This document shows, piece after piece, positions 1 to 64,000 of a stretch of 64,000 nucleotides of DNA. This stretch comes from Anaeramoeba flamelloides. Taxonomy: Eukaryota > Metamonada > Anaeramoebidae. The stretch is from assembly GCA_027625915.1 (NCBI GenBank), contig JANTQA010000047.1:434001-498000 (forward strand), in the 5' to 3' direction. The notes beneath the pieces were generated by a model. It did no database searches. It was not told where the DNA came from and saw only the letters and a program-made list of their open reading frames with translations. The position numbers and the translations under genes are program-made. The number at the start of each line of letters is the position of its first letter. Position 1 is the stretch's first letter.

Positions 1-53
1 AAAGAAAGAAAGATAATAATTATAATCATAACAAGAATTTTGGAAGGAAGAAG

Positions 54-2765
<2,712 letters not shown>

Positions 2766-5700
2766 TTAAATTATTTTGTCTTTTTGTTTTTTTATTTTTT
2801 GTCTTCTTATTTAATATATGATTTGGAATGGAATTTAAACCTTTTTCCCAAAAAAGATTTTTTTGATTTTTTTTTTATGAGTTCAACTTTTAATACCTTT
2901 TATCGAAAAAAAAAAAAAAAATACAAAATTAAGAAATTTTAAATCTACTGGTAATTAACATTATGCTTGCTACCTTGAATAAATCTACAGCGCCAACATT
3001 TAAATACCCTTTATCTAATTTTTCAAGTTTAACAAATTAATTTGGCATGCTTGGGTTAAGAAAAATGTACTTTTAAAAATTAACTTATAAAACAATTTCA
3101 AGAGGATAAAGATAAGATTTTCAAATGAATAAAAATTACGGAACTTAATTGCCACTAAAATAGAAAATCAAAATTTTGAGTTTGCCAAAATTAGATATTC
3201 GATTCGAGTAATACCACATCTAGGACTTATCCTTATAATAATATCAATTATTTTATCAAAAAAAAAAAATCTTAATCATTAACTTGATAAAAAATTTTTT
3301 TAATAACAATAATCCTTTTCTAAATGATGATTTAAAACATATTTTTTGAAAAAAAAAAAAAAAAAAATGATGATAAATGTTTATAACATTTTATGATTTT
3401 TATACTACATTTGTTAAACAAAAATCAATATGTCCTTAATAAAATTAAGCACTATTTTTTCTGATTAATATTTTTCGAAATCTAAGTTTATAAATTAATT
3501 CAATTAAACACTGGTATAAATTTTTTTAGAATAAAAACACTCTTGACTTTTGAATATCGAAAATATTTTTTGAAATTACTGTGCACTTTTTTATTTTTTT
3601 TGAAAAATTGGGGTTGAGAAAAGCTTGAAATCAAAGAATACGTTAATATATTAAATTAGAATGCTCTTCCAGAGAGCTTATCTTTTTAGTACAACTTTTT
3701 TTTAATTTTACCATTTAAAACTAAAAAAACATTTGAGGACCAAATTAGTGCCTTTTGTGAAATGAAAATTCCCTATAATTTAGAATTTGTTTTAGTAAAT
3801 GAGTTAAAACAAGAAAGTGAATCTAAAAATATACATAATTTCAAGTGTGAATTCAATCATTTTGGCAAAAAATGTTTTCAAGAAAAATTTAAATTGAAAC
3901 TTTATTTATTTTTATTTTTTCATTTAGTTTTTTTAATTATATTAATGGAAATTATTTGATCAGTTTTCCATTTTTAGTGCTTTTTGGGTCGTAGGGACAT
4001 ATTATAAAATTTGTTATTACAACATTTTCATAATATTTCAAAACATTGTAAACATTTCATACAGCGTTACAAACTCTTTTTCAGTCAAAAGGGTACAGTT
4101 TTATTGAAGAAATAGAACACGTTCATGAATCTAATTCATTATTCTTCTCAAACTATATTTTCAATTTTTAGATCAAATTCATTTTTTCTCATTTTGTAAA
4201 ATTTTTTTTGTTTTTTTTTTTTTGTAATTTCTTTTTTTTTTTTTTTTAAAAATTAAATTTGAAAAAAAAACTGTTTGAAAAACCTTATTAATATTAAGAA
4301 AAGTTAGACTTTGTATGTTCTTTTAAAAGTCATACATTAGAAATAAAAAATTTTATTGTCAATAATTTTAATTTCCTAAAGAAATTGAGAATTTTTACAC
4401 AATACATTTAATTGAATGGGGCTCTAAATAATTTTTAACATTTTTTTTTTTTTTGAAATTTATAGTTTGTTCAGGGTTTTCTTTTATGATTAATGACTTT
4501 ATATGAAGTTTATTATTTTTTTTATTTCTAAATAAACTAAGTTTGGTTGATTCCTAAAAATAAAGTGACTTTTTCATTTTTGGCTGGTTTACTAAGAGTA
4601 AAATGGAGTTTATTAGTTTATTCCATGATATATATTTTTTTATTGGGATTACTATTAATAGATTTTTAAAGTTCGCGGAGTTGAATAATATTGTTTTACC
4701 TTAGAACTAATGATATTCTTTATACAAAGTAAATGAAAAAATAATTTGTAAAAAAAAATATTCTTGATTTTGTGTATTAATTTGAGATTTTTTAATATTT
4801 TTAATTTATTCGAAAGTTTGTAACTTAAAAGTGGAATCGACTGTAAAATATTAAGAGTGTAAGTACATTTTTCAAATTTTGAGTGCCATCATTTATGCGA
4901 AACTGAATGTTTTATTGAAATCATTTCTTTAAACTAAATATATATATTGTCATAAATATGATATGTGGGATATATCCTGGTAGAAGATATTTATATACCA
5001 AATAAAAAGATAGAAATCAAAATCATTCAAAAATTGATCTCTTAAAAACCAAATAAAATTATTATTTCTTGATCTTGTGTGTACCATTTTGATACAATTA
5101 CTTCTTCTTAATTTGATTTTTTATTTTAATTCTTTATGGAAATAATTTGTGGAAACTTTTTTGATTAAAAAAATTACTATATATTTCTAAAGAATTTCCA
5201 AAATGAATTTAAAAATCCTATTTTTATTTATGTCATCTAATTCTAGTTTTAGTTCAGAAAATCAGAGATTTTTTTAATTCTTCTTGAGAATGAGGGTTTA
5301 TTGGACAAATTCGTTTGATTTTATAATTATTTATTCCATTAATATGAAACCCAAAAAAATTCTGAATCTGATAAAAATTTGTTATTGAATTTTTCAATTA
5401 TTTTGATTTGAATCTTTTGTAACTGTTTTTTGATTCCAAGAATTCAACCCCTTTATTTTAATTTTTGAAATAGTATTCCTTGTTTTAGCTTTATCTAAGG
5501 TAAAAATATTTGAAAAAAGAATTTTCAAAACAAATATTTAACAAAATATTTTGTAAAATAATAATAAATGGTTATAGGGCCAAAAATTCAATGTAGAAAT
5601 TTGTTTTCATTCAAATTAAGAAGATAAAGAAGAAAAATATTCAAAATTTAACTTTGTTTTTTTTTTTTTCAAACTTGATTTCAACTAATTTATCTAGAAA

Positions 5701-6613
5701 GATTATCTTTTCTTATTTGGTCTTACAAAAAAAAGAAATGGTTTGTTTAAAAAATACACGGTTTCATGTATGTTTTTTGATTGGTTTTTTTTATGAATTG
5801 TTTCAATTATTCCAATAAACATATTTCTTGATAAAAACCAGCTTTTTATAAAACTTTAAATTTATTAAAATATAAATTGCAAAAATGGGAAGATCTTAAA
5901 GACTCAACTCTGATTTACTTTGCTGATTTCTTTTATCAACCAAGTATTAAATAATTTTTTGGTTTCAAACTTTCAAAATCTTGTGACACTCAATAAATGT
6001 TTTTTTAGTACTATCTCATATTTAATATTTTCAAGAAGGGATTCTTCAAACTAACTCAAAAATAACACAAAATGTCCTTAACTTTTGATTTTCAAATCAC
6101 TTTTATATAGAATCATATTTTGTAATTATTTAAATTAAATCATGAAGAATAGAATACACTTTGAAAGAAAGGTTATTATTAATTAAATCGGTAAAGTGAA
6201 AAAATTTTTCCAAAACAAAAATAAAGATTTTTGATTTATTTAAAAAAATCCCTTTTATTTATCAGATAATTTTCACTACCTTCAAAGAGCACACCTTTTT
6301 AGACATGAACTCAATACTTTTTCAAAAAAAAATAAAAATAGTGATTTAAAATATTTATCGATTACCAAAAAAATAATGGTGAAAACGTCCACCGTTTTGG
6401 TGTGTAGATCTCACTCTCAAAAATTGTTTCTGATTTAAAGAAAAAAATTCAATTAAAAATCAATTTATTTTTTTATCCACAGTCTTGTTTTTTTCTTTCT
6501 GTACCTCTATTTCTGGATCTAAACTTTAACCTTTCTCATAAGTTTCTAACAAATTGTTTTTTTTTACTGGTTTTTGTAACTTTTAAGAATCTGTAATTGT
6601 TTTGTTAATCTCG
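2766..6613. other. Gene-free A+T-rich interval
   Basis: Only short open frames occur here and none has recognisable content. Poly(A) and poly(T) runs are frequent (around 2905-2920, 3350-3367, 4205-4250, 5655-5675). A degenerate half of the family G foldback repeat is visible near 4760-4846, ending in the family's aaaagtgga terminus. In-frame stops precede the next gene's start, including TAA at 6584-6586. Confidence 0.6.
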
Positions 6614-8884
6614 ATGAACATGAAAGCATCTAGATTTGAAGGAGGACCATTTTTTAAAAATGAATTTGTTGACTTTCCATTTAAACAGACAAGTATGTGT
6701 GTTAAACGATACACTCAACAAAATGGTAATAAAAGAGAAAAAGAAATCAAAAAAGAAGAAGAAAATGAAAAAGAAAACAAAAACGAAAATGAAAATGGGA
6801 GACTCCAAATGAAACCACTTATAAACAACATGTTATACCATAAACTTTTTGAGAACCCCAACAAAGGAATGTTTGTACCCAAACAAAACCAAGAGAAATC
6901 CGAACCAAGATCAAACCATTTTCAACACTTACAATCAAATAAATATGGAACACTGTTATCATTAAGTAGAGGAGAGGAAAGTTGCCCAATTCAACAATTA
7001 CCCTTTCACTTTGATTTTTTATCAAACAGAGAAGCTTCCGAACAGTTTACATTGGCTAAAATCGTTGAGCATCCAAAAACGAAAATGAGAATCCTTTCTG
7101 TTGTAAACACACAATTTAGGGTTGAGCTAAATGATCTTCAAATAAATTCTGGTCAAATGATACAGTTAAAAGATGGGGACAATATCAAGATTACAAGAAA
7201 GGATGGCGGCAAATATTCATTTTTATTTTTATCAGAATTATTATTGTCACACTATTATCAAAACAAGGCTAACAAGAACAATGAAAACAAAAACAAAAAC
7301 AAAGAAAACAAAAACAAAGAAAACAAAAACAAAAACAACAACCAAACGAATAATTATTGCAATGTAGGGAACCCAAAAAAAGCGAGTGTGATTCAATTCC
7401 CAATAATAAGCGGGTCAAACTTTCAAACTCAAAAACAATTATCTTTAAAAATTGTTAATAAAATTCGTAAATATAATGATTTGATAAACAATATAATACT
7501 AAAAGAACAACTCAAAAAACAAAACTCGGATCATCAAAATAATGCAATTTTAAAAACTGATATTGTTTCCAGTAATTTTACGAGATTAATAGAAATGAAT
7601 CTCAAATTGTTTTTACAGGATCCAAAGAACAGCCCTCGCAAATCTTTTCTAAAAATCTTGATCAGTGGCCCTCGTCACTCCACTTACATTCAACAACAAA
7701 TTGTTGAAGGTCTAACAAGAAAGATGAATTTAAAATTAATAACTTTTGATTTTTCAACTCTCTTGTCAAGCTTACAAAATATTCATTATTTCAAAAAAAA
7801 AGAGCAAAAGAAAATGCAAAATAAAGTTCAAAAGGTGAGTGATCAAAATAAATTGCGTGTTGGTAATTATGTCATGTACGTTGGACCAAAGTTGAAGGTA
7901 AATGAAAAAGAGAACTTTTTCACCGTATTTTCAAAATTGTTTTCTCGGGTCAATAATGAAAACAGAAATTCTGAGAAAAATATTAATGATGATCTTGTTT
8001 TAAAACCTGGGTTGACGGGCAAAGTAATAATGACTTTTGGCTATCAAGATGAGCTACGCTCAAGATATGTAGGTATCGAATTTGAGAAAAAAAGGAAAAA
8101 GAAAATATACTTTGTCAAGCAAACACAATTATTAAAATTGCATCATAATTTTATAGATCAGTTATTACCGAGTTTAATATGTAAGCAATTTTTCAAGCAC
8201 TTAAAAAAGGAAAAGAAAAACTTTGTTTTGTTTATTGGAAAGATTGATCATATTTTATGCCATTCGTACTATCTATTGCACTACTTAAAAAGGTCAATTG
8301 ATAAAATAACAAAAACAATGCCAAATTGTTTTTTAATCACCAGTATCGAAAATCACACTTCTCAAAGAAATACAAAGCGGCCAATAAATGCTTTTCAAAA
8401 TTATCAACAACAAAATATCTTTCAAAGTAATTTTCATTTTCACAATTACAAAAAAATATTGTACAAGTTCTTAGATTTTCCAATTATCCTAAAAAAACCC
8501 AAAAATATTGATATTTTGAAAAAATGGAACCAAATATTTCAAAGCCATGAAAAACAAGTTTTACAACAGAAAAATTTACAATTATTCAACTTAATTTTAA
8601 GCCAAGAAAAATATAAAAATCTAAAAATTAAACTCTCAAAAAATATTACATCCAAAATCTTCCCTTTAAAAAATTATTCATTAAAGGAAATGAAAAATAT
8701 TACAAATAACACCTTAACTTATTGTTTCAAAAAATCTTATCTATCAAAAAATAAGAATCAAACCAAAACAGAAAAAAATGTAATTTTCATAATTGCCCCT
8801 CAAGATCTCATTAATGGAATTAATCTTTTCGAAAAAATTAATAATAACAATGCAAATGACAATTTGATTTCTCCTTTTATATGA
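6614..8884 (+). CDS. FHA-like / degenerate P-loop protein related to plant-type FHA-AAA ATPases, AAA+ half absent
   Basis: This 756-residue protein starts at the ATG at 6614; an in-frame TAA at 6584 excludes an earlier start. Residues ~139-205 resemble an FHA fold (FRVELNDLQI...LKDGDNIKI). Residue ~349 has a degenerate nucleotide-binding loop, LISGPRHSTYIQQQ, in place of GxxGxGK[ST]. Residues ~414-509 form a small beta-rich module (RVGNYVMYVGP, then GLTGKVIMTFG and YVGIEFEKK), and ~536 has FVLFIGKIDHIL, like a decayed Walker B strand. This order matches the N-terminal half of the large plant FHA-containing AAA ATPases. The frame then stops, with none of the GPPGTGKT AAA+ module that normally follows, and no such exon appears on the + strand up to 19.4 kb. 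Linkers are Lys/Asn/Glu repeats. The family assignment rests on domain order and short motifs, so it is moderate. Confidence 0.55.
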   Translation: MNMKASRFEGGPFFKNEFVDFPFKQTSMCVKRYTQQNGNKREKEIKKEEENEKENKNENENGRLQMKPLINNMLYHKLFENPNKGMFVPKQNQEKSEPRSNHFQHLQSNKYGTLLSLSRGEESCPIQQLPFHFDFLSNREASEQFTLAKIVEHPKTKMRILSVVNTQFRVELNDLQINSGQMIQLKDGDNIKITRKDGGKYSFLFLSELLLSHYYQNKANKNNENKNKNKENKNKENKNKNNNQTNNYCNVGNPKKASVIQFPIISGSNFQTQKQLSLKIVNKIRKYNDLINNIILKEQLKKQNSDHQNNAILKTDIVSSNFTRLIEMNLKLFLQDPKNSPRKSFLKILISGPRHSTYIQQQIVEGLTRKMNLKLITFDFSTLLSSLQNIHYFKKKEQKKMQNKVQKVSDQNKLRVGNYVMYVGPKLKVNEKENFFTVFSKLFSRVNNENRNSEKNINDDLVLKPGLTGKVIMTFGYQDELRSRYVGIEFEKKRKKKIYFVKQTQLLKLHHNFIDQLLPSLICKQFFKHLKKEKKNFVLFIGKIDHILCHSYYLLHYLKRSIDKITKTMPNCFLITSIENHTSQRNTKRPINAFQNYQQQNIFQSNFHFHNYKKILYKFLDFPIILKKPKNIDILKKWNQIFQSHEKQVLQQKNLQLFNLILSQEKYKNLKIKLSKNITSKIFPLKNYSLKEMKNITNNTLTYCFKKSYLSKNKNQTKTEKNVIFIIAPQDLINGINLFEKINNNNANDNLISPFI

Positions 8885-10560
8885 GAAATTATATATATAC
8901 ATGAACATATATTATATACACCTCTACATATATTGTGTATCACACGTTTAACAATAATGAGAAAAGTTTTTTTTAAAAGATTCACACTTGAAAATCATTG
9001 TTTTTCTTTTGATTATTAATAATTGAAAAGATATTTTTATCAAACAAAAAATATTATAAAATGAAATGAAATATAAATTTTAATTAAAGAAGATTTAATT
9101 AATATAATACTTTAGGAAGATCTTTTTCACAAAAGAATTTGGAAAAGAATAGCAATAAAAATTGTTAACAGTTTAATGTAAATCCGAATTTAGGAAAGCA
9201 ATTACCCCAAAAGACGAATAAAGTGTGTTTACTAGAAAAATATTAAAAAAAAAAAAAAAAAAAAGCAATAAACTATTGATTAAAAAAAAATATATCGTTA
9301 TAATCAATAGAAACTATATTATTAGAAGCAATTATTATAAGATTATTTTTTCATTCATAATTTAAAATAATGATAATTGTGATAATTTTTTCGACTATTT
9401 AATCAATTATCAATCCGTAATTCCTTTTATTTTTCATTTTTTAAAAATTTTATTTCAAAATTTGAATTCCAATCACCTTTTTTGTAATTTTTTTTATTTG
9501 TATTTTTTTAATTAAGGATTGAAAATTTTGTATTCTTTTACCCAAAAAATGATTTACTTTTATAAATAAATATTTAAACTCTGAGTACAATTTTTATCTT
9601 TTATACTTGTTCTTTTTTAGATTTCAAGTTCTAAATAAAAAATAAAATACAGACAGTAGAAAATATAAAGTAATTTTTTTTTTTTTTTTCAATTTTGGAG
9701 CAATTATTATTTTTTTAGAATAAAAGCTAGATTTCAAAAATTTTGACTCACTTTATAATGTTAATGGGCATTGTTTTGAGGGTTTGTCCTTGTATTATTA
9801 TCAAAATAATATTTTCAAATTTTTGGATTAGAATCATTTTTTCTAATTTTTGTTTTTTTTTGCTTTTAGGTTTTTTTTTTTTCTTTTTCTTATTTCTTTT
9901 GTTTTTTTCTTTTTCTTTTTTTTTCTTTTTCTTTTTTTTTCTTTTTTTTTCTTTTTTTTTCTTTTGCTTTTTCTTTTCTTTTTTTTTTGTAAAAGATCAT
10001 GTCGATAAAAAAACGATCTTCTAAAATACAAATAATCACAAAGAAAATTGAGACTATGTAATGTCTTGGAAAATGAATATAATTATTAGTAAAAAATCTT
10101 GTTGTTCAACTTTTTTTCAGTGAAAGTTCAGTAATAAAAAATTGGTAATTATCATTTCAAAAATTATTACTTCACATTTTTTTAGTTTTTGATTTTATTT
10201 TTTTAATTTTAAAATATCAGGTTTTTATATATTTAGAATGGTTTGAAAGTTAATTACAAATCAGATTTAATTATTTTTTGTTCTTGAATTCTAAAGGATA
10301 TATATTTTTTTTTCAGTTTATTATTTCAGGTGAATCACAATTTTTGAAAAAGAGTTTATATATATATCTTACAATTTATTTTTCTTTTTTACCTAAATAA
10401 TGATATGGAGCACTAAAAATAATAATCAAAACAAACTTAAACTCTAATTTTTAAAATTAAAATAAAATATGTTGAATTTTATTTTTGAAAATATTAAACA
10501 TCAAAAAAAAAATATTGTATTTTTTTTATTTTATTTTACATGGAGGAAATTAATTTCCTC
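8885..10560. other. Gene-free interval with a long pyrimidine tract
   Basis: No gene is supported. Bases ~9860-9985 are almost pure T/C (tttttc and ctttttttt units) and throw up long spurious frames on both strands. A poly(A) run lies at ~9246-9264. I see no further ATPase exon of the preceding gene. Confidence 0.6.
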
Positions 10561-11226
10561 TTGTAGTGGTTAGATTTTTTTTTACTTTTTGAAATATAAA
10601 GAAAATTTAATAATTTTTCAATTCATTTCAAAAATTAAAAAAAATTGCTGTTAGGTTTTCCAGAATTCAAAAGAATTGAGTTAAATCTTTGATTTTACTC
10701 CTTTCTTTTGAATCAAAAAAATCTGGTCACTCTACGGCACTCTACAGCACTTGACGGCACTCAAAGCACTCAACAGCACTCGAAGACACGCCCCAAAAAT
10801 ATTTCACAATAATTAAAAATCAAAAATATTTATTTAAAACCCAAGAATATTTAAGTTATCCATCAAGTTCAACCATTCAAAAATTCAGGGCATTTACTAA
10901 TTGCTTTAATATACATTACTATGTAATTAATAACAATTCAAATAAATTTTGTCCTTTATGTTTAAAATATGAACAGAAGGAAATGATTGAAAATATTGAT
11001 CATTTTTTATGGGTATTTCCTTTGTATGAAAAATATAGATTAATTTTTCAAAACAAATTAACAGAAATAACTCTTAATGAAACACTTTTAAATCAATTCA
11101 GTTTGAAATTATTTTCATTAATTGATAATCGTGAAATCTAGGATTTCACTTTTAAATTCCCGAAAAGAAATTTAAGTCTAAGGGCAACTAGCTTACAATT
11201 TACACTTCTTCAATAATAAAAAAAAT
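10560..11226 (+). mobile_element. LINE 3'-end fragment (zinc-knuckle C-terminus plus tail)
   Basis: Bases ~10920-11141 encode KFCPLCLKYEQKEMIEN then IDHFLWVFPLYEKYR and a stop. This CxxC...H...P.Y..R pattern is typical of the C-terminus of non-LTR retrotransposon polymerases. It is followed by an ~85-bp tail ending cttcttcaataataaaaaaa. Upstream are a quasi-palindromic stretch (gaattcaaaagaattgag near 10663) and a 10-bp minisatellite. A second copy with the same upstream and downstream boundaries lies reversed at 20940-21530, so this may be a non-autonomous derivative and not random debris. Confidence 0.65.
10728..10789. repeat. Minisatellite with ~10-bp period (GCACTCNACR)
   Basis: About six to seven degenerate units such as cactctacgg, cactctacag and cacttgacgg follow one another head to tail. 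The related copy at ~21375-21405 has only about three units, so copy number has changed since the elements separated. Confidence 0.7.
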
Positions 11227-11229
11227 TGA

Positions 11230-11415
11230 ATTTTTTCATTTTTTTTTTTCAATTTCATTAAGTAGTCAGTCATCAATTTGCTCGAGATAAAATTACAATA
11301 TCCTTCTACATTTGTTATAAGTTTTTCAATTTTTTTTTTTCGTTTTTATAATTCCTTTACACTTGATTATTCCATTTTTATTTTTAGTTATCTCAATAAT
11401 AGTTTTATTTTTTGT

Positions 11416-11447
<32 letters not shown>

Positions 11448-11640
11448 CTGGTTCTTGGGGTAGTCGAATATTTTGCGTTTTTTTCTTGTGCTTTTTATTT
11501 GTTTATCTTTTTGAACTGTATTATTATTTTCATTTAAATAATCAATTCTTTACTATTACTATCATTGTTATCATTATAATTATCAATATTAATGGATTTT
11601 TTTATTTCTAGTTTTTTATTAAAGTATTATTGTTATTTAA
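11230..11640. other. Low-complexity interval with (TA)n
   Basis: T-rich sequence with a TA microsatellite at ~11417-11441. The open frames here are composition artefacts. Confidence 0.5.
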
Positions 11641-11644
11641 ATTT

Positions 11645-11878
11645 TCATTTAATTATTAAAATGTTGATGTTAGTTTTTTTTATATTTTTTTTGATATCAT
11701 TTATTTCTTTAATTAATTTTAAATTGTTGTCTTTTTGATCGTTATTGTTTGTTTGTCCATCTTTTTCGCCTTTGGAATTATTATTCTTTAATTTATTATT
11801 ATTATTATTATTATTATTTTGATAAATTCTAAAAATTAGTGGTTTTTTCAATAAGTAATTTTTTTGGTGATTATTCAT
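11645..11878 (-). CDS. Possible small Asn-rich protein or detached 3' exon
   Basis: A 77-codon minus-strand frame starts MNNHQKNYLLKKPLIFRIYQ, contains eight consecutive Asn codons, and ends in a charged Lys/Asn/Asp segment like the low-complexity parts of genuine proteins here. A TGA lies upstream in frame, so it could be self-contained. It lies downstream of the deubiquitinase on the same strand and could also be part of a longer, decayed or spliced coding region at 11640-12560. No domain is recognised, and the status is uncertain. Confidence 0.3.
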   Translation of the reverse strand: MNNHQKNYLLKKPLIFRIYQNNNNNNNNKLKNNNSKGEKDGQTNNNDQKDNNLKLIKEINDIKKNIKKTNINILIIK

Positions 11879-12560
11879 TAGCCTAACCAAGTCTTGATAA
11901 TTGTATCAAATACATATAAACTTTCCTTTAAAATTCTTATTATCATCAATAAGATATAATAATTTTTTGATGTTAATTAGTTTTTTGATTGTGACAAGAT
12001 TGTTATTTTTGTTGGATAAGTAATGTTATTGATTAAAAATTTTAAATTCATATTCCTCGGAAAGATTTTTTCCGAGTCGAATATGGTTCTTTTTGTAAAG
12101 AAAAATTTGATCTTTTGTGATCATGATCAAAAAAAAATACATTTCGTTGCGTTCACTATTAGTGGTCTTATGGGGACGAGATTCATGGTGAAAATTTGTT
12201 TTTTTGGTAGTCTAAATATTTTTTTTGCTTTGTTTTATTTATTTCTTTTTTATTTTTGGTTTTTGCTTTATTTGTATTATATTTTTGATTTTTTGTTTGA
12301 TACTTGCTCCTTCTTTGAACATGGTCTGAAACCATGTGTTATCGATTTTGGAATGTGTTTTCCATTTTCTTTTGTTTCGGTTAATCGCTTGTTCTTAAGT
12401 AATTGGGGTAAGAATGACCAGCCCATTCTTTGTAATTTTTTTTTTGTTTTGTAATAAATGAATGTTTGGAACGGTGTATATCCAATTTGAGATTATCTGT
12501 ATTGATAAGTCTACAGAGTATTTTCTTGGTAGCGTTGATAAAAATAGTTTTGTGTTTATG

Positions 12561-15500
12561 CTAATACACATGTAACATTTTTAAAATACCAACCAAAATT
12601 AGAACAAAGTAAAAAAGGAATATAAAATGAAGAAAAGTTTCTTCTTTTGATAAATATTTATACATTTTACTTTCCTTGATTAATAACATATAATACTTTA
12701 AATGTTTTAACGGGTGCCCTTTCGGGGTTGAATTATGTACGTTTAATTTTGTATCTAATTTTGAAAATTTATTATTTATTGGTATTTCGTATTCTTCCAT
12801 TTCTATAGTCTCCAAACTCTCTTCCCATTTATCCACTTCTTGTTGAAATAATCGATTTTGGTGTTGGATTTCCTGTTTAATTTTATTTGGAATTATTTTC
12901 CTATGATTAATTATAGATTTGTTCAGATCAGTTTTATCAAAATCAGAAGTTACATAAACTAAACAGTATGCATTAGCTGTGCTGTCCTTTTCACCAATTG
13001 AAATCCTCATCACTTCTTCCTCATCAATTATATTAACCTCACGATCATTAAACTTCCACCAATTCCCATTAAAAGAATCATAAACAAATGAAAAATAATG
13101 CCCTAATTTAGTATTAAAATATAATATAACATAACATATTAAAATTAGTAAGGTAATTATTAATAATTGAATTTTATCGTGGATTAATTTATTGATGAAA
13201 AATTTGGAATTTGTTATACCGTTTAAAATCTTTGATTTTATTTTCAAATTCTCATTTAATAATAAAAAAAAAAAGTGTTTTTTACAAGGTTTTCGTTATT
13301 TTTCTAAAAATCGATATTGATTATTTAAATTCACAGAAAATACTAGAAAGTATAATGATTGCGGAATATCAAATTCTTTATTACAATTTGTTTAAGGAAA
13401 TATATCATTGATAATCTTTTTATTGGGGTTTTTACACCCACATCTTAATACATGAAGAGTGTTGTTGTATATTTTTTTAATTTACTCATGTAACTGATTT
13501 GATTTTTCTTTTCTTTTATTATTTTAGTCGAATTTTTCTTCGTTTTTATTTTGATAAATTTTTCTTTAATTACACCCTTCTTGCTATAGTTAAATAAAAT
13601 TGAGAGATTTTATAACCAAAATCAAAATTCTGGAAAATATAACAACAGTTTTCGAGTTTTTAGTATTATTGAGAAAAAAGAATAAGTTTATCAACAAACA
13701 AAGAACTTGAAAAAACTTTCCCCACTTTTTTTTTTTTTTTTTTTTCCTTCAAAAAAATTGATGAAATATGTCTTTTGCTACAATTTCTGTATTTTTTATT
13801 TTTTTGAAATTTCCAGTAATCGTTACCAAAAATAATGTTGAATCTTATTTGAAAATGAAAAATTGAATGGGAATTATTGATCAAAAAATGAATAAAAAAA
13901 AAAAAATTCAAAGAAAATAAAGTGAAACAATTTTTACTTATTGGGATAAAACATAATTAAAAATCTATTAAATTTGAAATTGAATAAAGAGTTAATTGTT
14001 CAAAATTTGAATTTAACAAGGTTAAAAAAGTTTAGATAATCTGTTTTTTTTTGATCATAATAGATTTAATCCAAAATAGATTTGCTTTGAAAAACGAAAT
14101 GTATTGAAATACAACAATTTTACGAAACAAAAGAAGGTATTTATTTATTTTTTTAACATAATTTTTTCGAAAACTTACATTAACAATTTCAAATTCTAAG
14201 GGATAAAAAGGATATTTAGATTAGAGTGAGACTTGAAAAACAGTATTTAATTGCTTCTTTGATGTGAAAATTTTCTGCAAAAAATTAGATCTTTAATAGA
14301 CATCGGGGATTTGTTACTCATTTTCATTAATGGGATTTACCCTTTGAGATTATTTATTATCAAGTGAGTTTGAAAAATTATAAATATACGCTATAAAGTA
14401 AACCATGTATAACTTGAACGTTTGGTAGTGGTTATATTTTATCTTTTTTTTGATTAAAGAAAATAACTAAAAAGAGAGAAATTTAATTTCTAAACTCAGA
14501 TAAAGAATAGTTTAATTTCCATTTTTGATTTTAAAATTGTTTTGTTTTGGCGAAATATGTTCCTCTCGGTATAGAAAAAAGGAAGTTTCGTTTTTTCAGA
14601 AAAAAATTCAGAGGAAATAGAGGTTTTGATGATAACATATATTCTCATGATATTAACAATTAATTCACGATAATATTAAAAAAATCGATTAGTCCTACTT
14701 TATCACGAAAAATCATAAAATCGAGATATTTAACATTATTGCGATAAAATAATTATCGCGAAAAAATGAAAAATTATTTTTTTAAAATCACCTTAAAAAA
14801 AATCTCTTGATTTTGCAAAAGCCTTGAGACTTCCAAGAACACTTCCCCCCTTTAAAAATGTTAGAAAGTGTTTACAGGTGTTGTGAATTGTCTTCGAGTG
14901 TTTGAAAGTTTTGAAAGATATATAAAACTTTTATAAACTGAATGAGAGTTTGGTTGTTGTGGAAACAGAAAATTTATTTCGATTCATTTTTTTTTCTAAC
15001 CCAAATATAAAATCTCAAAAAAATTTTTTGATCAAACTAATAAAAACCCATTTTGACAAATTTAATTGAATATAAAATAGATGTGTTTTTTAAAAATGGG
15101 TTATTACCTTCACAAGTCAAATAACCAAAAGAGAAAGAGTAATTTTCCTTCTAATTGGTGATCGATTAAACAAAAACCCTTTAAGCTCTAGTTGAGTTTT
15201 CTGTCCAATACAAAGCTCTAGAGAAGAAGAAGAATAAGAAAAAGAAAACAATTGTGCAAAAAATCTAAATAATTGGTGATAATGTGGCATGGTTGTTGTG
15301 AAAGCTTTTGAAAAGTTATCCAACTCCTTTCGGCTTTCGGAGAATATTGAAAATGTTTTAACCCAAGCAACACATTCTTTAAAGAACAAGTGAAAGGTTG
15401 GTTCTTTTAGAAACCTCATTTACTCATCGCTATTTATAAGACTGCAATCGACTGTGAAAATATTTATTTGCCTTTTTTATTACGTTTGTTGATCTTAAAG

Positions 15501-18500
15501 GATCGATAGGTTTGTCAACCAAATAAAATGAAAACACAATAAAAACTCTTTGATTTGATCCTTGATTGAATCAAGTATCTTTTTTCTTGTTTTTTCAAAG
15601 AATAACTTTTTTTCACATAATCTGTTTTTTGATCAAAAAAATTTCATTGTAAAAATATTGCTGGATTAACATAAAACCCTCAACTTGTTATATCGTGATT
15701 ACTTTTTAATCGCGATATTTTGGCATTTATCACGATATTTTTACCTTTATCACGATATTTTTACCTTTATCACGATTTTATAATAATTATCGCGATTTTA
15801 TAGCATATCGTGATTTGTCATATTATTGCGATAATATTGAATCAGAGCGATTTTCTAAAATATCGCGATTTGAGAGAAATGATCGCGATTTTTGTAACTT
15901 TATCATGACTTAAGTATAGATATCATCAAAACCTCTAATTTGTTTTTTAACAAAAAAATAAAATTGTTTTCTTGATTTGTGTTGGAATTCACAATAAAAA
16001 CAAACAATTTCATAAAAACTGAGACAATTTTAATTTTAACAAATATTTTTATATTTTTTCATCTTTTCTGTTTTTTGTATTCATTTCATTTTTTCCAATT
16101 ACGTAACCCGTTTTTGTCGATAGAAAAATTTTCTCGAACAGTTTATATTAGGTTAAAGTTGAATTCTTCAAAACATAAGAAGTCAAATAAAATTAGTTGA
16201 TAGTATCTAACCATTTGATTGATCAATAATCCAAATAGAACTTTTACAAATTTACCAATGCATTTTTTTGACTCAACACGCAATTAGGAAAAAGGATCCC
16301 AAGACAAAATAAAACCTATGAACAAATTAATTTAAACCAGAAAATTTCAGGTCTCTCTAACAATTATTTTAAACCTCTTAATTTTTTTTCCACTCTTCAC
16401 TCTTTTCTTTCGATCATTTTTTCCCCAATTCTTCATTTTTTATTTCTTTTTTTTTTTTTTTTTTTTCCCAGAAAACTAAATTAAGATTCTAATACTTCGG
16501 ATGACTTTATCTGTTTAGATACTCTTTGAATTAGAATTCTCAAATTTATTCACTTCAAAATTCTCTCTTTAACAGATTAGATGAGGTTTCATCCAATCCT
16601 TAGCAATAAATTTACCAATTCATTTTTTTGGTTTTACTAGAATCCAAAATTTTTAACACAGACCGACGATTTATTAGTATTGATAATTATTTATTTTTTG
16701 TTTTGTGAGTATTATAATTTATCAACAATAATTAACATTTCAATTAGTAAATAGCTCTAATTTGGTAATTTCTTCTAGAATTGATTAAATAATATTTTTT
16801 TTGATTTTTTTCCATTTTATTCCCTGGCTGAATCTTCTTTATATTGGGGAAGAAGAGTTAAAAAGGAAAAATATCAAGTGGTTACTTACTAATATTGAAG
16901 ATACCGAAGCACAAAAGTCTGAGTGACTTGAAAATAAAAACTAAAAATCAAAGGCTAAAAATGACCATCTGTTTAAAGCAAATCAGATCAAAAAGAAAAA
17001 AGAAATTACAACAATTAAACAACGATTCTTAAATGAACAGTCATAATCAATTATCAAACCAAATTAAATTAACCAAAAGTATCGTGGCAGTGATTTTGGG
17101 TGTACTTAATTAACCATAGCATTGTTTTTACCAATTGCTTCTTATAAACCCTTTTTATATTACTTCTTTTTTTTTTTTTTTTTTTCTTTTCCTTTTTTAT
17201 TTTCAATTATTTGTTTTTTTGCTTTTTAAACATAAAAAATTTTGGGTATGTCTTTCCCTTGATCAATCGTGGAATCTATTATTTTAGACTTAAATTACCT
17301 TTGAGGAAATTTAAGTAAAAGGACATTTAGAGTGTAAAATACACTTCTTTAATAATAAAAAAAAAATTGGATTTTTTTTTTCAAAAATTGAATTTTGGTG
17401 TTTTAAAAATTTTGAATTGGAGTTTATGTTACAAATCAAAGAGAGAGGGGAAGAAAAAAAGTAAAATCTCATAATATATTTTTGCCAGGTATTAACAAAG
17501 AATAAAAAATCAACTTACCACTTCGAACATTTCCGCTATGCATTAATACTGAATGTATTGTGTATCCAACAGTTTTTTTTGTGACAAATATTTTGTTAAT
17601 TTTGTTTTGAATATCTACGATAGCATTATTTAAATTCTGAACTTGCTCGTTAATTTGTGTTTTATGCTGATTAATAATATTTTTTGCTCTATTTAAGTCA
17701 TTTCTTTTCTGGCCTTTAATTAAATTGATATAAACATTTTCATCGCCATCATCATCTTTATTTACTATCTTAAAAAGTTTCTCAACATGCTCTAATGATT
17801 GTATTAAAGATATCTTTGTTTTATTATAATTATTTAACTTATTTAATTCCTTTAATAATTCCTCTTTTTCAAATTTCAATTTTTTTAAAAGAATTCTCGA
17901 ATTTCTTCTTTTCTCAAGATTTTCATAAATATAACGATCCAAAAAGATTTGCTTTTCAAATTTGAAAGGTTGGTTATTTTTTTTACTCTGCAAAGTCTTT
18001 TTGTCAAACATCGCTCTTTGTAACTGGAAAATTAATACTTTTGGTAAATTTTCAAAACTTATTTCCTTTAAAATAGTAGTCTTATGCTTAGCATGGAGTT
18101 TATATTTAATACCCGTTTCCAGAGTATAAGAATCCAAACTTGAATATAGATCTCCATATTTGATATCTAAAATAATTCTTCCTAACTTTTCATAATTAAT
18201 ATATTCAAATTCTTTTTTTTGTTCACCGATTCCTGTGATGGATACGACTGATTCTCCATAAAACAAATCAGACATCCATGTTTTTTCCATAATTTCCTTT
18301 TCTGTCTTGATTTCTGTTTCTTTTTTAATCTCTTTTGATTGTTGTTGTTGCTTTTTTTCGTTTTCTGTTTCTCCTTCTTTTTCTATTTCTAGTTCTTTTA
18401 CTTTTTCTTTTTCTTTTACTTTTTCTTTTTCTTTTTCTTTTACTTTTTCTTTTTCTTTTTCTTTTTCTTTTTCTCTTTCTTTTTCCTTTTCTGTTTGTAT

Positions 18501-19451
18501 TGGTTGTTCTTTTAAATTCTTTAATTTTTTTAAACAAGCTATACCTCGTTCGATTTTTTCACAAAACTTATCATGGAATTCCAAGACATCATTTTGTTGG
18601 CCAAATTTAAAAAATTCATCGGTACCATTAGTATTAAACAACATTTTGATTGTCCTTTTTGGGCTAACAAATCTGAGATTTGAAGAGATCATAGATGAAA
18701 ATAACCTTTGGAGTTGACCAATCATTTTTAATTCGCGTAAATCAATTTTTTTTTCATTACTTTGTTTGGCATTCAAGTCCTCGACTTCTTCATTAATTGT
18801 AGTGAAGAGTAGAATTTTTTCTCGAAACTGTGGCAACATAAAATAACTTTGGATCATTGAATTCAAATAACAACTGTTACCAACATTTATGAGCCCGCAT
18901 GGGATTCCTTCAATGCGCTTTTTTTCAAATGGGCTATTTGGCCAAGGAATGTCCCACCAATTCTCAATTTCTTGTTGTGATTTATCAACAACATTATTAT
19001 TTTCATTTTCAAATGTTTTTGGGCCAGGCTTTGCATTGGTATTTTGATTTGTGTATGTGTTTGTATGTGTGCTTTGCGTATGATGGGAATTCGATAATTG
19101 CAGTAGATCCTCGAAAGTTTTGTGTGAGTATCGAGGGTTTTCGGACAAAAGCAGTTCAGTTTGATTTTCGCCATCTTCCAAATTCGAAAAAAATTGTTTC
19201 CTAACCGGTGTTTCCCCTGTAAAGTGATTACTCAATGAAAACTCAGGATCAATAAAATTTAAATTTGTACCTTGTTCTTTGTATTCCTTGAACGAAGTCG
19301 AGTGGTTTATTTTTGTTGTTGTTGTTGGATACAGAATTTCTTCAATTATCTCTGTGGCAGTGATTGGTTCATTCAGATTTCCAATAGCCTTTAAAACTTT
19401 GCTTCTTTCAAAACCCTTACCCACAACAGATTCTATTAATGATTGTGTCAT
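12561..19451 (-). CDS. USP25/28-like ubiquitin-specific protease (two exons, 4.4-kb intron, predicted C-terminal membrane anchor)
   Basis: Exon 1 is 19451-17519 and exon 2 is 13102-12561; together they give 824 residues. Residues 1-42 may be a UBA-like helix bundle. The Cys box GLINVGNSCYLNSMIQSYF places the catalytic Cys near 194. QQNDVLEFHDKFCEKIE, the LFYGE segment and LPKVLIFQLQRAMFD follow. The charged coiled-coil insertion starting IFLDRYIYENLEKRRNS is the hallmark of USP25/28. The intron donor (gtaagt, 17518-17513) and acceptor (ttag, ending 13103) join HSGNVRSG to HYFSFVYDSFNGNWWKFND, so the catalytic His (~646) and Asn/Asp (~663-664) come from exon 2. IPNKIKQEIQHQNRLFQQEVDKWEESL matches the helix after the USP25 catalytic domain. 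The long USP25/28 C-terminal region is missing; the frame ends in a hydrophobic stretch, residues ~801-820. A Lys-Glu run (18380-18500) lies between the Cys box and the fingers. Expected activity: cleavage of ubiquitin from substrates. Confidence 0.85.
14620..15935. mobile_element. TA-flanked inverted-repeat element with phased ATCRYGAT arrays
   Basis: The ends are 14-bp perfect inverted repeats, GAGGTTTTGATGAT (14620-14633) and ATCATCAAAACCTC (15922-15935). Each is flanked by TA (14618-14619 and 15936-15937), the target duplication of Tc1/mariner-type transposons. Inside both ends are arrays of near-palindromic ATCRYGAT motifs. In the left arm they start near 14644, 14664, 14682, 14702, 14720, 14737 and 14754. 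In the right arm they start near 15691, 15709, 15729, 15749, 15769, 15789, 15807, 15824, 15845, 15862, 15882 and 15901. No transposase is recognisable, so it is probably non-autonomous. The ends are seen directly; the superfamily is inferred from TA alone. Confidence 0.7.
15117..15419 (-). CDS. 100-codon ORF inside the inverted-repeat element, unknown product
   Basis: It starts with ATG (MRFLKEPTFHLFFKECVAWV) and is less A+T-biased than the surrounding intron. It sits on the strand of the host gene, inside the ATCRYGAT-armed element. I recognise no domain; an Arg/Lys-containing C-terminus (FNRSPIRRKITLS) is the only notable feature. It could be a remnant of a transposase, a captured host exon, or chance. 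Confidence 0.25.
   Translation of the reverse strand: MRFLKEPTFHLFFKECVAWVKTFSIFSESRKELDNFSKAFTTTMPHYHQLFRFFAQLFSFSYSSSSLELCIGQKTQLELKGFLFNRSPIRRKITLSLLVI
15990..17426 (+). mobile_element. Family A inverted-terminus element, interrupted copy A1
   Basis: Segments ~15990-16292, ~16617-16800 and ~17378-17426 align in order with the intact copy at 28639-29180. Shared landmarks are attacgtaac, a tatctaaccatttgat block, ttgttttgtgagtatt, and the terminus aaaattttgaattggagttta. Between them are a ~320-bp stretch that partly repeats the caaatttaccaatgcattttttt segment, and a complete family B element. The 5' end is lost next to the preceding TA-flanked element. Confidence 0.6.
16811..17365 (+). mobile_element. 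Family B element (copy B1), shares its 3' tail with the LINE
   Basis: It starts tccattttattccctggctg and ends ctttaataataaaaaaaaa. It aligns along its length with the reverse complement of 34357-34904 and of the split copy at 53075-53962. Its last ~95 bp, from gtggaatctatta to the A-rich end, align with the LINE tail at 11131-11226. It is inserted in the family A copy. Confidence 0.65.
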
Positions 19452-20939
19452 TTTTTTCTTATTAATTTTTGTTTGGTTCTTTCTTTTTAGTGTTTTTTTG
19501 TTGCAAGAGAATATAATTCAAAAAATGAAAGTCTTATTTTTTTTGCTTTTTGGATTAATTTTTAAGAAGGAAATGTTGGACACTTAGTATAGTAAAGATC
19601 GAATTTTGAAGTGACGAAATTTGTGTCTCCTAATACAAAGAGGACATAGAAAAATTTGTTTTACTTTTTAATTGGCCTGTTAATTTTGAAAAACCTTTAT
19701 CTTTTTTTGTTTGAAAAATTAGATTAAATTGACTTGTTCACTTCTTTGATAAAAATCGAATTTATTGATTATTATTTCAGAGCTTTATGATTTAATAAGA
19801 GAAAATTCTTAGATACCCAAGTTTGTTCAAGAACACTCTTTTATGATAATGAATATTTTTTTTAACTTTGCTTTTTCTTGAAACTTTTTCAATTGTTTTA
19901 ATTTTTAGTGTACTGTTGTTTTAATTGTGCTTGAAGAAAAATTTAATCCTTGTTTGTCAATAAATAGTTTTGTATTTTTGTTATAATTGTACTATACTTC
20001 AACCAATCCATGAAACCGAAGATAAACCCTAATTAAATATCGAATTGGTTTCTTAAAGTTCGGTTATTTGAAAATAAATTCTATAAATAAAAAGTTCTAA
20101 TCGGAAAATTTATCTGAAAATAAAGACAGTTAAATTTAAGTAAAATTTTTATCACTCAAAAAATAAAAAAATTTTCAACAAATCATGAAAAATTTTCAAC
20201 AAATTTCAATCAATAATTTAAAATTTTACTCAAAATATCAAGGTGTCTACTTGTAAAATCGATTTGAACTTATGTATACTATTATTTAGTAGATTGGTTT
20301 TGCATTTTAACAAGAAGAAAAAACAGAGGGGATAATAATTTGAAACACGGATTAGAGTAGTTGAGCACACATTATTTTGATCAATATATGAAATAAAAAG
20401 TTTTTAAGACAATGTATATTTTTTCATAGGGGATTGATTTAACAATAATACTACCCTTCTTCAAGTTATTAACAAAATTTTTTTTTTAAATATCCCTTTA
20501 AATATTTTTTCTTCAAATAGAAACGAAAAAACCCATATGTGTTTAATCTAATCATGAATACTGATATTTGACAAGATTTAATTTTCTGTCGTTAGGAAAC
20601 TTGTAGAAATAATATATTTGTTTTTCAAATGATTCAACCAAGATAATAATCTTCTTGAATTTTCATAGGATAAAACTTTGAATCTTGGTTAACATTTTAT
20701 AAAATTCTAGAAATCTTGCTTCATTTGTGATTCTTATCTACCCAATATATAGATTATATAAAGGAACGAACCAAACGACTCAATAAAGTACACCAATTAC
20801 AAGATACAATTTAAGACTATGTATTAAAGTAAAATTTGAAAATGAAGTGAAATTTTTTTTTTAAATATTGTTTTGATTATTAAATCAAAAGCTTTTTGAA
20901 AAAAAAAACAAAAAGTAAAAAAAAAGTTTTTTTTTTTTT
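19452..20939. other. Intergenic interval with a family H copy
   Basis: Upstream flank of the deubiquitinase gene. Bases ~19930-20390 align with the family H element at 55242-55713 (shared tttcttaaagttc, tgaaacacgg and attattttgatca blocks). No gene is supported. Confidence 0.5.
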
Positions 20940-22925
20940 TTAATGAGGAGGAAATGTAAATTACACTCTAAGCGCACTTTTACTGAAATCCCATTTTACG
21001 AATAAATACCTAATAATAGATTTTATGATTATTAATTAATGAAAATAATTTTACTCTATCATATTTTAAAATTATTTCATTAAAATTTAATTCTTTTAAC
21101 TTATTCATGCTATTTCAATACACCATTTTAATAGGATGGATATACCAATAAAACGCGATCAATATTTTATATTATTTCATTCTGTTCATATTTGAAAGAT
21201 AAAAGAACGAATCAGTTTTTAATTTTTATTTCTTAAATGATAATTTCAATTTGAGCAATTAGTAAATTTTCTGAATTTTTGAATGGTTGAGTTTGATGGA
21301 TAACTGGAATATCTTTGATTAATAATTTTTTTTTTTTTTATAATTTTTAATTATTTCGAAATATTTTCTTGTAGTGCCATCAAGTGTCGTAGAGTGCCAT
21401 CATTATGGAAAACCTAAAGGCACTTTTTTTTAATTTCTCAAATTAAAAAATTTCTAACTGCAGTTTTCCAAAATTCAAAAGAATTGACTAAAAAAATTGA
21501 TTTTACTCTATTTTTTTAATTTTTAGATAACCCAACGACACTTATAACTGGTAGAATTTAACAATTCATTATAATTATAACAATAAATTTTGTTTTTTAG
21601 AAACATTAAATTCCCTGACTCTAAATTAATTTAATTCTTTATTCTTTGATTAAATTATATTAATTTTACCAGATAAGGCAGAAATGAAATTTTTTAATTC
21701 ATTTTTTAATTTGAATTTCTTTTTATTATAAAAGAGTAAATATGAATGTCCTAAAAAATTAAGTTTTTACAATTTTAGAGATAAATAACGATCTCCATTC
21801 ATTTATCCAAATTTTGGTAATAGTGAATATATTACCTGATTATCTTACAAGACTAATAATAATTTCAATCCAAAATCGTTTGACAAACAAGAATCTTTCA
21901 CATTTAAAAAAAAAAACATTTTTCAAACAAAGTATCGGTATTTCGTCAAATGATTTTTTGAAAATCATGTAAGATCCAAAATCAAAACGGGTATTTTGTT
22001 TACTATTACCAAAATTTGGATAAATACATGAACTCTTTATTTATCTCGAAAATTGTAAAAACTCCATTATTAACAACTTTTCTTATTTACGCTTGTGTAA
22101 TTGAAATTACCAAATTTTTGAATTTAAATTCTGTTTTTTCAATAAGAATTGGCGTGTTTCTGTTTATTTTACATAGTTCAGTAATACATGTGCTAATCCA
22201 AGAATTTAAAGTATTTAGGGTTGTTATTTCATAATTATATAATTCTAGTAGATATCCCAATTGGTTTAATATAAGATATTTAAATAATCTGTTTTTAATT
22301 TATTTGTTTGTAAAGTATTATTGAATAATTGTTCGCAGCGGTTATATATTTCTTTAAATTATTCAGATTATATACTAATTGGAGATTATTTCCCAAATAA
22401 ATTCCCAAATATTTAATCTTTGATAAATCTTTTGTAATTTCTGTTTTGTCTTTATTAGGTTTTAATCCAAATTGGACAATTACTTCATATATTAAAATTA
22501 ATTTTTCATTTTCTTTTCTTTCATTTACCATTTATAATTAAAATTAAATCGTCGGCAAATATTTGACAATGATTTGGTAATGGTATTATTTGTAATAAAA
22601 AAAAATTTGAAAGAAAAGTTAATATAAATGATAAACGATAATGGATATCCTTGGAATATACCAAATCCAACTCCTTGATAAGTTTTAATAATTTTTTTTT
22701 AATAATGATATTTTACAAAATTTTTTGATTGTTTTTCTAATTATTTAAAAATTGATTGACTTTATACGTTTTGCTATATCAATCATTATAATATGGGTTA
22801 TATCATTCCCATTTTCATTATTTTTTTTATCCGATTATATATATTTATCAAATTTAATACCGCAATACAAGTATCAATTTTTTTTCAAAAGCCAATCTGT
22901 GTTTTATGAATAAATTACCAAAAAG
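20940..22925 (-). mobile_element. Decayed LINE, minus strand: RT core and 3' end, interrupted by a foldback
   Basis: Reading down the minus strand, ~22900-22740 gives HKTQIGF and DIAKRIKSINQF, like the fingers of a non-LTR reverse transcriptase. ~22655-22640 gives GIFQGYPLS and ~22562-22547 gives FADDLILI, the catalytic motif. After a frame change, 22531-22295 gives GLKPNKDKTEI and KYLGIYLGNN. The 3' end at 21420-20940 matches the LINE fragment at 10560-11226, including the shared tail. At least two frame changes and several stops make it non-functional. Confidence 0.7.
21763..22062. repeat. 300-bp foldback element with ~62-bp inverted arms
   Basis: Arms 21763-21824 and 22002-22062 are near-perfect inverted repeats (gtttttacaatttt...ccaaattttggtaatagt against its complement). 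The ~177-bp spacer has weaker self-complementarity. It lies between the RT part and the 3' end of the minus-strand LINE relic, as if inserted there. Confidence 0.75.
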
Positions 22926-24706
22926 ACTCAATAAGTAGATAAAATATTTAAAAAAATAATCTTGGTAAACTTTGATTAATTGAAATTGGTTTAGAGTTTA
23001 AAGCTACTCTTTCGTTTCCTTTTAATGAATATATAAAAATGATCTTTTTTTTTTTTTTTTTTATTTGATATATTCAATAGTTTTATCAGAGTTAAAAAAA
23101 CTATATAATAAATAACTAAAAAAATTTGATTTTTATGAAGAAAAAACTACGAAACCTCAAAAACCGTTAATGAAGGTTCAAAAAAAGTAAATGGAAAAAT
23201 AATAAAAAATCATTTTTAAAAAGATTTTTTTTATAAATTTTTTTTTTTTCATTTTTCTAACAAATGCAAAAGTTTCCCTTTATATCTGTAATTTTTTACA
23301 AAAAAGTATGGTATATTAAGAATAGTACAGAAGACAAAAATATTAAAAAAATTTGGATTAGGTGAAGATAAAAAAAATCAAATTAACAGGATCCCTCTTT
23401 CAAACTCAAAAACAAATACTGAAATTCAACGAAAAATAATAAAAAATATACAAATTGTTAATCTTAGATATGGTATAAAAAAAAAAGAAAAGCTTCTAGA
23501 TTACAAATTTAAAGAATGATAAAACGAAATAAAACAAAAAATGAATCAAACTATTATAAGTTAAAAAAAAAAATTACATTCAAAGTATCGCTATTTCTTA
23601 CTCAAAAGAAAATTTTGAGATTCAACGAAAAACACAAAAAAAATATACAAATTGTTAATCTTACATATGGTATTAAAAAAAAAGAAACCTTCTAGATTCA
23701 AAAACTTCAAAAAATTGAAGAAATTCTCAATAGAAACAACAAACACTGTCAAACTATTGGAAGTCAAAAACATAATAAAATGATCCAGATTTCTAACTTA
23801 TAATAAAGTTTTCTTAGACTAGAATCAACAAGTATTACAAACTATTACCCTTTCAAATTCCAAGTACAATATTCTATCGCAAATAATTTGAAATATTTGT
23901 AAATTTTGAAGTATTCAATCTATTTAAAGGATAAAAAATCCATTTTTTTGTTTTTTTCTTTTATATTTTTTTGAGTTTCAAGATTTTAGAATTTTTTTAT
24001 CAAGTTTTGGGTTGTATTTTTAAAAAATTCTCAACACTAATTTGGCTAATTAATAATCAAAGAAACTAAAAAGAAACAAATACCTGTTTTCAATTCCAAT
24101 AGAACAAAAAATGTAAAAGATTCAAAATTATCCATTAAAAAAAATAAATTTTGAAAGATTTAACATTTATTTTTTTTGTTTTTGGTAATATTTTTTAATA
24201 TCTACTTAATTGGGAACTTTGAAAGATAAATTTGTTTAGATTTGATACACAAAAACATACACTCTACAATACGTTTAGACCTTAAAACTGTATTCTTTTT
24301 TTCCAAAAAGCTAAAATTTAAATTAGGGTTTTGAAATTTTGAAATTGAAGAATTCACCACATGAATCAAACGTCACACTTTGTAAAATTATGAAGAACAA
24401 AGGTACCAAAAAGTTTTCAATACCAATTTTTTTTGTTCTTTCAGTTAGTCTGTGGAATTCTTTAAAAAACTTTTGTGACTCTCTTTCAAAATGCCTTACA
24501 TAAAAAAACTTTTTGAAATTCTGACTTTTTATCATTTGAAATAAGTGAAATACAAGCAACAACCTCTTCAAAATTTACAAAACTAGTTTGATTATTTAGT
24601 AAATTTAAAATAATTATTTATTTTTTTAAAATATTTTAACTAAGATCTTCTTTGTCAAATATCTCATTTTAAAGATCCTAAAAGGATAAATTGTTCCAAA
24701 ATCAAA
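22926..24706. other. Intergenic interval with a local direct repeat
   Basis: An ~80-bp block starting attcaacgaaaaa occurs at ~23424 and again at ~23622. Both copies contain tatacaaattgttaatctta and end near cttctagatt. Otherwise A+T-rich. The minus-strand frame at 24323-24571 lacks an ATG at its start and I do not call it. Confidence 0.5.
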
Positions 24707-26594
24707 ATGAGTAATGCTGAAATCACCCAACCATTACCTATGGTTGGTGACAAAATAAAAATTAAAGGCAACCAAGGTATTGTAAAATTTGTTGGAAAGA
24801 CACGATTTTCTTCTGGCACTTGGGTAGGTTGTGAATTAGAAAAAAATGGTTTGTTGACTAAATTTGAATCTTTTTTTTTTTTTACTTCTCTGGTCTCCTT
24901 TGTACTGTTTCCATATCACTAATAAACAATCGCTTGCTTTTTTAAAAAATAGTTTTAGGAAATAAACAAGAAAATGGCACACGGGATGGTATCAAATACT
25001 TTGAATGTAAAAATGGATCTGGTTTCTTTTTTAAATTTCGAAAAAAGTTAAACAGGAAAAAAAAGAAAAAGAAGAGAAAAAAGAACAAGGAAAAAAAAAA
25101 AAAAACCGATCAGGGCAAGGGCAAGAAAAAGATGGAGGAAGAGAATGAGAATGAGAATGAGAAACAAAAAAAGAAGAAAAAAAAAAAACAAAAAAACAAG
25201 AAACAAAAGGGAGTTCGTTTTCAAATAATTAAAGAAAACCCATACCAAACTTTATTAAGAAAAAAATTAATACACCACCAATTACTAAGTTTAAAAAAAC
25301 AACAAAAGCCCAATTATCACCGACAAACAAACAAAAACGAAAACGAAAAAGAAATCAAAATAATGGATTTAAAAAAAAAGATAGAACAATTAAAAAAAGA
25401 ACATCAACACAAAACTGAAAACACAAAACAAGCACAACAAACTGTCGATCTATTAAAGAACAAAAAGGCCACAGAGACAAAAGAGTCCTTAAATTCACAG
25501 CTTGAGTCATTAGTCGAAAAGAAAAAGAAAATTAAAGATCAAACAAAATTTGAAATTGAAAAAAATACCAAGATCAAAAAAGAAAATCAGGTGCTGGGAA
25601 AACAAAAAAAAGAACTAATTCAAGAATGCCAAAAAAAGACAGGTAGGCTTTTGAAAATCTATTTCTCTTGATTTTCTTATTTTTGAAACAAAATTAATTT
25701 CTTTTTGACTCTAAAAAAAGTATTTCTCGATTTACTTGAACACAATTTGACAATAAACACTTTGTCTCTTTCAAATTCTTTGATTTATTCATACTTTACT
25801 TTATGGATTTTTTTTTTTTTTTTTTGATCAAACAAACAAACAAATAAACAAACAAACAAACAACTGAATAAATAGATGAAATTCAAATAATTTTCAAAAA
25901 CAAATCACAAAATTTAAATCAAGATTCAAACCTTTCAAATTTACCATTAAACAAAACAATTTTAATTGAGGACATTACTCGAATGGAAAACAAAATAAAG
26001 TTATTAATCAAACAAATCGAAAGTAATGAAAAAAAAATCGAAAAATTAAAAAAAGTAAGGATCACACAAAAAGAAAAAGAACTCGAAAAAATCAAACAAA
26101 AGAAGAACGACAAGGAAATTGAAAAAAAGAATCAAGAAGAAAACGAAGAGAATGAAGAAGAAGGAGAACAAGATCAAAAAGATCAAAAAGGTGAAAAATA
26201 TCAAAAGAAGAATGAAACAATAGATCGAATAACAGAGGAAGAAAAGGAGAACGAGAACAAAAGCAAAACCGGCAGTTACAGCAACCAGAATATTGATAAA
26301 TCAGAGTGGGCAATCAGACTAATGAAAAAAAGGCCACACATATTTGGACTTCGTGAAAAAATTAGACCGATCTCAAAAAAAATGACTTATGGGAAAATCC
26401 CTACAATAAAAAAAGTGTTAAATCCAAATTTTTTGAATTCTTCTCAAATTTTGCAATTAATTATGCAACACTATGACATTACGGGGAAAAGCCAACTAAA
26501 GGATTTTATTGAAAAGCAAACAGGGATTGATTGTAATAATTTACTTTTTATTTTTTTAGGCATTGATTTTTTTCAAATTCAGATTAATTACTGA
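24707..26594 (+). CDS. CAP-Gly domain protein with Lys/Glu-rich coiled coil (three exons)
   Basis: Exons 24707-24848, 24953-25642 and 25876-26594 (introns of 104 and 233 bp) give 516 residues. The joins are phase 1, with donors gtttgt and gtaggc and acceptors aatag and aatag. Exons 1 and 2 together make a CAP-Gly domain (residues ~12-75): GNQGIVKFVGKTRFSSGTWVG, then CELEKN, VLGNKQENGTRDG and IKYFEC. Such domains bind the EEY/F tails of tubulin and EB proteins, so a microtubule role is likely. The usual GKNDG loop is replaced by a longer GNKQENGTRDG. A very basic Lys-rich stretch and a long charged coiled coil (residues ~140-400) follow. The last ~95 residues (from KSEWAIRLMKKRPHIFGLRE) look globular and unfamiliar. 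A second AG 6 bp into exon 2 would remove two residues (VL); I prefer the upstream one because it keeps the Leu-Gly typical of the domain. Confidence 0.8.
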
Positions 26595-26980
26595 TTCTTT
26601 TTTTAACAAACAAACAAAAAAAAAAAAAAAAAAAAAAACTGTTAACAAGAAATTCAAATTGATTAGATTTTCTTTGAGCTGTTTCATAAACCCATTAATT
26701 TCGAGTATAAATATTGATTTTTTTTATTTTTTATATCTCGGATTCTAAACTCCTTTCCAATAATTACAATACATTTAAAAATGGAACATAAACTATTATT
26801 GTCAAAAATATTTCTTTAATCCTGTTTTTCAAAGAAGAAAATAATTTGCATTCAGTAAACTTTTATCTATTTTGCTATTCAAATAATTCAAACTTATCTC
26901 TTTTGATACTATAACTATATGCTTTGATATGTAATGTTAATTTATATTTTATTTAAAAAAAAACGAGGTTATAAAAATTT

Positions 26981-27732
26981 AAGGGATTAGCGTCTACCAA
27001 GGAGAAGCCTACGAACAAAGTATATTGTTATTGGGTTTAACAACATTAGTGCTACATGGTTCAAATGTCTCTAAAAAATCGATTAGTCAAGTAGTAATAT
27101 TTGTTGATCTCATCAATTAAAAATGATCTATGTATTAGTAAAAAACTCAACAATTTCAGAATAAAATCTGCATTTACCCATAAATTTAAAGGTTGAATTT
27201 TCAATATTCAGACTACAAAGTCACAAAATATCTTTCTTAAATTTGTGGCGAAATGTAGATTAGTTACTAAAAAATTCGTTTTTTTTTAAAAATTAAATAA
27301 TTAAAGAATAAATTTTTTTAACTAATTATTTCTCAAATCGTGGAAATATATTGATGCTACAAGTACCTTTATCAAAAGCAAACAAAAATAATCAGTCTTT
27401 GTGCTTTTATGTTGATGATTATTGAGTTAATCTTTGAAATTAAAAAATTATAAAAATAGTTACTTTTGGAAGTTCTAAATCTAAATTATGTAATACCAGA
27501 ATACTGTATTTTGGGTATCTATTTTTAGATTTGGAAAAGGAATTAAAAAAATTTTTTTATAAAATGAAACTTTTTTAATTGTGATCATTAAAAAAAAATG
27601 TAATAATTTATTGTACAATAAGATTTATAATAGATATTTTAGAGCTATTTGATCCATGGTGTACTAATATCATTTGCACCCAATTACTACATACTTTGAT
27701 TATATAGAAATCTATGGTGAGGCTAATCCCTT
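26981..27732. mobile_element. Family E element (copy E1), TTAA at both ends
   Basis: Ends are AAGGGATTAGC (26981-26991) and GGCTAATCCCTT (27721-27732), an inverted repeat. Read with the flanks, they are TTAAGGG...CCCTTAA. The second copy at 54266-55016 aligns through the interior (gtagtaatatttgttgatct, aaatttgtgg, aatgtagattag) and keeps the CCCTTAA end. No coding frame. Confidence 0.65.
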
Positions 27733-28129
27733 AAGGTTAAAAATTTTGGAATAACATTTCTCAAATTATTACCAGAGCAAAAATATTGGAAAAATAGTTT
27801 ATATAGGATTTACAAATGAAACAATTCTGTTTATTTTAATCATCCTAAAAAAGTATTTTTTCATTTTATGGGAATGGTCCACCTATAGCAAAGTGGGGGC
27901 AGAGTGGTACAAAGACTGTTTCAAACTTGAATACCTAAAATTTCCGAAAACTCAAAAAAAAAAAAAAAAAATTCAAGAAAAAAATAAAAAAGGACAATTC
28001 TTGAAAAAAGAAATAAATGAAAAACTTTAAAAGAAAATTATTGAAAAAAAAATAAGTAAAATAATAAAAAAGAATACTTATGTTCTACTAGCTAACATAA
28101 ATTACAAACACATATTCAAACTGACGACT

Positions 28130-28615
28130 AAGTTTTAAAAAAAACGGCTTTCCATAAGCTATTTCCAAGAAAGTGGGACAAATTTATTTTAAAATATCTC
28201 TATTAAACTCAATCTTCAAAAAAGTATTTAAATGTCCAAAATCGTTAACTACCATTTATCGGTTCTTGATAATAATTCAATTTGTTTCTTAGTATTGTAT
28301 TACATAAATAAAAGGATATTAAAATTTTCTGATCTCGATTTTATCTGATATTTTTTAGGGGTGAAAATTGGTGTTTATTATTATCTTTTTGATCAAAAAA
28401 ACCGTTTTTATAACTTTTTTAATCTCAACAAATTTTTAAATAGAATTAAAAACATATAACTGCATTTTATTGTTTAAAAAATCGTTTGTACCCTTTCCAT
28501 ATTTCCAGTTTTTTATTGAAATTGGTTTCTGATTGTTTTCTCAAAAAAAAGTGCTTTTTTTTTTCTTCATTTTTTGGAAATATTTCATACAAAATATTTT
28601 CAAATAAATACCTTA
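28130..28615 (+). mobile_element. Family F repeat, copy F1
   Basis: It aligns with ~50455-50945: both contain aaatttattttaaaatatct, ttcttgataataat, aaaattggtgtttattatt and acatataactg in the same order and spacing. The termini are not resolved. Confidence 0.55.
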
Positions 28616-28638
28616 GTCATTAATTCAATTGGTTTTAA

Positions 28639-29180
28639 TAAACTAAAATTCAAAATTTTTCACACAGTTAAAACAGTCCAAATAATCACAATAATACAAT
28701 TTCATTCAAATTGGAAATAAATTTTGATTTTTTTGAAAAATATGAAAATCATTTTTTCATCTTTTAGTTTTTGTATTAATTTCATTTTTTGAATTACGTA
28801 ACTTGTTTCATTTGATCGAGATATTTTTTTCAACGATTGATGTTATGGTTAAGGTTGAGTTGTTCCAAATAAAAAGAACTCAAATAAAATTAGTTGATGG
28901 TATCTAACCATTTGATCGATCAATATTACTAATAGAATTTAAACAAATTTAGCAATGCATTTTTTTGTTTGGCTCTCTCCAAAATTTTTAACACACCCTT
29001 GATTTATTTGTATTGATAATTATTTGATTTTTGTTTTGTGAGTATTGTAATTTATAAAAAAGTGTTAACATTTCAATTAGCGAATGATTCTGATTTGATA
29101 TTTCTTTGAGAATTGATTAAATAAGTTTTTTTTTCTTCACAAATTGAATTTTGGTGTTAAAAATTTTGAATTGGTATTTA
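28639..29180 (+). mobile_element. Family A inverted-terminus element, copy A2
   Basis: It begins taaactaaaattcaaaattt and ends aaattttgaattggtattta, an imperfect ~21-bp inverted repeat. At 542 bp it has no coding frame. This is the cleanest copy for comparison. Confidence 0.7.
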
Positions 29181-31106
29181 TTAAACTTAATTGGGTATTG
29201 TCAATTAATGAATATATTTCCTAACAAAGATGATTTTTTCTGAAATGTAAAAAAACTATGCTCCACTTTTTTTGAATACCTTATAAAGGTAATAGGTATC
29301 GATCCAATCGCAGCCACAAAAAATAAATTAATAATGGAATATTTTTTGAAATTACTGTTGATTAACTACATTTTAAAATGAGCAATTAAATTTAATAATG
29401 CTAGTTAAAATACATGTAGGCGTCAATTAAATACGTTTCTAAACAATATTTAATATATATATATATATATAAATATAAGTATATATATATTTAAGAAGAA
29501 ATTGGATACACAGATCATTTTTTGTAATTTCTCTGGTTCTGAGATCGTTTTTTCCAGGTATATTCCTTAGAGAAAAAAGTAGTATCATGACCAATTTAAC
29601 CCAAACTGGATGCTTCTAATCATACTCTGAGAATTTAAGAAGAGGTGGTGTCTCCTAGATGTACAGGGGTTAACATTTTCAAGGAATACCACATAATCCC
29701 CAGAAAAGTGCGTATGTTTAATAGGATAAGTATTTACACTTTGGTCTTTCATATCAAAAAGTCCCCATATTTGATGTTATATAACATTAACAGTATAATT
29801 ATAGTTTAATTTTATTTTTTAGAATTTCACATCTTTGTTTATCTTTTCCAGTTTGGTTTGGAAAATTTCCATTCATAATTTTTTTTTTGTATTATTGATT
29901 ACATTTTGGATTTGAGAAATAGGTTGAATTAATCAAATAAAACCATTTCACCAAAAATGTTCAAAAAATGTTAATTTTACGTTTTTTATTCAATTGTTTA
30001 ACAATGCATCTTTGAATTTCAGATCAAAGAGTCAACTTTTCAAACACTAAATAAAATTTTTTCGAGTTTTACAAAAATGTTTAATTTTAAAAAGTAAATT
30101 GAAATTTTCTTTACTAATTGATAAAGCAAAGGAAAAAGAAGATAAAAAACAAAAGTTTGAAAAAAGCTCTTTGATTCATTAAATTTTGTTTTTCAAACCC
30201 GAGATAGAGAAAAGAATGAAAAAAGTGTAAATTTTCCTTTAGGTAAATTTTGCGAAAAAAAAAAATACTTGACTTTTTTTTTTAAAAATAAATTAATTTT
30301 ATTTGTTATTTTCAAAAAGCATTAAAAGGTCATTGTATTATAAAATTATTATTAACCCAATTATTCTCTTATTTAAAAATATTATTAAGTTACCAATTGT
30401 TTTTAAATTTTATAAAAGAGGATTTTAATGTTTTCTTTATAATTTACCAATGTTGAAAATCACAGAAATCACAGAAATCACAGAAATCACAGAAACCAAT
30501 TTTTCAGAGATCATAAATTTAAAACTATTAATCAAAATTGATAAGGGACTAATCCTTGATAAATTAATTTAATTTCTAATTTGAAGCTAAATTCTGAAAA
30601 ATAATTTACTTTAAAAAAACTTTCTCAATTGTCTAAAACAACACAATCAAAATAATCTCATACATTTATTTTTAAATTAAAGCGCACTTAATTGGTTTAG
30701 GAGCACTTAAAGAAATGTAAAAATATTAATTCAAAAGAAGAAAAGGTTAAAAAATGATATAACATAATTTTTTTACCCTACCTCTCTATGGAATCTAAAA
30801 GAATCTCTGTTTGATTTATTTTGAATGCTTGCCTGTAATTTTGGAAAATAATTTATTTTCAATTTTTTTTGACCAAATACTATTGTTTTCCGATTTCGTT
30901 AGTAGAACAATACCATTTTAGATTAAAAAAAAAAATAAATTTCTTTAAAAGTTAAAAGGACAAAATGTTTTAAACTTTTCTAAAAATTAAATCAAAAAAA
31001 AAAGAAATTATTAATGAAGCTGTTGATAAACCAAATAGAAACTAACATTTTTGCATTTGTTTAATAATTACAGGTGTTTACCCAGTTAATTTTTCGTTTA
31101 TATAAA

Positions 31107-31650
31107 TAAATCCCATTCCAAAAATTTGTATACACTCAAAATCAAAAAAAGTCAAAAAAAATCACAATTTTGTAAAATTTTTTCATAATTAAATATCGAA
31201 TCATATTAAAGTTACCCAATATTAATGTTTTTATTTGTAATACTTTTTAAATCAAGTTAATAAAGGAAAAATAATTACCAATAAAAATAAAAATCTATAT
31301 GTTCAAAATTTTGGCATGAGCTGAACAAAAAAATAAATTACTAAATTTGTTGAAATTGCACCAACAATTATTGATCCATTAAATGGTTAGATACCATCAA
31401 TTAATTGGTATGCGATTTTTCTATTTAACAAACTCAACTTTAGCCTTCTATCAACCATTGAACAAAAAATTCCAGATCTAAATGAAGCAGATTATGTAAC
31501 TAAAAAAAAGGAAATGAAAACAAAACAAAAAAGAAAAAAAATGAAATAGTTTGTAAAATCAAAATTATTCCCAAATTGAATGAAAAGTGTGAGTTTTGTT
31601 TTTCTTTCAATTGTTTTTAACTGTGTATAAAGTTTTGATATCTAAGTTTA
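31107..31650 (-). mobile_element. Family A element, copy A3 (reverse orientation)
   Basis: It starts taaatcccattccaaaaatt and ends agttttgatatctaagttta. The interior ggttagataccatcaatta is the complement of the block seen in A1, A2 and A6. Confidence 0.7.
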
Positions 31651-31921
31651 TTAAATACTTGAAACAGTATGTATATACCATAGATTATAGATGCTGTGGT
31701 ATCTAATCAGATTTAATTAAATGGTTTTCAAAGGTTTATTATTCAATTTTTAATAAAATTTAATCAATTTTTCCTTTATAGTTTAACAGTTAAAAATACA
31801 CAAATAATAAAAAATTTATAATTTTGTTTAAATTCAAATTTTAATTCAAATTCAAAACAAAAACATAAAACAAAAACAAAAATAAATACTTTCAAAAATA
31901 AATAACACTCAAATAATAAAG

Positions 31922-34900
31922 ATATCTACCAAGAAGTGCCTGAAAGTATTTTAATAACATTAATCAGACTTGCTATTAAAGAAGATGCACGCATTGTAGA
32001 CATTACTCAAGAATTTTCAGAAAATCAAAATACTGATGAAAAGGAAATTTCTGTGAGCCGAAACATCATTTTAAGTTTAGACGACGATGATGTTAATGTT
32101 TGGGACGGGGGAGAAGGCGATACAAAAAATATTGTAGTCGATAAAGAAATGATGGATGAATATAACAAGGGTAATTACATAGATTCTATCCATACATCAA
32201 ATGTTAATAATTTAATTAAACATTTAATTAATGAAAAATATTTTGATGAAAATTTTGTTCAGGCATTTTTAATGACATACCATGGCTTTTTAAAATCAGA
32301 ACATTTATTTTTGAAAGTTGTCCAAAGATATAAAGTCCCCGCAATGAGCAAATGTGGTGTTAAATTTGAAAATGAAAGGGAATACAAGCTGTTTAAAATA
32401 GGTATCCAAAAGAATTCAATTAATTTCCTTGAAACTTGGATCAACAACCAATTCTTTGATTTTGGCAGAATTATCTTATCGGCTCTCCGGTCCTTTGTTC
32501 AAAATAAAATTAAAAGAGACTGGCCAAAGGATTACCAAGTGCTGCTACAAACTATAAATAGGAATAAAAATAAAAAGGTAAATATGGAAAAGTGGGAATT
32601 AATAAAGACATCTTCAAATAATTTACAGCCAATTACATTTCCAGAACCTATTATACCAAAGAATGTTTTTTCCCATTTTTTAAATTTAAGGGACGTCAAA
32701 GAAGTTGAATTTGCAAGACAAATTACTTTATATGTACAACAACTTTTTCAAAAAATACAGGTAACTTTTTTTTTTTTGTTTTGATTCTTTTTTTTTTTTT
32801 TAGAAAAAAAAAATTAAACTCATTTTAAATTTATTATCAATCAATTAAATTATAAAGTAATCAATTTATGAATCATTTATATTTGTTTATTATCTTTGCT
32901 TCATTATTATTAAATTAATTAAATAATATCTTTATTAATTCTCTAAATAACCAAGAAAATTGACTATAATCTTTTTTTTTTTTTTGAATGATTTGAACAT
33001 GTATGAGTTGACATATTTTTTTATAATTTTCTGTGTGGATGAAATCAACTATCACCGATTTTCAAAATTTTTACTTGTTTGAACTCTAATTTGAGAGTGT
33101 GTCCAATTTTTGAAAATCGTTGATGGCCGATCTTCAAAGTCCACTCAGCGATCTGGAATATTTTGAAGGAAAAAAAAAATACAATTTCATTTACATATTA
33201 TCTCTTGAAAGATATTTAAATATAAAATGACTTTTCACGACCATAAAATTTTTTAAATATTGAATGAGGTTTTTATTTCAAAAAAAAGTATATTAATATG
33301 CTATATTTTTAACGAAAAAACAAATGATTAAATTTTGTGATCAAAAAATATAAACAAAATAAATTTTTATTTTTGATTTTGAACACACCAACTTAAAAGA
33401 TGTCTATATTTTATAACTGGAAATGTAGTTTGTTTCTTCAAGGGGGTAGGCTTTTTGTAATTTTTGTTTCAAAAAATTTCACCTTTCAGGATCAAGATGA
33501 AAAATTAGTTTGTTTGTATAGATGAATACTATTGATTTTTCATGATAACACCATGAACTTTTTAAAAAAAAAAAAATGTGAATTTATGAGTTTTTTGTTC
33601 TCGAAATCCCACTTTCCAGTTTTGAATATGTGGGATTAAAATTCTTTAATTGTTAATTTGGGTAACAAACTGGTGTTATTTATGAAATTTGGAACAGGGG
33701 GTGTGGTTTTTGAGAAATTGCAATTTTTTTTAATCATTTTTTTCTTTTTTTTAAAAACTTTTTATTTCAACAAAAAAGAAATACAATTCTCAAAAGTTCT
33801 TTTTGTTTCATTATTTTGTTTTTTTAATTGCTACGAAATTTTAATTGTGAATATTAGTAAAATTTAAATTTTTCAATTAAAAATTAAAGAATTTTTTCAA
33901 GCATTTTAACTCAAGAGTATCGATATAATATCCAATTAAGAACAGAACACTCGAATCTTAGTGTAGATTGTGATTTACCTACCCGCGTATATAATTATTA
34001 AAATTTGTTGAGTAATTATAATATTTCTCTTTTTAATTTTTTTTGAAAAAAATTTTTTCATAATATTGATACATTTCATCCTTAGTCTTGGTTGATTATT
34101 CCATTTTAATTTCTAACTACAACCCAGACAAGAAGTTATAATTAATCAATTTGTTTTCACTCTGAAAAAAATAATCAAAAAATAAATAAATGAAGGAACT
34201 TATAAATTGCCAAATACGAAACAAAAAGTTTTTTGTTATCTAATAAATTCTTTAATAATAAATAATTTATCAAAAAATAAATTAATTTGGTAACAAATTG
34301 TAACTTTTTTTTCAAGAATAAATTCAAAAAAAACAACAAAAAATAAATATTATTTATTGATGGAAGAAGTGTAAATTAAACTATAGATGTCCTTTTACTT
34401 AAATTTCCTCAAAGGAAATTTAAGCGTAAAATCATAGATTTCACGATTGTTCAAGGGAAAGACATACCCATTTTTTTTTATGTTTAAAAAGCAAAAGCCA
34501 AAAATTGAAAAGAAAAAAAGGAAAAAAAAAAAAGAAATTTAAAAAGGGTTTATAAGAAGCAATTGGTAAAAAATCAAAAAAAAAAAAAAAAACCAATGCT
34601 ATCTTTAATTAAGAACTCCCAAAATCACAGCCACGATACTTTTGGTTGATTTAATAATTTGATAATTGATCATGAATGTTCACTTGGGGATCGTTGTTTA
34701 ATTGTTGTAATTTCTTTTCTTTTTTTTTTTGATCTTATTTGCTTTCAACCTTTGGTCATTTTAGCCTTTGCTTTTTAGTTTTTATTTTCAAGTTACTCAT
34801 ACTTTCGTGTTTCAGTGTCACAGTATTATAAAATAACCACTTGATCTTTTTCCTTTGTAACTCTTCTTCTCAATATAAAGAAGATTCAGCTAGGGGAAAA

Positions 34901-37900
34901 ATGGAAAAAAATAAAAATAAATATTATTAAAAAGATAATAAATTTCTTTAATTCATGTTTGCTGATCATTTGGAAATATTTTAATCAACAAATTAAAAAA
35001 ATAAAAGAAAATTTAAACTCAATTTATTTTTAAGGGAGTTGAAACACCATAACAACCACTAGAATTGAAATATGTGATAATTTATTAAAAATTATCTTGA
35101 TCTTTTAAGTTCTAGATTCTCCAAAAATTAAATATATATAATAAAAATGATTTAAACTTTTTATTTTACTAATATATACCATTAAAATTTCTAAGAAAAA
35201 AAAATAAATAAAAAAAGAAAATTAATTTTTGAGAAATTTATTTAATTTTTTTAGGGATATTATTTTTTAGAGATCTAAGATCATTTACTTTTTATTTCCA
35301 GAATTTATATAATATTTAGTAATTATTTTCAGATAATTTTATCAACAACTATTCTCCAAATTCAAATACCCGAGAGATCTCAAAATTCAATAATAATAAT
35401 TATTTTTTTTTCAAAATTCTACTTTAGAAAAGAGAATTCCTGTTTTTATTGGGTTTTCTTATATTAATTTTTATTTAATAGTTTCATGTCTTTTAATAAA
35501 TAATTCATTTTATTGGGTTATATAATTTTGATATTATTTAACAAATTTTTTGTTAATTAATTTTTTTTTTTTTTACCTTTCTTGAAATGTTTTAGTAATT
35601 TATTTATTATTATGAATAAAATAATAAACCACTTTTTGTTTTTATCTTATAAAAAATATCATTATATTTTCTAGATAATTCTTTTGAATTTTCATAAATA
35701 AAAAAATCTCCCAATTTAGAACTTTTAAATTATTAGATTTGTTTAAAAAGTTTCTTCAAAATATTTACTCAACCTAAACTCAAAAAAATTAACAAAATAT
35801 ACCAGAATAATAAAATCAATAAATAACTTTTTCTATTACCTTTTAAATCTTTAAAATTCATGTATTTGTGAATTTTAAAAAACACCTGTAATTCATAATA
35901 ATTATTCTTTTCTAAGTAAAAGATTAATTTATCATTTTTATTTCAATTTCTAACAATTTTTAATAAAATGTGTAATTAATTGGAATTATGAGATTATATT
36001 AGATAAGATTTAAATTACAAAACATGATATTGGTCTTCATACCAGTATTAAAAATTAATTACAATTTAATATATAGTGAATTTTCAAGTAATTTTAGCAT
36101 ATTTTAGAATTTAGAAAAATTATAATTTGGATAAATACAAAGATCTTCAAAAAAACAATTAATTTTGAAAAATAAATCAAAAGAAAGAAATTAAATCACT
36201 GATCTTATGAAAAGAGATTAATATTTTGTTTCGATTTGATTCCTGGGTTACTTGTTGACTGAACATTTACATCGACAATACTTGATATTTTGGAATAATC
36301 AATAAATATCCCAGCTTATTACAGTATTATGTTTACTACTAATAGAATATTCTGGTATAATACAAAATCATTAAATGCATTCTATATTTTTAATTCTCTT
36401 TTTTTAAAACAATCGCAGACAGAATCATTTTTTCATAACAACAGTTTTAATTCAAAATTTTTCACAATAGAGTTTTAACCTCTAATAATAGATCTAAAGA
36501 TTGTTTAGGATCTCTCTATTTTTTTTTTTTTTTTTTTGATCCAATGAACATACTGTTCCTTTTCAATTTTAGAAATAATTTAATTTGAGCAATAGTCTAA
36601 TACCAGAAGTCTACATTTTCACTTTTTTCTTAATTTTCAATAAGATCTGAAAGCTGTCTTGTTGGTTTAGTTGTAGTTTTTGTTTGATTTTTAGTTTTTA
36701 ATAGTGCTTTGTTGATAAACAATTTATTAGATTTTTTCCCAACATAAAATAAAAATACCATAATAGAATGCTGAGATAAGAACAAAAGTTAAATCATTTA
36801 ACATTTCCCAAAGTTGATAAAACAAATCAAACTTTACATTCTATTGTTGCATTTAATTTTACTTGTGAAAATTAAAATTAATAAATTATTTTTTCAACAA
36901 GTACTTTGAATACTAAAAAGTAACGAGACACAACCAAAGTAAAAAAATTTGTTTTCTAATCTTCCTAGAAAAGGTTAAAAAGTGAAAATTTTGTATTTAG
37001 GTATTTGGCTTGAAAAAGAGAAACATTTACAAAAAAAACTTTAAAAAAGTAAAAGACAATTTTAAAAAAAATAGTTAATGGAGAAAAATTATAAATGTTT
37101 AAATCGATATACATTAGTCAACTATTTTATCGTCTAGTAATTTTCAATCTAACCCAAAAAGATTATAAAATGATAGATGTTTGGATAAATAAAAAAGTCA
37201 CAAAATTTTTAAAAATTAATCCACACTCTCCTAATATAATTTATAAAACCGAAGCAAAAATTGACCAAGTAAGAATTTCTATAAATAAAAGAAGATATAA
37301 ACTCAAAAAGAAATTAGAAAATCTAGTGTTTGAAATACATATCAAAAAAAACAAAATTTTCAAAAAAAGACAACCAAAATATTAATTGGAAAGTAGAAAG
37401 TCTATAACTACTAGATGCGAATCTTAATCAATTTAGAGAAAACTTAATAATTAATAGTTCTAGATGGAAAGGTCAAGAATATTTAATATTAAATTTTCTA
37501 GAAATTTAAAATTCATTTAAATTTTTTTTTAAAAAATAGTTTTAGTTTTTGTAATTAGTTGCTCACTTACTTTTCTTATGATATGATATTTCAGTTCAAA
37601 AGTTTCTTAATTGTGATTCAAAAATTGTGTTTCCGTCTATTATTTCTTCTGATTTATTTGTTAATTAAGTTTATTTATTCAAACCGATTTATTTTAAATT
37701 AATTTCTTGATCTTATTTCTTCTGATTAAAATTAAATTGATTTTATTAATATCTATTTCTTTTTCTTTATATTTTTATATTATTGGGTAATTATAAATTC
37801 CATGGAATTAAAATCCTAATAGCCTTCAGAACTGGTCAATCAGGCATGGAGCAAATCGAAATTAAAGCACAAGGCCCAAAATGTTATTAATATTATAAAA

Positions 37901-38482
37901 AAATTTAACGATTTTTCGAAATATTTTGCAGAACAAATTGTTTCTGAGAAATTTATCAAACAGAGAGCAGCACAATTTGTAAAATGGATTAAAATTACAA
38001 CCCTCTTAAGAGAAATGAATAATTTTGATACAGTATTAGCAGTTGTCGCAGCCATCGGGTCTTCAGCTTGTTCCCGATTAAAATTTTCACAAAACGAAGT
38101 TTCAATAAAATTATGGAAAAATTTTGATCTAATCAGGGATTCTCTTACAAACGAATTCGGTTATAAAATGTATCGGCAAATGTTAGAGGAGTGTGAACTT
38201 CCTGCAATACCATATCTTGGGGTCTATCTAACAGATTTAACATTCATTTCAGATGGTAGTCCAGATACTATTGATGGTTTAATCAACTTTAGTAAACGAA
38301 AATTGTTATTTAATGTAATTAAAAAAATTAAAAAATTCCAATCTGTAAGTTATAATTTTATCGAAATTTATCAAATTACAAAATTATTAAAAAAAAGATT
38401 ATCAACAGCAACAGAAAAAAGTCTATATCTTATCTCTGTAAAACATGAACCAAGAGGTGTTCAGCGTAGTGATCTTATTTAA
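31922..38482 (+). CDS. RasGEF (RasGEFN plus catalytic domain), 5' exon(s) missing
   Basis: Exon I is ~31922-32760 and exon II 37823-38482. Exon I carries a RasGEFN module (VNNLIKHLINEKYFDENFVQ, AFLMTYHGF, NSINFLETWINNQFFDFG) and the first catalytic helix, DVKEVEFARQITLYVQQLFQ. The donor is cag/gtaact and the acceptor tag/cct, phase 0, rebuilding FQKIQPSELVNQAWSK, which matches the SOS-type QPSEL motif. Exon II supplies LLREMNNFDTVLAVVAAIGS, IPYLGVYLTDLTFISDGSPD and LINFSKRKLLFNVIKKIKKF. The protein should load GTP onto a Ras-family GTPase. Exon I is open upstream to 31906 with coding-like content (DDDDVNVWDGGEGD) but no ATG before 32149, so it is probably spliced from an upstream exon (AG at 31920-31921 or 31932-31933). 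The C-terminus follows the catalytic domain closely. Confidence 0.8.
34357..34904 (-). mobile_element. Family B element, copy B2
   Basis: The reverse complement starts ccatttttcccctagctgaa and ends atttacacttcttccatcaa, aligning with B1 throughout. The tail again matches the LINE 3' end. Confidence 0.65.
36975..37509 (+). mobile_element. LINE relic (RT thumb region)
   Basis: ILYLGIWLEKEKHLQKKL (~36987-37040) matches the motif that follows the RT active site in the other LINE relics. A frame at 37095-37385 (RLVIFNLTQKDYKMIDVWIN) is typical of the region after the palm. A further piece with LLDANLNQFRENLIINSSRW lies at ~37420-37500. Stops separate the pieces, so it is a broken fragment in the RasGEF intron. 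Confidence 0.6.
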
Positions 38483-38954
38483 TTTATTTTTTGATTTTTT
38501 TTTTTAAAAACTTTTTTGAAAATAAAATCAAGGAGATATTTTTTTTATTTCTAAATTTTTGATTATCATCTATTTTTTATAAAGACCTGGCATCTTTTAG
38601 AATTGGTAAATGTATTATATTTTGTTGTTTGTAGTTTTAGTATAAATTGGGAGCTAGAGGAAGAGATTGAAACAATTTTTATTCTTTATTTTTTTTGCGT
38701 TTTTTTTTTATGTTTTTTTTTTTTTGGAAATTTTAATTACCAACAATTCTGATCAGTTGAGATATAATAAAAGATAACAGAAAAGTGTGTCTATAACAAC
38801 AAGAAATGTTGTGATATGCCAAATTACAAAACGATAAAATCTTGATCCTTCAAGATTGTCTTTAATGTTTAATCTTTTTTTATAACAGTTGTTTTTGATA
38901 AAGTAACACTATACCCAAAGAGGAAGAAATAAAGGTTTTATAACATTATATATA

Positions 38955-39000
<46 letters not shown>

Positions 39001-41685
39001 TTGGATTAATATATAACTTTGTTTAATCTGGTAAAATAAACAAAATATTTCTATTGTAAGTTATAGCTATTTCAGTTTTAAACAAAAAAAATAGGAAATT
39101 TAACTTATAGGGGTTTTCAAAATAAATTATAGATAAACTATTTTGCTTGAAATTTTAAGTCAGACAATTAATTGAAACCCCTTATTCAACAATTTATTAA
39201 ACGATTTTTTTTATTTTTTTCTTTTAATCAACGAGAAAAACATCTTCATTTCAAAAATTATAATTAACGTTTATTTAGTTTTTGATTCAATCTAATATAT
39301 TTTTTAAAATATCAGGTTTTTTAAATTATACGAATTTCAAAATGAATTATTAATAAGATGAAATGATTAGTTGTTCTTGGATAGAAAAAAATATATAATC
39401 CTAATTTCAAAATTAGGGGTAATTTTTTTTTTTTATTATATTTTTCTTTTTTTCATTTTCCTTTTGAAAAAATAAAATGATAAAACTATCTTTTTATTTA
39501 TTAGTCTAGATTTGTTATTATCTCTAAGTACTTTAGTAAAATATATTATTATTCAAAAAAAAATTCAAAAATAAATTTAGATAATGAAAATTCGGATTAT
39601 CAAAATAAAATTATAACTTTGAGGTGAGTTTACAAACTTGAAAACATTTTTTTAAATATATTTATCAAAATCAGACAGGCATTAAGATTAAATAATTTTA
39701 TGATACAAATATGTTCAAATCACAAAAACTGGTGAGAATTAGATTTGACTATATAGTGTGGATTTTTAAAATTCATGGGATACAAAATTAGAGTGTTACA
39801 TTGAGGAACTATATGTATAATTTTATTCTTCAAAAAATGACAAATTTGGAATTAGTCCGATTTGGTAATACAAAAAATTCAACTTTTAAAGTACAAACTT
39901 TTAATCAAATTTAAGGTTCAAAAAAATTTCAAATTCTAGTAAAATAATTTTTTTAAAAGAAAATTCCAAAAAATATAGTTTTAATTTAAGATTTATTATT
40001 CTTTAAATTACATTCAATGTTTGTGATTTAAAAGTGGAAATGAATGTATTAAAATAAAACATGCAGAAAGTTTAATACCTATCCCAAAATAAAATATATG
40101 TTTCTAATTTATAGAGGATATATACATTAATCTATCAAAGAAAAAGATAACATAGAATAAGTAGATCGGGTATTGTTTTCTTATCGTTCTACAATTAAAA
40201 AGGAAAGTCTTAAAATGAAGAATCAAACTGTAATTTTTCTCAAAATATAAAGTTAATTGTGGTAAATATTTTGAATTCTTCCAAAAAAAATAATGAAAAT
40301 TCTAAAAAAAATTGAAAAAATTACTCAAAAATTTGAACTAATTTCTTTAATAATTGAAATTTTCTTAAAATAACATGGAGTTTACCTTCAAAATTGATTG
40401 GAAGTTAGTTATAGAATTGTTAAGTTAATTATATCCTAAACTGGAACAAGAAAGAAAAAAAAGTACATTTGTTTTATTTTGAAATATATGGTTTAGAGTA
40501 AGAACATGTGTTTTTTTGATTACTCTAATGAAAAGGGAAAAAAAGTATGTAAAATCCAGAAATTATAATGAGTTTTTGAAAAAAAAGGTAAATTTATAAT
40601 CAATTTTTTTTTTTATTGATTTTATGAATAGTTCTTTCGAAATATTTTCCAAGTGTAGTTGTATACTTGAATTAAACTGTCAGATGATTGAAAATAATTT
40701 AGAAATAATTTTTAAAAGGGAAAATTTAAGTGGTACACTTTTATTGTTAAATTCTAAATGTCGACTGAAAAATCGTTTTATATCCCAATGAAAAATTTTT
40801 AAATTTAAAACCAAGAATTTAAACATAACAGATATCTTTGAATCTACATTCTGTTATTTCAACTAATATGTTGTTAGATCATAACAAGAGTAGATTTTAG
40901 TTGTTGAATACCTTCAGTTCCACTTTTTAAATACACAAACTTTGAACGGGAATTAAGATACAAAAAAATTTTTCAAATTAAGGTTCATTTTTCAATTTTA
41001 TTTTTATGTAGATTATTGTTCTCAAATTCAAAAAATGTACCTTAATTTGAGATTTTTTTGTATCTTAAATTTTTTTAAATGTTTATGCCTTAAAAGTGGA
41101 ACTGGTTTTATTTGAATTTCAGATTAATTCAACTTGAAAAGTTAAAATGATGTCTACTATTTATACAAAATAAACCAAACAAAATTTTTCATTCAGCTCT
41201 TGGAAAAAAAGTTTTTAAATCCATATAATATTTCAAATTATTAATTCTGAAATCAGTTTAAATTCTTAATTTCCTCTTTTTAGAATTGAGGACTTTGATG
41301 TTTGATTTTTAATTCTTTAGATGTGAGGTATTTTTAAAATGCTGAATGAAAATTTTGAACTTTTTTTTTATAATTAATAGTAATATGTCAAATGGAGGAA
41401 TGGTGAATATAAATTGTCTGATTTTAAATCATTTTACAATTTTTATAACAATAGGAAAAAAAAGTAAATAACCTTATCAAATTTTTCTTTTATCAAAATT
41501 CTAAATTATTTGTCGAAAAATAAATTGATTTTTGGAAAAAATTCAGAATTACAGGGTCATAGAATTCAAAAAGGAAGTGAGGATTTCCCAATTATATCTC
41601 AATTTTTGGAATCAAGGATTTATTTCATTTTTTTTAACTTTATACTTTTCGATTGAATCGTAATCGAATCTCAACATTAGACACA
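38483..41685. other. Intergenic interval with (TA)n and families G and H
   Basis: A ~42-bp TA microsatellite lies at ~38957-38998. Family G copies are at ~39877-40042 and 40915-41104, with a family H copy at ~40060-40530 between them. No gene is supported. Confidence 0.55.
40915..41104. mobile_element. Family G foldback element, copy G1
   Basis: Two ~70-bp arms form an inverted repeat with ends CAGTTCCACTTTTTAAA and CTTAAAAGTGGAACTG. Both arms carry an aaattaagg / ccttaattt block. Other copies are G2 at 61740-61930, a decayed G3 at ~39877-40042 and a half copy near 4760-4846. Confidence 0.7.
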
Positions 41686-44600
41686 ATGTTTACAACACTT
41701 CACAAAAATGGAAAAAAGGAAACAACTGAACAGAAGGGGCCAGTCCCACAAGAATCAGACTATACCTTTACTCAAAACGAAAAAGTAATTACCATCACAA
41801 TAAATGTGCCACTTGGTACCCATTTAACAGATCTCTATTTCGAATTCAAAGAGTACTGCCTCCGCGTGGGGTTATTGGGACAAAAGCCAATTATTGAAGG
41901 GAAATTTTTTAATAATATCGACACTAACAAAGTCTCTTACTCCTTAGTGGAGTCCAACCGTGTAGTAATCACATTAGAGATGTTTGTCAGCGAAAATTGG
42001 CCTGTCCTTGTTATTGGGCCAAACAACTATAAGATAGATCCTCATTCAAGATTTTTATTGGCAAAGTTTGCAGAGTCCGAAGGCGACTTAAGCTCTGCCT
42101 TTCGGTGGCTGTTGCAAGCTGCAGAAGAAGGACACTTCCAAAGCATCTTTAGGGTTGCAACAATCTACACAACAGATACTCGCTATCCTGTTCAAGTAGA
42201 CAATGAAAAGGCTCTCAAGTATTGGAAAATAGCAGCAAAAACTGGTCAAGGTGAATCACTCTTTATGTAATTCTCAATTCCTCTTTTGAAATTTTTTAAT
42301 AATGTTTTTTGTTGTTGCTTTTTGTATTTTTTCATTTTTTTTTGTTTTTTAAAAAATTTTCGTGAACCCCAAATTAGAAAAACAAACACAAACACAACTA
42401 ACCTGAAAAAAGTATGTCAATACAGCGAAATTTAAAAGATTCTTTTTTTTTTTTTTTTTTTTTTTTGTGTGTAATAATGAATCTATCTAAGCACTTGGTG
42501 AAATGAAAATATCGTATTTCCAGAAATTAGCCTTTCTCAAAGATCACCAAACTCTGAACGAAAATAAATCTGATCTAATATTTTTTACCCAAACAACCAT
42601 TTTCATTCCAACTTCACTTTTCTTATTCTTCAAAAATTGACAAGAGAATTATTTTTTGAAATCTAATTCATTTGGAACCAAATTTAACTACGGCGTTTGT
42701 AATTCAATTTTAATTATTTTGTGTATTTTAGAGAGGCTTGAGGTTGGCAATTCTCACCAAATTTTTATTCAATGAGAAACAAAAAAAAGAATTTTTTTTC
42801 AAAATTCAGATTCACTCATTTCTGTATTTCTAAATTTCTGTTGTTTCTGGTATCTCAAAAAATGAAAAAGAGGGTTATAAACAAAGTGTTTTTTGAGAAA
42901 ATTTAAACACCTCGGGGCACTGCTGAGAAGTTTCTATTGTTTATTTTTAATATGTGAGTTAAGTTAAGAGGGTTTCAAAATTTATTCTAAAAGGCTAAAA
43001 TGGAGGAATATTGCAAAAATTAAGGGACAAATAATTCTTTGCTATTTTCAAGCACGTTAAAATTTGTTAAAAACACGAAAAATCATTTCATAATGTACAA
43101 AATATTTCAAAATCCTCATTTCCCAAATGAAAGATCCATTTTTTTCTTATTCTCAACAAAAGTGTAAAAATTAAGCCTTAAAAAATTATGTTTTTTTTTT
43201 GAAAAAAATTGATTTTTGGGATAAGTGTGCATAAATAAACTACTCCACGTTTTTAAATTTTATTTTCATTAGATCTTTTAATCCAAATTTCCTAATAACT
43301 TTTTCACATAACCGTTAATTCAACCTAATTTGTATTGAAACTAACAATTATTTTTTGTGAGAACCAATACAACAAACAAAAATAAACCAAATGTTTTGAG
43401 AGTATTTGGTAATGGAAATTCTGTCAAAAAATCAAATAGAGCAAATACTATCCTCGAAAGCGTTATTGGGAACTTGAATTCAAGAAAAAAAAGCAAAAAG
43501 AACTCATAGAAAATCACAATTCCTTTATAAGAATTATTAGATTTGTGTAGACAACAAGGTACAATCCAAGTTAACTAATGATCAAAACTCATAGCTAATG
43601 CGATCTTGAAAAGTTAGAGTTAATTATTGAGAGTGTTTGAAATGATCATCATTTTTAGGCATGAAAATCTTGATTATTTTTTTTTTTTTCATTCTCACAA
43701 TTCTTCGTAAGGTTGTACGAGTTTAAAAATCAAAATTTCTTCTGGAATTTTTCCTTAAAAATACACATAAAATGATTTTTTGATCCTAATTGCAGAATAT
43801 TCCAACCAAAATCCCTTCACAATTTAAATGAGATTGGGTCAAAAAGTTTTTAGACAATTTGGTCAATGCAGATACAGTCGTTAAAATCTCATTTTGTCTT
43901 TTATCAATTGTATCAAATATTGTTCCAAGTTTTTTTTAGATTTTGGGGTTTATTTTTCAGGATTTAGTGTTAAAAAACACTTAATCTATCAAAGAGTTGA
44001 TTTTGATGTGAACTAAATTTGGAACTTCTAATTCAAAGAGTATCTAAAATAGATCCATTAATTAGAAGAATTTTAAACTCAATTTAGTTTTTTAAGATAA
44101 AACGAATTAAATGAAGAATAAAGAAAGTATTGAAATAAAAAATAAAGAATTTAAAAATAAATTAAAGAAATAACTTTTGGTTATTGGATCCATGTTGAAT
44201 TTACGCGTTGGTGATTGTTAGAGATTATTTGGATTTGAGCTCCATTTTCCTAATATAGTGTGTTGATTCATATTGGTCAAAAAGTATTCTATTGTAATGT
44301 AATAGATTTCTTTTGTGTTCATTTTTCCCAGTAATACATCTTTATATCTTCTTTTGCAATGATCTTGAAGTCAAAATCTTGAATTTTTTTGAGGTAATTT
44401 TTTGGCTGTAAGTATAGCATGCGAAAATTTGCAAGTTATGTCAACTCCCAATTTTTTCTGTTATCTTCTAGTTTTTTAATATTTTTTACAGTTCCACATA
44501 TAAAATATTTCAATATCATCAATTCTTTTTTCTGATGTAGCATTATGTACATATTTTGGATTTTACTCCTTTTTTCCGTCTGTATGTGTATCTATTCAGA

Positions 44601-45160
44601 ACATTTGTGAAGGAGTTCATTTTGAATCGAGTTGTTGATGATTTCTAGTTTAGGTATGGCTGGGTTTCTGCTGAAGTTGTCTGGAAATTGTGAGATTTTG
44701 AGGTATTTTTTTATTTTCCAGCATTCATCTTCTTGTGATGATTCAGCTTTGTCATTTATGGATTTGATGTGAGTTTTATGGGGTTGATCTGATTTCTTCT
44801 TCTTAATGCTCTCCCAATCAATGTTCTCTATCATGTACATTTTCAAGTCTTCTGCTGGGTAATCCAGTTTTGGGTGTCTTAATTTCTTGATGAAATAAAC
44901 TTTCAAACTTTATTACCATGTGTTGTGTGGATTCAATTTTTTTTTACCAATTTGAGAATGTCTGTTGGTGGTGGCTTTTTGTACTTTTATTATGGTTTGA
45001 ATTTTTAGTTAATCCAAGTATATCATCTGATTGATATCTGTCTGGGTTTGATTAAAAATGTATAATCCATATGGTACTTGGGGGTAAAATGACTGCTTTG
45101 AATAGTTAAATTTTGAGCGCATTTAAGAGTTTTGCGTATCTATGTATATATATATGTGTG

Positions 45161-45201
<41 letters not shown>

Positions 45202-48200
45202 CTGGAGAAGCTCTCCTCGGTTTTTTTCAATTTTTTTTTGATATGTGTTTTTTTATTAAGCCATATACCCAGATATTTAATTTCTTTTCGTATTTTTGGT
45301 TTTCTATTCTGATTTATCGTCATTTACCTTAAGGTTATATTTGGTGATAATTTGATTTAGATTTGTTTGCGTAGAGTCTTGTATTTTCTGTAGTAATTCA
45401 CCTTCCATTATTAAAATTAAATCATCTGTATACATTTGAGTGTGTAAATATCGGAATGATCACATAAAAAAAATGTATTGTTCAATTAGTTGAAATTTCT
45501 ACCAACAATTATTGATCGATCAAAGGTTAGATACCATCAACTTACTTTATTTGAGTTTTTCATTTAAACAACTCAACTTTAACCAAATATCAATCATTCA
45601 AGAAAATTTTTCCAATCAAATGGAACAGGTTACATAATTGAAAAAATTAAATGAAAACAAAAAAAATGATAAAAATATTTTTATAATATCAAAAATATTT
45701 CCAAATTGAATGAAATTGCAATATTATTTTCCTTTTAAACTGTTTTAGCAGTGCCAAAAAAAAAAAATGAATTTTCGTTCAGTTACATTAACGAACTGCA
45801 ATTTCATTATTTCAGACTATTTTTTCATTCAGCATATATCATACCATATTGTTTCCTTTTTTCAGGCAGAAGCTAAATCCCATTCCAAAAATTTGGACAC
45901 TTCAAAAATCAGAAATAGGCAAAAAAAAACTCAATTTATTATATTTTTCCAAACGTAATATAAAACAGCATTTAAGTTACCCAGCATTAATGTTTTTATA
46001 AGGTAATCATTTTAATCCAAATAAAAGTAAACGAAAAAAAATAAAAATCATTGTGTCCAAAATAATGAAACGAACTGAACAAAAAAAATGTATTGGTAAA
46101 TTTGTTGAAATTTTAAAAACAATTGTTGATCGATAAAATTTTAAGATACCATCTACTAATTGTGTGTGATTTTTCTATTTAACAAGCTCAACACTAACCT
46201 TTTATCAACAATTGAAAAAAAATGACCAGATCTAACGAAACAGATTACTTAACTATAAAAAAGGAAATGAAAACAAAACAAAACAGACAAAAAATGAAAT
46301 AGTCTGCAAAATCAAAATTATTTCCAAATTGAATGTAAAGTGTATTATTGTTATTTTTTCAACTGTTTAGGCTGTGTCCAGATTTTTGGAATTTAGTTTA
46401 TATTAACCAAGTATAAATTTTCCTCTAATTTCAAAAAGTTGTTCTGAAAATGAGGTGTATTGATCTTAGGTGGTACCTTTAGGTCAATAATTGTTCTCTC
46501 ACTTAGGAACAAAATAACAACTTTCTTTTATCTTGTGGTGTTTACTGAATTTATTACATCATTATATCCTCCAAATCAAAGCAATAAGTATAGGCATTTA
46601 AAAGGGATTTTCTCTTGATAAAAATTAGAAATATTTATATGAAATAATCATTTGTGAAAAAAAGTGAAAAAGGAAAAAAATTTCAACTCAATTTTTAATT
46701 GGAAACTAAACATTTAATGAAAAAAAACAAATCTGATCAATGAAAAAACCAAAAATTTGAAATATTTTTGTTATTATGAGAATGAATTCTCACTAGTTTT
46801 TGTTTTTTTTTTTTTGATTTTGAATTTTCTTTTTTTAAAAGAAAAGAAGGAATTAGAATTCACAAAAAATATACACAAAGCATTTGAAAATATTTTATTT
46901 GGGGAATAATTTTTTGAAATGTTTTTATTCATAAAGTGTTTGAATTGAAATTATACTTCATATATATCCTTTTTTTTAATCTTCTCACAAAACACTTTTT
47001 AGAAAAATTTATTTTAACAATTTGAAATTTTATTTTACAAATTTGAAATTTTATTTTAAAACTCTGAAATTTGATTACATTGTTATAATACAATAAGTTG
47101 TCATATATTCCATGTATTTTTTCTTCTGCAAACACAATAAATTTCATAATAATTAATATTTTACTATTTCTTATTTTAATTTTTTGTTCTTTCATGGATT
47201 TTAAAAAAATATATCTATAAATAATAAAACATCAAAATTCTTTAAAAATAAAATAATTTGAAGGCTTATTAATTTTATAAATTTTCAAAATAATAATAAT
47301 AAATTTCAACATAAACTAAAATTCAAAATTTTCCACACAGTTAAAACAGTTCAAAGAATCATAATAATACAATTTCATTCAAAATTGGAAATAATTTTAA
47401 TTTTTATAAAAATATGAAAATCATTTTTTCATCTTTTAGTTTTTTTGTTTTACATTTCATTTTTTGAATTACGTAACTTGTTTTGTTAGATCGAGATTTT
47501 TTTTTCAACAATTAATTTTAGGTTAAAGTTGAGTTGTTCAAAATAGAAGAACTCAAATAAAATTAGTTGGGAGTATCTAACCATTTTATCAATCCATAAT
47601 ACTAATAAAACTTAAACAAATTTAACAATGAATTTTTTTATTTGGATCCCTCTTAAATTTTTAACACACCGATAATTAATGTGTATTAATAATTATTTAT
47701 TTTTTTGTTTTGTGAGTATTGTAATTTATAAACAATTGTTAAACATTCCAATTAGTGAATCGTTTTAATTGGGTATTTCTTCGATAATTTATAAAATAAG
47801 ATTTTTTTTTTTCAAAAATTGAATTTTGCTATGTTAAAATTTTTGAATTGGAGTTTATAATACATTATTTCTATTAATTGCATTGAACTCGTTATCAAAC
47901 AGCTTTTAATTATGGCAATTTGAAAATGAAAAAATAAATTGTTTTTTCAAAATAAAATTAAAAATAAACTCTTTTTCAAAAAAAAGTTCACAGAAAATTT
48001 CAAGAATTATTCATAATTGAAATAAATTAATTGTAGTCTCATTCTAAAATCTAAGAAACTCTTTAAAAAATATAAAAAAACACTCAACTAAATATTTAAA
48101 ACTCATTAAAACAAAACAATCAAAATTAAAATTAAATATTTGAAAAATTGATGTGCACTTTTATTTGAAATGAGAAATCTCGTTTTGTAAATTGTAAAGA

Positions 48201-51200
48201 ATTAAAATTATAAAATCAATAAAAAACCGTTGAACAAGGTGAATTGGGAAAAAGTTCTTTACCTTTTATTGATAACTCTTTACACTTCAAACTTTTGTTC
48301 TTTAAAGTCTCATTTTCAATATAAAGCCGCAATTCATCTGGGTCTTTTGTTGGAATTGTTTTTTTTTTTATTTTTTATTTTTTCTTTGATTCATGCCTCA
48401 ATCCAATAATGGTCTTTCTTAATTCCTATATCTAGCTCATTCGAAATCAAACTTAAACTGTTTCCATTTTTATGCTGGCAAATTATTTCCAAGTTGATTT
48501 CTTATTATCTTGTTTTTTTTCATATTCTCAACTGTTCAATATCCATAAATAAAAAAACAAAAAATGAAAAAATGAATAATTAAAATGCAAATCACCAAAA
48601 AATAATTATCTTATTAACGATCAAATTCAATAGTATTGATGATTTGAGAGATGTGTCCTTTTGTTTGAAAAAGAGTTTAGAATTAAATTTGATAATCTTA
48701 AAATATTTTCTTTAAATATACATATTTATTTTTCAAATTCTAATTTGCTTTCTTCTTAATATAATTTAATCTCTTGATCAATTTCTAAAATTTAATACAT
48801 AGGGTTGGTTGTTTTTATTATAGTGGAACTGCCTGCTCCAAAGATTATGCAAAATCTGTTGAATATTTTGATCGGGCAATTCGTGCTGGTTGTACAGCCG
48901 CGTATTTTAATTTAGGGTTGATTTATATTGAAGGTGGTTGGGGTGTAGAAAGAGATGATTCTTTGGCCTTAGACAATTTTATTAAATCAACAAAAGCTGG
49001 AAACGTTGAAGCTATGGTTAGGATTGGTAAATTATTTATATTTATTCTTAATATTTCTAAATTCTTTTCTTTTCAAAATATTTTTATTTGTTAAAAAAAA
49101 AAAAAAAATTTGTAAAAAATTTATGGAATTATGCTTCAAAAATTTAAAGCAATGGTTTTAATTTCCGAAAGATTTTTAATGTTTGCACTATCGACGCAAT
49201 TAAAATATATTTTAAAAATATTTTGAGAAGTTATTCTTACTCATCTGAATTTTTTTTTGTGGATTATTTTAGACATCAAAATTTTTTCATTATATTATTT
49301 TTTTTAAAAAAAGGTGAAATAATATTTATATCATTGCCCATGTTTTTTGAGGAATTAATTATTAAAGATATTCGGCTCTATTTTGATTGTACTTCTATAT
49401 TTATATATATATATATAAATGATTTCTCTACTTTTAATAATATTTAGATGAATTCGTAGTTTATAAATTTTCATTAATTATCTAAATATTGGAATTTTTT
49501 TTTAAAACTGGGATTCATTCCAAACATTTAAATTGGTTTAAAACAATAGATAGTTAAGATTGGATTATAAAAATTGAAAAAACTGAATATTTTTTTTTTA
49601 ATTTGAAAAGTATGGGTTTTTTTTTTTACACATTTCGAAATATTCACAAATATATTAATATAAAACTTCATTTTTGAAAAGATATTAAATATTCGTTGTG
49701 GAGATTGGGTAAAATGATAAAATGATATAGAAAGGGGGTGGCATTGATTAAAAATAATAATAATGAAGTAATACAAACGAAATATTTTTCGTTGTTGGCT
49801 TTTTTTTTTTTTTTTGATCTGAAAGAATAGAATAAAATTTTAGATTTTATTCAATTCATCAAAATTAGAAAAAAATGTAATTAGGTTTTCTCAACTTTAA
49901 ATTATGATTAGAAAATCCATAGATTTTGGAAACAAAAATAAGAATTAAAAAAAATTGTCTTTCGGTTTTCTTGGGTTTAAAAGAAGTGAGAATCATCTTT
50001 GATTTTACACAATTCCTTTGAATTCTGGAAAACAGCAGTTAGGTTTTTTTTAATTTGAGAAATACAAAGAAAATTTCAAAAACTTTAATTTAATTTCTGA
50101 TTTATTTGGTATTTGCGATATTTCCAAAAATATGAATTGAGAATTAAAAAATCAAAGATTTTATTCAATTATTTTGAATTCTGGAAACCCTAGGCATCCT
50201 ATTGACGAAGGTGACAAAGGGCCAATAAATATTTTTTTGTTTCAAAAAAAAAAAAAATAAATAAAATTTCTACAATCTATGAGAATTAATTAATTATTTT
50301 ACAGCTCTAATTAGCAAGTGTATAGTACTTAAATTTATCTTTTCATAAAGTTTCTTAATTTTTATTTTCCTTTTCAATTTTTTGTTACTAGTTTTTCTTA
50401 ATTAAACATTTACACTTAGAAATCTTAAGGGTTCTAATTGTAAATGTTTAATAAAAAAAAATCATTGGTTCTTAATCTATTTCCAAAAAAGAGGGGCAAA
50501 TTTATTTTAAAATATCTTTATTAAGCTCAGTCTTAATAAAACTATTCAAATAACCAAAATTATTATTAATCATTGATTTATTCTTGATAATAATCCAATT
50601 TATTTGTTATTATTGTATTATATAAATATAAGAGATGGAAATTTTTCTAATCTCGGTTTAATATGATATTTTTCAAGGGGTCAAAATTGGTGTTTATTAT
50701 TTTTTTTTTTTTGATCTTAAAAATTATTTTCCAAAGAGGGTTTAATATCAACAAAATTTTTTAAATAGAATGCGAAAAACATATAACTGTATTTTGATAG
50801 TTAAAAAATATTTGTGTTCTTACAATATTGAAGGTTTTTTATTGAAATTGTCCATGTACATTGTTTTTTCCAAAAAAGCTGTGTTTATTTTTTTTCATTT
50901 TTTGCAAGTTTTTTAACATACTTATTTTGAAATAAATACAATAGACACTGATCCAAACAGTATTAATATTTATCTTAATTTTATATTCACGGTTTACGAA
51001 TATGAGCCAATAACAGAAAGAGAATATTCGATGAAATATAAAAAAAAAAAAAATGCCTTACTTTATTATAAATACCTTACAATGAATTTCATGATTTTGA
51101 TTATTCAGGTTAAATACTTTTTGAGTGTATTTTTTCTAAGAATAACTTTTTTAATTAGATTTTTTGTCAAAATTTTTGACAATTTTTTTTTCACTCGATT

Positions 51201-51865
51201 CTGATAAATGTATATCATTCAAAATACCAAATAAAATAATTCAGCTTTTATAATAATCCGTAAAATAATTGCATTTAAAAGATTTTAAATCGAATTTGAT
51301 ATAAAAAATTTTTTAATATCTCTTTTGTTAAACAAAAATATAATTTTCAAAAACTTTGAAATTTTACATTTGTTTTCAAATCAATTCTTAACAATCATTT
51401 TTCGCTAATTTCCCTTATATTATAATAAAATAACAATTTTAATTTTTAATTATTTATATATTATTTCTTTTTATAGCATTAATGTATATTGAAGGCAAGG
51501 GTGTTAAAAGAGATTTTCAAAAGGCAAGACAATTCATTGTAACAGCAAATAAAATGAACCCATACCTCCAAATTCCAGAAGAAATCGTTGCAATTTTGAA
51601 TAGGGGACAAGAAGCGTATGAAGAAGAATTGAAGCATGCAGATGGGAAATCAGCATTGCAATTCCTCCAACCAAAGCCAAAAGAAACAGAACAGGAAGAA
51701 AAACCAGAAAAAAAGAAAGTTATAAATAAAAAAAAAGAAAAAGTTAGACAACGACTACTATTTGATGAAAATAGAAACTTCCGTTGGCTGTTTTCTTTTG
51801 GTTCTATGGCGGTTGTTTCGGGTTTTAGTATATTTTTAACTTTTAAAAACGAAAAAAAAAAATAA
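41686..51865 (+). CDS. CS-domain and Sel1-repeat protein with C-terminal membrane anchor (three exons)
   Basis: Exons 41686-42266, 48803-49026 and 51477-51865 give 397 residues. The start is the first ATG (MFTTLHKNGKKE). Residues ~25-115 are a CS/NudC-type fold (DYTFTQNEKVITITINVPLG, LRVGLLGQKPIIEGKFF, VVITLEMFVSENWPVLVIG), a class that acts as an Hsp90-linked or independent co-chaperone. About five Sel1-like repeats follow, to ~residue 300: FLLAKFAESEGDLSSAFRWL, ALKYWKIAAKTGQGESLFM. Splicing at at/gtaatt and ag/ggttgg rebuilds LFMVGCFYYSG, and g/gtaaat to tatag/ca rebuilds VRIGALMYIEGKGV, each in the middle of a repeat. A Lys/Glu linker precedes a single hydrophobic segment, WLFSFGSMAVVSGFSIFLTF, and a KNEKKK tail: a tail-anchored design. 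ER or mitochondrial outer membrane would both fit. Confidence 0.8.
44170..45460 (-). mobile_element. LINE relic with intact RT active-site motif
   Basis: On the minus strand, 45436-45330 encodes MYTDDLILIMEGELLQKIQD and onward to KYNLKVNDDKSE, the reverse transcriptase active site (YxDD) and following helix. KEIKYLGIWLNKKTHIKKKL (~45290-45230) continues it. 44906-44592 encodes a C-terminal piece (KLRHPKLDYPAEDLKMYMIE). A (TG)n tract at 45166-45199 has grown within it. It is cut off 5' of the active site by family A copy A4. Confidence 0.65.
45166..45199. repeat. (TG)n microsatellite
   Basis: Seventeen TG units in a row inside the LINE relic. Confidence 0.9.
45465..45755 (-). mobile_element. 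Family A element, truncated copy A4
   Basis: It aligns with the second half of A5 (ttgatcgatcaaaggttaga, caactcaactttaacc, ggttacataattg). The first half is missing and it abuts the LINE relic. Confidence 0.6.
45874..46400 (-). mobile_element. Family A element, copy A5
   Basis: It starts taaatcccattccaaaaatt and ends tttttggaatttagttta, the family's inverted termini, about 120 bp after A4 and in the same orientation. Confidence 0.65.
47312..47857 (+). mobile_element. Family A element, copy A6
   Basis: It begins taaactaaaattcaaaattt and ends aatttttgaattggagttta. At 546 bp it is collinear with A2. Confidence 0.7.
49027..51476 (+). other. 2.45-kb second intron of the CS/Sel1 gene
   Basis: It starts gtaaat and ends tttatag. 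It contains three loosely repeated palindromic segments at ~49840-50200 (aattattttgaattctgg type, related to the sequence upstream of the LINE fragments) and a family F copy (F2, ~50455-50945). No gene. Confidence 0.75.
50455..50945 (+). mobile_element. Family F repeat, copy F2
   Basis: Collinear with F1 at 28130-28615. Unit boundaries are unresolved. Confidence 0.55.
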
Positions 51866-53124
51866 ATAAAATTTTTTTTTCAATTTATTTTTAAATAAAT
51901 ATAAATTTTAAAATTTAGAGATTACAAATACAAAAAATTTTCATTTAGTGAAACAAAAATATTTCAATTCTTTAGTTCGTATATATATATATATATATAT
52001 ATTATACAATTAATAAATCAATTTATTTTTATTTTTCTTTTTATTTATTTATTGTGTTGTTTTAAACTTTCTAAGGTAAACTGGGTTGGGTGCTATTTCT
52101 TTTTTAGCTCGTTTATTCGGTAATGAATAGTTGATCCATATAGTTGTAAAAATTACATGCTTATGGGTTTTAATTTAAGGAATGTATAAATGAAAATAAA
52201 ATGAAAATTAATATGCAGAAATAATGAAAAGAAAATGATTTTCAAATGAAATGACTGTTCAATATCAGGTTGCAATTTGATTTCTTTTTGATTCTGAAAA
52301 TAAAGATGAATTTGGGATGAAAAATCAATTGATATTAAATTAAGAATAATTTTTATAATCTTTTCAATATCACATCCAGTCTTTCAAAACATAAAAATAA
52401 AAACAAATCCAAACATTAAATGCCAATATTAAAGGAACGTGTATCAATTATTTTTTATTTTGGGCATTACAGAAAAAAACAATCAAAAATCCCAATTAAG
52501 AATGAACAGATCAATAAAAGAAGAATCCAAATTTCAAAAAAAAAAATATTTTACGATTGAACACAAAATTATATCTCATTATATTGCTCTACCCACTTGT
52601 TTCGATACATATACCAATTTTTATAAGATTTTGTAAATATCAATAAGAATTTCGAGTTCAGGCTTGTAAATAATTAGTTTACTCTTTCCTCACTTTCAAA
52701 AAGAAATGTAAATGCAACCTATTTTCATAATTAACAAGAGTTGTTAAAAACAATAAGAAGAGATATTAAAGTAAAAAATTGATAAATTGTGAGGAATGAA
52801 TAACAAAAATATACGAAAATGAGATAATTTTTAGAAATAAAAAAGAAAAGTATTTACAATAATGAAAATTTTTGATTCTAATTTAGGATTATTAATGAAT
52901 TCCCTGAATAGAATTTTAAAGTGGTTGAAAATGCATTTTTCTGAAACTAAAATAATCCTTGTCAGCTTTAATTTTTTTTGATATACAAAAATAAAAAAAC
53001 TGAAATATGAGAAATAATAAGAGATTATTCAAATATTAATAAAATAGAACTTGTTCATTGATATTCTTCTTGAAGATATGTAAATTACATCTAGATTTAC
53101 TTTTAATGAAAATACCTTAACTTA

Positions 53125-53295
53125 CTAATCCCTATTATTTTTTTTTTTTTGAGCAAATTCCAAATAAGGATTTCTTATCTCAAAAGATTTTTAATATTGA
53201 AAATAAAGAGGGTTTTTAAAAAATCTAAGTAATTGTCAAAAAAATTCATCAATGTCAATTAAATTTAGGTAAAAAAATTTAATAGATATTAGTTC
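53125..53295. mobile_element. Family C miniature element, copy C1
   Basis: It starts ctaatccctattatt and ends aatagatattagttcct, an imperfect inverted repeat. The interior aaggatttcttatct and aatctaagtaattg is shared with C2. Confidence 0.6.
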
Positions 53296-53638
53296 CTTAA
53301 AGGGAACTTAAGAATAAAATCATAGATTTCATTATTATTCAAGGAAGGGAAGGACATACCCAAGTTTTGTTTGGGTTCAAAAGGTACAAACAAAAAATTG
53401 ACAAGAAAAAAAAAAGATTAAAAAGATTGAAATTTTAAAGAGTTTATAATAAGTATTTGGTGAAAATCAAATAATCAAAAAAAAAACATATCGTAAATTA
53501 AGTATTCCCAAAATCACAGCCAGGATACTTTTCATTGGTTTTTCAAATTTGATAATTGACCATGAATATTTATTTGGGGGGTTGTTCTTTAATTGATATA
53601 ATTTTATTTTTCTTTTTGATCTAATTAACTTTAAGGGG

Positions 53639-53808
53639 CTAATCTCTATTATTATTTTTTTTTTGACCAATTGCTTAATAAGGATTTCTTATCTTGAAAT
53701 AAGTTTTATATTGAAAATAAGTAGGAACATTCAAATCTAAGTAATTGGTAAAAAAATTTCTCAATCTTTCTTAAATTTAGTTAAAAAAAATTAATAAAGA
53801 TTCGTCCC
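53639..53808. mobile_element. Family C miniature element, copy C2
   Basis: It starts ctaatctctattattattt and ends ttaataaagattcgtccct. It lies inside family B copy B3, about 510 bp from C1 and in the same orientation. Confidence 0.6.
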
Positions 53809-54265
53809 TCAAACCTTTGGTCATTTTTTACCTTTCCTTTTTAGATTTTTATTTTCAAGTTACCCATACTTTCGTGTTTCAGTATTATCTGTATTATAAA
53901 TTAACCAAATAAGATTTTTCCTTTGTCCCACTTCTTCCTGATACAAAGAAAATACAGCACAAGTTATAAATCTAAAAACAATTAAAATAGATAATCCTTT
54001 AAAAGATCTAAATTAAACAAAACCGATATAAAAATTTCAAAATACAACACACTAACTATATTTTTTTATATATATTTGTCTTACAGCATATTAATCCTAC
54101 ACACATAAATTCGGAAAAAATATAAATAAATTGACCATAATTTTATTTTTGAAGCGCTATTAAAATCTTATACTCGGCTGGGGATCGATAAGCTTAGAAT
54201 CAAAATAACACATCTTGGAAGTTAATACAAGATCATATTTTTTCTCCTGTCTTAGGGGTTTTAAT

Positions 54266-55016
54266 CCTAAGAGTTAGTGTCCACAAAGGAGAAGCCTAAA
54301 ATTAAAATATGTTGTTATTGGGTATAAATCACATTGTTTATTAATGGTTAGATTTTATCAAAAAAATTGATTAGTAAAGTAGTAATATTTGTTGATCTCA
54401 TGAATGAAAAAATGATCAATTGTTTCGTTAAAAACCTAAAAAATTTCAAAAAAAATCTGTTTTTAGCCACAAATATAAAGGTTGAAGCATAAATATTTGG
54501 ACTGTAATGTTGTAAAATGGCTTTCTTAAATTTGTGGATAAATGTAGATTAGTAACTAAAAAATTCACTTTTTGTAAATTAAATAATTAACTTTCGATAC
54601 TATTGACAATTTTTTTCTGAAATCTTGGAAATACATTAATGATGTTAAATTAGCTTCATATAAAGGAAACAAAATTAATAAGTCTTTGGGTGTTTTTGTT
54701 GATGAATATTGAGTTAATCTTCGAATTTAATATATATATATTTAACTAGTTAATTTGGAAGTTCAAAATCTAAATTATTAAATATTGAAATATTATTATT
54801 TTGAGTTTCTATTTTTATATTTGGAAAAGGAATTAAAAAAAAATTTAAAATTATTTATTTTTAATTGTGATCACTAGTAAAAAATGTAAGAATTTATTGT
54901 GCAACAAAAATTATAATTGATGTTTTAGAGCTATTTGAGTTATTATAATAATATAATTTACACCCAATCATAACATACTTTGACTATGAGGAAAAACATG
55001 ATTACGTTAATCCCTT
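54266..55016. mobile_element. Family E element, copy E2
   Basis: It aligns with E1 from gagttagtgtcc to the terminal gttaatcccttaa. The left terminus is more decayed than the right. Confidence 0.6.
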
Positions 55017-55084
55017 AAAAGCTGGTCTCATCGCATAAAAGAGAATAATAACAAATTTGGTTTTCTCGAAAATTCGAAAAAAAT

Positions 55085-57600
55085 ATTTTTTGAAATTGTA
55101 TTTTTCATATATTAAGAGTATAAACAACAAACTATTAGTATTAAAAGCTGTTGTTTGAGAATATCTATTTTATTTTTATTAGATTGTACATTTGTATTAG
55201 TTTTATCTGTTTGAAAATATAAAAAAAATTGAGAAATAATACTGTAGTCAAAATAAAGCTTACAAAAAAATTTATTGGGTGTTGCAAAATAAAAAGCGTG
55301 TTTTTTGTCTAGAAGACTTATACATTAATCAATTAAAGAGTCTGATAATAAACCCTAAAAAATATGGTATCGTTTCTTAAAGTTCTATTATTTGAAAAGA
55401 AATTCAAAAAATGAAGGATCAAATTAAAAAATTTATCTCAAAAAATAGATTAAATTTTGAAAATTTTTTATAAAAAAAAACAAAAAATTTAGAAAAAATT
55501 GAGAATATTATGGAAAAAATTCAACTATTTGCATGGATAATTTAAATTTTACCACAAATAACCAGACCTTTACTTTCAAAATTGTTTTAAACTTAGGTAT
55601 ACTATTTGGTCGTAGATTGTATGTTGCCTTGGAACAAGAAAAAAAAAAGCACGTATAATATTTTGAAACACGGGTTATCGTCTTTGTGCACGTATTATTT
55701 TGATCACTCTATGTAAAAGCCCATTTTACATTTTTAATTAAGGTAATATTACTAACTCATCGAAAAAAGTAAGCTTGGGTCATTAATTATTAATTAAAAA
55801 TAATCCAATTAAAATGTATATTTTTTGTTTCTTAGTTGAATTTTCCAAGTATCTAAATAAAGTATTTTGTTAGAATTTTTAATTTAATTGTTTGGTTTTT
55901 TTTTCATAAATTTTTTCTATTCAATAAAAAGAAAAAATTGATTTGAACCTATTCTTTCAATAAAAAAATTATATTTCTTCAAAGTTTAAAAGAATTAAGT
56001 GATTTTTTTTTAAAATTAAGTAGATTTTTGAGGCGGGTTTATTCGAAAACTTTATGGTTTAATTTTTAAAGTGTGTTTTTGGACACTTCGTTCAGAGATT
56101 TATGGATTTCCAATACTCTTTCAAAGAAATTATTTTTTTTTAAATAATTTAAAAAAAATATCAATTTGGAAATTTTCAAAAATGAGAAAAATGTATCAAA
56201 ATTTAAAAACAATAATTCAATTCTGAAAATATCTTTAAAAGTGAGTTTGGTATTTATAGTTTTCAGATTTTTCATTGATTTTTCCATTTCTAGATTGGGT
56301 TAAATTGTTTTGAAATTTGCTCTTAAATTTTGCTAAAAGATTTTTTTTATTGTTAATATTCCCTTAAATGACAAAACCAATTTACCATTTGTTGAAAAAT
56401 AAATGGAATAAAATTTTCATTCAGCTTTCTTAAGGGACTAGTAACTCTTATTTATTTTTTTCCCAAAGGTAATAGAGTAATTATTTACATAAGGATACAA
56501 TTAAACCCAATAAGAAACTTCCTTTGTCAACTTTAGAGAAATGAATAATCATTTTTAAAAGATTTCTTTTTTCGAATGGAATTTTCAGTCAAAAGATCCA
56601 GATCCTTTTTTGTTGGGTTATTGGGATAAAAAAATCAAAAAGAAAAAAGAATAATTTTCAAAAGATTTTTATTTTTGAATAAATCTCACTTTTAGTAATT
56701 TCTGAGAGTCTTTATGAACAAGTAACGTTGTGGCTTTAATATTATTTTATAAATACATGAAAAATGAATCAAATATTGTATCCTTGAAGATCTAAAAAAT
56801 TTGAACATTTATTTTATTCACAAATATTTATACAATTTTTTGAAATTTAAAAGACTTTTCAATATACTTTTCCAAATATCAAGAGTATAAACAAGGAACT
56901 CTTGTCTTAAAATCAGGTATTTGATAATATCTATTATTTTTTTTATTATTAGATAGATGCATTTGAATTGTTTTCTTTGTTGCAAAATCTTGAAAAAATT
57001 GAGAAATAAATGTAAAACCTATTTTATACATTTAATCATTGGGTTGTTAACAACTCACTGAAATAATTAAGATTGGGTTTATAATTATTAATTATAAATA
57101 ATCAAATTAAAAAGTATTTCTTGAGATAATAAGTTGAATTTTCCAGGTTTTAAAAAAGTATTTTGGGAGAATTTTTATTTCGATTCTTTGGTTCTTTTTC
57201 TCATATTTTTTCATTTAATCCCTATAAAAAATAGATTTGGTCTGTTCTTTGAAGCAAAAAATTATATTTTTTACAAGTTTAAAATAATTATTGTATTTTT
57301 TTTGAGATTAAGTAGATTTTTTAAACTTAGTTATTTTAGAACTTGCTGGTTTCATTTTTAAAGTCTATTTTTGTACACTTCCTTTACAGGCAATAAGATT
57401 TCAATCTTCTTTCAAAGAAAATAATTTTTTTTAAATAATTTGGTAATAGGTGGTTTTTGAACTTTTTAAAAATGGGAAAAATGGATCAGACTTTTAAAAA
57501 CAATAATTCATTTCTGAAAATAGTATTAAACATAAGTCATGTATTGTAGTTATCTGATTTTTTAACTTTATTTTTCAATTTCAAGACACGGTAAAATTTT
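55085..57600. repeat. Tandem segmental duplication (two diverged copies)
   Basis: 55085-55238 plus 55714-56300 aligns in order with 56835-57600. Shared blocks include aagagtataaacaa, aaaaaattgagaaata, gttgaattttcca, ctctttcaaagaaa and aaaaacaataattca. Divergence is high, so it is old. The first copy contains a 472-bp insertion that the second lacks. Confidence 0.65.
55242..55713. mobile_element. Family H element (copy H3) in one arm of the duplication
   Basis: TA dinucleotides flank it (55240-55241 and 55714-55715). Its ends, CTGTAGTCAAAATAA and the complement of TTATTTTGATCACTCTATG, form an imperfect inverted repeat. Related copies lie at ~19930-20390 and ~40060-40530. Confidence 0.6.
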
Positions 57601-59789
57601 TTTTCATTTGTTAGTAAATTTACTTGAAGATTTTTTTAGTTTACTAGTGCCTTAAAAAAGATTTTACAAACGAAGTAAAATTTCAAATTTAGAATTCTTT
57701 AAAAAGATCTTAAATTTTGATTTTTCCTTTTAGAATTGGGGATTCTGTAGATTTATTGATTCTTTGAGCAGGGGTTTTTAGAAAGTTGAATAAAAATTTT
57801 GATCTTTTTATTTTACAATTAACAGTAATGGGATTTTAAAAAGTTTGTGTTTATTTTGTTAACCTTTGATTTTTGATAGAGTAGGATTTTGTAACATTCG
57901 TGAGATTACAATCACCCAATCAAAAAATGAAAAAAATGAAAAAAAAAAAACTTTGAGATCTCAAATAAGTGCCAAAGAGTGACATTTCAAGGTCCAATAC
58001 AATTTATTTTCAAAATTTGATCAGTCTCCAAATCAAATAGGAAATTGTGGGTCTCTCTTTTGATATTTTTTCCTAAAAATGTCCTGTTTTTTGATTCATA
58101 TTTTTTGGAGAGAGGTCAATATTACATTTAAATGCTGGTTAGTTTTTGATTGTTATTAGGCTCTGAAAAATTATGAAAAAATTTGTTTTCCATTTCTAAA
58201 AGCTTTTTTTCTCCTTATTGACTCTACCCTTAACAGTAACAAAATATAAATTATTTTTAATTTTCTTTTTATCTCTAGCTGACGGATAAGGTTTTTATTT
58301 CTCACATATACTTTTTTTGATATTTTGTTGCTTTTATAATAAACCCTGAATAAATCTCAATAATTTAAATGAAAGGGCATTGTTGAAAGATCTTATTTTG
58401 TAATTTGGAGAATTTAAGTTTATTGACAAGAATCAAGTAAAGTTAGAAATTCCAAATTTGAGATGACTTCACAATTTAAATTCAAGATTTTGGGAAAATT
58501 CAATAATCCCCCAGAGGTTTTGAATTTGACTTATTTCTTGAAGAATTCTTATTGGTAAAGCTGAATTTTTTTTCAAAAAGGAAATTTTTTTCAGTTTATG
58601 AGTGTTAATTCTTTGAAATTTTTCAAACAGTTATCACTTGAAATGAAATATCAAACCGAAGAGATCAAATATTTTTTTTTTCAGAAACACATCCAATCTA
58701 AAAAAGTAAATATTCAGAGAAATTGTAATAAAATACTCGTATTTATCCAAACTAACTCTTTGAAAATCAGGTTGGGGTTAAAAAAGTTTAACCCGAATAG
58801 GGATTACCAAACAAGTAGAACCTTCTGGGTAATAGATTTTGCTTGAAAATTATTTGTAATTATTTCGGAAAATATGGAGTTTTAGGAGTTGAATTCAATC
58901 TCCAAGAACCCATTCCCATTATTTTTAAAATTTTTCCACTGTATTTTTTCCAAAGTCTTGTAAAATAGTGTGAATTTTTTTATTTAAAATTTTTTGGGAA
59001 AATCCAAAAGAAAAATCAATTATTGAGGATTGAAGAGAGCAATTTTATAGGCCATCGATAAAAAGTACCTAGGAATAACAAGAAAATTAAGATGATACTT
59101 TCACAGAATTTATGTTTAAAGGAAAATGAACAAGAAAAATTGTTTTTTTAATTTAACAATTTGCAAAAGGTAATCACTTAAAGAAAAAAATTACAGAACT
59201 GGATAAACTTTCATCAATTAACATTAAAAGAAAAGAATTAGTCAAAAATTACCAAAATATCAAAAGTATTTCTGGTAAATTAAGTCTAATTGAAAGTAGA
59301 AATTAGAAATTACCTTTATAAAATGTGGAATAAATTTTGTAAAGTTGCTTAAAAATCAATAAATGTCTATAAATTTCAAAACAAGGAAGAGTTACAAATA
59401 TAAAAGGATCTGTTCAATTTAAAAGTTATCCTAAACTTATGTAACATGTTGCAAATAAGTCTATATTTTGTTGACGTCAAGCAAAAACATTTCAAGTATA
59501 AACAGATGTAATGAGTTTGTGAAGAGATAACAAAATAATAGACTAAAAATTAAGATTTCTCATCTATTACAAATTTTATTGGGGTTCAGTTTGGTTTGAA
59601 CAACTGGTGATTGGTGAGGTTATTCTTGTGTCCAAATTAGAATAAATGTTTTCAATTTTTTTTTTTACAGGATCAACTCAGTTTTAAAACCACATAAAAA
59701 TTTGTACAATATTTTGATTATTAAGTCAAGCATTCATGATTTCTCTGTACAACCCTAAATATTTTTGAACTATTATTCCTTTTTCATAG

Positions 59790-60028
59790 TGCAAAAAATG
59801 AAAAAAAATACAATTCTATCGTTTTCCCCTAATTTGGAAATAAACTATGTGAATAAATTAAAACGAATTCCAAAAGGGTTATTGTTTCAGATACAAAAGA
59901 GTGTTTCTTGCAAATGGAAATCGTATTTGGATGAACCAAACAAATTTTTTATGAAACAAAATTTCTCGGAACCATTGGTCTTAAAAAATGACGAACTCCA
60001 ATTACCCCTCAGTTTAGGGGGAATTTGA
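59790..60028 (+). CDS. Possible terminal exon or 76-residue small protein, unknown function
   Basis: A good acceptor (ctattattcctttttcatag) precedes an open frame; its first ATG is at 59798. The product (MKKNTILSFSPNLEINYVNK ... LVLKNDELQLPLSLGGI) has mixed, non-repetitive composition and codon use like a real gene. It ends 82 bp before the MMAA start codon. I recognise no family. It may be the last exon of a gene whose earlier exons I cannot see, or an independent small ORF. Confidence 0.35.
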
Positions 60029-60110
60029 AAGTAAATCTGTTATTTTTTTATCCTTTTGCTTTTTCAAACACTTGAAATAATAATTTTTATTTGCAAAAAA
60101 CAAAGAAATA

Positions 60111-61382
60111 ATGTTAGCTTATTTTTCAACAACCAAACAAACTTTGCCGGTTCAAAAAGCACCGGTTACACTTTTGAGAAGCTTTTCAACCAATAGCAAA
60201 ACAAGAATAATCAATCCAAGGACTAACGAAAGAGAAAGTGCGAGCACAAATTTCGATCTTGGAGTTGAAAAAAAGACAGGACAAAAGAGCCCGATCCCCG
60301 AGGGGAGAAAACCAAAAGCCGAACCAAAAAAAACGGCCAAAAGAGCGCCTACATTCCAACCCATCTGCTTGTCACCGTCCACCGAGCTTTTGCTTGAGGG
60401 GATCAAAAATGGGAATAGGCGAATGCTGAGCAAGGCGATCACGCTTGTCGAGTCCGAGTTGGAACGAGATCAAAAGCAGGCAACAAGCCTGCTGACGAGA
60501 ATTATCGAGGAAAGAAGAGAAAAGGCGCAAATTGATCCAAACTCCATCAACACCTTTCGTGTTGGCATCACGGGGCCACCGGGCACTGGCAAGTCCACCT
60601 TCGTGGAGACACTTGGGACCAATCTGTGTAACCAGGGGAATAAGGTTGCCGTTATTGCGATCGATCCCTCCTCCCGCAAGACCGGCGGATCAATTTTGGG
60701 TGATCGCTCAAGGATGATCAAGCTGGGGATGCACGAGAATTCCTTTATCAGACCCTCGCCCTCTCGCGGAATAGCCGGTGGCCTCAGTGTACACACTTCT
60801 GATCAGATCCTGCTCTGCGAGCACGCGGGCTATAACGTCATTATTGTGGAAACCGTCGGCGTTGGGCAAACCGAGGTTTCCGTTGCAGACGTGACAGACA
60901 TGTTTATGCTGCTACTCTCGCCCGGCGGAGGCGACGTGATCCAGGGCATCAAGAAGGGTGTCGTTGAATACGCAGACATGATCGTCGTCAATAAGTGCGA
61001 CGGGGACCTCGTGCAGCGAGGTAAAATGATCCAATACGAATACAAAAACGCCATACAACTTTTGGGACACCAAATGGGCGACTGGATACCACCAGTGCTA
61101 ACAGCTAGCTCCCTAATGGGGATCGGTATCCAAGACGTTTGGAAAAAGGCCCTAGAATTCAAACAACACTCGAAAGAAAATGGCCTTTTCGAAACCAAAA
61201 GAGCTCTCAAAAGAAAGAATGAGTTTTGGAAAAAATTATACGAATTCTTGAAAATGGGCTTGCATAACTCTGAAGAAGTTATGAACTCAATCCAAAAATT
61301 ACAATCACTCGTAGAACGAGGCGTAATATCTTCACGACAAGCTTCTTCCGATATTGTTGGCCAAATTTTTCAATATATGTAA
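60111..61382 (+). CDS. MMAA/MeaB-type GTPase, methylmalonyl-CoA mutase chaperone, probably organellar
   Basis: This 423-residue intronless frame matches MMAA/MeaB/ArgK G3E GTPases. It has the P-loop GITGPPGTGKST (~152-163), DPSSRKTGGSILGDRSRM (~185), RPSPSRG, ETVGVGQTEVSVAD (~246) and NKCDGD (~293-298, the NKxD base-recognition motif), then the C-terminal dimerisation helices. The family loads and protects adenosylcobalamin-dependent methylmalonyl-CoA mutase, a step in propionate metabolism. The first ~30 residues (MLAYFSTTKQTLPVQKAPVT and so on) are basic, Ser/Thr-rich and lack acidic residues, like a mitochondrial or hydrogenosomal presequence. The central ~700 bp have about 50-55% G+C in lines I counted (30/60 and 33/60), against a very A+T-rich background. 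The gene ends are less G+C-rich. Confidence 0.93.
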   Translation: MLAYFSTTKQTLPVQKAPVTLLRSFSTNSKTRIINPRTNERESASTNFDLGVEKKTGQKSPIPEGRKPKAEPKKTAKRAPTFQPICLSPSTELLLEGIKNGNRRMLSKAITLVESELERDQKQATSLLTRIIEERREKAQIDPNSINTFRVGITGPPGTGKSTFVETLGTNLCNQGNKVAVIAIDPSSRKTGGSILGDRSRMIKLGMHENSFIRPSPSRGIAGGLSVHTSDQILLCEHAGYNVIIVETVGVGQTEVSVADVTDMFMLLLSPGGGDVIQGIKKGVVEYADMIVVNKCDGDLVQRGKMIQYEYKNAIQLLGHQMGDWIPPVLTASSLMGIGIQDVWKKALEFKQHSKENGLFETKRALKRKNEFWKKLYEFLKMGLHNSEEVMNSIQKLQSLVERGVISSRQASSDIVGQIFQYM

Positions 61383-61527
61383 TTATTTTTAAATTCGGAA
61401 AATCTATTTATGATTATTTTGGTATCATCTTTTTTTATATCTATATTTCGAGGTTTTTTTTTTTTTTTTTATTGTTTTTTTAATTTGAAGAAATTAAATA
61501 ATTTAATTTCTCATTCACTCTCTTATA

Positions 61528-61560
<33 letters not shown>

Positions 61561-63741
61561 TTATTTTCTAATTTTAGTTTTTTTAGAAATAAAGGAAAAT
61601 TTGTTAAAAAAAGTTGTTTTTTTTTTTAAAAATTCTTGAATTTTAGGGAGTTTTGAAAAGTATTTCAAAAATTAATTTTTATATTGATTTATTTTACAAG
61701 TTTCATTATTTACACAACAAATAATTATAAAAATATAGTCAGTTCCACTTTTAAGACACAAACTTTCAACGAAATTTAAGGCACAAAAAGAATCTCAAAT
61801 TAAGGCAAAAAATTTGTAATTTTTTTTTTACGGTTTATTTTACTAGAATCTGACTTTTGTGCTTTAATTTGAGTTTTTTTTGTACCTTAAATTTAGTAGA
61901 AAGTTTGTGTCTACAAAGAGTTACGGAACCAATTATTTCCAATTTTTTCGAAATTGTACTAGAGTAATTCTATTCACAATTTTAAAGGTACCCAGAATTT
62001 TTAAAGGTAATTTTATTAATTCAAACTTTTTATTCGTAAAAGTTTCCAAAAAATTCATTTGATGATTTTCATAACAAAAAAGTAAAATGGATTAAAATTT
62101 AGATTTTTTTTTTTCTAAATCATAAATCCACAGACTCAAGAATCATCATAGCAATTTAATTGAATCGACGTCAATTTTTTTTGTCAATTCTTTATTAATG
62201 AACCAATTTTGATAAAATTATATATTTGATTTTGTTATTCCAAATACTACTAGAATTATAAGAAGAAAAATGCAAGATCTATCAGTTCTTCAAAATATTC
62301 AATAAAATAGTTTTATAGTAAAAATAACCCCATTATACAATCTCAAAAAACATCGAATAATAAGTTTTCTTAGATATCTGAAATAATTCTTTTTTATATA
62401 CTAACTCAATTTCATCAAAGTAGAGTTCATTTTGATTATTTTAGTTAACTCTATTTCAATTTTTAAAATTATTTGTCAAATTAAAGTTTTTTTAAAAATC
62501 AAAGTAATTTTTGACAAATAAAAAAATCAAAAGAAACGAATTTTTCAAAGAGAGACAAGACAAATGATCTCCAAAACTCACATCCAACAACAGCTATAAC
62601 AACACACCTCTTTAAATATTGCTTTAGTTTTGAAATAGTACAAAGATAAGAGGATATATTACCCAATGAAGAAATACTAAAAACTGACAATTGCAGAACA
62701 ACATTTTGAGATAAAAAAAAACTTTCGCTACTTTAATGATCAGAACTTTAAAATATAAGAAACTCATAAAACCATTCTTCTCTTTATAAATATAAAAAAT
62801 TAATTCCAAATAAAGGAAAAATAAACCACAAATTTTTAATCGAGGTCAATTCATTCATTTTTGTCTCAGAAAGAAAATGATTTTGAATTTTGAGGATTAA
62901 ATTACAAAATTTCCAAATATTATTTTGAAAATCAAATTTCATCTTGGAACAAAAATCCACATTAGAAGTAAGATTTGTAAATGACTTTAAAAATTCTAAT
63001 AGCGATAACTACACCCCTTTTAAATATAAACACTAATATTTTTTCAATATATTCAATTAAACCATTTTGAGTTATCAAAAATAAGCATCTCAAAAAATAC
63101 AAAGCAATTCACTGATTAATATTTATAATAATAAAAACAATGTCTTAGTATGATGAAATAATAATTACAATAGCAATAAAAAATATAAAAAATTATTATA
63201 AACTAACAAAAAAAAATCCAATTAATATAGTTTTCAATTACATAAAAAAATGGAAAAAAAATTGATCTCCGAGAAACAGTAGTTTTTTCTTATTTTATTC
63301 TTAGTAGATCAGACTTTTTTGAAAATTACCAGATCCCAAATACGTATGTAAAAATATCACCTACAACAAGTAATAATATTTTATCCAGATGCTGTAGTAG
63401 ACTGATCCATTAAATTTCATTAAACTTAAGTTAGTGGCCACGGTAAAGAACAATTTATCACTTTTTTTGCAATTACAAAGAGGATCAGAAAATATTATTT
63501 TAAACTTTAGTTATACATCATTGATTGTTATTATTTAAAGTACTTCATTCATTTGATTTTTTTAATTTTTTTTTCAAAAGTCCCAAATAAATTGCCAGAA
63601 AAAATTTATTGAGTTAAATTGCTTAAAATGGTATTTCGAATTTTGAAAGGCTTATCTTTTTTCCTTATCTCAACATTATATTGTGGTATTTAATTTTGTC
63701 ATTTGTTATTTTTTCAACATTTTAGGATTTTTTTAATCCTC
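61383..63741. other. Intergenic interval with (TA)n and family G copy G2
   Basis: A TA tract lies at ~61525-61559, and family G at 61740-61930. No gene is supported between them and the partial frame at the window end; TAA at 63691 closes that frame upstream. Confidence 0.55.
61740..61930. mobile_element. Family G foldback element, copy G2
   Basis: The arms start cagttccacttttaagacac and end agtttgtgtctacaaag...ggaac. Same length (191 bp) and arm order as G1. Confidence 0.7.
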
Positions 63742-64000
63742 ATGAAAACAAAAAGCAATAAGAAAGATTGTTTTTTCAATGAAATTTTGGATAACTGGAT
63801 TTTGTTTAAAAAGAATAAACATATTAAAATTGGGAAAATCGCAAAAGGGGATACAAATAGAACTTTAATAATTAGAAGGATTCCAAATAATTTTAATTAT
63901 CCCAAAACATATCAGGTTAGGATTTCAAACACTTGTATTTGGTGGAATTCCAGAAGTCAATATGATCATATTTTAACAAAATTTAAACCACAAAATAGCC
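63742..64000 (+). CDS. Unknown protein, 3' truncated by the window
   Basis: The frame opens at an ATG (in-frame TAA upstream at 63691) and runs 86 codons to the last base: MKTKSNKKDCFFNEILDNWI, then KIGKIAKGDTNRTLIIRRIP and NTCIWWNSRSQYDHIL. The composition is basic and globular, without the Gln/Asn runs of other genes. I recognise no family. A mobile-element ORF is possible given the number of LINE relics nearby, but there is no direct evidence. Confidence 0.4.
   Translation, partial: MKTKSNKKDCFFNEILDNWILFKKNKHIKIGKIAKGDTNRTLIIRRIPNNFNYPKTYQVRISNTCIWWNSRSQYDHILTKFKPQNS

Follow-up and report, generated by a model that had tools for sequence, protein, structure and literature searches.

A gene for a ubiquitin-specific protease occupies positions 12561..19451, on the reverse strand, of the window, by which we mean the whole 64,000-nucleotide stretch analyzed. 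Its UCH profile is matched in two portions, with profile positions 1–217 in 17469–19451 and positions 210–254 in 12561–13247, and a TA-flanked element lies between them. Because the profile is split by the element, the element is placed in a predicted intron of ~4.2 kb, in agreement with the sequence-only reading, which had located it in a deubiquitinase intron. That reading had also raised a silencing platform or an intronic regulatory array, but no evidence for either was seen, and the window copy is one of many dispersed copies.

Positions 14619–15936 are one copy of a high-copy, non-coding family of DNA transposons, a large MITE. Anaeramoeba genomes have been described as AT-rich (PMC11550330), and the source genome here is an AT-rich, eukaryotic genome of 254 Mb. 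The 16-base end of the family is found in it as 973 exact copies, vs. 9 for a reversed control, and 39 matches to the element were scored besides the window itself, each spanning at least 1116 of 1320 bases. Together with paralogous empty sites (56 matches for 18 insertions), these copies bear out the earlier suggestion of a transposable element. For comparison across the family, 62 copies were drawn from 78 loci (L001–L078), leaving out repeat readings of one copy, loci where both ends were not within 80 bp of their predicted place, and lengths outside 1100–1500 bp; copies passing this filter are 1234–1339 bp long. The longest stop-free run in their consensus is 71 codons, and the interior of the window copy (14763..15691, no strand assigned) is non-coding and common to other copies. 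The family is thus non-coding, uniform in length and high in copy number, with a terminal inverted repeat (TIR) and a target duplication, as expected of a MITE, although the usual MITE is shorter than the 1.27-kb family described here. Three loci considered as a longer coding version (L040, L041 and L043) appear instead to be nested or interrupted copies, and no convergent end pairs 1.5–8 kb apart were seen by eye among 100 listed ends of the 973 exact ones.

Terminal repeats and target site

The window copy is bounded by a perfect 14-bp inverted pair, GAGGTTTTGATGAT, at 14620–14633 (+) and 15922–15935 (-), with TA on both sides, just as had been noticed from the sequence alone. Counting the adjoining base, the left TIR is AGAGGTTTTGATGAT at 14619..14633 on the + strand and the right TIR lies at 15922..15936 on the - strand. 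Immediately outside them are two copies of AAT, at 14616..14618 and at 15937..15939 (neither with a strand), which we annotate as a 3-bp target site duplication of the form ANT. The inverted repeat begins AGAGG, and the consensus ends of the 62 copies agree over their first 21 bases, counting from the T of TA.

The sequence-only reading had bounded the element by TA, which would be the target duplication of a Tc1/mariner-type transposon. TA is kept at both sides in 54/62 copies. However, the bases that adjoin the left and right TA on the outside are identical to each other in 56 of the 62 full-length copies, where 30 would be expected, and this matched base nearly always sits within A_T, with A at -2 in 61/62 copies and T at +2 in 62/62. 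An exact ANT duplication is present in 52/62 copies, with ATT, AAT and ACT all seen. In a control family of ~197 bp from the same genome, also with TA on both sides, the outer bases match in 1/8 pairs. A 5-bp TANTA duplication was rejected as well, since only 17/62 copies match it.

At the paralogous empty sites, the net indel at the junction is 0 in 28 of the 56 matches and +3, the value for a TA duplication, in none; the remaining 28 comprise 10 negative and 18 positive values. When only junctions of at least 70% identity are counted (29 matches, 11 insertions), 19 have a net indel of 0 and again none has +3. The total of 56 excludes L028 (16 matches), since its flanks match arms of other copies of the MITE family. 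An earlier scoring by global alignment of the joined flanks had 35 matches favoring ANT and 32 favoring TA, L028 contributing 1 and 15, respectively. As the two joined queries are of unequal length, this mixed outcome did not settle the matter, and the net indel count took its place. The target duplication of the family is therefore ANT and not TA, although sequence does not distinguish a 3-bp duplication from the doubling of a single base within an A_T target that is fixed. The case is a caution that TA beside a TIR in AT-rich DNA can conceal a longer duplication.

Palindrome ladders in the two arms

Each arm carries an array of short palindromes. The left array (14644..14762, +) has seven ATCGCGAT-like units at ~17–20 bp spacing, and the right array (15692..15909, +) has 12; the 10 right-arm units of the consensus mirror the left arm in their placement. 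The counts of 7 and 12 had been proposed before and were recovered by scoring chains of ATCGCGAT-like 8-mers with at most three mismatches, 15–23 bp apart; letter-shuffled arms of the 62 copies give chains of 0–4 units. With at most one mismatch to ATCGCGAT, the window copy has 14 matches, vs. a mean of 0.35 and a largest value of 3 in 300 dinucleotide shuffles. Counting palindromic 8-mers with as many as two mismatches allowed did not tell the arms from shuffles in this AT-rich DNA and was dropped. The array score that replaced it, allowing at most one mismatch, gave 15 matches vs. 0.09 expected and reached 61.9, where the highest of 60 shuffles scored 15.8. The motif originally described for both arms, ATCRYGAT, occurs in strict form nine times in the element, each time in the right arm, whereas the left-arm units are decayed variants.

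Three identical right-arm units 20 bp apart (15729..15776, +) are indeed present in the window copy, but are absent from the modal copy. Right arms have 10 units in 35/62 copies, 11 in 6, and 12 in 4 including the window copy; L010 appears to have a longer right arm like that of the window copy. The triple is probably a local duplication, which puts the window copy two units above the modal one.

The spacing, given earlier as 17–21 bp, is regular throughout the family, but it is mostly 17–20 bp, 18 bp (322) and 20 bp (369) being the commonest values among the 851 intervals of the 62 copies, and the consensus mean is 18.8 bp rather than 21. With this mean pitch and a low phase coherence at 10.5 bp (0.41 in the left arm, 0.17 in the right), the idea that bound dimers lie on one face of the helix finds no support. 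Consensus units of the left arm start at positions 27, 47, 67, 87, 105, 123 and 140. Their centers are 30.5, 50.5, 70.5, 90.5, 108.5, 126.5 and 143.5 from the left end, and those of the right arm are 31.5, 51.5, 71.5, 89.5, 107.5, 125.5 and 143.5 from the right end. The two arms are thus mirror-image ATCGCGAT ladders, and the spacers are unrelated between arms. Aligned without gaps, facing spacers agree at 0.40, vs. 0.415 when shuffled, and 1374/2000 shuffles are equally good; in a gapped control they agree at 40/64, vs. a mean of 0.60, with 313/1000 shuffles equally good. A gapped agreement of 48/74 looks high, yet shuffled spacers do equally well. Since motif and spacing are mirrored while the spacers are unrelated, selection on motif and spacing before insertion, in the founding element, is supported.

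The retention of CG at motif centers had been put down to selection or recent amplification. Selection to keep CG once the copies had inserted is not borne out: transitions at CpG occur about twice as often as those at other C/G positions (0.113 and 0.124 vs. 0.059 and 0.063), and the CGCG positions of the motif are kept no better than other G/C positions (0.843 vs. 0.863–0.864). Methylation-driven decay might lie behind the raised CpG rate, although no profile of a C5 DNA methyltransferase was matched. The copies are old and now decaying, apparently neutrally.

Coding relatives, proposed mechanism and known systems

The genome contains 26 DDE_Tnp_4 matches. Among 10 of these loci (L079–L088, 3–5 kb each), none has the ends of the MITE family beside it at up to two mismatches, and an autonomous partner was not found there by searches with PF13359 and the L079 transposase. 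Two coding families of the same genome, L079/L080/L082 and L081/L086, ~1.45 and 1.8 kb long, have DDE_Tnp_4 transposases, AGAG ends and ANT duplications, with the exception of L080 (AAT on one side, AAA on the other). They carry TTCCGAAA-like and ATTTTCAC-like arrays. The former have 14–15 bp spacing and a score of 23.3 vs. a shuffle maximum of 13.9, and the latter have 18–19 bp in 5/9 intervals and a score of 16.6 vs. 12.0, both weaker than the ATCGCGAT ladder of the MITE family.

We propose, with a probability of roughly three in four, that the element is a Pangu-type (PHIS superfamily) non-autonomous 1.27-kb MITE, moved in trans by cut-and-paste, with the ladders as putative subterminal binding sites for the machinery. 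A DDE transposase supplied in trans would cut at the AGAGG ends, and the cut element would insert at A-N-T targets with 3 bp duplicated. The mirror-image ladders would serve the DNA-binding part of the machinery, be it a helix-turn-helix within the transposase itself or a protein working with it, and a dimer array loaded on each arm could let the two ends pair. We infer that a Pangu-like transposase moved the family and that the arrays are docking sites for the machinery of transposition; the transposase platform first suggested is plausible in this form, on the strength of the selected motif and spacing.

Alternatively, the arrays might bind a host factor, such as a silencer, replication or transcription protein, with the element hitch-hiking on it. 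The regular ladders and the ATCGCGAT 8-mer, a perfect palindrome with two CpGs, would suit such a protein, as would the failure to find the family's transposase in the 10 DDE_Tnp_4 loci. However, the ladders of the two coding families, whose ends are of this kind too, are built from other motifs, as would be expected of proteins specific to each family more than of a single host factor. A methylation-based silencing model is further weakened by the genome search for C5 DNA methyltransferase, which returned zero profile matches. We regard a host factor as unlikely. Less credible again is satellite-like tandem amplification without a binding function. The extra identical right-arm units of the window copy do indicate that the array can expand, but tandem duplication copies spacer and motif together, and the facing spacers differ between arms while motif and spacing hold. 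A Tc1/mariner-type MITE with a TA duplication, although consistent with the TA at both ends and with at least 150 DDE_3 (PF13358) matches in the genome, is very improbable given the outer-base agreement within A_T, unexpected for a TA duplication and rare in the TA-flanked control, and the lack of +3 at the empty sites.

On the Pangu-type reading, the element would represent a further high-copy MITE family, unusual in how its ends are built. More tentatively, each family of Pangu-type transposons in this lineage may have mirror-image ladders of a motif peculiar to it, set at a constant pitch (14–15, 18–19 or 18–20 bp), the pitch and not the spacer being conserved. The transpososome would then take the form of a protein filament or an array of stacked dimers, with a motif specificity and a step length that evolve together with the respective transposase. 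Three families of one genome that resemble each other in ends and target, yet differ in the motif and pitch of their arrays, would offer a natural series for the co-evolution of transposases and subterminal sites.

Pangu transposons, of the PHIS superfamily, have an ANT duplication and TIRs of 11–40 bp, usually starting with AG or GG (Mob DNA 2015, PMC4482050). The MITE family is alike in its ANT duplication, in its AGAGG-starting TIR, whose consensus ends agree over ~20 bp and so fall within that range, and in the DDE transposases of its same-genome coding relatives with AGAG ends. It differs in being non-coding and 1.27 kb long and in the mirrored palindrome arrays at its ends, unmentioned in section 6 of PMC4482050. 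The mean length given in that paper is ~3.5 kb, vs. the shorter coding families here. Bacterial IS5 elements also make an ANT duplication (PMC4482050), but the MITE family is eukaryotic, non-coding and equipped with subterminal arrays. PIF/Harbinger and Tourist MITEs (mPing, Harbinger3) form a PHIS sister group, likewise with non-coding copies moved in trans, and with ends bound by an additional Myb-like protein, ORF1 (PMC2836001). The PIF/Harbinger target is TWA (PMC4482050), in contrast to the ANT used here (ATT, AAT and ACT), which sets the family outside that group. Nor is it a member of En/Spm (CACTA), given its AGAGG termini and the DDE_Tnp_4 transposases of its coding relatives. En/Spm termini are CACTA/CACTG. 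In their working, however, the ladders may be analogous to the En/Spm system, where repeated subterminal motifs are bound by an element protein, TNPA, and vary by family (PMC2613891).

A non-coding family of inserted copies

The transposon copy in the window, delimited from sequence at 14619-15936 (1318 bp), lies in an intron of ~4.2 kb in a ubiquitin-specific protease gene. A profile search placed the two parts of the UCH domain in minus-strand ORFs at 17469-19451 and 12561-13247. The window belongs to contig C48 of a genome that totals 254 Mb in 76 contigs. A first search of this genome gave 2645 candidates, of which 40 were scored, the window itself among them; the other 39 were full or near-full copies, 78-83% identical to the one in the window. 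Exact matches to the 16-base end TAGAGGTTTTGATGAT number 973 genome-wide, against 9 for a reversed-letter control, and the mean majority fraction per end position is 0.963, which together suggest, very roughly, ~900 two-ended copies. Further copies, which the sequence-only reading had proposed to look for, are thus abundant.

From 78 loci, 62 distinct full-length copies (1234-1339 bp) were retained and aligned. They diverge from their consensus by a mean of 8.4%; of the 1263 bases aligned between it and the window copy, 1126 are identical. Because the consensus has no stop-free run longer than 71 codons, we take the family to be non-coding.

Two other features of the window were recorded. A second dispersed repeat of ~200-290 bp occupies six places (16029-16231, 28640-28925, 31363-31626, 45504-45738, 46118-46377 and 47313-47600), one of them a short way beyond the element, and a relative of this repeat surrounds the element copy at locus L002. 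An unbroken MeaB-type GTPase ORF of 423 codons (60111-61382) lies in a 2-kb stretch with 37% GC, compared with 19-28% in the others of that size, and is a possible candidate for lateral transfer.

Target site duplication

In 56 of the 62 copies, the left TA and the right TA have the same base on their outer side; 30 such matches would be expected from column composition. One position further out, 61/62 copies have A at the left and 62/62 have T at the right, and an exact ANT match is found in 52/62 (31 ATT, 20 AAT, 1 ACT). A TANTA duplication was considered and rejected, matching in just 17/62 copies. Judged from these flanks, insertion duplicated ANT rather than TA; a 1-bp duplication inside a fixed A_T target is indistinguishable by sequence from a 3-bp ANT duplication.

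Several copies are inserted in other repeats, which supplies paralogous empty sites among the retrieved loci and the window; the sequence-only reading had proposed to look for an empty site in a related strain. For 18 insertions (L028 excluded), the flanks were joined with one ANT and the net indel at the junction was counted. The net indel was 0 in 28 of 56 matches and the remainder spread from -7 to +6, with none of the 56 at +3, the value predicted by a TA duplication. Junction identity reached 70% or more in 29 matches, of which 19 were at 0, 5 at +1, 3 at +2, 1 at +4 and 1 at -4. The clearest empty site, at locus L024, had 6/7 paralogs at 0; global-alignment scoring of the empty sites gave a mixed outcome. 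On outer bases and empty sites together, a TA duplication is rejected.

A contrast family of short MITEs (~197 bp, ends CAGTCAGTTTCACTTTTAAG) has TA on both sides in 8/8 pairs and an outer-base match in 1/8. Its copies span 175-202 bp (7/8 within 193-202) and were found in three transposase loci (L084:886-1079 and 1322-1519; L085:1061-1262 and 2463-2659; L086:325-499 and 918-1114) and two loci of the 1.3-kb element (L004:3466-3661; L041:2586-2778). Both L086 copies are missing from the related transposase copy at L081.

Palindrome arrays and their decay

The consensus carries the motif ATCGCGAT 12 times exactly and 15 times with at most one mismatch, where dinucleotide shuffles give 0.01 and 0.36. 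Measured from the left end, the units are centred at 30.5, 50.5, 70.5, 90.5, 108.5, 126.5 and 143.5 bp; measured from the right end, at 31.5, 51.5, 71.5, 89.5, 107.5, 125.5, 143.5, 163.5, 183.5 and 200.5 bp. Most units follow one another at a pitch of 18 or 20 bp (mean 18.8). Phase coherence in the two arms is 0.91 and 0.95 at 18.75 bp, and only 0.41 and 0.17 at 10.5 bp. The sites are regular, yet they would wind round B-DNA rather than share one face, contrary to the earlier proposal of dimers bound on one side.

In a gapped alignment of the arms, motif positions agree at 52/54, the motifs themselves helping to set the register, and non-motif positions at 48/74, or 40/64 from the first motif inward; shuffled spacers averaged 0.60, and 313/1000 did at least as well as the real 40/64. 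Without gaps between motifs, facing spacers agree at 0.40, compared with 0.415 when shuffled (1374/2000 shuffles as good) and 0.50 for non-facing spacers. Past the terminal ~20 bp, the arms thus do not form a long inverted repeat: what they share is motif and pitch, not spacer sequence. From this pattern we infer that the founding element was selected for an array of sites, the part of the proposed selection on CG at motif centres that stands.

The same claim fails for inserted copies. Across the 62 copies, 340/975 scored units are intact ATCGCGAT. CpG transitions from the consensus run at 0.113 and 0.124, compared with 0.059 and 0.063 elsewhere, and the CGCG core is kept no better than other G/C positions, so the motif shows no selective protection after insertion. 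The variants ATCACGAT and ATCGTGAT listed in the sequence-only reading are consistent with decay of ATCGCGAT. The motif's outer A/T positions are kept slightly better than other A/T (0.966 vs. 0.935 and 0.933), a difference that alignment anchoring or selection during amplification might explain. Despite the roughly twofold rise in CpG transitions, a genome-wide profile search gave no match to C5 DNA methyltransferase (PF00145).

Coding relatives and likely role of the arrays

A profile search for DDE_Tnp_4 (PF13359) gave 26 genome matches, and ten of these loci (L079-L088, 3-5 kb each) were examined as relatives. The element's own ends, at up to two mismatches, are absent from all ten. L079, L080 and L082 are copies of ~1.45 kb with ends AGAGATATTC[CG]GTAAT and AGAGATTTTACGTAAT, flanked by AAT/AAT, AAT/AAA and ATT/ATT, respectively. 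In a second family, L081 spans 1823 bp from one AGAG end to the other and has an ATT on either flank, and L086 has a right flank of ACT, its left end lying beyond the stretch covered. Element ends were not found for L083 and L085, which represent two further families.

Both coding families bear subterminal repeats of their own motif. In one copy of the first, TTCCGAAA-like repeats number 10 vs. 0.37 expected, with 6/8 steps of 14-15 bp; in one copy of the second, ATTTTCAC-like repeats number 11 vs. 0.98 expected, with 5/9 steps of 18-19 bp. Their array scores (23.3 and 16.6) exceed all 60 shuffles (maxima 13.9 and 12.0), and the interiors score 9.0 and 8.7. L086 has a weak HTH_Tnp_4 match ahead of the DDE domain (E 0.0034, under the curated cut-off), L083 and L085 have matches just above or above the cut-off, and L079 has none. 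Separately, matches to DDE_3 (PF13358) number at least 150 in the genome, many of them stop-free inside the match, which marks Tc1/mariner-type elements as common.

Among open-licence PMC papers, titles and the starts of abstracts gave no description of such arrays in Pangu, a PHIS group. The element shares with Pangu both an ANT duplication and a TIR starting with AG, that group's published hallmarks (PMC4482050), and on ends and target it is assigned as a putative non-autonomous Pangu-type element. Most likely, the transposition machinery docks at the arrays, by analogy with two systems: in En/Spm, subterminal repeats are recognised by TNPA (PMC2613891), and in Harbinger, the ORF1 protein binds element ends (PMC2836001).
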